From the NCBI GenBank assembly GCA_963921825.1, contig OY997596.1, positions 11,475,001 through 11,539,000 of the forward strand: 64,000 bases of DNA. Direction: 5' to 3'. This document shows positions 1 to 64,000 of this stretch, one piece after another; within the stretch, counting starts at the first letter, position 1, and each line of letters begins with the position of its first letter. The DNA is from Erodium maritimum. Its lineage: Eukaryota > Streptophyta > Magnoliopsida > Geraniales > Geraniaceae. The notes under the pieces were generated by a model. That model had not been told where the DNA came from, made no database searches, and saw only the letters and a program-made list of their open reading frames with translations. The position numbers were made by a program, and so were the translations under genes.

Positions 1-435
1 TGTTGTTGGGAAGGAGGCTCTCTCTTCCGTCGTTGCTCCGCCCTCAGATTTGCAGATCTAGGGCTTCTGCGAGCTCGGAGGTAAAGTTCTCCCCCTTCTC
101 TTTTCTTTGTCTGGGCTTTCAACTCTCTCCCCTCGCTTCAGTTTTCATTTTGGGTTTCCTGTCTTCCTGTACTTATTAAAGTCCAGGCTCGCCGATTTTT
201 GAGATGTTGGCCGCCGGCGAGTTTCTGGAGCGTCATGCCCTTGGATCCCTTTCATGAATCGTGTTTAGAAAAAAAGGGTTTTAGTATTATATACCGGATT
301 AGTCTCAAATGTCCCCGGTTCCGATCGCCGACTCATGATCAGAGACCTGATTTATTTGCAGAATAGCTAGGGGTAGGGTGTTCTTGGGTTGTTGGTGCTG
401 TCTTTTGTTTGAACTTAATGGTGGACAAATTTGAG
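1..435 (+). mobile_element. 5' part of a LINE-like non-coding retroposon, split by the gypsy element
   Basis: This GC-moderate, pyrimidine-rich stretch has no convincing open frame. It runs up to the gypsy insertion and resumes at 9976 with a body ending in a stem-loop and a GCTGATAAAAAAA tail, so the two pieces form one retroposon interrupted by the LTR element. The left end lies outside the window. The last five bases, ttgag (431-435), are the left copy of the gypsy target duplication. Assignment as LINE-derived rests on the 3' end only. Confidence 0.55.
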
Positions 436-1833
436 TGTCACGCCCAGATCCGGTTTTCACCGGACTCGAGACGTGAACTAAAATAATAAATAAATAAAGT
501 GATTTAAAAGAAATAAATTCTGAAATAATAATCCAAAAGTAATAAATCTGATTCAATGAGTCAACAGATCATAAAACCAACAATAAACGTTCAGTTCAAA
601 AAGAGGTCCAAAAGTCTCCTCCTCCGTCAAGCTCGGGTCCAAAGTCTTGGATCACAATTAAATACTCAAATCAGAGTAATTCACAAAAGGTTTAAAGAGG
701 AAAACATTCCCAGTTAACCCCAAAAGGACTCGGTTATAGATAATCGTCCCAATTACTCGAAATCCAACAAAATGGGCCCAAAAGGCCCTACTCTGATCTG
801 TCACGGTTCGGGTCACGGACCCGTACTCTGCACCGTCACGGTTCTCCTCACTGAGCCGTGACTGGCGCCGTCACGGTCTCCCTGACGGAGCCGTGACTTT
901 CTCCGTCAAGGTCCCCGTGTCGGATCTGTGATGGGTCTGGACAGGTTCGTCCTTCTTCTTCCTCCAGCTCCGATTTCACGAAAACAACTCGAAAACCTCC
1001 ATTTTAACCATCAAAAACCTCAAAACAGCTCCATAAACGTCAATAACTCAATACCCATCATGGGTCTTCATCAAAACTCCATAAATCATATTAAAAACCA
1101 TCATCTAACTCCCTTTTCTCTCCAAAAACCATCATCTATCAACAAAAACCCAAACCCATGAACACCCAACTAGTTCTTAGAATTTTTCCATCAAATCCAC
1201 TAAGTAGAAATCATCCAAAACAAAAATAGATAGATGATTTACCTTAAGGGTGGAAAGGAGATGAAGAAATGTAGTTTGGGAGATGATTTGAGGTAGAAAT
1301 GGGCAAAAAGTTTCCTCATTTTCCTTGCTTCTTCTTCAAGCTTCCATGGGAGCTCCTCTCTCTCTCCTCCCTTGGTAATTTCGGCCACCACTCTCAAAAT
1401 GGGCTGAAATCTCACCCAATGTAGCCTTAAAACCTAGGTGAGAGATGTCCATAATGCCCTCTTGCTACAAAGCCCCAAATGTCTAAGTTTTAAGGGTAAA
1501 AGGGTAATCTTGCCCCATTTCTTCTCACCCAAGCCACCATGGACAATTGTCCATGTGGGGACCACTTCTTATTCAAATATCTCAGCAACTAATTAATTAA
1601 ATTCATTAAGACTCGAGGTTTGACCAAAACTGACCCTGGGTTGACTTTTTCACAATTACAGCCGTTTGAAAGGAAACAACCCAACTAAGCTAACTATAAC
1701 GACGGCTATTCTTTTTGGGCCCCGGAAAGGTCCCGAATGACTCCCGGAGTCATCGGTTGACTATTCCGGCAAAAAGTCAACTTTCGTCAAAATTCACCTG
1801 TTCGACCGTGATCGACCGGGGGCGGTTCTTACA
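436..1833 (-). repeat. 3' LTR of the gypsy element, internally deleted
   Basis: This copy matches the right LTR at both ends but lacks about 1270 bp present there (about 7483-8752). The break is at 603-606, where a 4-bp GAGG flanks the lost segment in the complete copy, so the deletion looks microhomology-mediated. The retained part includes the clustered CCGTCACGG inverted motifs (about 800-930). The polypurine run of the element, read on minus as TTTTAAGGGGGTAGAT, abuts position 1833. Confidence 0.9.
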
Positions 1834-1867
1834 ATCTACCCCCTTAAAAGAATTTCATCCTCGAAAT

Positions 1868-3200
1868 TTAAAACGGGCGTACCTCAAGGTTTGAACAGGC
1901 TGGGGTACTTCCACAGACCTCATCCTTGCGCTCCCAGGTCGACTCTGCTCCGTGGTGCCGCCATTGCACCCGTACTAGTGGGATAGTCTTGCCACGCAAG
2001 ACCTGCTCTCGCGTATCTAGAATCCGGACTGGGTACTCCTTATACGAGACATCCTCAGCTACCTCGATGTCCATCAACTCAATAACGTGGGAGGGGTCTG
2101 TAGTGTACTTCCGCAACTGTGACACGTGGAAGACGTTATGAACATTCCCGAGTTGTGATGGCAATGCAATGTGGTAAGCAACGGCTCCAACTCTGCCCAG
2201 AACTTTAAAAGGTCCGATAAACTGCGGGGCCAACTTGCCTCCGCCGCGTTTGAACCGCAATAGTCCCTTCTTCGGGCTCACTCTCAAAAACACATGATCA
2301 CCAACTGAACACTCAAGAGGCCGGCGTCGTCTATCAGCGTAGCTCTTCTGTCGACTCTACGCGGTCCTCAACCGATCCCGAATCAGCGCGACCTTCTTGG
2401 TCGTCTCCCAGACAAGCTCCGGACCAAGTAAACTCTTGTCTCCCACCTCTGCCCAACACACGGGCGATCTGCACGGCCTACCATACAACGCCTCAAATAG
2501 TGCCATCCCAATACTGGCCTGGAAGCTGTTGTTGTAGGCAAACTCCGCCAATGGTAAGTGGTCCTCCCATGACCCTCGAAAGTCCAACACACATGCTCGC
2601 AGCATATCCTCTAGTATCTGAATCGTGTGCTATTACTGACCGTCATTCTATGGGTGATACGATGTACTAAGCAAGACCTCGGTCCTCAACGCTCTCTGCA
2701 AGCTCTCCCAAAATCTGGAGGTGAATCGAGGATCTCTGTCGGACACAACCGACACCGGAACCCCGTGAAGACGGATGATCTCCCGAACGTACAACCGACT
2801 CAAGGTGTCAACCGTATCAGTCATCCTCATGGCTAAGAAGTGTGCCGACTTGGTCAGTCGGTCGACCACTACCCAAACTGCATCTTGCCCTCTCTGCGAC
2901 CTCGGTAAGCCACTCACGCAGTCCATCGTGACGTGCTCCCACTTTCACTGCGCAATCGGCAATGGCTGTAATAGACCGGCGGGACGCTGGTGCTCGACCT
3001 TTACCTGCTGACAGGTGAGGCATCTCGATACGAACTCTGCAACTGCTCTCCGCATCCCGCTCCACCAGAACTGCCGTCTGATATCTCGATACATCTTGGT
3101 GCCACCCAGGTGCATAGCAAGACGGGAGTGATGAGACTCTCTCAACACAACGTCTCTACAACCACGCGGCACAAACAACCCTCCTCGGTATCGTAGACCC
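1868..3200 (-). pseudogene. gypsy integrase with C-terminal chromodomain, broken
   Basis: Inserts the cDNA into chromatin in a working element. The N-terminal HHCC zinc finger is visible (HHSRLAMHLGG then CLTCQQVKVEHQRP, about 3180-2960). The catalytic core follows as [15 protein letters not shown] and [15 protein letters not shown] (about 2880-2650). After a gap with stops come the target-binding GPFKVLGRVGAVAYHIALP segment and a chromodomain-like YPVRILD...VQWRHHGAESTWE (about 2230-1900). Chromodomains in this family steer insertion to particular histone marks. The frame is broken between core and C-terminus, so the protein is not made whole. Confidence 0.88.
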
Positions 3201-3212
3201 AGATCAAGTACC

Positions 3213-4700
3213 TTACTCCCAGCCCTCGGTGTCAACATTGCTGATAATCCTCTCCCGAATCTCTGCCGCCTCGGCATCCTCGGTCTGTGCCTCCAGCACA
3301 CGTGCAACAAGTGTGGGCTGAGCCACAAGCGAACACATGGCCACGCCGTCGGTGATCTCATCGAGCTCGAGCCCAAACGTGCTCAACTCCTCCATCATAT
3401 CCCACTCCCAGACTGATATCTCGGCAAGGCAGTGAGTCGACTTCCTACTCAGGGCATCGGCGACGACGTTTGCCTTGCCCGGATGGTAGAGTAGCTCGAA
3501 GTCGTACTCCTCCAGTAGCTCCATCCATCGCCTCTGGCGCATGTTCAAGTCACGCTGGGAGAAGATGTACTTGAGACTCTTGTGATCCGAGAACACCCGA
3601 AATCGCTCTCCATACAAGTAGTGTCACCAGCTCTTCAGCTCAAAGACGACTGCTGCCAAGTCTAGATCGTGGGTCGGGTAGTTGCGCTCTTGTGTCTTCA
3701 ACTATCTGGAGCCATATGCAACTACCTTCCCGGACTGCATCAAAACACACCCCAGTCCCTCGCCGGACGCATCACAATACACATTATATCCGATCCCGCG
3801 CTCCGGCACTATCAACACGGGCGTGGTAGTCAGACGAGCCTTCAACTCGGTAAAGGAGTGCTCACACTCATTAGTCCACACGAACTCGGCTCCCTTGCGT
3901 GTTAGGGCATTCATCGACGCGGCCAGACGTGAGAAGTCCTAGAAGAACCGTCGATAGTACCCTCCTAAGCCTAGGAAGCTGCGGATCTCGAAGACACTCT
4001 TGGGCCATGCGTACTTCGAGACCGCGTCGATCTTCGCCGGATCGACTAGTATACCCTCTCGGGACACAACATGCCCGAGGAACTTCACCTCGGTGAGCCA
4101 AAACTCGCACTTCTCCAGGTCGACATAGAACTGGTGAATGCGCAACAATGTCAATACTATCCTCAGATGCTCCTCGTGCGCCTCCTCACTCGGCGAATAA
4201 ATCAGAATATCATCAACGAACACCACGACAAACTGGTCCAAGTAGGGTCGGAAGATACAGTTCATCAAGTCCATGAACGCTGCTGGCGCGTTCGTCAAAC
4301 CGAATGGCATCACCAGGAACTCGTAGTGCCCATACCGAGTCCGAAATGTGGTCTTCGCCACATCCTCCTCGCGAACCCTCAATTGATAATACCCGGATCG
4401 CAGATCAATCTTCGAGAAGCACTTCGTTCCTCTCAGCTGATCGAACAGGTCATCGATCCTCGACATCGGATAATAGTTCTACTTCCGGTAATCGATGCAC
4501 ATCCTCAAGGCTCCATCCTTCTTCTTCACGAAGAGAGCGGGTGCTCCCCACGACGAAGCACTCGGTCGGATAAATCCCTTCTCCCGAAGGTCCTTGAGTT
4601 GTCGCTTGAGCTCGACCAACTCGGCCGGTGCAAACCAGTACGGGCCATGGATATCGGTGTCGTACCCAGTATCAAGTCAATCCTGAATTCAACCTCGCGC
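3213..4700 (-). pseudogene. gypsy reverse transcriptase and RNase H, broken
   Basis: The reverse transcriptase core is well preserved: [31 protein letters not shown] and the catalytic FVDDILIYS (the YxDD box as FVDD), then [11 protein letters not shown]. RNase H continues with [26 protein letters not shown] and [12 protein letters not shown] stop falls in the upstream DYRK*N segment near 4480 and another at about 3937 after GGYYRRFF, and the frame changes around 3620-3700. These lesions show a dead copy, although all catalytic motifs can still be read. Confidence 0.9.
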
Positions 4701-4869
4701 GCAGGCGGTAATCCTGACAGCTCCTCCGGAAAGACCTCCGGGAACTCACATACCACTCTCGGCAGCTCTCTACTCTACACGGTCTCCGTCTCATCTCCCA
4801 CGGTCAATGCTGACAAGAGTACTCCGCTCTTACTGCCCAAGACGCAAGTGACGATCGTGTCACCCGATA

Positions 4870-5301
4870 CTACAGTCACCTATCGTCGATAACAATCGAT
4901 CGACGCCCGGTACCTCGTCATCCAGTCCATCCCCAAGATCACGTCAAATGTCGTCATGTCCAACACAAGAAAATCACCATAAAAAGGGCAATCAGCCACT
5001 CTAATCTCACATGCACGACATACGATACTCAAAACTACCTCTCCGTAACAGGAGTGTCAAGACATAAAGGTCGACTCAACGACTCTACCCTCAACCCCAA
5101 CATACCAGCGAAAGAAGAAGAGATGAAAGAATGTGATGCTCCAGTATCAAATAAGAAAGACGCCCATGAACTGTAAACCAAGCATGTACCCTGAGTAGCC
5201 TCATGGCCGGAGTGACGTCCCTCAGCTCGAGAGTCGGAGACTGCGTACACCCTGCCTTGTGGTGCTTGAGGTCCGCCTCTCGGGGGTGGTGGAAGTGCCA
5301 C
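4870..5301 (-). pseudogene. gypsy aspartic protease, broken
   Basis: The active-site motif FDTGASHSFISSSF is read on minus near 5130, followed by a flap-region remnant and LGMDWMTRY near 4910, the usual protease C-terminal block in this clade. In an active element this enzyme cuts the Gag-Pol polyprotein. A stop and frame change separate the two blocks, and the link to reverse transcriptase is also broken. Confidence 0.8.
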
Positions 5302-6643
5302 CTACTGTGCAACTCGCTGCCTCGGCGCTGGCGCGCTCGCTGCCTGCCGTGGAGCTCTCTGCGCCTGAGTCTGACGCTGTTGGAACTGCGGTGACTGCCC
5401 AATCTGCGACTGCTGTGGTCGCGGAGCCGATCTCTCTCCAAACCGATCGGGGCACGTAGCATCAAAGTGTCCGGGTCGGCCGCACTGATGGCAAAGCGGC
5501 GGCCCGGCACTCGGCCTCCCCTCAGGTCTGCCCGTCGGACGGTCTGCTGGCCCACTGCCCCTCGGACAGTCTCGAGCCATGTGGTCCTGCTGTCCACACT
5601 GAAAGCACGCCCGCTCTATTGGGGCCGGTCCTACGGATGCCACTGATCCGACCTGTCGTGTCCCTCTCAGCTGTGTCTGGGACTAGAACGATCCCGAGGT
5701 CCTCTATCTCCTCGGATCACGGGCCTCAGCTGGCCTCAAGGAGCCGCTCGGTCTCGGCCTGATCTCCCGAGCTCTGGCTGTCTCACGAAAGCGTCGCTCC
5801 ACCGTCAATGTCTGATCCACCAGGTCAGAGTATACTTAGGTCCTCATAACAGCGACCCGATCCGCAATCGCAGAGCGAATCCCTCCCTCAAACCGTCTGC
5901 ATCGGTGAGTCTCAGTCTGTACCATCTCTGAGGCAAAACGGGACAAGGAGGTGAACCTAGCCTCGTACTCGGAGACTATCATACCCTCCTGACGTAGTTT
6001 CAGGAACTGCTGGTGCCTGTCATCCAATACCGACTATGGGAAGTATTGCTCTAGAAATCGTTGTCCAAACAACATTAAGTCATCCCCTACTCGCGCTGCC
6101 ACCAACGGTAGGCGTCTCCCTCCAACTGGAACGCCGCAAAAGATACTCTCATGCCACCATCCAGTATCTCCGACGTGTCCAGGTTGCGGGTCATCTGCTC
6201 CAGCCATCCCTCGACTGCCTCAGGGTCTGGCTCCCCGGAAAAGACGGGTGTGCCCAACCTGCGGAAATCCCTCAACGCCTGAGCAGTGTGGCTGTCGACC
6301 TGGCTAGGTCTCACTGTGGCGGCTGCAGTGGCAGCAGGCACAGTCTCCGGTGCCGGGGCCACAACCTCTCTCTAAGCGAAGGCCGCTGCTAAACCCTGCA
6401 CTGTGCGAGTCAGCTCCTCGTGAGTTGCCGCCTGGGTAGGCTCAGTGACAGGCGGGACCCTGGGAGGGAGTCCCGATGGTCCATCTCAACTCTCTCCTGC
6501 CCCTCGGTTGATGTACCATGGGCGATCGTAGCCCCTACTGACTCAATGACAGGTGGTTGTCCTCGGCCCCCAACTGGCCGGCTCCTGGTGCCTCGTGGAA
6601 CGTATGAAGGCGTCATGTCGTATATCCACTGCACGGATAACAC
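5302..6643 (-). pseudogene. gypsy Gag with two CCHC zinc knuckles, broken
   Basis: The capsid part is read on minus as FSGEPDPEAVEGWLEQM and GDAYRWWQRE (6360-6087), then QEGMIVSEYEARFTSLSRF (6027-5836). The nucleocapsid part (5643-5302) has two zinc knuckles, CFQCGQQDHMARDC and CHQCGRPGHFDATC, in a Gln/Arg/Pro-rich context. The three blocks lie in different frames with stops between, so at least two lesions are present. Gag forms the particle that packages element RNA; this copy could not do so. Confidence 0.85.
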
Positions 6644-7334
6644 ACATGTTCAGGTTCTTAACTTCGTATAAAACGACGCGCTTAAATAACTAACGTTCAC
6701 ACACGGTTCAAAACAGTCGCACTCGTACTAATAATATATTTAGTAAAGTATAGTAAAAAAAATTCACACAACCAGAGAAGCCCGCACACTAGTGCGTCAC
6801 ACGAGTCAAACATTCAATCAACGAGTTTACACACGAGTCACACGATCCAAAATGCATCCATCACACAGCAATTACACATTAGACAAACATCAACTTAAAT
6901 TCAAGTTCTTAACATGTCCTCTTTCTACTATAACATTCATGTCGATATCGTGTCATTACAACCCAGTTCAGGCGTCCCCAAACTACGTTGTAACCACTTG
7001 ACATTCCCCCGTCACGTCCGGCTACAATGGCCCCTATAGCCAAATCGTACTTCAGTTTCTGCAGAAAATTGGGCATGACCCGTTTGTAAATTATACTAAT
7101 CATCCGCTTATCCGGGACATTCAGATCACAACCTGCACAAATCTTTTCAAACAATCGAACTCCACTGCAAGCCATCGCGGCTACGCACCTCGGGTCTCGG
7201 TAATTTCACTCTTACCACCCGGTCACAACCACACTCGGAAAATAGTTAACTCAATCAAAGACACCAACCACAATGGTTCACCTCAAGTACACGGTACCTA
7301 GACCGGACAATTCACTAACCCGAGACTCTCTTTG
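6644..7334 (-). other. gypsy leader without a recognisable primer-binding site
   Basis: Between the 5' LTR edge and gag I see no coding sequence. The common initiator-Met primer-binding complement (plus-strand GCTCTGATACCA) is not present near 7300. The LTR homology itself starts at 7335, about 28 bp short of the true LTR terminus, so the LTR/primer-site junction seems to have been lost or rewritten. Confidence 0.5.
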
Positions 7335-9970
7335 ACCGGACTCGAGACGTGAACTAAAATAATAAATAAATAAAGTGATTTATAAGAAATAAATTCAGAA
7401 ATAATAATCTGAAAGTAATAAATCTGATACAATGAGTAAACAACTCATAAAACCAACAATAAACGTTCAGTTCAAAAAGAGGGTACGTCTCTAGACCAGA
7501 CTAGCCTAACACCCTTGCTAGCTGCCAGCTCCGAGAATCCCGCTAGACCACATCCCGCTCAAAACCTGTAAAACAATAAGGTAAAGGGGTGAGCTTTTGC
7601 TCAGTAGGAAAAGTAGTTAAGGTTATAAGCATACGCTCACCACCACGAGTAACCGTCCAATTAGGCCATACTAGTACGACACCCAACTAATCACAACACG
7701 GAAATCACTTAACCACAATCCTCAGTCACAAGACTATAACCACAATCAAAAACATACTTACAAGACCACTATCACCCTGTACTCACAACACTTAACCGAT
7801 CAACAAGCATACCATACACAGTAAACAATCACACGTCCCGTACCACAATCCCTGAATTCCGCCGGTTGTACACAGCCTGACTATATCATATCGTACCGGA
7901 ACACTCAACATCGGCCTAGATATCTTCCCAAAACCGCCTCGGGGCACAATCACAACACATCATACCGGACCACACAACATCGGCCTAGATGTATTCACGG
8001 GAATCCGTCGGGGCACAATCACAATACTGATCACGTAAGCGTCGGCCTAGATACTCTACACCGGCATACCCCCTCGATGTAAGTATCGTACCGGAACCAT
8101 ACTTCGGGGGACCGCGCATACGTGGGACCATATCGCCGGCCTAGGTACTACCCTACACCGGCGTACCCCCTCGGTGTAGGTACCATACCGGAATACAACT
8201 CCTCTTAGAACATGCATCATGAAGGTCTCACGCATCACAATGCTATAGTTCAACCACGGTATACTAACCGGGTCAACTTACCACAACACATCACATCGGT
8301 CTATCAATTACCCGATCATATCACAACCAATGGTTCACGTCATATCAAGCATGACACACTTGACCAAACATAACAACAACATACTACACCGAGTAATACC
8401 ATATCATAATTCTCAATCTAACAACGGCTAAATCACACATCATGCATCTCAATCAAAGGTCATGGCATTTCAATCAACACACAACCTAAGGGCTCGACAT
8501 GGCCCGCATACATTTCTACACCACGGCAATCCCAAACTCACGGCTCGACATGGCTCGTAAGCTATCCCTCATTTCACTCGTTCCTCACTTCCTAATCATG
8601 CAATTCTAACGATTAAATCAAGTAATTACAACCGATAGGCATACTAGTAACTTTCCGCAATCAAACCGGTATTCACCACTTTCCCTACCTCAAAAGCAAT
8701 CCAATCCATCAGCAGACGACCTGGCTAGCTTCCTCCTTGTCACTTCACGAGGTCCAAAAGTCACCTCCTCCGTCAAGCTCGGGTCCAAAGTCTTGGATCA
8801 CAATTAAATACTCGAATCAAGAGTAATTCACAAAAGGTTTAAAGAGGAAAACATCCCCAGTTAACCCCAAAAGGACTCGGTTATAGATAACCGTCCCAAT
8901 TACTCGAAATCCAATAAAATGGGCCCAAAAGGCCCAACTCTGGTCTGTCACGGTTCGGGTCACGGACCGGCGGTCTGCACCGTCACGGTTCTCCTCACTG
9001 AGCCGTGACTGGCGCCATCACGGTCTCCCTCACGGAGCCGTGACTTTCTCCGTCACGGTCCCCGTCACAGATCTGTGACGGGTCTGGACAGGTTCGTCCT
9101 TCTTCTTCCTCCAGCTCCGATTTCACGAAAACAACTCGAAAACCTCCATTTTTAACCATCAAAAACCTCAAAAACAGCTCCATAAACGTCAATAACTCAA
9201 TACCCATCATGGGTTTTCATCAAAACTCCATAAATCCAATTAGAAACCATCATCTAACTCCGTTTTCTCTCCAGAAACCATCATCTATCAACAAAAACCC
9301 AAACCTATGAACACCCAACTAGTTCTTAGCATTGTTCGATCAAACCCACTAAGTAGAAATAATCCAAAACGAAAATAGATAGATGATTTACTTTAAGGGT
9401 GGAAAGGAGATGAAGAAAATGTAGTTTGGGAGATGATTTGAGGTCAAAATGGGCAAAAAGCTTCCTCCTTTTCCTTTCTTCTTCTTCAAGCTTCCATGGG
9501 AGCTCCTCTCTCTCCTCCCTTGGTAATTTTGGCCACCACTCTCAAAATGGGCTGAAATGCGACCCAATGTAGCCTTAAAACCTAGGTGAGAGATGTCCAT
9601 AATGCCCTCTTGCTACAAAGCCCCAAATGTCTAAGTTTTAAGGGTAAAAGGGTAATCTTACCCCATTTCTTCTCACCTAAGCCACCATGGACAAGTGTCC
9701 ATGTGGGGACCACTTCTTATTCACCTATCTCATCAACTAATTAATTAAATTCATTAAGACTCGAGGTTTGACCGAAATTGACCCCGGGTTTACTTTTTCA
9801 CAATTACATTCGTTTGAAAGGAAACGACCCGACTAAGCTAACCGTAACGATGTCTAAGCTTTTTGGGCCCCGGAAAGGTCCCGAATGACTCCCGGAGTCA
9901 TCGGTTGACTATTCCGGCAAAAAGTCAACTTTCGTCAAAATTCACCGGTTCGACCGGGGCGGTTCTTACA
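7335..9970 (-). repeat. 5' LTR of the gypsy element (near full length)
   Basis: About 2.64 kb, matching the deleted left LTR at both ends and the 2646-bp solo LTR at 34608-37253 in layout. It includes a degenerate tandem array (7860-8250) and the CCGTCACGG inverted-motif cluster (8945-9090). Its outermost 28 bp on the internal side, including TGTCACGCCC, are missing. Confidence 0.88.
7860..8250. repeat. degenerate tandem array inside the LTR
   Basis: Four to five imperfect units of roughly 70-80 bp, each built from CATACCGGAA, CATCGGCCTAGAT and TCGGGGCACAATCACA. The related solo LTR carries the same kind of array at about 35180-35520. It lies in the part deleted from the left LTR. Confidence 0.7.
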
Positions 9971-10236
9971 TTGGGTGTGCTAGACCCCTAAAATTGTGCT
10001 TCATGGTTATTAAATCCGGCGTTAGGCTATAGTTTTTTCCTTGCTATTGTGTTTCTGGTGATTGTTCTGTTTCATCTGGTTGTGTGTGGTTCTTTGGGTG
10101 TTACATCCCTGGTGTAGGGCTCTATTTTCTTGAGGTTCTATTGAGGAATGCTCGTAGGTTGTATCTGTTCCATCCCCGTTCTCTTTACTTCAAAGAGTCG
10201 GTTTTAATATATGCTTTGCTGATAAAAAAATCAATC
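9971..10236 (+). mobile_element. 3' part of the split LINE-like retroposon
   Basis: Continuation of the element at 1-435 after the gypsy insertion. It ends with a stem-loop with arms CTCTTT and AAAGAG (10181-10197), then TATATGCTTTGCTGATAAAAAAA. The last 60 bp resemble the minus-strand tail at 37746-37826. No coding sequence is visible. Confidence 0.65.
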
Positions 10237-10722
10237 ATCTCTTCTTAAACCAAGTCCCCGAGATAAGTAAGCTATTTGTTTTCCCGGGTCTAACACCTTG
10301 GGGAAACCTTTATCAAATACCCATCTATTCGAATCTCGAACCTGTACGCCATTGCACATGCAATAAACTAGATTTCTTAAAAATGTGAAAACAAAATGTA
10401 AAAACTATTATATACTGAATATAACTTAGGTTCGGACAACATCATTAAACAAATGATATTATTAACCAGTGTCGGAAAACACCAAACTATTATCAGATAG
10501 TACCGAACAACCCTCGAACAGTATTGGAGATTGAGGAAACATGTCAGATTTAGCATACATAAATGAAAAGTATCAGCAAATTCGGGTCCGTATTTATCTA
10601 TCAATTTTTTATATCAATCGAGATTTTTCCAACAATGTTTGTTATTGTTGAAACTCCCAAATGGTATTGAACGTTGTTTAAACATTTCTTCGGACACATG
10701 TCGTACAGAGAACAAACACTAC
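10237..10722. other. no gene seen
   Basis: AT-rich sequence with only short accidental frames. The final bases (up to 10722) flank the 3' tail of the minus-strand LINE. Confidence 0.6.
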
Positions 10723-11499
10723 TTTTTTATCAGCAATTTTGTATAAATACCAAACCTTTGAAAAAAAGGGCAAGGCAAAGGGAAGAACCCTCAAATGCTT
10801 AAAAACAAAGGTCACTCAATTAAGAGTGCCTAGTGCACATTCTTGTGCAGCAAGCAACAACCAAACCTCTAAAAGTTCAAATCAATACTAACTTGAGCAA
10901 CAAGTAAAACACAAAAATCACCTAAATGGGAACAAGAAATTCTTGTGTCACAAGTAACCAATAAACCAGCCACCATGGGATCAAAACCGAAACCACACGG
11001 GTGATGGAATCAATCCAAACTCTATCAAATCTCCCAAGTAATATCAGTGAGGATCAAACTGGGATGGAAACCGCATCAATAGACTTCAAATGATCACAGC
11101 AAAAGATGCAGCTTCGACAAACTGCTAGGCAATTACCAAAAACCCAAATAAACACAACAGTGGGGTAAGAAGAAGCAACCAAAGCTCTTAGTCTAGGAAG
11201 TTCTACCCATACTCACAAACCAAAAGGACTTGAATAACGAACTACCCCCACACACAAAATAGAAACAGATTACAATAATATTCCAGATGAAAAATCTCAC
11301 CAAAACAAGTAACTCCCCAAACCACCCATAAAACCACCCCAAACCCCCCATGTACCAACAATCAAAGGTAAGGCAACAAGATCACTACAACAGAGAATAT
11401 AGAAGGGATCTCAAGTATAACCCTGCAAGGAACGCTGAAAACTCCCCCTTTTATAAAAGAGGGATGAGGAATTAATCCAAGAAGTGAAGGGGGAAGAAT

Positions 11500-13760
11500 C
11501 TTCACCCTTTTTATATCATGCCCATAGAAGTTGATAAGAGTCACTTTGTATCAATTGTAGAATGGTTTCAGAAGGTTGAAAGGTATTGTTGAATATGCAT
11601 TCATTCCTACATGGCCAGATCCTCCATAAGACATCCAAGGCTACCATACACAATTTCTTTTTCTTTTTCTTTTTCTTTTTTATCTTTGAGGACCTAAGTG
11701 GTTCCAAGTCAAGATCCACTCCTTAATAGATTCAGGACTAGTAGCTGCAAGTCCCCGCCAATTCAGACATAAGCATCAGATCTTCCAAGAAAAATTGCAG
11801 CCCAATAAAAGATGATCTACTTCTTCAGGTTCTTCATTACACAGAGGGCACCAAATGTCATTAGAATATAACCCTCTAGCCAACAAGAAGAACTTAGTTG
11901 GTATTACTTGCATTCAGACCAGCCAGGTAAAACCAGACCGGAAGAATTATCTAAAGTCTGATACATCTTTCTCACAGAAAAACCTTTGTCATCAATTTTC
12001 CATGAGACTTTATCCTCCCCAAGAGACAAACCAGAAAATTGATTCAACAAATTGTTGATTAATAAAAATTGGGGTAAACTTCATCTCACTACCCTAAAAA
12101 TACTTGCGTTTCGTCTCACTACCATAACCAAACTTTGTTGCACCTCACTACCCTAACCAAACTTTTAGTTGCACTTTACCTGCCTTCAACTTGACATCCA
12201 TTTTTGGAAGGAAAATGATAAAAAGTCCAAAATACCCCTAACTAACACCCAAATTTTCAAAAGCATGCCATTGGTTTCCAAAAATTCTTTTTATTTATTT
12301 ATTTTATATAAATCAGTTTTTTATTTAAAAAATCAGTTTATTCTTAAAAAATCAGACTTTTTTTTTTAAAATTAGTTTTTATTTTCTAAATTAATATTTT
12401 ATTAAAAAAATCAGATTTTATTTTTACAATTTTAGTTTTTATTTAAAAAAATCATATTTTATTTTTCAAAATCAATTTTTTTTTAAAATAGCTTTTATTT
12501 TTAAAAATCAGATTTTATTTTTTTTAAATCAATTATTATTTTTTAAAATCAGATTTTTTTCTTTCAAAAAACAGTTTTTTCTAAAGAAGGGGCGTATTTG
12601 AAAACTTAAAAAAAATGATTTTTTGAAAATAAAATATGATGTTTTAAAATAAATTTTTTTTTTAAAATGATTTTTAAAAATAAAAAAACTAATTTTTAAA
12701 AATAAAAGCTATTTTTTTAAATAAAATTATGTTTTAAAAATAAAATCTGATTTTTCTAAATAAAATTTAGAAAATTAAAATCTGATTTTTAAAATAAAAT
12801 ATTAATTTTTAAAATAAAAAATAATTTTATAAAAAATAAACTGACTTTTAAAAAATAAAAAACTGATTTATATAAAATAAATAAATAAAAAAGAATTTTT
12901 GAAAACCAATGGCATGCTTTTGAAAATTTGAGTATTCGTGAGGGGTATTTTGGACTTTTTACCATTTTCCCTCCAAAAATGGATGTCAAGTTGACGGCGG
13001 GTATGAAAGTACAACTAAAAGTTTCCTTAGGGTACTGAGGTGAAATAAAGTTTGGTTAGGGTAGTGAGACGAAACGCAAGTATTTTTAGGGTAGTGAGGT
13101 GAAGTTTACCCTAAAAATTGACCTTTCTCTCATCTCCTCAAAAATCTTCTGAAGACTAATAGCCAATCCCCTTCAATCCAAAACTGAGACACCAAGGCTT
13201 TTTTCTGAGTACTGAGATGATATAATCTTTGAAATTAAAATTTGAGTGGTGTGCTATTCAATCAAATATCCTCCCAGAATACACTGAATTACCAGAATTC
13301 ACTGACCAATGCAATCCCACAGCTCCAAAGCAATCAGCAAAGTTAGGACTGGATAATAGGGAGTCAATGTGTCTCAAGAAGCTTTGGTCATTCTGCAGAT
13401 TCATTTTATAAAGTTCCCAAGCAGTATAATCCCAACCAAACTTAGCACAAAGGAGTTGTTTCCAAAGAGAGTCTTTTTCCACTGCAAATCTCCACCACCA
13501 TCTAACCAATAGGGCCTTATTCATCACATGTAAATCTCTAATTCCCAGCCCTCCAAATTTCTTTGGTCTGCACACAAGATCCAATCTCACCTTATGAAGC
13601 ACTCTATTTGAAATAGTCCCATTCCAGAGAAATTTTCTTTTCCATTTTTCCATCTCCTTGATGACACCTTTAGGAGCTTTATATAAGGACATGTAGTAGA
13701 GAGGTAGAGAGGACAGAGAAGATTTAATGAGAGTTAATCTTCCCCCAAAAGATATGTATT
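11500..13760 (-). pseudogene. LINE ORF2 C-terminal half (RT end, zf-RVT), broken
   Basis: Minus-strand translation gives YISFGGRLTLIKSSLSSLP and KWKRKFLWNG (13760-13600), then KFGGLGIRDLHVMNKALLV, the usual end of plant L1 reverse transcriptase. Beyond the foldback insertion the zf-RVT region continues: VSWKIDDKGFSVRKMY, DIWCPLCNEEPEEVDHLLLGC with its Cys/His pattern, and WRIWPCRNECIFNN. An A-rich run (plus-strand ctttttcttt repeats near 11665) and stops break the frame. Normally this part supports target-primed reverse transcription. Confidence 0.85.
12072..13111. mobile_element. Mutator-like foldback MITE with very long inverted repeats
   Basis: A 1040-bp element that is almost one palindrome. 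The left end GGGTAAACTTCATCTCACTA and the right end (reverse complement GGGTAAACTTCACCTCACTA) begin arms that match well for more than 250 bp and continue as AT-rich complementary sequence to the centre. It is flanked by a perfect 9-bp target duplication, taaaaattg, at 12063-12071 and 13112-13120. A 9-bp duplication with long terminal inverted repeats is typical of Mutator-like elements. It has no transposase gene. It lies inside LINE ORF2, so it is younger than the LINE. Confidence 0.92.
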
Positions 13761-13774
13761 TGCCTTGCTATAGA

Positions 13775-15873
13775 CCCACCATGCGAATAGAACCATAGAT
13801 CGAGATAGATCACACTCGATGGGTCCCTAGTCAACAAAACTTCACTAGAAGCGACTAGTATGAAAGATGACTCTTTATGGCTTACGTTATGTTAGTCATA
13901 GAAATGGGATTCTGTAGTCTGATCACAGATATCATGTGGGACATGATATTGGACGACCCGACATGAATATGTTCCATAGATCAAGTCATGAACATATTCA
14001 TTGTCGTAGCTTGTCATGTATCCTTAGACCAAGGAGTCTTTGTGATCGCTATGCAGTAAACAACTGAGTTTCACCTGAGCCTAACGTTGTTCATAACATG
14101 GCTTCCATAACGACCAGGATTGGCTTGGGGACGGACTGCATGAGTGACACGAAAGACGGCTAAGGGATTTATCCCTCATACTGCGGTATAGGAAATATAT
14201 TGGTTCTCGACCGCTTGATCGAGAGTGACTGAAAGAATAGCATGGCCATGCACATGATATTGGGTATCATATATTCAGTCATCTCACATATCAAGGAACA
14301 ATGATTGAGAATAATAAGGATGACGGCTCTATGCCTTATCTCAATCAGGATATCGGAGATAAAAGGATAATGACAGGGACGACGGAAATTTTAGAATCGA
14401 TAGGGTCGATTCGTTATGCAGTGTCAGGCAATACTAAAGTCTCGTTAGATGCTACTTAAATAGGATCAAGTAAAATGAGATTTTACGTTGATCTATTGAC
14501 ATGCATAAACCTAAGGGTCACACCAAGGGATGAAACTCATTAACACATTTATGGAGAATGGCCAAAAGGGAGTTGTCCCGAGACATGACCAAAACTGGGT
14601 TTTGGGTCATGTGCCCGTAAGTGAATAGGACTTTACGGATCGAGACAAGACTTGGAGTCTTGGATTGATCACGTCGGATAATGTTGGACATTTCCGGTAT
14701 GGAAGGCTTGGAGGCGATGAGCACATCACGAGCAAGGTACTAAAAGTCGTCAGGCGCTAGTCGGGCGGCTAGGTCCTCCGCGGATTAATCGGGGACTAGA
14801 CGGGGATTAATCGGATTTGAATTTTTTTATTTTTAATAAATATATTATTGTACATATAAATAAAATATGATTTTCATTATATTAAAAATGGTAACAAATG
14901 TTTAAAATACCTAAAAAATAACACCAAACATCTCAGAAGCACAATTCCTAATATCACTAACACCAAACAACTCTACATAACCATCTAATTATTTTAATTG
15001 AGTTAGTATACTACACAAAATTGTTGTAATCCCTAGGCGGCTAGGCGGGTCGGCTAGGCGTAGGCAGACGCCTAGGCAGAGCCTAGTCGGGATTTTTAGA
15101 ACACTCACGGGACCTCGTTGGGAATGGCCACGGGCCATGTTCTAAGAGGCCCATGCAACCAAGATCCATAGAAATATTTAATCAAGGTCTTGATTAATTA
15201 GCACTAAGCATGGAAGACATAGATTAAAGTGTTGGTGATTCATCACCTAACCACATCATGTCCACCCATACTTAGCACCATACTTGTCCTATTTACACCA
15301 TGCTTCTCTACACCTTGTCTTACATATTTTGTTTATTATATTGACGGGATTATTTGTCATCTTATTCAATATAACAAACCAAGAAAAGAATAGAAACAAC
15401 TCCAACTTCTTCATCTTCTCTCTCAAGGTTTCTCTCCATTCTTGGTGTTCTTGAGTTCTCTTCACAAGAACTATGTGGCTTTGATTCCCGGGGTGGATAC
15501 GTAGGCGTCTTGGAGACTCAAGCCGATCATCTTTTCTTGGTGTTCTTGAACGAATAGAGAAGAAAAGGTGCAGAATTTTCTACACTGTTTTCTGTCCGAC
15601 CAGCCACCTTCATGAGCTCGATCAGAGGTTCATCCAAGGTCCGATGAAGCTGATTTTTGTAGTGAATGTTATCCACATATAGTTCTTCAAAGTGAACGGT
15701 GGAATTTGTATTTTGATGGTTCGTTATTCTGATACACGAGCTGCAAGTTGGGTCACTTCATTTATTTCATTTTGTTTTGTGAATGTAATCGTGGTAGTTT
15801 TTCTTTGCATGGTCTCGGGTTTTATTTGCTTCCGCTGCGAGTATGCATTCATACCCTCCATCGAGACCCAACA
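13775..15873 (+). repeat. copia 5' LTR, 5'-truncated and carrying a MITE
   Basis: Homologous to 19246-21094 from the shared ATGCGAATAGAACCATAGAT onward. It lacks about the first 125 bp, including the TGTTA terminus, and contains an extra 371-bp hAT-type insertion (14733-15103). It ends CGAGACCCAACA at 15873, directly before the primer-binding site. Confidence 0.9.
14733..15103. mobile_element. hAT-type MITE in the copia LTR
   Basis: Absent from the other two LTR copies, so it is a later insertion. The left end is CAAGGTACTAAAAGTCGTCA and the right end (reverse complement) starts TGTTCTAAAAATCCCGACTA, imperfect inverted repeats of the CAAGGTTCTAAAA kind seen in plant hAT MITEs. Flanks atcacgag (14725-14732) and ctcacggg (15104-15111) agree at 6 of 8 positions, fitting an aged 8-bp duplication. 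The centre is AT-rich and non-coding. Confidence 0.75.
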
Positions 15874-15874
15874 G

Positions 15875-15892
15875 TGGTATCAGAGCCGTGCT
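15875..15892 (+). other. copia primer-binding site (initiator Met tRNA)
   Basis: TGGTATCAGAGC begins one base after the 5' LTR end. It is the usual complement to the 3' end of plant initiator Met tRNA that primes minus-strand cDNA synthesis. It fixes the element on the plus strand. Confidence 0.95.
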
Positions 15893-17391
15893 ACCTTCGG
15901 GATTCACCAGACGGTGTTGAAAGTTTCGGTTTTGACATGTTAATTTGCCAAATTGTTTGATAACATGTTTTAAATTCTTGTTTATGGGTTTAATGCATGT
16001 AAAATGAATTTTTGAAATTTTTTTCCAATCTGAATTTTTTTGAAAAGTTTGATTTTTCGGGTCTCGGGAGCGGGACTCTCGGGGAGCTGAAACCGGGACC
16101 GAACAGAGCTCCGTTGGACGGAGCTAGGCCAATCATGACCATTGGATGGTCGATATGTCGGGCCAAACCGTTTTGTTAGTCATGACGAGTTTGGAACCGT
16201 CTTGACAAACTCGAAAATCAAATGTTCAAAAGTTTCATTTTTGATCGGTTTCGATAAACCCAGCATCACAATTTTCGAAACTTGGCAATTAAATAAAACC
16301 GGAGAATCACATGATGTTTGATAACATGATGTGTAATGTGATGTTGGCATGGTGTACATAATAGCCCCGAGCTCGTTTTAATTATTTATCGCTTTTCACG
16401 ACCTGCGAGCCATTAGAGTTAGAGTGTAATTATTCTTTCAAGGTGTTGTCGTCGAATCACTTATTTGTAATATTTATTAATTCCCGGCCTGCGAGTCATG
16501 TATTAAATTGTAATTTTTTTCTCAAGACGAAGAAAGGGCAAAAAGGTCTTTTGGTGACTTCTCAGATATTGACATCGACTTGAAGTCGGTGGAGCTCAAG
16601 AAGCTAGTGGGAGTTAGCTTAAGGGGCTATTATGTGCACATTTATCGCTTTATGCTTGGTTTAGTTTATGCATGATTAATTCTATGTGTTTTAGAATTGC
16701 ATGCTTAACTTTATTTACCGAGCATATCACCTCACATGCAAAGATAAAATTGGAATTTTAATCATTGTTTTTGAGCCCTTAGAACCGTCATTACATTGGA
16801 TGTAGTTGACGGGTTCGAAGGAAGAATTACATTGGATGTAATTTGAGGCATCATTTCATTTGGAATGTAGTTGATGTGCTCATGGCATCTAGTATGTGCC
16901 AAAGTTTTAAACACAACCGGACAAGTAAAAACGGGTTATGTTCAATACCTCCCAATTATCAACAATTTACTACCTCCCCGTCCTATGAGTGTCGTGCGCA
17001 TTAGCGGAGCATCCATGGGAAAATGGGGTAGTAGGTTTGGACGACATATGTGGGTGTCATGCGCATTAGCGGAGCACCTACATAGTGATGAGCCATAGTT
17101 GAAAATTGGTGGACCCAACTACGATTCTCAGCCTGAGGTTGAGCTAGGGTAACAGATAGGGTAAGTCGTGTACATAAGTACATACCCTAGCCAAGAGTCA
17201 CATCGGATATGATTGAATGGAGTCCTACCTATATAGCTCGATTAAGTGGTGAGCATTAGTTCAGCTTAATCGAGTGAATCAAGGATCTTGGTTTCAGATT
17301 CTAAAGGTTTAGAATCGATTGTTGGTGTTTAATCTTGATCTTCATAAAATTTATTCAGTTTACTGATTGAATTTTATCTGTTTTAGATCAA
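15893..17391 (+). other. copia leader, non-coding
   Basis: About 1.5 kb between the primer site and the gag start. No element protein can be read here. The scattered short frames are not supported by any motif. Confidence 0.6.
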
Positions 17392-17940
17392 ATGGAAAAT
17401 TCAGCGAACATTAATAGTTTGTCATTAAAAACCATTCTTGACATGGTCAACCTAAATAGGATAAACTATTTGGACTGGTACAAAATTTTGAGGATAGTCC
17501 TCAAGTCTGAATGAAAAGAATATGTCCCTGACAAGGCTGTCTCTAAGACCATATCATTGTTACATGAAGTGTCATTAACTGCTGAGAAGAATATATCAGG
17601 GATTTGGGATCCAAGGATATTCTGATGGTCAACAAGGGAATTGGAAGTGGCAAGGGCGGGGCCCATACGCACTTGGCGGGAAAGATGAGACACCTGAGAA
17701 TGTCTGCTTTTACTGCCAACAACCTGGTCATTGGAACAGGGATTATAGGAAGTTCACGGCTGATCTAAAGAAGGGCAGTGGGACTGCGCCTTCATCAGAT
17801 AGCCTTGATGATCTGAAGAAGGGCAGTAGGACTGCGCCATCATCAGGAAACCTGGATTATTTAAGGAAAGGCGGTCAGACCTTGCCTTCATCTGGTATTA
17901 ACTCTATAGAGCTACACCTCTCTACTTCCAAAGATTCATA
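17392..17940 (+). pseudogene. copia Gag remnant with zinc knuckle and short repeats
   Basis: The start ATG at 17392 leads into MVNLNRINYLDWYKILRIVL, a typical copia capsid segment, ended by TGA near 17513. A shortened stretch follows, then a zinc knuckle read as CFYCQQPGHWNRDY, in which the last Cys of CCHC is Tyr. After it come three imperfect repeats of about 17 residues around DLKKGSGTAPSS. The protease start reads VLDTRIESHTCTN, with the catalytic DTG as DTR. Much of the capsid is deleted and the protein would not function. Confidence 0.8.
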
Positions 17941-18089
17941 GGTATTAGATACCAGGATTGAATCTCACACATGCACTAACGTATAGGAAGATCCAATGGA
18001 TTGAATATAAGGAAACCTTCTCCCTAGTGGCTATGGTCAAAATCGATCCAAATTCTTCTTGACATAACTACGTATCATAATTACGAGAT

Positions 18090-19200
18090 ATGGCAAGTGG
18101 ATGTCAAAACCGCTTTCCTAAATGGAAATTTGACTGAGTACGTTTGTATTCCTCGGCCCAAAGGTTTTGACGATCTGAAGAATAAGGGAAAGATTTATAA
18201 GTTGTTGAAATCCATTTATGGATTGAAACGAACTTCTCGGAGTTGGATCCTTCGTTTTGATGAAACTGTAATTGGATTTGGCTTAATCAAGAACGACGAT
18301 GAATCTTGCGTTTCTAAGAAGGCTAGTGGGAGCAAGATTACCTTTTTGGTGCTCATTGAAAATGACATCCCAACCTTGCACGAGACTAAAGCTTGGTTAA
18401 GGAAGTGTTTTTCAATAAAGGACGTATGCGATGCTTCTTATATCTTAGGGATTAAGATATGTAGAGATCGCACCAAGAGGGTCTTGTATTTAAGTCAGGG
18501 AACCTATGTGAACAAGGCATTGAGTAGGTTCTCAATGCTCGATTCAAAGAAATGACTCTTACCCGTTAGTCATGACATTCATCTCAGTAAGACTCAGTGT
18601 ACTAAGACACCTGATGAGCTGAAAAGGATGATGCGAATCCCATGCTCCTGGGGACAGGATCGATCATATATGCCATGACATGTACGAGACCAGACGTCTC
18701 GTAAGCCTTATGTTGTACCAGGAGACATCAGTCTAACCCGGGGGAAAGACGATGTTGAACTAGTCGTCGAAGGATGAGTAGACGTTAGTTTTCCAAGACA
18801 AATCCAGATGACTTTAGAAGTCAGTTAGGATATGTGTTTACGCTGAATGACGGAGCTTTAGCTGGAAAGCGTAAAGCAAGATACCGTCTCCGAATCTACG
18901 ACAAAGGCCAAGTACATGGATGATGTAGAGGCAGCTAAGGAGGCTATGTGGATTTGGAAATTCACGGCAGGGTTGGGTGTAATTAAAAACTCATCCAGCC
19001 CGATGAATTCATTTTGCGACAACACAAGGGCCATTGTGCAAGCTAAAAACCAAACATGTACTGCGGCGTATCCACCTCATCAGAGAAATACTGAACCAAG
19101 GTGAAGTGAAGATAACCTATATTGCAACAGATGATAACATAGTCAACCCTTTGGCTAAGGCACTATCGATGCCTAAACATGTTAGACATGTAAAGTAGAT
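18090..19200 (+). pseudogene. copia reverse transcriptase/RNase H lacking YVDD
   Basis: VDVKTAFLNGNLTE, KSIYGLKRTSRSW and FLVLIENDIPTLHETKAWL identify copia reverse transcriptase. The usual YVDDILLIGND between FLVL and DIPTL has been cut to IEN by an in-frame deletion, which removes the two catalytic aspartates. The 152-residue frame ends at 18555. RNase H remnants follow (EAAKEAMWIWKF, FCDNTRAIVQAKNQT at 18916-19104). There is no integrase between gag and this block. Confidence 0.88.
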
Positions 19201-19235
19201 GGGGACATATTGGAGTTTATATTGGAACTAGGGCC

Positions 19236-19245
19236 AGTGGGAGAT
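19236..19245 (+). other. copia polypurine tract
   Basis: AGTGGGAGAT lies immediately before the 3' LTR start TGTTATTCTTAG at 19246, the position expected for the plus-strand primer. Confidence 0.75.
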
Positions 19246-21094
19246 TGTTATTCTTAGTGCCTGTAGTTCAATCCTAAATGTCTAAATGTATATATCATCG
19301 TTAGCAATAAAATTAAAGCGGCTTTATATTACTTATGTATTGGAGTAATATATCGATGCGTGCTCTGATCTATGCCGACCATGCGAATAGAACCATAGAT
19401 CGAGATAGATCACATTCGATGGGTCCTTAGTCAACAAAGCTTCACTAGAAGCGACTAGTATGAAAGATGACTCTTTATGACTTACGTTCTGTTAGTCATT
19501 GGAATGGAATTTCGTAGTCTGATCATAGATATCATGTGGGACATGATATTGGACGACTCGACATGAATATGTGTCATAGATCAAGTCATGAACATATTCA
19601 TTGTCGTAGCTTGTCATGTATCCTTAGACAAAGGAGTTTTTGTGATCGCTATGCAGTAAACAACTGAGTTTGACATGAGCCTAACGTTGTCCGTAACAGG
19701 GCTTCTATAACAGCCAGAATTGTCTTGGGGACGGACTGCATGAGTGACACGAAAGACGGCTAAGGGATTTATCCTTCATACTGCGGTATAGGAAATATAT
19801 TGGTTCTCGGCCGCTTGATCAAGAGTAATTGAAAGAATAGCATGGCCATGCACATGATATTGGGTATCATATATTCAATCATCTCACATATCAAGGAACA
19901 GTGATTGAGAATAATAAGGATGACGGCTCTATGCCTTATCTCAATCAGGATATCGGAGATAAAAGGATAATGATAGGGACGACGGAAAGGTTAGAATCGA
20001 TAGGGCCGATTCGTTATGCAGTGTTAGGAAATACTAAAGTCTCGTTAGATGCCACTTAAATAGGATCAAGTAAAATGATATTTTACGTTGATCTATTGAC
20101 ATGCATAAACCTAAGGGTCACACCAGAAGATGAAACTCATTAACACATTTATGGAGAATGGCCAAAAGGGAGTTGTCTCGGGACATAACCAAAACTGGGT
20201 TTTGGGTCATGTGCCCGTAAGTGAATAGGACTTTACGGATCGAGACAAGGCTTGGAGTCTTGGATTGATCACGTCGGATAATGTTGGACATTTCCGGTAT
20301 GGAAGGCTTGGAGGCGATGATCACGTCACGGGACCTCGTTGGGAATGGCCACGGGTCATGTTGTAAGAGGTCCATGCAACCAAGGCCCATGGAAATAATT
20401 AATCAAGGTCTTGATTAATTAGCACTAAGTATGGAAGACATGGATAAAAGTGTTGGTGATTCATCACCTAACCACATCATGTCCACCCATACTTAGCACC
20501 ATACTTGTCCTATTTACACCATGCTTCTCTACACCTTGTCTTATATATTTTGTTTATTATATTGATCGGATTATTTGTCATCTTATTCAATATAACGAAC
20601 CAAGACAAGAATAGAAACAACTCCAATTTCTTCATCTTCTCTCTCAAGGTTTCTCTCCATTCTTGGTGTTCTTGAGTTCTCTTCACAAGAACTACGTGGC
20701 TTTGATTCCCGGGGTGGATACGTAGGTGTCTTGGAGACTCAAGCCGATCATCGTTTCTTGGTGTTCTTGAACGAATAGAGAAGAAAAGGTGCAGAATTTT
20801 ATGCACTATTTTCTGTCCGACCAGCCACCTACATGAGCTCGATCAGAGGTTCATCCAAGGTCCGATGAAGCTGATGTTTTGAGTGAATGTTCTCCACATA
20901 CAGTTCTTCAAATTGAACGGTGGATTTTTGATTTTGACGGTTTGTTATTCTGATACACGAGCTGCAAGTTGAGTCACTTCATTTATTTCATTTTGTTTTG
21001 TGAATCTAATCGTGGTAGTTTTTCCTTGCATGGTCTCGGGTTTTATTTGCTTCCGTTGCGAGTATGCGTTCATACCCTCCATCGGGACCCAACA
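19246..21094 (+). repeat. copia 3' LTR
   Basis: Begins TGTTATTCTTAGTGCCTG and ends CGGGACCCAACA. It is 1849 bp and has no internal insertion, so it shows the intact layout of this LTR family. LINE sequence resumes at once. Confidence 0.93.
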
Positions 21095-21099
21095 ATATC

Positions 21100-22133
21100 C
21101 TCTATTGCAACGAGTGGAAATTGAGGAGCAAGACTTTAGATTTATGGAAATTGACTTTCAAACGAGTGGCCTGTTGAAGTCCTGCCTCAATGAAAAACAG
21201 TGTGTGATCAGTAAATTGCAAATGAGAGATGAAAGGACCCAAGCCATTACACTTAATTCCAGCAAACATCCCAGCATTAATTCCTTTGCTCATCAGCTGA
21301 TACAAACATTCTTTAATCAAAGAAAATAATAGGGGTGATAATGAGCAACCTTGTCTTAAAACCCTCTGTAACTTGAAGTTGGATGAGAGAGAGCCATTTA
21401 TCAAGACTGAAGACCAAGCATTGATACACCTTCCAATCCAAGAAATCCAGAACTCCCCAAACCTCATGCTTTTGAGTAATTGTAACAGTGCTTCCTAATG
21501 AATATGGTCATATGCCTTTTCAAAATCCACTTTAAATACAATTACCTCCTTATCAGAATGCTTGATGGAGTGAATGAGTTCAGAAGCTATTAAAATACCA
21601 TCTAAGATTTGTCTGTCAGCAATGAAATCAGATTACACATCATGCACCAAATAATTCATCACAGACTTGAGTCTAACAGCTAACAATTTGGAGATTATCT
21701 TGTAGGAGCTACTGATAAGACTTATAGGTCTATATTCATCAAAGTCCAAGGGAGCTGAGTTTTTTGGAATAAGAGTAATGAATGATGAAATGATGCCCCT
21801 CCCTAATTCACCGCCATTGAAGAAATGATCCAAGAAGGCCAAGATATAATTTTTAATGATGTCCCAAGTGTGTTGAAAAAACCTCATAGTAAAACCATCA
21901 GGTCTAAGAGCTTTCTCTCCACTGTAAGCATTAATAGCTTTTAACACTTTTACTTCAGAAAATGGGACTTCCAACAGCTGAGCTTGTACAGAAGAAAGGC
22001 AATTGAAGGGTAATTCAGGTAAACTAATGCATATATTATTTGATAACAAAAATCTCTTGGAGAAGTGTTTGCGTGCAACATGTTTGATCTCCAAAAGTGA
22101 GCTGAGAGTTATGCCATCAATGATTGAAAATTA
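21100..22133 (-). pseudogene. LINE reverse transcriptase, N-terminal half, broken
   Basis: Minus-strand reading gives SLLEIKHVARKHF, PDGFTMRFFQHTWDIIK, ITLIPKNSAPLDFDEYRPIS, then INGSLSSNFKLQRVLRQGCSLSPLLFSL. These are fingers and palm blocks of plant L1 reverse transcriptase. The catalytic YxDD block reads LQFTDHTLFF, so FADD-type residues are degraded. Several frames are needed. The part between KVNFHKSKVLLLNF and YISFGGRL (about 60-70 codons expected) is missing at the copia junction. No endonuclease domain is seen upstream of 22133. Confidence 0.87.
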
Positions 22134-22640
22134 CATACAAGAGCTCTTAAATGATAGTTAGCGATATTTTTTCAAAAATTAAATATCCACAAACTAGATT
22201 GGTACACCAACCTTCAGGTAACGAAGCCCTAAATTAGATATCACAATAGAAACTATTATATAATATTAGATTGTCGCGAAGAAGTAAACAAAAACCAGTA
22301 ATAAACATTACCTATCTGTTGACAAACAAATCGACGACAATTGCATCATGAGACTCGATTGGGTAGGATACAATGTGTGTGTGAAAGAGAGGTTGTGTCT
22401 AAAAGAAGAAAAGAGGTGAGAGAAATAAACAAAGTTAAAAATTAAAATAAAAGGTTAAAAGTAAGTATTTTGGGTTGTTCGTCTAAGACAAAATATTTTT
22501 CCAATTAAACATATACAGAGATGTTGTCCAAATTTTTCAGTAACTTTCCAACATACTATTTAAATTCGCTCTATTAAAATTAACTTTCTCGTTTTTTCAC
22601 TGTAATTATTTATTATTGGTTGATTATTCTATTTCAATTA
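22134..22640. other. no gene seen
   Basis: AT-rich spacer between the truncated LINE 5' end and the Harbinger remnant. No motif or long frame. Confidence 0.55.
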
Positions 22641-22779
22641 CTCATGTGCAACAATGTAAAAGATTGGTCTAGGTGGCGCCTAAACACCGATCAACCGAAA
22701 AAAATGGCTTTAACTGTTCGGATCTGTCATGGTCGGACTGGTTAAGGCGGCTTGATGTGGACATAAAGTGCATCGGTTT

Positions 22780-23520
22780 TAGATGTCTTTAGCCCACATT
22801 ATTGAGCTTTTCAGTCCTAGAGATGTTGTCTCTTTCCGAGTGCGCTTGCTCGATTCGCTAGATGGTTGGAAAGACGACGTTGATGCCATATGCTCCTCAA
22901 GCTCCTTTGTGTCAGTTACATCAAAATGCCTTGACGTCCACATGTTCTAACCTTTGACGAGATTCCACCAATGCTTCCACACAAAGTCGTTCCCTTCCTT
23001 CTTCTTGTATAATTTCTCGGTCAACGCCATAACTTGGTCATTAGAACGGCCACTCGTGTGATCCTTCACACAACGTCCGTGGAACCCTTGGAACTTCGTC
23101 ACTTTAGGGTTCACATTCTCCCTATGGTCCTTGCAGTTCTTTTCGGATCGCAACGGATCATCGGGTCCACGCATGTCAACGACTTCTCTCCCTTTGGCGT
23201 CCCAATACTTCATATTTGTCTTGTTATTCTCGTGAACTGAATCATAAGAATTGACCATCCAAGCGTGAACAAGACGCTCGTCCTCCTCAACGCTCCACAG
23301 TCTTCGCGACTTTTTTTCTTGCTCTTGGCTTGCTTTAGTTTTTCCTGCTTTTGACCCTCCGGATAAACAGGGATTTCACACCGCGGAAACGTCTTCAGTA
23401 ATGATGGGGCTCTCTTGAGTTTTACGGGCGAAATCTTTGTTTGGGAGGAAATTCTCTTGGGTTTCTGGGACGTAATCGTCATTTCCCATCGCACACTCGA
23501 AAGGATCCTAATCATACTAT
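22780..23520 (-). pseudogene. Harbinger ORF1 (Myb/trihelix-like), frameshifted
   Basis: Across two frames the minus strand gives DERLVHAWMVNSYDSVHEN, MKYWDA, PLRSEKNCKDHRENVNPKVT, KFQGFHGRCVKDHTSGRSND, DQVMALTEKLYKKKEG and FVWKHWWNLVKG. This is the Myb/trihelix-like DNA-binding ORF1 that accompanies PIF/Harbinger transposases, often labelled glutathione S-transferase T3-like in plant annotations. ORF1 proteins help the transposase bind element ends. The frame changes near 23240 and the N-terminus is Lys/Ser-rich. The partner transposase is missing, so the copy is inert. Confidence 0.7.
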
Positions 23521-23686
23521 TGCAAACGAAAAAAAATTAATGTAGAGAAAGAAAAGAGTAGTATTTTGATAGAAATTGTGTAGGTGCATTTAAATGAAAG
23601 AGGTACTTTCTTTATATATGGGAGAAGTGGAAAAAATGCGTCTGCCAATGAAGTCATGTGGCGACAGCGGATAGGGTAGTAATAGT

Positions 23687-24627
23687 TGTTGGAATATATA
23701 TGCAGAACTGATGAATGAAAGGAACAGAATTAAACAATGCAAACAATTGAAAACTGAAAAGAACCAACCGGTTGGACGTGCAGAAGCCAAGCAGCAGAAG
23801 TGTAGCAAACTATCAGCACTTTGCAGCAGAAACTATCAGCAACTGGTTGCACAAAGTATCAGTGGTTGGTTGGTAAGCAATCAGCTGTGGCGTGGCACAA
23901 GACCACTAACTTGAAAGCAATATTTCCGAGTGACCGAGGTGGCGATCAGCAGCGGTTTCTCCCCAAGGTTACACAGCTCTACCCAGTAGCGCGCCCACTC
24001 GCTCTACTGGATGTGGAAACAGCAGAACAGTACCAAAACAAGGATGTTGTAAAACGAAATAGGAAGAGAGAAAAACCGAGTATAGTTTGGCTCTGGTTTG
24101 GTTGTAAAAACGGAAGTAACAAAAGAGAACCAAAGCTGAGTTTAAATAGGCTCAAATCAGATTTCGGTTTCAAGCCTCTTTAAAACACAATAAAGCCCAT
24201 TAATAATGAAATAAAATCCGATTTTCAGTTTCGTGACTTAAACCACGTTTTAATTCACAATCAAAACGTTTTCAGCTATTAAATCAGAATCAAAACTGAA
24301 AAACGTTACAACTTATTTAAGTTCAAAAGATTTGAATTTCAGAAAAGTTTTTCCCCAAAAAATTAATTCTTGCTCTATTTTAGCCCGACCCGCAGGGGCT
24401 CCACCCGAACCCAAACCCGAACACGAACCCGAGCCTGGCCCGACCCGGACGGACTGCGGCGGCGGCGGTGCGCGAGGCCCATTCCGGCCCAGCATGCATA
24501 GGGAGCCCAAGAGCTTGTTGAACAAGCAAAGGAGAGATGAGTTTATAAACTCAACTCTCTCCTCCTTTGTTTCCGATGTGGGACAAGCATAAAAGCCACA
24601 AAGGCTTTTAGAAGCCATTTTTCCAAC
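23687..24627 (-). repeat. solo LTR, 941 bp, with perfect 5-bp target duplication
   Basis: Starts TGTTGGAATATATATGCAG and ends GCCATTTTTCCAACA, flanked by atagt at 23682-23686 and 24628-24632. No internal region is present, so it is the product of LTR-LTR recombination. On the minus strand it opens with CTTGTCCCACATCGGA and then GTTTATAAAC, a promoter arrangement common in plant LTRs, which suggests a minus-strand element. The terminal TGTTGGA/TCCAACA is typical of copia LTRs. Confidence 0.9.
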
Positions 24628-24822
24628 AATAGTCAATGGAAAAATCGAGGTAGTCAGCGTTGACCGTTGACTGCCAACGGCTCTTTGCGCCAGCGGATCG
24701 TGCCAACGGTAAGCTCATTGAAGGTCCTCTCCGCCAGCACCGAAACGCCTGCGAGCCATCGTCGTTTCGTCTCCATCAACAACGAACTGCCAACAAAACG
24801 TCGAGCATTGGAGATGCTCTTA

Positions 24823-25252
24823 GTTTAGTTATTTTAAAATTATAAATTGAACTCTTGGACCTATGTGTAGGTCTGTATTGTTTCTTATATTTTTTTATCA
24901 TCTCATAAATTTTATTTGAAAAAGATACTTTCCAATAAAGGTTAAAAGAACAGAAACAACGATTATAGATGAGCTTCCGACATTGGATCTTAAAGGCTAA
25001 ACCTTTAAAACCAAAAGGAAAGTAGTCCCCTTAAAAAGAAAAGAAAAAAACAACACAGAGAAAAGCAAAGTTAATTGATCCTACTAACTTGTTTAAGAAG
25101 CTTTCATCTAACCAAAGTCTAGTTTTATTGTTTCAGTGGAGTCGATTACTCAACGAAATCGATATTTTTCTTTAAAAAAATCAATAAACATAAACATAAA
25201 GTTTAAATGTTTATTTTTTTTACAATGTAATTGTATTTAAAAGCTTAATTAA
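24823..25252. other. no gene seen
   Basis: AT-rich spacer with only short frames. Confidence 0.55.
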
Positions 25253-26385
25253 ATTATTTGTAAATGATGTCTTTTCTGTTCCTAACTCATACGGGGCCAA
25301 GGGTTTACACCACCACCAAATGGGTGGTTTTTTTGCCAGTGATATGCTGAGTTTGGGTGCTCGGGTTTTCCCTTCACAACGACAATCAGAGTTTGGAACT
25401 TGGGATAGTGGAGCAAGTTGTCAAGGGCGGGGAAGCTGAGACTTCCCTTCCTAATGGTCGTAAGAGAAGATTGCAACGTCTGGGCCCTAGAGAATCGGGA
25501 GGCCACGTTGTGGACAAAGACTGACCGATTGGGAATTGTTATGATCGTTGTTCATCTAAGAGCGTGCCAACAATGGCATCGTCACAAGTGTTTAACGCGT
25601 TCTAGCGAGCTCATCGAGGTCCTGACTGAAAGTCGGTTGAATGGGGATGAGGACTTAAATTTCTGTCTCGTAATGACTTGGATTCTAGGTGGCCGAATAA
25701 GAACATGGAAGTTGGAGTATGGTGGGACACCTAAAATCCAATGCAATCGAGGTGGAAGAATGACAAAAAGCTTGATTATGTGTGTGGTGTTAACGGCACG
25801 GTACATTGACTCCCTACCCCGTATCAGATAAACCCCCAAGTAAGTGTACGTAAGAAGGCTTATAGTGTTCCAGCAGACCAGGAGAGAGTTGTTATGCAGC
25901 TTCGCCAGGACATATGAGCTCTCGGGTCAAGGTCGTGTGGAGATTAAGACACCTATACTCCATCAAGAGAGGACATGCCTACCCCTATAACACCATTTGT
26001 GAGACTTCCTTTTCAGTTCAAAGAGTCTTTCAGTAAGACCTTAATCACATCTTCTTAACATTTTTCATCGTTATGGTATACAAACTTCGGTGTAAGTTCA
26101 TACGATTGTGTATACGACATTCAAGGATTATGTGACGTGACATCTTAGCAGGTTGTCATAGGATTTGTCGGTGGTATTATGGATGTTATGTCGCCTCTGT
26201 CTCAATTGGGGTTAAAGTTTACTCGGTGATCTAAATCTGAGCTCTTACGGTAACCAATAGGTTGATCATACCTAGTTCATCCTTACAATGGATATCATTA
26301 ATTACTATTTTTTTGTATGGTCGGGTAAAACCCGACCTAGTCTTATTTCTATTCAATAAAAAGGTTTCCTTTTATTAAAAAAAAT
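25253..26385 (+). mobile_element. LINE-derived retroposon
   Basis: The 3' end has a perfect stem-loop with arms GGTCGGGT and ACCCGACC (26320-26338), then CTTTTATTAAAAAAAA. The first half has broken plus-strand frames with a Leu-Pro-Asn-Gly-Arg-Lys-Arg motif but no domain I recognise. The flanks share cttaattaa (25244-25252 and 26386-26394), a weak 9-bp candidate duplication because it is short and AT-rich. The edges are therefore tentative. Confidence 0.5.
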
Positions 26386-26394
26386 CTTAATTAA

Positions 26395-27190
26395 GATACA
26401 TGTTATTGAAATGATTTTGTAAGAATATATTGGGGTAAAATAAAGGGGAAACCTCAATAATATTACCTCAAACGACTTTTTAGCGCAAACATATTGTCCT
26501 CATCTTTTTTTTCTTCAAAAATTTACATATACAATTCGTTTATTATCAGATGACAACCGTTTTTGTTTCGAAATTTAATGTTAATCTGCACGGAAAATAC
26601 CAGAAAATTCATAAAACACCCTACCTCTGAACACTAAAAACCATTCCCGAACCCTAAAAGCCCTAAACTTTACTCAGTTGAAAAAACATGATAAGTGGAT
26701 TAGAAGCTTAGGGTTCGAAAATAGTTTTTTAAGATATGAGACTGGGACTATCTTATGGATTTCTGAATATCTTATGGATTTCTTGTCTTAATTAACTGAA
26801 ATTTTTAGAAATTAACGAAAACCGCCATTTTTCTGATAATAATCAAAATGTAAAAGTATTTTTTTTTAAATGTCAGAAATAAAACGTTTGTACTAAAAAT
26901 GCCGTTCGAGAATATAGTAAGTGAGTATCTCCTAAAATAAACGGATAGGAAGTAAGTTTTCAGGCAGACCTCACGTATGGGACCATATGGCACCGTCGGA
27001 ATAAACTCTCACTTCATGGCCTCAATCTGTGGCCCACCGAAAACCTGTTCGGTACTTCCAGAGGCCCACACAAGTTGACGCGCGCTCGCGTGCACTAAAT
27101 TCACAGCAGGGCCCAGTAACTAATGGCTCAGATCAATTTATAATTGTTCCGTGTACGGCTGAGATAGGGCTCCACGAAATCGTGCGTAGC
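26395..27190. other. intergenic upstream region of the TDBD gene
   Basis: AT-rich to about 26990, then more balanced sequence leading to the promoter. I see no gene or clear repeat. Confidence 0.5.
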
Positions 27191-27196
27191 ACCATC

Positions 27197-27205
27197 TTAT
27201 ATAAT
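27197..27205 (+). promoter_or_regulatory. TATA box of the TDBD gene
   Basis: TTATATAAT lies about 30 bp before a C-rich leader, and a good donor (AAG/GTAAGTAT) follows at 27371, so the first exon is probably about 27230-27370 and non-coding. Confidence 0.5.
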
Positions 27206-27229
27206 TTTTTCCTCGCAGCCGAAAAAACA

Positions 27230-28700
27230 CTTCTACCAATCTCTACACACCCGCTAGATCTCTCCTCGATCCCCGTTAGTGCAATCGCCGGCCGATTTTC
27301 CGGTCAATATCTATCGGAAACTTATCGCCTTGAAGACGGAGAAAAGTTCGTTCAATCTATTTCATCCAAGGTAAGTATCATTGCAAGATCCTCATTCCTT
27401 GTATTTATCACTCTAGGGTTAGGATCATGTATGGTTAGTCCTCACTTACTTGTTTGGTTCCCGAGAAAATGGGGAAAAGAGTGAAAGGGAGACTGAACAG
27501 CTACCCATACGTTGTGGTTGTAATTATCGGGTTGTGCCGGCATTTGTGTTACTAAAATCACTCAGATATTTGCTTTCATTATCTGCATTTTCTCGGCAAC
27601 CAAACAGGGAACATAAATTTTATTTGAAATGAGGGACTTTAAAGTTACTTCCCTTTTGTTTGATGGATAGATTTTGGATGGCTATTGTTTGAAGTTTAAG
27701 CTCAACTTTGAATTGCAGAGTTCTAGATGGATTCTATCAGTCATAGAAGTGTTATTTCAACCATTCGCAGTGCATGATGAGGTGCATAGCTGTTTAATAT
27801 GGTTGTCTCTTGTTCAACTGGATAAGGAAAGTGCAATAATCACAAGTTCAAGAGGTTGCTGTGGAAAAGAGCTATGGTATATACTCTTTAAATTTTAATT
27901 CACTGGATTGATCTCTGATGGATTTCTCTTACAGCACTTAGTTTATAACTTTAAAATCGATGTGTTTCCTGGGGGGGGGGGGGGGGGGGGGGGGTTGAAT
28001 AATCCAGTGGTGTTTGGGTATGATCTTTATAATAGTAACTTGACTGCAAGATTCTGTTATTGAGTGCATCTATTTATTTGGTTTGAGATAAATAAATAAG
28101 GTAAATTTCAGCTTTGTCCAGTATGGTGTTTGATATAATCTTTCTTAATTTGCACTGCCTAAGCTATTCAGTTTAAAACTTTTGAGTGCAAGAATGCATC
28201 GTTTTGCTATTTTACCCTCCCTTTGGTTATTGGAATGAAGGAAATCGTAATGCTTTCAGCGATCAAGGGAACTTTATTCATAACTTGTCTGTAATTATAA
28301 AAAATATTTGTTCTTATTTGTTGCTAATTCAAGATTAATGCCCAAATTTTCAATTAGCTTGTCACTTTGTAGTATCTCAGTTTCAGCCAAATGTTTGATT
28401 AGATTTTGTTTCCCAACTAGATTGTTCTGTTATGTGGTTGCTCATATTTAGAGTACACAACTTTCTCTTTAATACCTGCCCTAATCTTTTGTATATATTC
28501 CAATCTCAAAGTGATGTTTGTGGTTCAAGTAGCTCATAGATGACTGCCATCATAGTTGTTTTTGTTTAGTTCAGATTTTCTCTGGTCAAATTCATCTGAG
28601 CTTCTTTTATGATATATATGATAACATGTCTTCTCAGTATGCTTTCTTGATTTTATGTACATGATGAATAATTATGTTGGCTTGATGTTCATTTAGAATC
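27230..28700 (+). other. 5' leader exon and intron(s) of the TDBD gene
   Basis: The leader exon ends at 27370 with CATCCAAG before GTAAGTATCA. The coding exon is preceded by an acceptor-like TTCATTTAG (about 28696). An extra leader exon from 27719 (acceptor AATTGCAG) is possible. The intron contains a run of 24 G (27971-27994), a polymerase-slippage and assembly hazard. 5' introns of this kind are common in plant regulatory genes. Confidence 0.5.
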
Positions 28701-30673
28701 ATGTTCAGTAATCTTGAAACAATTGAGTCCTTTGACAAGAACAGGTTCCTAATAAGCTCTATGTTGTTGAAGTCTTTTCAGAATCAGGGCTTTTGGATGG
28801 GAAAAGGTACAGGGTGTTTAAATGATGGTGAGCTGACTTACGACAGTTCTTCCAGAATTGAGCCTAAGCGTTCTCATCAGTGGTTCATGGATGGTCCTGA
28901 GGCAGAGCTCTTCCCCAACAAGAAACAGGCAGTAGAAGTTCCAAATAGCAATCTATTTTCAGGAATGTTGAATTCAAATATCTCTCCATGGGGAAATGCT
29001 TCTAGTTTTCACTCAATCTCCGGCAGTCTCAATGAACGGGTATTTGATTCTGAAACAGCCAGGGCTGTTCATTTTGATTACAGAAGCATATCATCAGTTA
29101 CCGATGGGAAAATGAATGTCGAACGAAAGGATGGTGAGAACCTATATGGAAATGATCCTTCATTTGGTTTGTCGATGTCTCACACACTGGAAGATCCCAG
29201 ATCAGGTCTTAATTATGGTGGGATTAGAAAAGTTAAAGTCAGCCAGGTCAAGGATTCTGAGAATGTTTTATCTGTATCAATGGGGCATGCTTACAATAGA
29301 GGTGATGATGATACCTTGTCAGCCAGTCATGCTTACAGCAAGGCAGATGATAATTGCATATCAATGGGTCTTACTTACAACAAAGGACAAGAAAGCATCA
29401 TATCAATGGGTGATACTTATTGCAGGGATGATAACAATTTCATCTCAATGGGTCAGTCGTATCATAAGGAGGAAGACAATATATCAATGAGCCAAACATA
29501 CAAAGAGAACAATGATACCATATCAATGGGACATATATTCAGCAAGGGTGACAATGGCATCATGTCAATGAGTCAAACCTTCAACAAGACTGATGAAGGT
29601 ATGATATCTATGGGCCACATGTACAACAAGGGGGAAGAGAATGCCATATCAATGGGACCTACTTTTGACAAGGATAATAACAACTTATCAATGGGCCACT
29701 CTTATAGTAAAGGAGATACTAGTACTATTATTTCTTTTGGTGGTTATGATGATGATGAAAATGCAAATCCCTCTGGAAGGCTCATATGCAGCTATGACTT
29801 GTTGATGAGTCAATCTCAAGATCACTTATCAGAATCAATGAATGAAAAGGAGTTGGTGAAAGCTAATGCTGATATTCTTGCAAGCAAAACTCAAATAGTT
29901 GCACCTAGACCTGATAGCAATTCTAAGAAGAAAGAGGAGGTAAAAATATCTAAGAAGGTACCTCCAAATAATTTCCCTTCGAATGTCAGAAGTTTACTAT
30001 CAACTGGCATGCTGGATGGAGTTCCTGTAAAGTATACTGCATGGTCACGCGAGGTAAATCTTATTTCTTACACTAACCCCTCTCTTTTGGATTGACTTTA
30101 TTGATGTCGGGTTTTGTTCTTTATGTGCATGTTAGAAGGAGCTCCGAGGTGTAATAAAAGGCTCTGGATATCTATGTGGCTGTCAAACATGTAATTTGTC
30201 CAAGGTTGGTTTGCTTGTTACCTTTATATATTGAAGGGACTATTGAATCCAATTCGTCTAATCCTATGAAATTGGCTACTGTTTTCATAGGTCATCAACG
30301 CATTTGAGTTTGAGCGACATGCTGGATGCAAAACCAAACATCCAAATAATCACATATACTTTGAAAACGGGAAGACCATATATGGGATTGTTCAAGAGCT
30401 CAGGAGTACGCCTCAAAATATGTTGTTTGAAGTTATTCAAACAATAACCGGTTCACAAATCAATCAAAAATCATTCCGCCTCTGGAAAGGTGATTGAAAA
30501 ATATAATTACAATAGGCACTGTATAATTACAGAAATCTGTTGTTTTCCTATAATTTCTAGAGTTACTGTATATGCTGACGTTTTTCTCATGTTCATCCTC
30601 AGAATCCTTTCTAGCTGCAACTCGGGAACTTCAGCGTATATATGGGAAGGATGAAGGGAAGCAGTTTTCGTGA
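28701..30673 (+). CDS. Tify-domain-binding-domain (Jas/TPL-binding-like) repeat protein
   Basis: Four coding exons: 28701-30053, 30136-30204, 30291-30489 and 30603-30673, giving 563 residues. All introns (82, 86 and 113 bp) are GT-AG and keep the frame. The C-terminal 140 residues (NVRSLLSTGMLDGVPVKYT, KGSGYLCGCQTCN, AFEFERHAGCKTKHPNNHIY, NGKTIYGIVQELR) match the plant domain called the Tify/Jas TPL-binding domain. In larger relatives it sits beside PHD fingers and acetyltransferase folds; neither is present here. Residues about 190-350 hold some 12 repeats of ISMGHxYxKGDDN type. Translation may instead start at ATG 28761, just before SFQNQGFWM, which I recall as near the N-terminus of homologues. 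Likely nuclear and regulatory; the function is inferred from the domain only. Confidence 0.88.
29265..29750 (+). repeat. coding tandem repeat, ISMGxxYxKxDDN units
   Basis: About 12 imperfect units of 13-17 residues (roughly 40-51 bp) in frame, built around TCAATGGGNCAT...TACAACAAGG. Each unit pairs a Ser-Met-Gly turn, an aromatic residue and an acidic Asn/Asp stretch. Divergence between units shows the array is old and maintained. Confidence 0.85.
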
Positions 30674-31310
30674 AGCAGCATTTTTTGGAGTTTAAGGCAG
30701 GAACTGTTTTTGTGCACAGAAAAGTAATCAGTGATTAGTTGGCAATACCAAGAGAAGCTATTTGTCAGCTCTTGTGCGGTCTGTAACTGATGATGATTGA
30801 AGAAATATGAAATTTTTAGGCATTGTCAACATTCTTCCAGCCATTAGTTTCTCAATAACTTGCATTTTGAAGCAAATACAGATGAAAAAACATCATGAGT
30901 GCTAATTTGAGACAATACTTGGGAAATACTAGAAATGGAGCTCATCTAATCAAATATTTTCTTTGGTGATGCCTAGGTTTGAGAAGTCTAAATTTAAAAG
31001 CGACTCAAGCAATGGTACTTGGAATAATAGGAACAGTTGCAAGTGCCATGATCAGGACCGGGCTATGGGGATGGCAACGGGTAGGTTAAAGGAGGGTTTT
31101 CCCGTGCCCCAAACCTGATTATTTAGCTCGACCTTATTTGGGGATGAAGAACACAGCAGCTACACTTGATATGTGCGATATTGTTGTAGACATGGATTTT
31201 TTAAAGGCTTGTATTTTAAGTAAACTCTAATACGCATGACAAAACATTACAAATATGATAGTTACTGGGAGCTGCAGTCAAACCCGTCGAGAATAATGGG
31301 AAGCCGAAAA
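30674..31310 (+). other. 3' untranslated region and flank of the TDBD gene
   Basis: No frame follows the TGA at 30671-30673. The 3' untranslated region probably ends within a few hundred bases, but I could not fix a polyadenylation site. The next recognisable feature is the LINE derivative from about 31311. Confidence 0.5.
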
Positions 31311-32782
31311 TGACTAATACAGATTATCTCAAACTCTGTTTCGTCTGAGCAAGGTCTTTCCTTCGAAAGCAAAAAATTATTCATCTGCAATATTCCTCCT
31401 GGACGAAATGAATCTTGGCTGAACCAGCTTCTAGGCCCTGATGGTATTGATCATAGTTTCGTGTGTAAAAGATCTAATCGTAATGGCAAATTCTTTGGTT
31501 TTGTCAAGATGAATGCAGGTTTGGCCAAAGAAACAATTGAGGCTTTTCATGGAACTCTGCAGGATGGGTACAAGTTATTGGTAGATTATGCTAGACCGAA
31601 CTTGACCAAAGCTCACAAGTCTTTCTCAAAAATGTCGCAGAGTTTGGATCCAAAGTCTCAACCTGTTCCGGTTGTTCAAGGCTCTTCTGTTGATGGTCTT
31701 CGCGAAATGGCATTATCAGGTATCTTGTTTTGGCTCATAATAATTGGAGCTCTGCACAACAAAAAGCTTTGCTCAGCACCCTTGGCTTGGAGGATATTAT
31801 TCTCCGTTCTTTTGGGCATCATATCTTTCTCCTTACTGTTATCGATCTTTCTCTTAGAGACACTTTAGAAAAGGAAAATTGGGCTCGATTGAAACCTTGG
31901 TTCGATGTTTTAAGTAATTCAGGTGCACTGATTACTGTTGGAGGTTTCTTTCAATGGTTAATGGTTGAAGGTATTCCCTTTCATGGGAGAACAGAGGAGT
32001 CTACTTTGTCCATTGGAAAATCTTTGGGATCTGTTCTACATCATTTGTGTGATTCAAATCCCGAGTCAGCCTCTTTTGATAAAGTCTTTGTTCTGGTGCA
32101 TATAAATTCTAAGATTAGTTCCTTGAACATGAATTTTATGTTGGGAACCTCGAGCTTCCCAATTTGCATCACAGAAGTACGCTTGTCTGATATCCCGGAG
32201 GTGTTCTTTCCAACAGTCATTTTACCGGAGACTTCTTCGGACAAAGACAGGGATAGTCAAGAAAATCAAGTGGACTCAGTGATTAAGTCTCCTTCCAGGG
32301 TGTTGGTTACAGCTTCTGTTTCTTCAGTTTCTTGTGACAAGTCCCAGTCTAAGGCTGATCCAAAACCTACTGTTGAGGACAAAGGGGTATCTCAATCTTC
32401 AAAGGAGTTCTCTGTTAGAAAAAATCTTGTTTTACCTTCGAAGACTTCCATGCGTGCAGTGCAAGTTTCCTCTTCGTCAAAGAAATCTGCGAAGAGCCTA
32501 ACGAAGCCGAAGGCTTTTGCTACTTACCAGATTCCGGTGCTTAATCATCCGAGTCCTAATAATCGAGAGGCTCGACAACAAAACTGGGATTATGTGAAGC
32601 AAGTCGGTGTCAAAGCTTTGAAATCAGATGAATCCGCAATAGATCAGTTCAACAATCTAGATTTGGAGGTGCATGAACATCTTGATTTGGAAGGGGATGA
32701 GGATGCTTTTTATGAAGATATTTGTGATGATGAGGAACTAAAAGTTTTAGCCTCTGTTCCTCCTTCTCTAACCTTATTTTGA
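31311..32782 (+). pseudogene. LINE ORF1 protein with N-terminal RRM, one frameshift
   Basis: The first frame (31311-31868) holds an RRM: RNP2 is LFICNIPP and RNP1 is GKFFGFVKM, separated by a normal spacing. Around 31720 the homology moves to a second frame that stays open to 32782 and includes ENWARLKPWFDVLSNSGAL, FQWLMVEGIPFHG, ITEVRLSDIPEVFFP and an acidic C-terminus. The second half resembles the conserved region that follows the RRM in plant L1 ORF1 proteins. ORF1 proteins bind LINE RNA as a chaperone. One frameshift stops it from being a single protein, unless the 139-bp overlap of frames is used. Confidence 0.72.
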
Positions 32783-33225
32783 TGCAAAATTCGAGATTCG
32801 AGTCGTTCGTCATTTGGTTTCGTGTTGCTTATTTAGCTTTTTGGGCTTATGGTTGAGAAGGATCGCAGCAGTTTACTTAATTGCTGCAGCCCCTTTGGGG
32901 GTATCTCTTCTGATTTTTCAGTCCTCGTCCTTTACTCTTTTTCGAGCTGCAGGGTTACTTCGTTTTAGGAGCTTCTTTCGTGGATTTTCTTTGGTTTCTG
33001 GCTGCTTGCTCGCTTTGAAGGAGACTTGGCTCTTTGAGAAGCGTTTTTGTTCTTTGTGGGTTATTGCTTGTGTGGTTCTCTTGTGATGCAAGCAAGTTCT
33101 TTTACTTTGTTATGTCTTTTTACTGTTTTTGTTTACTCAGAATCAGCTATTTTGGCTTTGATTTCTGCTTTCATTGTACCCTCTTCTAGTATAATGAATT
33201 TTCCCATCGCTTATCAAAAAAAAGA
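31311..33225 (+). mobile_element. ORF1-only LINE derivative (RRM type)
   Basis: A plus-strand element with an RRM-containing ORF1 followed directly by a 3' untranslated region and the tail CGCTTATCAAAAAAAA. No endonuclease or reverse transcriptase is present. Upstream of the tail is a stem-loop with arms CAGAATCA and TGATTTCTG (33138-33167, one bulge). RRM-type ORF1 is known from the plant BNR group of L1 LINEs. The 5' edge is uncertain because no clear target duplication was found. Confidence 0.75.
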
Positions 33226-33386
33226 GCAAAATACAAGTAATTAAAGGTCAAAGAAGCATCCGAAGCTGAAGGAGGGGGAAGAGAAGCGGAACGGAACACA
33301 TATAGGCAAAATAAAACCGTAGACCAAACTTTCCACGAACTTAAACCACTAGAAAGAAAATGTATTCCAACTTACTTTGAGCAAAA

Positions 33387-34580
33387 TTCCCTTTCAACAT
33401 CCATTTGCCCTCTCCTCTCTTAACCTTAGAAGAGAAGTCGATGCCCCTTCGTGCTCTACTCTCTCGATGATGTTTGTTGTCAGTTTCGATCATAGATGTT
33501 GTTGATAGAAACTTCCCTTACCCCTCTCTTCATTCTTTTCTTCCCCCTCCCACTCTTTATGTTCCTCTCTTTAAAAATCCATCTGCTCTCTCAGTTCTGG
33601 TTTTGCTCCAGTCGCCAGCGGACTTCTGATCTTATGTTCGTTTATGGGCATCCAGTCTCGTTCTCCGCCCACGAACAAGCTTCCACCTCAGCCACTCTCG
33701 GCGTTACGCCCGTCAAGGTTCCTTTATCGCCGAGATCTAGTCATGGTTTCAGATTTTGATGACGTGTTGTCAGATTTGATGTCTTTTGTACCAAATCTAC
33801 CCTTCTTGGTTGTTATGTTCGGAACCCTCTAGTATAGGGAAGGTATTGGTGTCACCGTTCTGTATCGTCGGTCCATTTACTTCTTTACTTGTCTAGTTAT
33901 TCTTATAACTCTAGTTCATCCTCGTTTCATGGTCTTCCCTTCTCTTCAGTCGTGTCGATCAGAGGCTCGACGGTTTCATAGGTGTTGTCCTACGACGAGT
34001 TGTTACAACCTCTAACTTGTCTTGAAGACCATGACGTGGTTGGATCTGAGAGTTGTGAGTTTCGGTGGTGGTTCGGTCACCGGTCCTATTTTTGTCATTC
34101 TACGGTATTGACCGACGACGTGTCGGATGTCGCCCACCTATCTGTAGATAGGACCGGGTGGCCCGATGAAACAGGGTATTACTTCAAGTTTAAGTGAGTT
34201 TCGGATTGTTCGGAGTGGTGGTAGGTGGCCGAGTTGTTGGGCTTCTAGTGGCGACTGTTTCTTTTGATTTTTTCTGTTCTTTTTCTTGTTTGGTCTATGA
34301 GCTTCATGATTGTCGAATTCAGGTTTATATACCTTTTTTTTTATATCTGCTTAGGCTTTATGGTAGTTATATTTGGGTTTCAGACATTTTTTCATAGTTG
34401 TAAAATATAGGTTTTAGACTAGGTTTGATCTCTTGTATGGGTCAAGTATTGTGGTTCGACGTGCCTGGTTTAGCATGCTATTGTCTGTATCCCGACAGTT
34501 TGACCCTGGGCCTCTGTTCTCTTTTCGGACAAAAAGTCCTTTTATTTTTAATAGAACAAATATTTGCCGATAAAAAAAAA
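33387..34580 (+). mobile_element. non-coding LINE-like retroposon, 1.2 kb
   Basis: Flanked by an aged duplication (cttactttgagcaaaa at 33371-33386, cttacttcgagtgaaaa from 34581). It ends ATTTGCCGATAAAAAAAAA, with GGAC/GTCC arms upstream of the tail. The middle (33980-34250) shares segments with the element at 51462-52062, such as GACGAGTTGTTA and TTCTACGGTNTTGACCG. No long frame has protein motifs. Confidence 0.75.
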
Positions 34581-34607
34581 CTTACTTCGAGTGAAAAAAA
34601 AGCTTTA

Positions 34608-37253
34608 TGTCACGCCCCAAATCCGGTTTTCACCGGATTCGAGACGTGAACTAGGGAAAATAATTTAAACAATAAATAAAAAGGAATTTAACAATACCAT
34701 CTCAGCAAAAACTTAAATACAGTTCAAAATTTATAGTCAATTGCTCAAACCAGTAGAATAACAGAAAATGTAGTTTGGTGCAATGTACAGTACGTCTCTA
34801 AAACATAAAATTTCCCGAAACCTCAAGGAGCTCCCGAGCCTTGAGACCACCTCTAGGTCTACTCATCAAGAAACCCCGTACAAACAGTAAACAAGAAGGG
34901 GGTGAGCTTACGCTCAGTAGGAAAGAGTAGTGAAGTAAAGAAACCCCTGTTTTTAACAATAAAACCCATTAGTACAATTATCCAACATACACTAAATAAA
35001 GATCAACAAGAATTGCAATACTTAAAGAAGGTAACACTCAAGGAGATCAATGGAAAGATAACGAATTTACCACAGGAATCGATTAAAGAAACACACAAAT
35101 ACTGAAATATTGGATAACAAATTACAAGACTCTGATCCGTACATTGACTTGTACCTCATATCAGAATGCCCCTCGGTCCAGAGGAGACACATGCCGTCAG
35201 GACTTCCGGAAACATTCCCTAGGAACACATATCGTCGGAGGTCCCGGAAATGTCTTCAAAGGACCACAGATCATCGGGGCGAAACCAGCAATACTCCCTC
35301 GGGGTAAATAACCACACACCATACCAAAAACACACATCGGCCTCGACGTCTTCCCGGAAACGCACGTCGGAGTATACAATCATATACCATACCAGAACCG
35401 CACATCGGACTAGGTATCTTCCCGGAATGTCCACCTCGGGGTACACACTCACATCATACCGGAACCGCACATCGGTCTAGATGTCTTCCCGGAATGTCCA
35501 CCTCGGGGTACACACTCGATCCACACAAAGCATAACAAGCACAATACAGCCACACACAATGTCAACCCAAGCTTACCGACATGACTTACCAACCACGTAC
35601 CATCGGTCTATCACTCACCCGATCATATCGTTAGGCACAAACAAATCACATTCAAACATTCACTCAATCAATCAATCATAATACGGATCAACCATTTACA
35701 TTACGATTAACATAATTCAACTAGTTTAGTATGACTCTTATCTTATCCTAAGGACGGAACATGCATCGACCTTAAGGGCGAACGATCATCAATAAGTACA
35801 ATCAACACGTAATCCTGAGGCTCGACATGGCCATTCTACCAGCACGACAATTTCCCAAGATATTGAAAGCGATTAATCTAGTGAATCACATCCTATATGC
35901 AAACTAAGACTCGTCCGGTTATTATTGTAATTGAAAAGCGGTTAATCTAGTGAATCACATCCTACATGCAAACTAGGACCTTTCCGGTTATTATTATCCT
36001 ATAGGCATACTATTAATGTTCTTAAATTAAGAGTGGAGTTTGCTGAGTTCTCCCACGCTCAAATACTCCTAGCTGTTGACGTCTTGGCTAGCTTCCTCCT
36101 CGTCCTCTCACGGTGTCCCAAAGTTCTCCTCCTCCGAGCTCGAGTCCAAGGTCTTGGATCACAATTAAAACTATAATTAAAGACTAACCACAAGACACAC
36201 AACTAAGATAATAAAAAAAACAACTGTTTGGTTCAAAATAACCTTTCGAGAAAGACGAGTGCCGTCACGGTCTCCCTCACGGAGCCTTGACGTCTCCCGT
36301 CACGGTGCCCGTCATGGATCTGTGACGGCCCAGACCAGTTCCGTCCTTCTTCTTCCTCCAGCCTCCTTTTCACGAAAAACAGTCAAAAAACTCCATTTTC
36401 AGTCATCCAAAACCTCCAAAGCAGTCAAATAACTTCAATCTATCACTACCCAAGGTAGGATTCATCAAACCAACAAATACCCAAGAGATTCCCAAATCAA
36501 AAACACCAAAAACTCATAGATTTCAACACAAATCAATCATCTATTGCTCTAGAACATCATATAACAACATAGAACTCAAAAACCTAGCTAGTTCATGCCT
36601 TCCTAAGAAAACCCAAAGCTTGAGATGACTTGAAATGAGATTATGATAGTGTTATTACCTTTATAATGATGAGATGATGAAGAAGATGGGCTTTTGAGAA
36701 GATTTTGGTGAAGGGAAGGTTTGAAAGGAACTTCTTTTCCTTTGCTTCTTTTTCAAGCTTCAATGGAGGCTCATCTTCCTTCTCTCTCTAGCTATGTTTG
36801 GCCACCACAAGCAATTGTGCTGAAAATTGGTTGCTTCAATTGCCTTAAAAGACCTAAAAGGTTGAAATTCCAAAAAGCCCTTTTGGTCCAATTCTTATGC
36901 TATGGCTTAAGTGAGGGTAAATGGGTCTTTTGAGACCCATTTCTTCTCCTCCAAGCCACTTAGGACATGTGTCCTAGTGGGGACCACTTGCCTCTACTAA
37001 AAATCTAGCACCTCAATTTAGTTAGGATTCGTCGATATAAAGTCTCGGTTTGACCAAAAATTGACTTTCCCATAATTACAGTCAAACGAAAGGAAATGAC
37101 CCAACTAAGCTAACCGTGATGACGGATAAGCTTTTTGGGCCCCGGAAAGGTCCCGAACGACTCTCAGAGTCATCGGTTGACTTTTCCAACCGAAAGTTAA
37201 ACTTTTCCAAAAATCACCGACTCGACCGGGATCGACCGGAGACGATTCTTACA
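34608..37253 (-). repeat. solo LTR of the Tekay-like gypsy family
   Basis: Begins TGTCACGCCCC and ends GACGATTCTTACA with a perfect 5-bp duplication cttta at 34603-34607 and 37254-37258. Its 2646-bp length and internal layout (GGTGAGCTTACGCTCAGTAG, tandem array, GTCACGG motifs, GGGCCCCGGAAAGGTCCCGAA) match the gypsy LTRs at 436-1833 and 7335-9970, but the sequence has diverged, so it is a sister family or an older copy. It was left by LTR-LTR recombination. Confidence 0.95.
35180..35520. repeat. tandem array in the solo LTR
   Basis: About four units of some 70 bp with TACCGGAACCGCACATCGG, TAGATGTCTTCCCGGAATG and CACCTCGGGGTACACACTC. The last two units are nearly identical and the outer ones are degraded. 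Confidence 0.75.
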
Positions 37254-37258
37254 CTTTA

Positions 37259-37745
37259 TAAGGGGGAGCCAAGAGAAACTTAGAGTAGTTTGATTACATC
37301 ACCCTTATCTTCATTACATCAATAAAAACGAAGCATGGTAGGTTTATAACTCATTCATACGCTTTTCAATACTAGCTTTGCTTCTTTCCTCCATATTGGG
37401 TATGTACAACCTTTACACAAAATACTCATAGTTTGTTGGTAACGATCATTAAAAACTTTATTTAACATGCCATGACATTCTTTTAGAGACATCAAGGCCA
37501 AAAAAGTGCTCCATTTCATTTCACCGAAGGCTCTACATAGTGGAGTTTCATGATTTGTTATCAACAAACTGTAATTTTGAGTTTCTAACTCATCAACACC
37601 AAATACTTTCACTCATTGGAGGAACATAATCTCGGGTACCAAATGGAGTCACATAATTAATGTACTCCACATATAGATTCACAAGAGCATCATCTATGGA
37701 TTGGTTGACTGTATCACTTAGTTCGATGATATTTTATCTTCTTCT
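37259..37745. other. no gene seen
   Basis: AT-rich sequence between the solo LTR and a minus-strand LINE tail. The longest minus-strand frame (37355-37612) has no recognisable domain. Confidence 0.5.
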
Positions 37746-37829
37746 TTTTTTGATCAGCAAAGCAAATTTATTAAATACGACCTTTTAAAGTAAAGAACAA
37801 GGGGTGGAGCAACAACACTTACAGACTAA
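37746..37829 (-). mobile_element. LINE-type 3' tail fragment
   Basis: On minus it ends TTTGCTTTGCTGATCAAAAAAA. The 80 bp before the tail resemble 10140-10236 (CACCCC then GTTCTTTACTTTAAAAGGTC, TTTAATA). The body is interrupted by the Harbinger MITE at 37830-38408 and probably resumes after 38411, but I could not find its 5' end. Confidence 0.6.
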
Positions 37830-38408
37830 GAGCATTGCTCATCGGAACCTCAAAGATGCAGAGCCCTATACTATGGATGGAGATGAGCACAGATACAACA
37901 AGAATTATAACCACAGAATAACAACAAAGCCACCAAACAGATAGAACAACAACAGAAAATTAAGGCCTAAAACCGGATTTAACAACTTGAAGCATTTTTG
38001 AAGAGAAAACATCAACTGCCACAACCAACAATCCGTAAATCTAAACCCCTAACCTTGAAAGGAAAAGAAACAACTCCTTGCTCAATAGTCTAAGTCTAGC
38101 ATCCATCATAAAAGAGGATGATTGGAGCTAAATTGTCGGCGGCCAACACCGCTAACGGCGGAGACATACCTTATTGGTCATACTAACCCAAGCATTGACT
38201 AACCGTACAGGCTAGCAACGGCCGACAACGCTTCCAATGCAGTCACCGCTAACCGCTGACTGCCAACAGCTCTTTGCGTTGGCTGATGGTGTCGCCGATA
38301 ACGGAACCAATCCGCCCATCCGTCATCACATATTTGACAGTTATACGCCGCCGTTTCGTCTCCACCAACAACTATTAGTCACCGAACCGCATGCGATTAG
38401 AGATGCTC
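37830..38408. mobile_element. PIF/Harbinger-type MITE, 579 bp
   Basis: Termini GAGCATTGCTCATCGG and (reverse complement of the right end) GAGCATCTCTAATCGC form imperfect inverted repeats. TAA flanks both sides (37827-37829 and 38409-38411), the expected 3-bp duplication. Its last 190 bp match the right end of the Harbinger remnant at 22640-24819 (TGACTGCCAACAGCTCTTTG, CGTTTCGTCTCCACCAACAA). It is non-coding. Confidence 0.75.
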
Positions 38409-38411
38409 TAA

Positions 38412-39009
38412 GTAAGACGCTAAAAAGATGTTACCTCTAAATGTCAAGCCTCCTAAATAAGTTATGCAGTAAAAAGATAAACCTAAAGCATTATTTCATA
38501 TGAAGTTAGAGCACGAAAATAATGTATCACGCTTCTTTTTTAAGGACTCTTTTAGTTTTAGTTCCTCGACACTCACCACCTTACATGCCAGTCGATCTCC
38601 TTCTAAGCAATGGTCAAGTGACTCAAGTCACCGTTCATCTTAGGTAACCACCGCTTCATGCACAACTACTACTTTAAGTTTGCCCGAGACTCAACACTTG
38701 TTTGATCATCTAAACAGGTAATCATAGTCACTGTTCTTGTTAATGGCTCTGTTATATATAATGTTGATTGGGGTTTGAACAAAGTGAATTTAGACATGTT
38801 AGTGAACATTTTACATGTTTTCAAACTTGGTAACAGCAAAGAATTTCAACCAAAAGAAGTAGAATTGGATAGTTGATTCCAAGAATGGTAATCTAAAGCA
38901 ATATAAACTCAACAAAAGCAGTCTCAATTCAGGAAACATGAACAGGCTCATGTGAAACAACGTTGGAACAAAAAATCACACAAAAAACAGCAGAATTCAT
39001 CAGGATAAT
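38412..39009. other. no gene seen; 3' flank of the phosphatase gene
   Basis: No supported frame. The right part will contain the 3' untranslated region of the minus-strand gene that ends at 39010. Confidence 0.5.
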
Positions 39010-40237
39010 CTAAAGGGTGAGATGATTAATCTGCAAAATTTGGCTATAGAAATGCCAGTGTTGGTCCGTATCTTTGATAGTCTCTTGCCCAAACGGATTC
39101 TCCTTAACATACTTTTGCACATTTTCAGCTTTAGACAAGCCCTCTAAATAAACTCGCAGATCGCCTCCTGCTCCTGCAATAAGTTTCATATACAAAACCA
39201 GTTGACAATTTTAACTAACCAATAACGCGTAAATGAATGAACACCAACATAAGATTTAACATTGATCTCACCTAACGATGCATCGCCCGTATGTGTGTGC
39301 AGATACGGGTGAGGGAATATAGCAGTATATGCCTAAACAACAACAACAACAAAAACACATAAGCATTAATCCGTAAAGACTCAGAAAACAATATTTTTAA
39401 CTTACGGGATTGCGCAATGCCTTGTAAGGTGAGTCATCTATCAATAATGTGTTTGATTCATTGTAATCTCCCTTGTTCCACGATATTTCAGGGAAAAACT
39501 TCTCCCAAACCTTTTTGAGCTCCTTCAAAACCAAGGGCTTGTGCTTATTCTCCAATGTACAAAACTTTGTGTGGGTACAATAGGATTGATCCTACAATAA
39601 TAATCAAAAATTCCAAATCAGAAACACTTTTTTATTAATTTGAGACCAAGTTTATTTATCATAAGATTGTGAATTCACTCAAACCAGTATTAGTACAGAA
39701 ACAAAGATATTTTTAGTGGGTAAAACGATCACATTCCAATCAGAAGTGTAGAGAGAGCAACAGTCAATGTTAAAGTTCAGGACTTACCCAACAAAATACT
39801 AACTTATGTCTATAATCTCCCATAAGAAATTTGACAGCCTTGTCCATATTATCCCTACAACAACAGTTAGAAACACTTGCAATATAACAAAAACACATTA
39901 TATTTGGATTTGTAAAAAGTGAAGGGACATGAATGTACTTGGTTCTTGATGACCAGACAGCAACGTCGAACCTCTCAAAGCAGAATTGCAGAAAATCATC
40001 ACAGAAAGGCCTCTTGAAAACTGAGACATATGTATGGAGGAAGAGATGAATAAAACTTGGTGATACAAAAATATGAAAGAAACCCAATAAATAAAAGTAA
40101 TTACCTGCTTTTCCGGATATGGTTGTGTCTGGATTATATGCTCTGTTACCACCATACTGAACAAAATCAGCAAGCAGCCCATTTACGTCAAGGATGAGGA
40201 GTTTTTTATTTCCACATTGTCTTCCTCTTCCTGCCAT
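39010..40237 (-). CDS. HAD-superfamily FCP1/NIF-like phosphatase domain protein
   Basis: Six exons on minus: 40237-40105, 40020-39939, 39854-39788, 39591-39406, 39332-39272 and 39173-39010. All introns are GT-AG and the frame holds, giving 230 residues. FCP1-like motifs are in order: motif I LLILDVNGLLADF, RPFCDDFLQFCFERFDVAVW, motif II-like SSRTK, KPLVLKELKKVWE, and motif III/IV TLLIDDSPYKALRNP. The family removes phosphate from Ser (for example RNA polymerase II tail). Motif I here is DVNG instead of DxDxT, so the second catalytic Asp is Asn. Start ATGGCAGG at 40237 is the first in-frame ATG; the in-frame codon 14 positions earlier is GTG. The gene is intact. A PIF transposon lies about 250 bp upstream. 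Confidence 0.9.
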
Positions 40238-40277
40238 CGGATCAGAGAGTTTTGTACAAGTTTTAAGTTCATCTTCC

Positions 40278-40286
40278 ACTTTTATA
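40278..40286 (-). promoter_or_regulatory. possible TATA box of the phosphatase gene
   Basis: TATAAAAGT on minus, only about 40 bp upstream of the ATG. If used, the leader would be very short. A start farther upstream, before the PIF element, is also possible. Confidence 0.3.
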
Positions 40287-40783
40287 GCCTAATCCTTGCG
40301 ATTTCAGAGAAGTCGTTTCACATTCTCATCTGTCGATTCCAATTCCAGAGGCAAACACAAGTTTGCTTGCAACTGTGATGTACCATTATTACAAGTCAAC
40401 CTTGAAAAAAGCAGCTAGGACTTGAGCAGGAAACTGATAGAATGATTGGATACAACTAGATTTGTTTCATAATGGTGTAAAACTATCTTGCGTCTAAGGG
40501 GGGTTTGCGCGCGAGGCCGGAGCGGGAAAAGCAGCAGAAAGAGTCCGGGGTTCGGCCGGTGTAGGGAGGGGGCGTGCGGGGCGCGGGGGAGCAGAGGGAG
40601 TGGGAGAGGGAGTGGGAGAGTTCGGGGGCAGGGGCGCGAGGCCAAATTCAGCCTCGCTGCCCCTCTGCTGCCCACTGGCAGCGCCACACCTGTCCAAGTA
40701 AAAAAAAACGATTATTGCTGGTAGCAACGGTTTGAAACTAACAGCCATATTTTTTTAATACGAAAAAAAATTATTTATCCCCC

Positions 40784-40793
40784 ACTATAAATA
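40784..40793 (+). promoter_or_regulatory. TATA box of the PIF transposase
   Basis: CTATAAATAC, about 110 bp before the reading frame of the transposase and followed by a pyrimidine-rich leader. Confidence 0.55.
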
Positions 40794-40892
40794 CCCCTCA
40801 CCCATTTCATCAAATCCACAACATCATTCCTAAAATTTCTCTCTACATTTCATCTCCTGATTCTCTACATTTCATTTCCGATTGTCGAAAAA

Positions 40893-42259
40893 AAATATCC
40901 GACGACGAACGTCAAACAAGGGAGGAGCTCGAAGCCGAACGCCGCGAGATCGAAGCCGAATTTCGTGCTTGGGAGCGAGGACTCCGGTGTAGAACCGAGA
41001 GAATGATGCAGAGAGAAATGCCACAATTCGAGAGATTGAGGCGACGGCTCGAAACAGGAGAAGGTTCCCGGGAAGAGATCAACATAAGGCGTGAGCAAGG
41101 CCACGACGACCTAATGAGGGATTATTTTGTCGAGAGCCCGGTCTATGGCCCCGAATTGTTTAGGCGACATTTTCGTATGTCCAGAACATTATTTTTACGG
41201 GTTATGGAAGCGGTTAAGTCTCACGACAGCTACTTTGTTCAGAGTCATGACGCTGCACGACGGTTGGGGTTATCAATGCACCAGAAATGCACCGCTGCGA
41301 TACGAATGCTAGCGTACGGGTGCTCTGCCGATTCATTGGACGACACACTACGTAGGGGGAAAGCACTATACTCAAATGTGTTAGACGTTTCTGTAAAACC
41401 GTTATTGCGGTTTTCTACGCAGAATACATGCGGAAGCCGAATGTGGCGGACATGGCGCGATTACTTGAGTCGGGCAATAGCCGAGGGTTCCCCAGTATGA
41501 TTGGTAGTCTTGACTGCATGCATTGGGAGTGGAAGAATTGTCATGTCGCATTGCAACGATCGCATGAACGTGGAGATCACGGGAATCCAACAATTATGCT
41601 GGAAGCGGTTGCGTCTCGTGATACGTGGATTTGGCATGCGTTTTTCGGTATGGGTGGCACGAACAACGACATTAACGTCCTCAACGCCGGCCACTTATTC
41701 GATGAAGCTTTCCGTGGTCGTGGCATGGCCGTGGATTTCGAGATCAACGGGCATCGCTATAACAAGCCGTATTATTTAGTTGACGGCATTTATCCTCAAT
41801 GAGGTCGGTTCGTCAAGTCGATTCGTCATCCCTATACCCGCAAACAAAATTTGTTTGCCAAATGCCAAGAAAGTGCCCGTAAAGATATTGAACGGGCCTT
41901 TGGAGTCCTCCAAGAACGGTGGCGCATAATGTCAAGGCCCGCTCGGATCCGGGATAAAGCGACTTTGACTGATATGATGCATTGTTATATCATTCTACAT
42001 AATATGATCCTGGAGGACGAACGCGATCAGTATGAAGCAGGGGATAACTTTGTTTTTCGAGCCCCCTCTGGAATTACCTCAGGGTTTGGCACCACCTCAA
42101 GCATGGAATCGATCAATGCCCTTGACGTACCACCAGGAACTCCAAGTGCGAGTTAGTGTCATCAATGATGGGACTCATCGGAAACTTCAAGAAGACCTTA
42201 TGGAGCACATATGGAATCGGTCGGGCGGGACTTACTACTCAAGCGATTCAGACGACTGA
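40893..42259 (+). pseudogene. PIF/Harbinger transposase (DDE), start lost and frameshifted
   Basis: The N-terminal part reads SDDERQTREELEAERREIEA, then YFVESPVYGPELFRRHFRMS. The catalytic residues can all be read: D in MIGSLDCMHWEW, D in GTNNDINVLN and E in DIERAFGVLQERW. Lesions: the likely start codon is ATA (about 40893) not ATG; a frameshift lies near 41415, between LLRF and YAEYMRKPNVADMARLL; a TGA at 41800-41802 replaces an expected Trp after GIYPQ; and another shift near 42150 precedes the terminal VINDGTHRKLQEDL. The enzyme cuts and rejoins element ends in active copies. This one cannot. Confidence 0.85.
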
Positions 42260-42639
42260 TATGTAATTTTTTTAAGTTATGTACTTTTTTAATTTTGTAT
42301 TTTATGAATGAAATTTTATTTCTATTTATGAATTTTATTTATACTACTTATTTAGTAGTTGTTGATTTAAAAATAACGTTAAACATATTCATTTAAAAGC
42401 TTAATTAATTACACAGTCAGCATTTCTGAAAATCATGCCCCCCATATTTGCCCCTCCGATGTGCAGCACACAAAATTTAAGGGGGCAGGGGCCTGAACCC
42501 TGCCCAGTCAGCAGATGATTCTGCCTCAGGTTCGTGATCACCCCCCCCCCCTCACTGATGTGGATGCTCTAAACCTTCCGACCTATCGTTGCCTCTTCTT
42601 CCACCCTCAACCTTTCATCCCAGATGTGCATTTGCTCTA

Positions 42640-43930
42640 AGTTGTTCGTTTGTAACCTTCCTCCTGTTTTCACCCGGGAGTAGGTTTTCGATCTTTTTTT
42701 GTCTTTGGGTTAGATCCGTCGAGCTTTTCTACCGGGAAAATTCAACAGGTCGAAGATAAGATTCGGTTTCGTTCACTTCGACAACGCTGATGAACTTGCT
42801 TTGATCGTCTATTGCTTGCATCGCTTTAAGCTGTATTATAAATACCTCATTGTCGGCTTCTCTCTGACATACTCTTTGGGTTCTGTCGCTTCTCAAGTCG
42901 TATCCGAGGGATCTTCTTCTCTTGTCGGTCTGTTCTTCAGTGATGTTGTGGCATGTTTGTAAAAGGCCTCTCCCTCTTCTACAGCTCCTCTTCAGGTTCT
43001 CTCTTACATTGGTTGCTCTAATGGGAGTTTGACCAAGGCTTTGGGGTTTAGCATCGTTAAAGTGGCAGCCTCGTGGAGAGTCTGGCTTCAATCTGGTCGG
43101 AATTCTCTCCTGCTCAAAAGCTCCTCGCTCATCTCTCCGCTTGGGCAATCTGGCCGCCTTCCCCAGCCTCTTTCCCCATTTTCCTCGTTTCTTCGAACCC
43201 AGCGTAAGGCTCGATGGTGTCCCGTTGGTTTCCAAGGCGTCTTCCTCGAAAAGACAAAATCCAAACCCTTTTATTGTTGAGATGCTGTTACAGTTGTCCA
43301 TTCTTAAGAGCCATTTGGAAGGCTCGTAGCGTCCCGAGGTTTGGACGGCTAGGCCCTCGCCAGGCTCGCCTCTCGACCCAGCTCCTTGCGTTGGGCCTTG
43401 TCCGGCCAAACCCCTCGGCCCAAGCTCTTTCCTGGTTGTGCCAGCTGATTTGAAAGCCTTGGACAAGACAGTAGAGTTCCCCCCCTCGAATTCCTCACAA
43501 GTCTCTTTGCTGTCTGTTTCTCACTCGAATCTCATTACGGATACCAATTCTCCTTTGATGAATGACTATTTCCCTCCTTTTTCCGGCTTGATCAGGAAAA
43601 AGAAGCACAAAAAGCTTGGTTGTCGCAAGGTCTCGAAACCCCTTCCAGTAGCTAAGCCGATGGAATCCAGGCCGTCTCGCTCCTTGCGCAAACAATCGAA
43701 AGCTAAGCGCATTTGGGATCTCTGCAAATCTCTGGGATTCACAACTTCTTCTTGTGATGTTGATGTCCAGAAGATCTTTCAGAGTTCCCTTTAATTTCTA
43801 TAGTCGTTCGGCCTTTCTTTTGTCATTCTTGTGTTTTCTTTTAGCTCTTTCTCATCTTCCTCCTTGTATTGTCTCTTTTGAGATCCTAGTCTTGGGTTGA
43901 TATAGAATCATATTTTTTTTGAGGATAAAA
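42640..43930 (+). mobile_element. ORF1-derived LINE remnant
   Basis: The plus strand carries an RRM-like segment (FRFVHFDNADELALIVYCL near 42755) with breaks, then an open frame 43438-43794 with KKKHKKLGCRKVSKPLP and AKRIWDLCKSLGFT. The 3' untranslated region ends TTTTTGAGGATAAAAAAA, with short TCTC/GAGA arms upstream. No reverse transcriptase is present. The layout repeats the ORF1-plus-3'-end architecture of 31311-33225. Target duplication was not found and the 5' edge is approximate. Confidence 0.6.
42750..43794 (+). pseudogene. LINE ORF1-like protein remnant
   Basis: The first frame begins with an RRM-like FVHFDNADELALI and goes on to a Ser/Leu-rich region stopped near 42959. Pieces continue in other frames until the 118-residue C-terminal frame at 43438-43794, which is basic and ends in a WDLCKSLGFTTSS helix. 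Resemblance to ORF1 proteins is by order and composition, not by a strong motif, so the identity is inferred. Confidence 0.5.
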
Positions 43931-43934
43931 AAAC

Positions 43935-45319
43935 TACATACAACTACAGAAGCATATTGACTAGAGTTGTCGGATTTCATGTAAAAGGGGTTCCAATTTT
44001 GTTTATTTTCTTAGAGCACATACATCATGCAAGACTCGGGATTCCGATTCACTAATTGGTGAATTACGAGTCGCGAGCCACATGATGTGGTGTCAGTTTT
44101 ATGGGGGTTCTGATTCACTAAATAATGAATCGATTCATGAGTCGAAGGGTTTCAATTCACAATAGTCGATGGGTTCGTAAACCCCAGCCGCCCAATGATA
44201 ACACGCCACATGGCCTTCTTTTAAAAAAATCTATTTAAATTCTACTTTTATTTTTTAAATATCAATTATATTTTATTTATTTCTTTTTGAATATTTTATT
44301 TATTTATTTTATTACTTATTTAATTTCATTTTATTTATTTTTATTAATTTTATTTATTTCTTTCACTACTTGTTTATGAATTATTTTATTAATTTTATTC
44401 AATCATTTTTATGTTTTTTATTAATTATTTTATTAGTTAGCAGTTCATATTGCTTACTGATTTTATTTATTACATTTCTGTTTTAATTCAGTATTTAATA
44501 AATTCAGCAAAACAATATTAATTATCCACTTCGCACACAAGAATCCCTACTGAATTATGCATAAAAACCCACAGTGTGGAAATTCTGAGATTTTAATTCA
44601 AGCTTATGAATCGATTCATCAACACAAATTCCAATTTAGTTTTTATGAATCTCAGCCTGTAATTATAAATCGTGAGATCAAGTTTTTATATGTGAACAAT
44701 ATGGTAAAACATTTTCAATTTCCATACCATACAAAAAAAATATCTCTCGATGTATACGATCATATTATTATTTATTTATTGGTCTCTCATAACTAAGTCT
44801 TATTGATATTCATAATAGAAAATAATTTCTTGTAAGTTGCACTAGGTCTAGCTTCCACCTGACTCGAATATTTAATAAATCAAGCTTGTACCATCTCTTT
44901 TAACATCCGAACTATCAATAACTTTAATATGACACCCTGAAATATCAAATAAAATTAGGAACGCTTAATAATACGAAGCAAACTATTTTATGACAATGGG
45001 ATTAATGTTGAGCTTTAATAAGGTCATTCACAATCAAAAGAAAGGGAGAGACCAGAGACGTAGAGTAGATCTAATGGGCCATGTCATTAATATTGTTATG
45101 TCACCATAACTATAGAGAGGAATGTTGGAAGCAACATTACAACCAACACCGTATCATGCAGCTTCGGAGCTAGCGTTGCAAGGAGTCATCAACACATGGC
45201 GGCGGATATCAGAAAATTTGTATGTTGGCAACGGAAGAATTTTGAAAAACAAATATGAATAATAAAATATAACTTTAAAAACAATACTGACAATAGAATA
45301 TTATTTTTTACTCATTTGA
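43935..45319. other. AT-rich spacer, no gene seen
   Basis: Contains a cluster of short inverted repeats around GATTCACTAA/TTGGTGAATT (43990-44160) and a TTTATT-rich stretch (44215-44500). No coding or RNA gene signal. Confidence 0.5.
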
Positions 45320-45334
45320 ATACCTTTTTCATCT

Positions 45335-46980
45335 TTTTTTTGATCAACAATTTTTTTTTGATTTTTATATAAATAAGTAAACTTCTCACAAGTAAGAAGA
45401 GGAGTACATCTTTTAGATCCAACTACAGACCAAGCACAAAAAAGAACAATTAACTGAAATCTGACACGAGCATGGCGCTCATAAACATGACACGAGCATG
45501 GCGCTCATAAAAGACAACTAACTGAAATCTAACACGAGCATGGCGCTCGGAGTACAACCTCGAGCATGGCGCTCGGAATACAACCACGAGCATGGCGCTC
45601 GGGATACAACCACGAGCATGGCGCTCGGAATACAGACGCGAGCATGGCGCTCAGTAAACTACAACGAGCATGACGCTCGGAATACAGACACGAGCATGGC
45701 GCTCAATAAAGTACAACGAGCATGGCGCTCAAAACACAACTACGAGCATGGCGCTCGGACTACAACCTCGAGCCTGCATCAGCGAGATCCTTGGACGAGA
45801 CCGCAAACAACCAAACAGACGATGTAACCGAACATAGCCCTCCGAGGCCAATCAAAACACCCCAAACCTCTTACCAACACTTGCAGTAGTAAACACCTCA
45901 TCTCATCAAAAACCCAATCCGAGTAAATAGAAAAGGCAATGACACGCCGGCGGGCCGCACCGCACACAGCAAAGAAGAGTACTAGACCCCTTAGAAACAG
46001 AAACCACAGGACTTCGAAGGTTGGCACTGAAGCCTAGCACCTCGTCGGAGGCCAACACCTATAAGACCGACGAGCTCCCCCCAACAATGTGGAGAGGAGC
46101 GACGAAGATTTACGCGGAACTGAGTCTAGGAGGCAAGCAGTGCCTACAACAGGAGCGCTAGAAGTAAGATGGTGACGAGAAATCTTACCCACCGGAACCT
46201 TGTGAACGGGAGAAGCACCTTCGGCGGAAGTCCGAGCACAAACCAACGTCAGCAAGACCCACACACCAAATCTGCTGGGATGAGCGAAAGGGCCAAGGAG
46301 CAGGTCCAAATTAGTGCACCGGGCCGAATCCCTGACCAGGCCCATGGAGACCAGGCCATTGGAGCTGGACCAGGACAATCCCAGGCCGAAGCCCAGGCCA
46401 GCTCGAGGCCCAGGCCGAGGCCCATGTATGACCCAAGCCCAAAACCAGGTCTCACCTTCACCCGCACGAGGAGACGGAGACGCCCGCACCGGCCGCCCCT
46501 GAAGCAACTCCGGCGAGATAAGTACCGGCCTGAGGACGCCACGAACCCGCACCCTCACACGCCGCCGGCTACAGGAGCGAGCAACATCCAGCAGCGACAG
46601 ATCTGAACAGATCGGAGTAGATCTGAACGGAAAGGAGGAAGTAAGGGCTGAAGTCAAGAGCTCCGGCAAAGGCTCGCGCCGGCCATGTCTTCACGGAGAC
46701 ACCAACCACCAGGAAGAAGCGGGAAGTCGTCGGCAAGAAGTTGAAGCAAGTCAAGGTCGAAGCTAGAAGAGGAGGAAGAAACGCCCAAAGAGAAATGAAG
46801 GAGGACGAGGAAGGGAGGGAGAGGGAGTAGGTCGCCACCGGCACCGACCTTGGCCGGAGCCGTGGCCGGAACCGGTGGAGACGAAGAAGCGGATCTGGCG
46901 GCTAGGGTTACAGGGGGGGGGGGTTTGGGAAGGGCACGACTTTCAAGTCAGAGAAGTCCTCTTAGAGTTTGGTCTTCACT
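45335..46980 (-). mobile_element. LINE-derived retroposon with a hairpin minisatellite
   Basis: Flanked by a perfect 15-bp duplication atacctttttcatct (45320-45334 and 46981-46995). On minus it starts in a GC-rich leader (AGTCGTGCCCTTCCC, CCCTAGCCGCC) and ends ATCAAAAAAAAATTGTTGATCAA followed by A. A stem-loop (arms CTTCT/AGAAG, 45382-45399) precedes the tail. The 26-bp minisatellite at 45465-45775 is in its 3' part. GC-rich frames on both strands lack domains. Confidence 0.85.
45465..45775. repeat. 26-bp minisatellite of self-complementary units
   Basis: Eleven units, each containing CGAGCATGGCGCTCG, in which CGAGC and GCTCG can pair around ATGGC. Spacing is mostly 26 bp (one unit is lengthened by CAACTAACTGAAATC). 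One unit has CATGACGCTC. The transcript would form a row of small hairpins. Confidence 0.92.
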
Positions 46981-46995
46981 ATACCTTTTTCATCT

Positions 46996-47519
46996 ACATT
47001 TCCTTTCTCTCTAAATCTTACTATTCAATCACATTATTCTCTCGGACTCAAATCCTCCTTCCATCAAAAATGCCCAACAATAAATCGTCCTAGTTCGGTG
47101 ACTTTGATGTTTGTTAAGCCTTAACGATTTGTTACCGGGAGAGGAATATTTGGACGCGTATCTTGACAATTGTGGACAACATGAAGGTTGCCAATTTTTA
47201 GTTCCGTAATGGTCAATTTCCGGCACTAGGGATCCAAATTCTTGTGTAAATGAGCTAATTTCCTAACCACGAGAATCAACTTTTGGATCCCCGAGATTAA
47301 GGTGTTCATGGGCGGATATCTGCCAGCCCGGATGTGCAGTTGTATCTCTATGATCCACAACCCGCCCACACAAATGAACATTTAGGGTATTTCATCGGCA
47401 AAATGTGCAGGTGGATTGGATTCAATCCGCGTGACCCGTAAAATTGTACCAAAAGCTAATAAAAAAACTATTTTAGAAAGGAAAAAACAATGTCCCTTCT
47501 CTAATTCAAATAGTATCAA
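46996..47519. other. no gene seen
   Basis: Spacer up to the solo copia LTR. The phrase GGTGTTCATGGGCGGAT at about 47300 looks like a plant hAT-MITE end but no partner end could be placed. Confidence 0.45.
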
Positions 47520-47524
47520 ACACC

Positions 47525-49195
47525 TGTTAGTCTTAGTCCCCGTAGTTCAATCCTAAATGTCCAAATATATATATCATCATTAGCAATAAGATTAAAGCGA
47601 CTTTATATTACTTATGTGTTGGAGTAATGTATCGATGTGTGCTCTGATCTATGCCCACAATGCGAATAGAACCATAGATCGAGATAGATCACACTCGATG
47701 GGTCCCTAGTCAACAAAGCTTCACTAGATGCGACTAGTATGAAAGATGGCTCTTTATGGCTTACGTTCTGTTAGTCATTGGAACGAGATTCCGGATTTTG
47801 ATCATAGATATCATGTGGGACATGATATTGGATGACCCACCCTGAATATTTTCCATAGATTAAGTCATGAACATATTCAGTGTCGTAGCTTGTCATGTAT
47901 CCTTAGACCAAGGAGTCTTTGTGATCGCTATGTAGTCAACAACTGAGTTTGACATGAGTCTAACGTTGTCCGTAACAGGGCTTCCATAACGACCAGGATT
48001 TGCTTAGGGACGGGCTACATGAGTGACACGAAAGACGGCTAAGGGATTTATCCCTCATACTGAGGTGTGGGAAAGATATCGGTTCTCGGCCACTTGATCG
48101 AGAGTGACTGAAAGAATAGCATGGCCATGCACATGATACTAGTATCACTTATTCAATCATCTCACATATCAAGGAACAATGATTGAGAATAATAAGGATG
48201 GCGGCTCTATGCCTTATCTCAATCAAGATATCAGAGATAAAAGGATAGTGACATAGACGACGAAAAGTTTAGAATCGACAGGGTCGATTCGTTATGCAGT
48301 GTTAGGAAATACTAAAGTCTCGTTAGTTGCCACTTAAATATGATCAAGTAAAATGGGATTTTACGTTGATCTATTGACATGCATAAACCTAAAGGTCACA
48401 CCGGAGGGTGAAACTCGTTGACACATTTATGGAGAATGGCCAAAAGGGAGTTGTCTCGGGACATGACCAAAACTGGGTTTTGGGTCATGTGCCCGTAAGT
48501 GAATAGGACTTTACGGATCGAGACAAGGCTTAGAGTCTTGGGATTGATCGTGTCGGATAATGTTGGACATTTCGGGTATGGAAGGCTTGGAGGCGATGAG
48601 CGAATCTCAGGACCTCGTTGGAAATGGCCACGAGCCATGTTCCAAGAGACTCATGAAAGACCCATGGAACTAATTAATCAAGTCTTGATTAATTAGTACT
48701 AAGTAAGCAAGACAAGGATTAAGGTGTTGGTGATTCACCACCTAACCCAATCTTGTCTTGCCATACCTTGTCCTATTTACACCTTACTTGACACCATACT
48801 TGTCCCATGCCTTTAGTTGGACAAGTATGGGGTTTTTTATGTTTAAGTCATCTTTTTTCAACATAACAAACACAAGACAAGAATAGGAAACACAACTTCT
48901 CTCCCCCTTCCCTTGCAATTCCGGGTTTGGCAAGCTCCCACCTCCATGTTTGTGTTCTTGAGTCCTCAAAGAGAAGAACTACGTGGCTTTGATTCCCATG
49001 TGGATACGTATGCGTCTTGGAGACTCAAGCCAATCATTCGTTACCCGGTGTTCTTGTTTAGGTAAGAAATAATGCTGAATTTTTCTCTTGTGAATCCATT
49101 CTTTGTTAGTTGTTTCATGGTTTTAATCGTCTCTTGGTTTTCATTGATTTTCCGCTGCGAGTTGGTTCATCTCCAACCTACCTCGAGACCCAACA
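47525..49195 (+). repeat. solo LTR of the copia family
   Basis: 1671 bp, TGTTAGTCTTAGTCCCCGTA to CTCGAGACCCAACA, homologous to the copia LTRs at 13775-15873 and 19246-21094. A perfect 5-bp duplication acacc lies at 47520-47524 and 49196-49200. No interior remains. Confidence 0.95.
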
Positions 49196-49200
49196 ACACC

Positions 49201-49876
49201 TGACTTCATTGGAAAAGTACTACATAAGATTTCTTTTCTAATTCCATTACGAACTGCGGTTGTCAATGGTTTATCAAGTATGAAAGTGATGGTGAACTCG
49301 GGTATTAGTAGTATAGATCTTGGTTATAGAGGATGGATGGATCATCCATGGATTGAGATAACATGACCCACAATCCACTCACGTTTTTGCATATTATAGA
49401 AAACATCTGATCTGTTATAAGTCTAATCATATGCGAATGAATAATGAGATAAATATTGGATCAGGCGGATAAGTGGACGAAGCAGATCATCATATGATTT
49501 TGAGCAATCCTATCCGAAATTATGTCCAAACTATGGTTGTCAAGGCTTGATTCACAATTGAGGAACGGTTCCAACTAAGCGTTCACACAATCCTCCTTCG
49601 TAGGCTTAGCCTTACAATACCAACATCTATACCAACTTCATAAGAAGCCCTAAGGGTGGACATGAGTTCCGATAACGAAGAATATTTGAGGTTAGTTTCC
49701 TATTGGATATACACAACTTGTTGGACTCCTAGAGGAACGAAAAGACTAGACACAAGTTTGAAAGAATATTGAGAAAGAGATAACAACAATGAGATTTGTT
49801 TCGCTTACAAGGATGACAAAAAGTGAAGATCCATTAGTTCAAAGTGAATAATTGGTCAAAAAAATTAATGGTTATC
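49201..49876. other. no gene seen
   Basis: Continuation of the spacer that held the solo LTR. No open frame or motif. Confidence 0.5.
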
Positions 49877-49887
49877 ATGAGTCGTAG

Positions 49888-51134
49888 TAGGCTGGTCTGG
49901 CAGCCCTTGGCCAGGTCGCCGTCAGTGGACCATTTTCCCTTCTGTCCTTTCTCCCCCTTCTTTTCCCTTCCCTTCTCTTCATATGATTTGTTATTTCTTC
50001 TCACGAGGTTGTGTCGCGTGTTTGTTCTTTTATCCGATCGAGTTCCACAGTGGTTACCTCTCTACGTCTCCGTTCTCTAGGTGTATGGTCTCGGTGGTTC
50101 TGGATCTAGAGTCGTGCCTTTCCCTTGTGATGGTTTTCTCTGGTGGTATCAATCTATCATGGTTGTCAACTGCTCAATCCTCGTCTTCGGGTCTAGAGGG
50201 TAATCTGTATCAAACGATGTTGGCTGGTGTTGTCGTCGGAGTTGGCTCCTTCGTCCCTCTCTAGCCAGTGGTGCTAGCTCGATGTTGGCATGGTTCGGAC
50301 ACTCAACTTACTTGGATTGGGACAAATAGGGTTCAAACGCTCACTTGTGGAGGGTTGTTTCGGTGGAGCAGGTTTGTTCAGAGGTGGTGGGGAGCTGGTT
50401 TTATGGTGGTGGTTGGAAGGTTATCCCGTGTGTTAAGCACTGACAACATCCGCTGGCCGTTCCGGTGGTTCTGACGTGTGGGTATGTGCTCTATGGGTTT
50501 TCCTTGGGCCTTCCCTTTGGCTAGGTCAGCTTGTTCAGTGGCTGGACAGAGGTGGAGGTGTTTCGGGTTCCATTGTGTTGGACGATGACTTATGGGTTTG
50601 TGATCTTGTGTTCGGTGTTCCGATGACCCGTGTTTTGGCGACATTAGGGTTGTAGTGTGGGTGTTGCAGGTTTGTTTTGTGGCAATAGAGAAGTTTGGTT
50701 GTTTTTGGCAGTTGGTACATGTTTTTTCTCGTTGCTCCAAATTCTGGTTGTGTGCTCAGCCGGAGGAGGTATCGATGGTTCTGTTTCAGGAATCGGGACG
50801 CGATCAATTGGGTTAGTTTTCCTGTTTCCGCTTGGTCCGTCTCGCCGCCACTGGTAAAACAAGTTTAGGTGGTGTGGCTCATGGGTATAGTTTCTTTGAA
50901 GACTTTTGAAGTGGTACGAGATGTAGTCTCGAGCTTCGTATGTCTTTTTCTATTTACTTGTAGGTTGCGTCCTTTCGGAAACTGTTTTTGTTTTTCGTAA
51001 GGGATAGTTCTCTTCGAGTTCCCTTGTGAACTCCCTTTGTAATCATTTACCGAAGCCTTTTGTGATCTATGTGCTCTTTCTTTCTTAGAAATAGCACTTT
51101 TTAACAAAAAAAATCGAGCTTATCAAAAAAAATT
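49888..51134 (+). mobile_element. non-coding LINE-like retroposon, 1.25 kb
   Basis: Flanked by atgagtcgtag at 49877-49887 and 51135-51145. The 3' end carries a stem-loop (arms GTGCT/AGCAC with an inner TTTCT/AGAAA stem, 51071-51097) and two A-runs, ending GAGCTTATCAAAAAAAATT. The 5' part is CT-rich. Open frames lack domains. Confidence 0.82.
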
Positions 51135-51461
51135 ATGAGTCGTAGCAATCGATACACACTAGCCAATTATCGGACGACCAGCTCTACAAGAAGGGTTTGA
51201 GTTTATACGAGCGGAGCGAAAGACCCCAAAACTTAAAACACAAAATTTGGTGGGAAGCGGTTTGTTCGCAGCCAAAATGGACCGTAGAGCATAACAACCC
51301 TGCCCCCGAATATGACCTGGTTGAATACCTTTGTGTTACTGTGTATACGCCTAGTCCGATATAACATCATCAATGGATAAAATATTAGGGCTAGTTTCTA
51401 GTTCAATACATGGTTTGAGCGTGTCTCCCAACTTCGTTGTTTAGGAACCACAACAAGGTTT

Positions 51462-52062
51462 GTAGTTTGTTTTCATCGTATTTTTCAGATCTAGTGTGGG
51501 ACACGTTTCGTGACCTTAATGGTCTTAGATCGTTGTGGAGATGTTCTCGTCCGGTCGCGTCCGGTATTCAATACTTCACCCTCTTTTAACCTCTTAAGGT
51601 TATACTACTCGTCTCTTAGAATTAGTTTCTTTTCGTACTTGTTTGTTCCCCCTTCACATGGTTGGTTGGGGCTCGTCGGAGAGTGGTTTTGGCCACCGAC
51701 GAGTTGTTATAGGTCTTTGGGACTTTGTGTGAAGTCGAGAAGTTTATTTTTCTATGGATTTCCGAGTTCCGATTGGTTTTTGCCACCAGACTATCTCTGT
51801 TGTTCTACGGTGTTGACCGTCGACGTGTCGTTTCCCTTCCTACTATTAGAGTTGGGGGTTCCGATGAGATGGGATGTTTTCTTTAAGTTAGTTGCTGGAT
51901 TTTTGTGTGGCTGTCAGGAGTTAGCGTGGAGGCCATTGTTGTGACAGTTCGGTCTTTAGAATTATTTGGGTTATACTATTGTCATTGTTTTTTCCCTCCT
52001 TTTTCATTCTTTGAAAAGGTTGAGCTTTATATAATGCAGTGATGATAAAAAAAAAACAATGA
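51462..52062 (+). mobile_element. non-coding LINE-like retroposon, 0.6 kb
   Basis: Flanked by gaaccacaacaaggttt (51445-51461) and gaaccacaaccaggttt (52063-52079), 16 of 17 matching. A stem-loop (CCTTTT/AAAAGG, 51998-52019) precedes TGCAGTGATGATAAAAAAAAAA. It shares several segments with 33387-34580, so both belong to one family, this one shorter at the 5' end. Confidence 0.85.
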
Positions 52063-52217
52063 GAACCACAACCAGGTTTTGGATCGGGTTTTGGGTCACA
52101 ACGTCGATGTTCCTTTGAACTAGTTGAAATGCCTACATCCCGAGCTCCATAACTACTTCTAGAATGTCATAAGGCCGCTAAATGGAAGGGTAGAATAAGG
52201 CATTGACAACAGTAAAC

Positions 52218-52490
52218 AACAGAGGCAGATTAAGAGGGGTATATGGTATGCCATGGCATACCCTTGTCCAAAAAAATTACATAGATTCGTAGTGTTTTCA
52301 ATTATCTTCTATTTGATATCTTACGTGCCTAAATCGGAGTCCGTATGAAAAAATTATGGTCATTGTAAGATTTTCCTTGCACGTAATTTGTACGTAGTTT
52401 GCATGTGACTGTAGTTTCCATTTATTTGTCTACCACATTTAGAAATGGTTTATCACATAACCTAAAACATCTTATTAGATCCTCCCCTGA
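52218..52490. repeat. dispersed 270-bp repeat, copy 1
   Basis: About 85-90 percent like 54013-54286 by eye, starting AGAGGCAGATTAAGAGGGGTA and ending near GATCCTCCCCTGA. The ends are weakly inverted (CAGAGGCAGATTAAG against CAGGGGAGGATCTAA), which suggests a MITE, but no duplication was confirmed. Confidence 0.65.
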
Positions 52491-52867
52491 CCCACAACCA
52501 AGGCTCCTTAGGGATATACTTACATTGTTTGTTTGTTTTTTTTTTTTATGTTTTTATGTTTTTTATTTTATATGTCTAAACTGACTTGTTCTTTTTTCTC
52601 TCTCATTTTACTCACCTCAAGGCCTCCCGTTCTGGTTCCTCCTCCAATAGAAAGGAGAAGAAGGGAAAGAAAGAGAAAAAGGAAAGGACCAAGCGACTGT
52701 TCGTTTGTATGCATTTCCTGATGGAGTTTGAGGAGCTCCACGAACTTCATGTTTACTACCGCACGTGCATGCCGCGTTTTCCAGATGAGCCATATGATGA
52801 GATGAAGTACGAATATTGTGGAAGCAAGTAGTCATGTGGTAGGTAGACTGTAACTAACTTTCTTAAC
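52491..52867. other. no gene seen
   Basis: Spacer with a T-run near 52540 and a short plus-strand frame (52586-52831) without a recognised domain. Confidence 0.4.
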
Positions 52868-52879
52868 TATAGCTCCATG

Positions 52880-53648
52880 AGTCGTATGTGTTCTTCCGTT
52901 GTTGCTAGCTCTTTTTCTTGAGTCTTGGACCTCTCTGGTGGGAATTCAGAAGTTGAGGTCCGAGTGGACGGGTATCGGGCTTATGTGTCTCTAGCATATT
53001 TGGCTAGAGCGCAATCGTCGTGTCTTCTCGGGGTCCACTGCTATTGAACCAAGAATTCTTCTTGCTAGAGTTCAACAAGGATCCTTCTCCAGCTTGAGAA
53101 CGACTGGTCGTCCTTTTACCTTCCTCGAGTGGGTCGAGTCTCCAGTTGCTGCGCTGACTAGGAGGGCCTAAGGATGGATGTATCATGTTTGAGGAGTTCA
53201 ACACTTTGTCCTTCGGTCCTCTTCGGTGGTTCTCTTGCTAGGTCTGGTGAGTGCTTGTTCAGAAGTCGTCTTGGGGTTGCTTAACCTTGGTGGGGTCCGG
53301 TGAGTACTTGTTCTGGGGTCGCTTTTTGGGACCGATCTGCCCGTTTTCGGGTGGATGAGCATGGGTTACCTAGCCTTCTTGAGGCCAGAGGATCCACCTG
53401 TGCGGTCTCCTATGGTACTATTCACTAGTCTGATCAAGGTTGCATGTGCGATCTCCCGAGGCACTATTCACTAGTCTGGTGGGTTTGTGGTTGTTGTGGT
53501 GGACCGGGGTGGTTGTTTTCTCTTGTATCCCTTATTGCTTTTTCTTTTTGGACTGGTTTTGTTGGACTTTGTTTTTGGTGTGTGGTTTCTATCCCAGGAC
53601 CCACATTACCTTTTTAATACATTTATTTCTCTCTGATAAAAAAAAAAG
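52880..53648 (+). mobile_element. non-coding LINE-like retroposon, 0.77 kb
   Basis: Flanked by a perfect 12-bp duplication tatagctccatg at 52868-52879 and 53649-53660. A stem-loop (TGTGG/CCACA, 53581-53605) precedes TTTCTCTCTGATAAAAAAAAAAG. An internal near-duplication (GGCACTATTCACTAGTCTG) occurs around 53412-53480. No protein motif. Confidence 0.85.
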
Positions 53649-53660
53649 TATAGCTCCATG

Positions 53661-54012
53661 CATCAAATATTCCCAATAATTTAAGAGTGAATTGTAAAAG
53701 CATATCAATTTCAAAGAGAGAGAGAGCAGTGTAGTGGAATCTGTAAAAGAGGAAGAACATATGCATTTGAAAATTTCCTCCACGTGTTTACATTTGTTTA
53801 CATTTATTCCTCACAATAAGTACCAGCACCAAACCTCAATAATGTTACCGACCCATTCCTTTCCTTATAAGCTTCTTTAAGAGCAATACTTCCGAATCTC
53901 CTTATTCATATCCACTTCAAACTCTCTCAAACATCCACTTCCAAGCTTAGACCAATGTCTAAGTCACCACAAAGTTCAGACACGACGTCTACCACCGATC
54001 CTCCTCCACCAA
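53661..54012 (+). other. promoter-like leader with an interrupted start of translation
   Basis: A TATA-like CCTTATAA (53863-53870) is followed by a C/T-rich leader and an ATG at 53955 (ACCAATGTC) opening MSKSPQSSDTTSTTDPPPP. The frame runs straight into the dispersed repeat at about 54013 and stops at 54029. It may be the first exon of a gene broken by the repeat, but no downstream part was found. Confidence 0.3.
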
Positions 54013-54286
54013 CAATAGAGGCAGATTAAGAGGGGTATAGGGTATGTCATGTCATTCCCTTGTCCAAACAAAGTTACATAGATTCATAGTGTTTTCAATT
54101 ACCTTTGATTTGATATCTTATGAGTCTAAATCGGAGTTCGTATGAAAAAGTTATGGTCATTTTAATATTTTCCTTGCACGTAGTTTACACGAGTTTGCAT
54201 GTGACTATAGTTTCTATTTATTTTTCAACTACATTTAGAAATGGTTTATGACATACCCTAAAATACATTATTGGATTCACCCCTTA
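54013..54286. repeat. dispersed 270-bp repeat, copy 2
   Basis: Second copy of the repeat at 52218-52490, sharing TACATAGATTCATAGTGTTTTC-like blocks, GTTTGCATGTGACT and CATTTAGAAATGGTTTAT. It ends CATTATTGGATTCACCCCTTA. Confidence 0.65.
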
Positions 54287-54591
54287 TAGATACTCCATTC
54301 ATCATAACTCATGGAGGTGGAGCGAAATATGATAGAGATTAGGAAAATAAAGGCCCAAACAGTGATCGAGAAAACAAAGATCCATGTCAAATTGGAGACA
54401 ATGAAGCTCTCTTGTGTAAAGCTACACATTAGGAATATATGACGAACCTTGATCAGTTGTATAAACAATGACGAGTTAGCTACATTGTCATCAAAGAAGA
54501 ATTGAACGGTTAAAAAATCTACCAACCCATACCTTTGTATACGAATGATTTATTGTATGTATCGGTAAGACCAAGTACCAATTTTCTCAGT

Positions 54592-55981
54592 TTTTTTTAA
54601 AACGAGTATAGAGGTATTATATTAGTGTAAAACAGCAACTTTACAGGGTATGACATAACTGCCCAGGATTCCAGATATTTGTCCCGATCGACCGTAATCC
54701 ATCAGGCGCTCATGGATCCATAAAAATAGTATGCTTTGAATCGCAGATCCGAACTTAGGAGTTCCTCTTACCGACATTTAAAAAATAATAAGACCCAAAG
54801 TGCTAATCCTAACTAACCAAAAGTTTATTCGACCTAAGACAAAATAAAAAGCATGAAGTAATGCCTTGGTTGCGGATTTCCCGAGACTCCCCGGCAGTGG
54901 TAGCCTTGGGTCTGTGGATATAGGTCCCCAACTGACCTTTCCACCCCCGCCGGGTCCTATCATTCTTCCCGCGATGGGTCATGTCCCTCTAGCTGCAGTT
55001 TCTGAATCTGTTCTAGCCTAGGCTCCTCAGGGCTTTCCTGTAATCCAACTACTCCTTCATGTAACCCTGTCCTGGTTGCTTGGCCTATACACTCTGCCGG
55101 TTCCAATGGGCCCCCCTGCTCCCAGTCCAGAGACGACGATATAGTTTGCATCCCCGGTAAGGTCTGTGTTCCGGTGCACCGTTCCTTCATTCCTAGTCTG
55201 GTGGTCCGAGGCCGGGGACCGATTGCTGGGTAAATTTAAGGAGGCCTCGTAGCTTCACTAGAATAGTCTCCTGGGTATAGCGACGGGTCAGAGGCTTAAG
55301 GGCTACCGGTTGGCGACCCTAGTGTCCCTGTGAGCGCAAGTCCATCTCTCCTTCGCCGTCCAGGTTGAGCGTAACCGGTGATGGAGTGTCTGGCCCCGGG
55401 ATGATTACCGTGACCGTCTTTGATCTCGGGGGTCTCAGAGCGCGGCGCTTGAACGACGGCGATATGTGGCTAGGAACCCTATTGGGGCTCCATTGTTCAA
55501 AAGGAACCCAGATCATGGCCGACGACTGCCCAGAGAACCTCAGATCACACGCCTTACATCCAGTTGGACTCCAACCGTGCCCGGCAGGTTAGACCTGAGG
55601 ATTCCGTCACCGGTCAGTTGCTGAGAGATGATCGGCGGCTCACAATATCGATACGGTTCGATCATGTGCCAAACTGGCACCGGGTGAGGACGTCATGACG
55701 GCCCTCGCAGCTACGAACTGTTGTGGCTGCCAGTGGCCAGTGCGGGTGGCGGCTTGGCGGCGGTGAGACGGGCTGGGCGGACAAACTAGCGGGTAAGGGA
55801 TCTACGGCCGGTCAGGCTACATTAGGATGGCGAGGGTAAGGATCGGGGAGTGGTGTGGAGGCATCGGAGTCGCGCAGAACCACTCCTGTAGGGGTTTGAG
55901 ATGAAACCTTAATGGGTTGATGGGTGAACCCTAGATAGGTTCGGGAGAGCACTTTTTGATTAGTTTGTTTGGAGGAGTTGT
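54592..55981 (-). mobile_element. LINE-derived retroposon with ORF1 remnants
   Basis: Flanked by attttctcagt (54581-54591 and 55982-55992). On minus it begins with a leader containing CTATCTAGGGTTCACCC and ends CTCGTTTTAAAAAAAA, with a stem-loop (TGTAAA/TTTACA, 54626-54645). The body has broken minus-strand frames rich in Pro, Gly and Arg that resemble the ORF1 part of 59990-62473 in composition. No reverse transcriptase. Confidence 0.72.
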
Positions 55982-55992
55982 ATTTTCTCAGT

Positions 55993-56434
55993 GTTTTATG
56001 TCGTACTTTTTATGTAAATATTGGGCCAGTAATTCATGTGTACATTGATTAGGACGTAAATAATACATATATAAATGGGTTTGGAACTGAAATTGGAGGG
56101 TAGAGCCAGGCCCAAATAGCTCCTATCATCTCTAGCTCTATAACCTGTAAACGATGTGGGACTCCTGAAATGCTGCAGAGCAAAATCAAGTTGCGAGTTG
56201 CAACAGAGACGAAAAATGAAGCTGAGACAGAGGTGCACAATCCCTGTGTTTCATTACAGAACTAAAATACCATGTCAATGGTGTTGAACAAAACCTTAAT
56301 CATGAAACTAGTAATTAGAATACACATTTATCAACAAAATCCCCAACTTTGAATGTTACTATTGTATTGCTGATAAAACAAATCATACTAGCTTTCGATA
56401 TTACATTAACAAATTACAGAGAAAATAAAAACAT
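55993..56434. other. 3' flank of the F-box gene
   Basis: No supported gene. A GTCCCACATCG motif, read on minus near 56155, is like the promoter motif in the solo LTR at 23687-24627, so part of this stretch may be old LTR sequence. Confidence 0.4.
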
Positions 56435-57127
56435 CTAAGATCTCCCCATCAAGATGTTACAAAACATCTCGACTTCACGATCAAATCTGCAGCAGCACAT
56501 AGTATCTTCAAGTTCCCAACCTTGCTTTCTTCCATAACAAGGGCAAGTTTTTGCATCTTTATGTAACGATGCAGCCACAATCAATGGATTGTTGATCCAC
56601 ATTCCCCAAACAAAGACCTTTACTTTGTCTCGGCAACTTCTGAATCCCTTAATGGAAGACAAAACCTCGATTCCTCGCGCCCCTTCCTCACCTCCGCGGC
56701 ACATCAAGATGATCCCATAAACATAATGCGCTTCCACGTGCCCCTTCTCAGCAGCCCTCCTCAAGTTTTCGAGTCCCGACTCCAATTTCACGTGGCTGAA
56801 GAACTCGATCATGCCTTGTTTGTACAAGGTATCAGGATTGCCACTTTCTTTCCACCGTCTCAGTAGAGTCGCTTTATCAATCTTGCTCTTGCTCCAGAGG
56901 ATTCCGGTGAACTTCTCCATAGACAAGTGCTCGAGAACGTAGTCATCGTTGGATGCTCCGTCAAGTTCCTTGCAACTTAGCCTTACGTTGGCGAGGTCGG
57001 TAACGGAGGCAGAGCCAACTCGTGCTACAACTTCAATCAACAAGTCCGATGGAAGGGATTTGATGGTGGGTTTGTGGAGGGTTTTGGCTCTTCTCGTTAC
57101 CTTCAAAGCTCTTTTCGGAAAAGCCAT
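56435..57127 (-). CDS. F-box protein of the At2g35280-like group
   Basis: A single uninterrupted exon of 230 residues, starting at ATG 57127 in good context (ACATGGC). Residues about 22-60 form an F-box (SLPSDLLIEVVARVGSASVT, DLANVRLSCKELD), which binds Skp1/ASK in SCF ubiquitin ligases. A Sel1-like helical segment follows (GNPDTLYKQGMIEFF, LENLRRAAEKGHVEAHYVYG), then a Cys-rich C-terminus (CPCYGRKQG, MCCCRFDREVEMF). Length and domain order match the plant F-box family typified by At2g35280. The target protein is unknown. There is no sign of decay, although retroposons lie on both sides. Confidence 0.92.
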   Translation of the reverse strand: MAFPKRALKVTRRAKTLHKPTIKSLPSDLLIEVVARVGSASVTDLANVRLSCKELDGASNDDYVLEHLSMEKFTGILWSKSKIDKATLLRRWKESGNPDTLYKQGMIEFFSHVKLESGLENLRRAAEKGHVEAHYVYGIILMCRGGEEGARGIEVLSSIKGFRSCRDKVKVFVWGMWINNPLIVAASLHKDAKTCPCYGRKQGWELEDTMCCCRFDREVEMFCNILMGRS

Positions 57128-57193
57128 GTTCTAACTCTTGAAAAACCTGAAGAGATTTAGAATAGAATAGAAACAACAATGGCTAATGTTTGT

Positions 57194-57240
57194 TTTTATA
57201 GAAGCTTATGTTTCCGAAACTAAGTAGCTTTATTTATATC
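57194..57240 (-). promoter_or_regulatory. TATA boxes upstream of the F-box gene
   Basis: On minus, TATAAAAA (57194-57201) lies 67 bp before the ATG and GATATAAATA (57231-57240) lies 104 bp before it. Either would give a leader of about 40-75 nt. Confidence 0.5.
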
Positions 57241-57339
57241 TTCCTCTTCCGTGCGGTTTAGGAAATATGTATAAGCTTTCCTATTTTAAATAGGAAATAT
57301 GTACAACTGAGTCTGAGAGTCTGAGAGTGGATTAACTAA

Positions 57340-58075
57340 TTGATCTTGTTTGATGCCTCTTCCACATTCAGTAGCAAAGCCACATACCATGTAGTCCAAA
57401 CCCGGTTCAGGAAACCCCGAATAGAAATAGGGGAGATGTTATGAGGGGTCTCGGGGTACAGATGGAGTCTATGTAGATCAAGGAGATCGTCGGTTCTCCA
57501 TTGAAAGTTGGAGGACAAGGACCGAATTTTACGTTCGCCTTGGAAGTAAAGGTGCTCACATATGCAGCAGCGGGGGGCAGTATGCACTCTTGCCTCACGG
57601 AATGAGTCCGAAGTGGTCTAGAGGGGGTTTGGCCGGTTGCATCGCCTCTCTAGACGTAAGATGGTTGCGGTACCACCAAGAACCGACAAGGCACTCTCCT
57701 ACCAGCTCAGAGGTCAGCAATCCCGCGTTTTGGAGCCCTACCATTATCATTCAAGTGAGGACGACGCGCGCTGACAACCTGGGGGACTACTATGTCCACC
57801 ACTTTTCGTTAACGGTAAGGGGTCTGCTCTGGCATAGCTTCCGCTAGTCTGGATTAGTTGTATCGGTGTCGATAGACGCTACCGTACCTTCCAGACGCCT
57901 TCAAGAGGTAGTCGATGACTTTAGCGATTTAGTTTTCTGCCTGAGTATCCCCCATTGCGGGATCTCTTTTCTTTTATGTTATTTATTTTCTCGTGTTTTA
58001 TCATTTTTCTGCTTTGTAAACACTCGCTACTCATATTATTTATAATACGGTTAATACCAATCGTTCATTCTCAAA
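57340..58075 (+). mobile_element. LINE-derived 3' fragment
   Basis: Shares blocks with 63170-63757 and with the minus-strand end of 59990-62473: GGGGCAGNATGCACNCTNGC, CTACCAG...GGTCAGCAATCCCGCGTT and GTGAGGACGACGCGCGCTGA-like sequence. It ends CGTTCATTCTCAAAATAAAA. The 5' edge is not fixed. Confidence 0.65.
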
Positions 58076-58423
58076 ATAAAACATTTTTTGTTACTTACTA
58101 ATTATACCTTCTTAAATTTGATAATTTCTTAATTATGTGCTTCCGAATTTGTTTAATTTCTTAATAGGATCCCTCCTTATGTCTTTTATAATGTAAATGT
58201 TTAATTACCTTTAGTACCTTTTGTATTGGTAACGTGTCTTTGAATTTTTATGTTTAAAAATGCTTGATAAAAGTTTTTAGATTTCTAGTATCTGTCTTTC
58301 TGTTTACGAAACAAAAGGCTACTAACAGTATATAAAATAATATACACTTCATACATACATTCAAGTTACTTTTACCAGTTGAAAGACAATTTTATTCTTT
58401 TTCTTAATGATTCTTTAATTTTA
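58076..58423. other. AT-rich spacer, no gene seen
   Basis: Unique-looking AT-rich sequence leading to the target site of the next retroposon. Confidence 0.5.
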
Positions 58424-58438
58424 TCACTAATTCCTCAA

Positions 58439-59957
58439 AAAAAAAATTATCAGCAATTTTTTTTATAAAAACCAAACAGTTACAAAGTGTAGCTGAAGAT
58501 CAAGGGCAAGCCCTCAGTGAACCTTACAAACAAACAAGAGGCAACGCCTCAAACCGAAACCCAACAAGGGTTTCAAACAACTTCAACGGTCTTAGAACCC
58601 GACTTACAATTCAACAACCTGAAACAAACCACTACAAACGGGCCAAGCCCAACAAACCTAACACGGGCCAAGCCCAACCAAATACCTAAACCCACACAAG
58701 GGCAAACAGTGATGGCAACAAAGCCCATCACAGGCAACGAGGCCCAAACTGACAGAAACCCTAAAACAGAAAAGAAAAAAAAAACAAAAGTACTGCCCAA
58801 CCTCGAGCCCCGCGCAAACCAGACGCCGAGCCGAAACAGCTCCGGTCCACCTTCCAACACCAAGCTCCGATCAACTCTGGTCACCACCGGCCGGACACCA
58901 AGACGAAGTCAAGAGAGAAAAGAGAAGCAGAACAGCACCGAGCCAACACCCCAAAGAGCAACGGAGAACCTCCCAATCCCAAAGATTCACCCCAAAACAC
59001 GCCCGGATCCAAAGTTCCTGCAATAGTGAGATTCCAACCTTCCTCCACACAATACATCAACCAATAACCCTCACCTAGTCGAATCAGTTCAATACCCCCA
59101 ACTCCGAACTCTTAATACTCCCAATAGCCGTTAGGCACAACCCAACAATGGCCAACACCAAAGGTTGGGCCTCATCCACAGAAACCAAAGACGAGGGAGG
59201 GGAGTAAGTAAAAGTGGAAGCGGAAAAAAGCCCGATTTGAGCAAAGGAAAGGGAAGAAAGTGAGCCAGATCTGTCACTATCAGATTTCCTAGAGATCCCG
59301 ATAGTGGCCTACACCAACCGACGACTCAAGGGGAGAGATCAAGTCCAAAAAGGACAAGGAAAACACATCTGTTCTAGAAGGAGTACAAATGGAGAAAGGA
59401 AGATTAAAATCTCATACCAAGGATCTTGACGCGAAGGGGTGAAAGCAAGTCGTTCCAGCAAAAGCAGATCTGACTGCCTGAAGAAGTAGACCTCACCCAC
59501 AGCTCTGAAACCACCTCAACAAGGCCTAACTGACCCAAACCCCTCGCTGCTCCGACGAGGCCCGGACACCCCCGGGGAACAGATGAGGAAAAGAAGCAGA
59601 TCTGGAGCAAGGAGACCACTGCGAGAAAACCAAACCCGGAGAAGACGAGAAACGAAACAAAGACCGGACCCAAAACTGGCCATCAACCCAGGGGGAGAAG
59701 ATCGACCCACACAGCTCGGAACCGGCGCCGTCGAAGAAGGAAAAATGCCACAGAAACAGAGGGGGAGGCAAAAGAAACAAGGAAAAAGGCCGGGCAGCAC
59801 GGAGTACCACCGGTGACTTTCATGGCTACTGCCATGAAGGTCACCGGTGGCGACAACGGGGGGAAGAAGGGGGTGAACTAGGGTTTGGAGACGAAGAGTC
59901 TAGAGAGAGGGGAGACTCTCTCTCTAGACACTGCAAGAGTTAGAGACGAATCTAGTT
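58439..59957 (-). mobile_element. non-coding LINE-like retroposon, 1.5 kb
   Basis: Perfect 15-bp duplication tcactaattcctcaa at 58424-58438 and 59958-59972. On minus it starts with a CTAGAGAGAGAGTCTCCCC leader and ends ATAAAAAAAATTGCTGATAA plus a T-run. The 5' part is GC-rich with open frames but no domain I recognise. Confidence 0.88.
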
Positions 59958-59989
59958 TCACTAATTCCTCAATGATTTAATTATTTCTT

Positions 59990-62473
59990 TTCTTTTTTTG
60001 AAAAGTACTGGAAATATTATTAAAACATTATGGTGTTCGCAAACTTGCTACCACCAAATAACCCAGGGAACTACAATAATATTGAAAAACAAGAACCGAA
60101 ATGTAAATTTTGCTCTTAGACATAGGGGGGATTACGGTAGCATCCAGAGACACTGGTACAACATACTCCAACCAAAAAAGCATTGCTCGAGCAGACCAAG
60201 TGAAGATTTTGTAGTGGTGGACCGATAAATCCCCCGGGAAATAAGCGTGTGTCGTCCTCCCTTGACTGATACTGGTAGGGCTCCCAAACGCGGGTGTGCT
60301 GACCCCGAACTGGTAGGGGAGAATCATGTCGACTATTGGTGGAACCGTCGCCTCCATACGTCCAGAGAGGTGGTGCAGTCGACCGACCTCTCCCTGGACC
60401 CCTAGGGACTCATTCTTGGAGGCGGGGGTGCCTATGGCCCCCCGTCGCTACTGTGTATGACGCCCCATCGGATGTCGTCAAACCCTCTGACTCCTCAGGC
60501 TCCCCGTCTCTCTCTAGTCGTTTCTTCCCAGATATTGATGTGATAGGCTCCCTAGGAAGCCATCCAGTCGGGACATCCTCTTGACAGTCCTCATGACCCC
60601 TATGCCCCCCTTTCTCTTGGCTCTGCTGAGGCGTCGCTGGCTTAGAGGATCTAGCCGCCACTCCAGAGGCCCCTCTCAGATATGCCCAGTTTTTCCCCGC
60701 GGTAGCCTTCCCATGTTTAGCCTTTTCCAAGGCTAATCTCGGATCCGTCAGGGCTCTCAACGACAGTCCTCGAACACCCCCAGCAACCGGGAAAGCCGGA
60801 AATAGATGTCCCGCACAACCGCAGCCAAAACAATGGTCCGGAAGGTATTCATATGACACAAGAAGGAGAGTACGTATCTGCGGTTCCGATAGACGGAACC
60901 AAATTTGACTATGCAATGGTGCCTGGATATCAGCTCTAATCCTGATCTTCATAAAGTCTCCCCAACAGAGACCCGTCCTATCCACATCTACCGCTTGGCA
61001 GACACCCAGAGTGTTCCCCACTCAGAAGCCCACATCCTTATTCCATGCTCCCACCGGCAGATTAGACACCCTAGCCCAGACTATGAAGTGATGAAAATTG
61101 AGATACCCTGCTTGCATCTGAGCTCTCAGATCTGTGAACAACACCAAGGAATCCCAGAATGCCCACGGTTCTCCTAGAAGAACCCTCGATCTCTCCTTAG
61201 CCGTCCTAAAGAAGAGCGTTACCAAACCCCCTTCCAGAGGTTTCGCCTCTACCTTCATACCCCACAGGTCCTCCATCCGAGCCACCAGGGACTTCCAGAA
61301 GAGTTTCCTTGATGTCAACACCTTAGCGGCCAGAGCAAACTGATATTAGGACCCTCGGCCAGAGACTACCATCAACGGAACTACCACCTCCTTAATGCGC
61401 ATCGAGGACAATCTCGACCCCAAGTCCCCAACCTGCTCCCTAGGTCCTCGAGATTCGCTTCCCAACTGATCCCGATCCCCAATCGGGTCTAACCCAAGCA
61501 TCGGACCCAGCCCACCAGGTGTACCCGGCCGAATCGGGTACGACCCAAGCGGGTTGTCCGGCCCAAGCGGGTTTGCCCACGTGTGAGGGACCTGATCTCG
61601 CCCTACCCCGGGTCCGTACCTGACGGCCCATTACGCCACATCATCCGGCCCACCCCGGGTCCACCCCACTGTACTTGTGGGCTGATCCCAGCGACTCGGC
61701 CTCATTCCAGCCCGGGGCTGCCAGTCCGGCCCAGTCTGCCAGCCCGACCAAGTCTACCAGGCCCGACGGGCATCCGCGAGCAGCCCACGGCCCAGCCCCG
61801 TGTCTCCATGGTCCCGGCCCGACCCACGTTCAGAAACCCTAGCAGGTTCGCGCGCCACCTTCTTCCCCTTTCTTCGCCGCCACGCCAGCGCCTCCGGTGA
61901 CTCCTCCGACGTTGAAACCGCATTTAACGAAATCACAATCGGAAGGAGACCATCCCCCTCCTGGATAGTGTCCTCCGTGTCCTCCACCTCATTTCCCGGA
62001 GGCAATGTCCAGCTGAACCCCGCCCCGATCCCCCTTGACCGGGTCGGCGTCTCCCGTCCGACCTTTGGACACGGTCCCAACGCATACGTGCATCGAACAA
62101 CACCCCGCGACGCCGCATGGAATCGTCCCGTCCCCATTGACGGTCATCCTTCCTCCCCGATCCTCTGTGCCGAAAACTTCATCGGTGCCTCCTGCTCACT
62201 CTACGGCGTCAAGCCTTCTGCCGACGTGAACGAACCCTCGACAGAGCCGGCTGGCAGCGACACGTTCCCGTCCGCCACCACCTCCACCCCCAATCTCGGA
62301 CTACTCGGCTCTCTGAATAGCTCGGGGTCGAAACTTGCTTCCCCTCCATCCAAATCTCCAGTTGATGTCATCGGTTCGCCGTGGAAGAGAGAATAAATGA
62401 GGAAAATCGCAAAATCCAAATCCTAGTTCGGCTAAAGAGGCTGCGCATTTTTTTTGCGGCCTTGATTTTCAAG
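59990..62473 (-). mobile_element. ORF1-only LINE derivative (DUF4283/zinc-knuckle type)
   Basis: Perfect 17-bp duplication tgatttaattatttctt at 59973-59989 and 62474-62490. On minus the leader and ORF1 (about 62400-60410) are followed at once by a 3' end, with a stem-loop (TGGTG/CACCA enclosing GCAA/TTGC, 60031-60056) and the tail TACTTTTCAAAAAAAG. ORF2 is absent. The intact duplication shows that it moved in this form or was trimmed without disturbing its ends. Its 3' part matches 57340-58075 and 63170-63757. Confidence 0.9.
60410..62419 (-). pseudogene. LINE ORF1 with DUF4283 and degenerate zinc knuckle, frameshifted
   Basis: The N-terminal piece begins MTSTGDLDGGEASFDPELF (62385) and continues in shifted frames (SLNAVSTSEESPEALAWRRR, 61990). 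The DUF4283 domain is clear at 61321-61022: FWKSLVARMEDLWGMKVEAK, RSRVLLGEPWAFWDSLVLF, NFHHFIVWARVSNLPVGAW. Next comes the basic region and a zinc knuckle, CFGCGCAGHLFPAF, in which the last ligand of CX2CX4HX4C is Phe. A Gly/Ser/Pro-rich tail ends at 60410. Such ORF1 proteins bind LINE RNA. Several stops and shifts separate the pieces. Confidence 0.82.
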
Positions 62474-62553
62474 TGATTTAATTATTTCTTAATAATATCA
62501 TTAATTTTTTAATAAATTATCATTATTATTTAATTACATATTGTCTCCTTCAT

Positions 62554-63757
62554 ATGTGAAGTCGGTTAAATCATCAAAAGTGACTCCAAGCAGCGGTTAG
62601 GGCTTGGGTGTAGCCGTCGCAGTAGCCGTACTTGCTGGGTGATTAATTACCATTGGTATTGATCAATCATTGTGGCTTCACGGGGAGAGTGGTGTTGCTG
62701 CATGGGCAAAGGCGTGGTGCTAGTGCGGATTGAATTGTTTGCACAGTTTAGGGATTTGATTATGGAGGAGGTTATGACCGGCGACAAAAGGAAGGGCCAA
62801 TGGTTCTTGTTCGCAGACGGTGGTGGACACGTAGCAATGGGATCGAGGGTTTGCGATTTGACCTCGGGAGTTCAACAAAGGGCTACGAGACTGGTGCTAC
62901 TGGGTCATGACGGTAGCGCTAGAATGAGAACGGCGACGACTAGGGTTTCAATTTTATGTTGCCGCCAAGTCTGTGTATAGGGATTCCGATGGCGTCTCTG
63001 TCTCCGGCTTACTGAGGTGCGCCTGACCGGTTCTAGGCGGTTCTATGGCCGTAACAACTGTAACAGTGGCGGTGGACAACGTGGAGGCAGCGGGTATAGT
63101 CGGCCGATGCTATCTGTTGTTCGTCTGACTGAAAAGGGGACAGGTATCGTATGGGCCTGGTCCTCAGTCAGCGACATGATGTACCTGTCTGCTGTAAGCG
63201 CTCGGACGTTCAATGGTCTGTCGCTCATCCTGAGCATTGACTTGGAGGGGCCTACGGGGTCCAATGGATTAATACTTCAACCGGCGAGGGGCAGAATGCA
63301 CCCTCGCCTCGATCAATGAGGACTTCGTGGTCTAGGGAGGGGTTGGTCGGTTGTACCACCTTCCTGGCTGATAGATGGCGATGGTTCCATCACCAGCCGA
63401 CAAGATTCTCCCCTACCAGTCCGGGGTCAGCAATCCCGCGTTCAGGAGCCCTACACGTATCACTCAAGGGAGGACGACGCACGCTGACTTATCGGGGGAG
63501 ATGTCAGTCCACCACTATTAATCTTTCACTTGTTTGGCTCGACTAGTGCCATTTGGTAGAAGTATGTTGTATCGGTATCTCAGGATGCTACCACAGATGT
63601 CCCCTTCAACCGCCCCTATGTCCAGAGCAAATTTTATTTTCATGTTATTGCTTTATGTTAGCTTCTTGATTTATGACATGTAAGATGAGTATAATTATGT
63701 GCTCATCGACCTACTTTATATTTCAGTAATAATAGTATCTGTTCTTCTCAAAAAAAA
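62554..63757 (+). mobile_element. LINE-derived retroposon, 1.2 kb
   Basis: Flanked by tctccttcat at 62544-62553 and 63758-63767. A stem-loop (GATGAG/CTCATC, 63684-63707) precedes CTGTTCTTCTCAAAAAAAA. From about 63170 it matches the 3' ends of 57340-58075 and 59990-62473. The 5' half has a plus-strand frame (62672-62980) without a known domain. Confidence 0.8.
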
Positions 63758-63767
63758 TCTCCTTCAT

Positions 63768-64000
63768 TGTTTTTTTTATTAAAATAATGTATTTACCTTA
63801 ATTAATTTTCTTTAATCATCTATTAATCAGTCTAAGATTTGTTTTTTAAAATCAAACAACAACGATTTGAAAATTTCAAAACAAAATAAAATTCCATATC
63901 AACTTTTAAACGATTTTATAATAACTTTTACTGATTTCATTTTCAATATGAAAATCAAACAACTACTAAATTAATACCAATTATGAATATAAGACGGTAA
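63768..64000. other. AT-rich end of the window, no gene seen
   Basis: AT-rich sequence with no supported feature. Confidence 0.5.

Follow-up and report, generated by a model that had tools for sequence, protein, structure and literature searches.

Elements that keep ORF1 of a LINE and dispense with ORF2 are known from mammals, where HAL1, a non-autonomous derivative of L1, is described as encoding only ORF1p and as having several origins (PMC5753468). Shortened L1 copies of another kind, the human SpIREs (spliced integrated L1s), have lost internal sequence, have one junction in common and, by the account given of them, are dead on arrival (PMC5860796). From poplar there is a description of Celine, an L1-clade LINE with a DUF4283 ORF1, a short poly(A) and target-site duplications averaging 15 bp, whose full-length example is 6.1 kb, with an ORF2 for endonuclease and reverse transcriptase (RT) and a 3′ UTR of 189 bp (PMC11288735). 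For maize ZmSINE2/3 and the tobacco TS SINE stringent 3′-end recognition is reported, with approximately 45–100 nt shared with a known LINE, and the shared 3′ end of ZmSINE2/3 is reported to be folded, with compensatory changes (PMC3747384).

The 64,000-nucleotide stretch of Erodium maritimum DNA analysed here (the window) contains a half-LINE, that is, an ORF1 joined directly to a 3′ end (Table 1), and the element belongs to a large HAL1-like plant family that is real and ORF1-only. As with HAL1, to the extent of the description cited, ORF1 is kept and no ORF2 is seen; but the ORF1 is of the DUF4283/zf-CCHC_4 type rather than the mammalian L1 type, the family is not HAL1 itself, and its structured 3′ module is common to ORF1-less elements. 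With Celine as described it shares the DUF4283 ORF1 and the short tail, and 13 exact repeats chosen from the present family and other module-bearing elements likewise average 15 bp, whereas it differs from the published example in having no ORF2 that could be seen and a structured 3′ UTR of approximately 420 nt. The likeness to the reported SINE/LINE pairs is that the half-LINE 3′ end is also shared among retroelements and also carries compensatory changes, moderate for each helix, while the extent shared here is approximately 500 nt and the sharers are ORF1-coding and ORF1-less elements. Half-LINE copies have one junction in common, as SpIREs are said to have, but their ORF1 has been under selection on internal branches and their lineages are diverse. 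Among the leading matches of broad literature queries, which covered few subscription journals, no ORF1-only LINE family of plants was found.

The reading preferred here, with a probability of roughly 0.7, is that this large and long-lived ORF1-only LINE family is copied in trans by the enzyme of another LINE, with the structured module as the foremost candidate for its recruiting signal. A large plant counterpart of HAL1, if true, would make the ORF1-only outcome a recurrent one, no longer peculiar to mammals, and one would then have to ask why selection maintains ORF1p when the element is unable to copy itself. With the shared module it becomes possible to test if recognition by some plant LINEs of the L1 clade is of a specific RNA structure or of poly(A) only. 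Part of the DUF4283 frames in plant genome annotations may also belong to half-LINEs and not be remnants of full LINEs.

Table 1. Half-LINE, its parts and related elements, in coordinates of the window
Feature	Position	Strand	Remarks
ORF1-only LINE-like element	59990-62473	minus	DUF4283 and weak zinc knuckle; broken here; short A-tail; 17-bp duplication
Target-site duplication, element's 3′ side, 17 bp	59973-59989		exact match to 62474-62490
Target-site duplication, element's 5′ side, 17 bp	62474-62490		exact match to 59973-59989
A-rich 3′ tail, short, TCAAAAAAAGAA	59990-60001	minus	3′-end pattern counted genome-wide
3′ untranslated region, ~420 nt	59990-60409	minus	also present in 31 further half-LINE copies and in 5 elements of other build
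Structured 3′ module core, 188 nt, from GAATGA including ORF1 stop	60228-60415	minus	37-sequence alignment, covariance model
Helix P1	60389-60399 with 60360-60370	minus	begins 10 nt past stop codon; innermost pair mismatched in window copy
Helix P2	60376-60383 with 60328-60335	minus	5′ strand inside P1 loop
Helix P3, hairpin	60351-60356 with 60337-60342	minus	one mismatch in window copy
Helix P4	60315-60322 with 60228-60235	minus	mismatches in window copy
Helix P5	60298-60303 with 60241-60246	minus	mismatches in window copy
ORF1 stop codon TGA, overlapping ATG (AATGAG)	60410-60412	minus	TGA invariant in 37/37 alignment rows
ORF1, broken in window copy, ~650 codons, DUF4283 and zf-CCHC_4	60410-62371	minus	ATG at 62371
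5′ leader, ~75 nt, from family's common 5′ end GCGCAGCC	62372-62446	minus	alignment of copies
27 extra nt between duplication and family's common 5′ end	62447-62473	minus	absent from other aligned copies
Second non-autonomous element, same 3′ module	62554-63757, core 63314-63501	plus	5′ part without detected ORF1 similarity
Third module copy	57521-58081, core 57600-57788	plus	ORF1 fragment (DUF4283 start) in front

The element in the window

The original prediction, made from the window alone, was of an ORF1 with DUF4283 and a zinc knuckle, followed by a 3′ end with stem-loop and tail, no RT, and a perfect 17-bp duplication. DUF4283 is there (E = 3e-8, frame 61022-61345), as is the zinc knuckle, but the latter only weakly so (E = 0.009, under its cut-off, frame 60410-61021). 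Copy L029, in which a 268-codon stretch is open, gives DUF4283 at E = 3e-12 and zf-CCHC_4 at E = 4e-5, again under the curated cut-off. The window copy itself is dead, as its ORF1 carries stops. The duplication, TGATTTAATTATTTCTT, is identical at 17 of 17 positions as had been stated, and the tail, CAAAAAAAGAA, is short, since the 3′ end reads CTTTTCAAAAAAAGAA. Stem-loop and tail are both present, but to speak of a stem-loop understated a structured region of approximately 188 nt that begins at the ORF1 stop. The predicted lack of RT agrees with a simple motif scan, which gave no LINE RT motif in the window. The one isolated match of the scan, which took in L009-L048 also, is GCPLSP in L027; it adjoins a stop, lies within an insertion in that copy, and we take it as a chance match.

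A family with one junction

A DNA search with the element of the window's own genome (763 Mb in 40 contigs) gave 3,987 candidates, 40 of which were scored. Thirteen of the scored places, the window copy included, align nearly full length in one piece (query ≤103 to ≥2445), the other 12 having 73–85% identity to the window element; the remaining 27 align in part, being truncated, interrupted or 5′-diverged. A private post-insertion deletion is rejected on the strength of the 13, and with it falls the possibility, raised against the original prediction when it was made, that the junction of ORF1 and 3′ end is private to this locus. Copies have fixed common 5′ and 3′ ends, the 3′ end being TTTAATAATATTTCCATTTCTTCTCAAAAAAA and variants of it with an A-tail of only ~7 nt. 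This 3′-end pattern occurs 194 times genome-wide when up to two mismatches are allowed and its reversed control not at all.

Counts of internal motifs are much higher. With ≤2 mismatches a 30-nt motif of the module has 3,834 occurrences genome-wide (reversed control 0), and a motif of the ORF1 tail, which stands in front of the module, has 4,884 (reversed control 2). The 42 module places that were fetched are biased to relatives of the window copy; the module motif is matched in 39 of them and the ORF1-tail motif in 38, which gives no hint that modules lacking an ORF1 tail are in excess. For the exact ORF1 tails listed on contig C1 an exact module is 158–167 nt away in 30 of 100, the corresponding figure for the fetched sample being 7 of 23.

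Such spacings bear on whether the short form is instead derived over and over, with ORF2 lost repeatedly from full-length LINEs at one favoured junction, through splicing or template jumping, in the manner of SpIREs, the short copies being mostly dead on arrival and selection acting in the full-length elements. Many copies of one splice junction are indeed reported for human SpIREs (PMC5860796), and predicted ORF2-bearing LINEs are abundant in this genome, with 12,902 zf-RVT candidates, of which 150 were scored, all above the cut-off. An ORF1 protein search (143 places scored out of 13,151 candidates) also includes one place with a 3′ end 3,657 nt away, a spacing that could be due either to an insertion or to what is left of an ORF2; a 3′ end is at 545–621 nt in eight of the 143, both counts being among the 100 listed of the 194 ends. 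Yet recurrent derivation is unlikely in view of what adjoins ORF1 elsewhere. Of the 40 fetched places, 32 have what remains of ORF1 running directly into the module and 3′ end. Among listed matches for ORF1 relatives on C1, an exact ORF1 tail is 127–136 nt away in 6 of 10 (below 47.14 Mb) and an exact module motif is 289–294 nt away in 4 of 13 (below 58.33 Mb), with none of those 13 having an exact module at 1–9 kb. No ORF2 was seen by eye in the flanks of seven partial copies (L023, L034, L035, L036, L043, L045 and L047), some of which are interrupted by other sequence; within these 2-kb flanks the motif scan would extend only a short way into an ORF2.

Approached from the ORF2 side, none of the 150 scored zf-RVT places is within 12 kb downstream of any of the 143 ORF1 places, a comparison that is weak because only ~1.7 pairs (143 × 150 / 12,902) would be expected even if all LINEs had this ORF1. 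None of 10 zf-RVT places on C1 below 58.33 Mb, inspected by eye, has an exact module within 10 kb among the listed matches. In these low-powered comparisons no full-length relative with this ORF1 came to light, and the loss of ORF2 from a full-length ancestor, as in the original prediction, is presumptive.

Independent insertions

Flanks were compared in the 32 copies whose ends are defined, scoring the best upstream–downstream match, and 992 mismatched pairs of flanks served as control. Strong duplications (score ≥13) are present in 11 of the 32 copies versus 4 of the 992 mismatched pairs, which for the set as a whole rules out chance, and a score ≥11 is reached by 13 copies versus 16 mismatched pairs. 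The outcome that, according to the original prediction, would establish a family, many copies that have the same ORF1/3′-end junction and duplications of their own, has thereby been obtained. The other 19 copies have no duplication with a score ≥11, as one would expect if they are old or truncated, though it is nevertheless a limit on the test. Thirteen exact repeats picked by hand, two of them from other module-bearing elements, have a mean length of 15 bp and are 82% A+T, and in both respects they resemble the products of target-primed insertion of the L1 type.

ORF1 evolves as protein

Selection was analysed in 36 copies over 268 codons of ORF1. Between pairs of copies the first, second and third codon positions diverge by 0.150, 0.104 and 0.340, and the median pairwise dN/dS is 0.136 (621 of 630 pairs, 9 being not computable). 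By parsimony, third positions account for 65% of the changes on internal branches (402/618) and 43% of those on terminal branches (608/1,408). This difference, with the low dN/dS, indicates that source elements kept the protein and that copies then decayed. In a scan of 25 copies in 150-nt blocks, the initial 300 nt show weak codon periodicity and most of the ORF1 blocks that follow a clear one, while it is absent from the pair of blocks that cover the stop and what comes next (phases 0.149, 0.158, 0.142 and 0.128, 0.121, 0.116); the final block, which has many gaps and a C-tract, is uneven (0.217, 0.241, 0.172). That ORF1 is kept, as was originally proposed, is thus upheld by the dN/dS, the periodicity and the third-position bias on internal branches alike. 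ORF1 distances and module distances are correlated among 29 copies (r = 0.69, reached by none of 1000 permutations), and so the two have been inherited together. Eight of the 143 scored ORF1 relatives have frames of at least 600 aa with no stop within the match, and these are counted in favour of what would be recent activity.

Low dN/dS combined with decaying copies is also what processed pseudogenes of a conserved gene would give, and the selection could then be on one or a few host genes with a domesticated LINE ORF1, of which the copies would be retrocopies. This is very unlikely for several reasons: there are many diverged lineages, with 142 of the 143 scored places at 64–82% identity to the query; third-position changes make up nearly two-thirds of those on internal branches, as given above; the copies have common fixed 5′ and 3′ ends; and the same 3′ module is present in elements in which no ORF1 is detected.

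The structured 3′ module

In 37 aligned sequences the module core has a length of 165–189 nt, mostly 188 nt, and in most it starts with GAATGA. A covariance model built from the alignment finds 43 modules in 312,672 fetched bases, six of them outside its training set, and matches the core in the window copy, which is within that set, with 218 bits. Taken together, helices P1, P2 and P3 have 92.3% of cells paired, as against 31–52% when the strands are slid, and their covariation score is reached by none of 500 shuffles. Individually the helices are moderately supported, as shuffles reach the score of P2 (95.3% of cells paired) in 14 of 500 cases and that of the nine-pair core of P1 (94.5% paired) in 36 of 500. 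P3 has 94.9% of cells paired, and two of its pairs have changes on both sides. P4 and P5 jointly have 92.8% of cells paired and a covariation score reached by none of 500 shuffles, the changes on both sides being in P4 only, with none in P5. In all these comparisons it needs to be kept in mind that sequences related to one another can score above shuffles even when there is no structure. As the 5′ strand of P2 sits in the loop of P1, the two helices would form an H-type pseudoknot 10 nt after the stop codon, and the covarying helices are a moderately supported fit to one. A long-range alternative partner for P1 proposed by RNAalifold is unsupported, its covariation score being reached by 245 of 500 shuffles.

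Conservation of the region because of an ORF that starts at the AUGA overlap is rejected, since pN/pS in that frame is 0.94; values for the three frames of the core are 1.07, 0.61 and 0.94, the 0.61 being a point against the preferred reading. Comparison of 56400-64000 with Rfam gave no plausible match (three matches, E 0.17–0.88, far under the gathering scores), and an exact 22-mer of the module has no match in either viral_contigs or genome_contigs, both of which are non-plant collections.

A stop codon with an overlapping AUG and a potential pseudoknot 10 nt downstream is an arrangement that could couple translation of a second ORF to that of the first. In autonomous relatives the module might accordingly separate ORF1 from ORF2, with the pseudoknot serving this coupling, and the half-LINE would be a truncated form or one due to premature polyadenylation. 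Against this, the half-LINE has a conserved 3′ end and A-tail approximately 240 nt beyond the core, and inspection of what lies downstream in the places fetched revealed no ORF2, which makes the arrangement highly improbable.

Probable copying in trans and other elements with the module

According to the preferred reading, of an ORF1-only family copied by the enzyme of another LINE, the spreading unit would be approximately 2.4–2.5 kb and comprise 5′ leader, ORF1, structured 3′ module and short A-tail. Transcripts of it would be translated to give ORF1p, in keeping with the selection on ORF1, and ORF1p, to judge from its domains, would probably coat its own RNA. Endonuclease and RT of a full-length LINE in the genome would then prime at nicked AT-rich sites and copy the RNA in trans. 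It is the duplications, the tail and the lack of an RT, together with the wealth of zf-RVT candidates, that point to copying by another LINE.

What the enzyme would recognise is either the module or the short A-tail. Five further copies of the module are outside half-LINEs, namely the second and third module-bearing elements of the window (Table 1) and L047b, L033b and L010b. Neither these two window elements nor the sharing of a structured 3′ end had been part of the original prediction. By tblastn, ORF1 fragments precede the module in the copy at 57.5 kb (E = 3e-8) and in L033b (E = 2e-5), and no ORF1 similarity was detected in the window element that starts at 62554 or in L047b. The former of these two has exact 10-bp flanking repeats (62544-62553 and 63758-63767) and L047b, of 1.3 kb, has exact 15-bp ones; L033b has a short imperfect flanking repeat only, and none was found for L010b or the 57.5-kb copy. 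Since the repeat search had no shuffled control and a 9-mer at L033b looks like chance, the shorter repeat, of 10 bp, is suggestive and that of 15 bp stronger. What half-LINEs and these elements have in common, whether ORF1 is full, shortened or undetected, is the module plus the last ORF1 codons, and the module is for that reason the best candidate for a recruiting signal. That it is kept where ORF1 has gone favours it over the A-tail as what is recognised.

It is possible, though rather doubtful, that the module has no part in recruitment, with partner LINEs of the relaxed type reading the A-tail only and the structure serving translation, stability or export of ORF1 mRNA. Most plant L1-clade LINEs are presumed, in the source that reports the stringent SINEs, to recognise poly(A) (PMC3747384), and the start of the module coincides with the ORF1 stop and its overlapping AUGA, as could be the case for an element that controls translation. 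However, the A-tail is only ~7 nt long, and the two elements without detected ORF1, that at 62554-63757 and L047b, have kept the module and have their exact flanking repeats.

A more far-reaching version of the preferred reading, for and against which we see the balance as about even, is that an independent and diversified ORF1-only LINE superfamily, with thousands of copies, ORF1 at ~65% amino acid identity and purifying selection, has its own cis-acting RNA module, and that the module defines a second tier of parasites that have shortened or replaced ORF1 and still transposed.

Module-bearing elements and the ends of half-LINE copies

In the 3′ module copy at lower window coordinates than the half-LINE (the ORF1-only LINE-like element), ORF1 is internally deleted in another way, and a further element, at the family place L033, has a short and imperfect flanking repeat and showed no DUF4283 match. 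The 1.2-kb element with the half-LINE's module lies 53 bp from the half-LINE target duplication, and ORF1 similarity was not detected in its 5′ part. Where two module cores stand in tandem, at the family place L041, the second is incomplete.

Module-bearing elements, half-LINE end and other window repeats (bare coordinates, window)
Feature	Position	Strand	Detail
3′ module copy	57521-58081	+	start of DUF4283 domain immediately 5′ of module
1.25-kb element	L033:4548-5800	+	begins at common 5′ end; part of ORF1 N-terminal half plus module
1.2-kb element with half-LINE's 3′ module	62554-63757	+	exact 10-bp repeats on both flanks
Two module cores in tandem, single element	L041:3605-3793 and 3822-3970	+	
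27 extra nucleotides	62447-62473	-	between target duplication and family's common 5′ end
Large imperfect palindrome	12069-13114		~1.05 kb; 80% match to own reverse complement
Dispersed repeats	13775-15873, 19246-21094, 47525-49083		identity within 72-95%
Dispersed repeat pair	603-1833 with 8749-9970		identity within 72-95%

The extra 27 nucleotides may stem from transcription that began further upstream, or may have been added to the element. The half-LINEs at two other family places, L043 and L035 (minus strand), are cut short, with similar sequences following the last aligned base of each; these interrupting sequences start (T)GTCACGCCCC and probably represent a single, unrelated repeat family.
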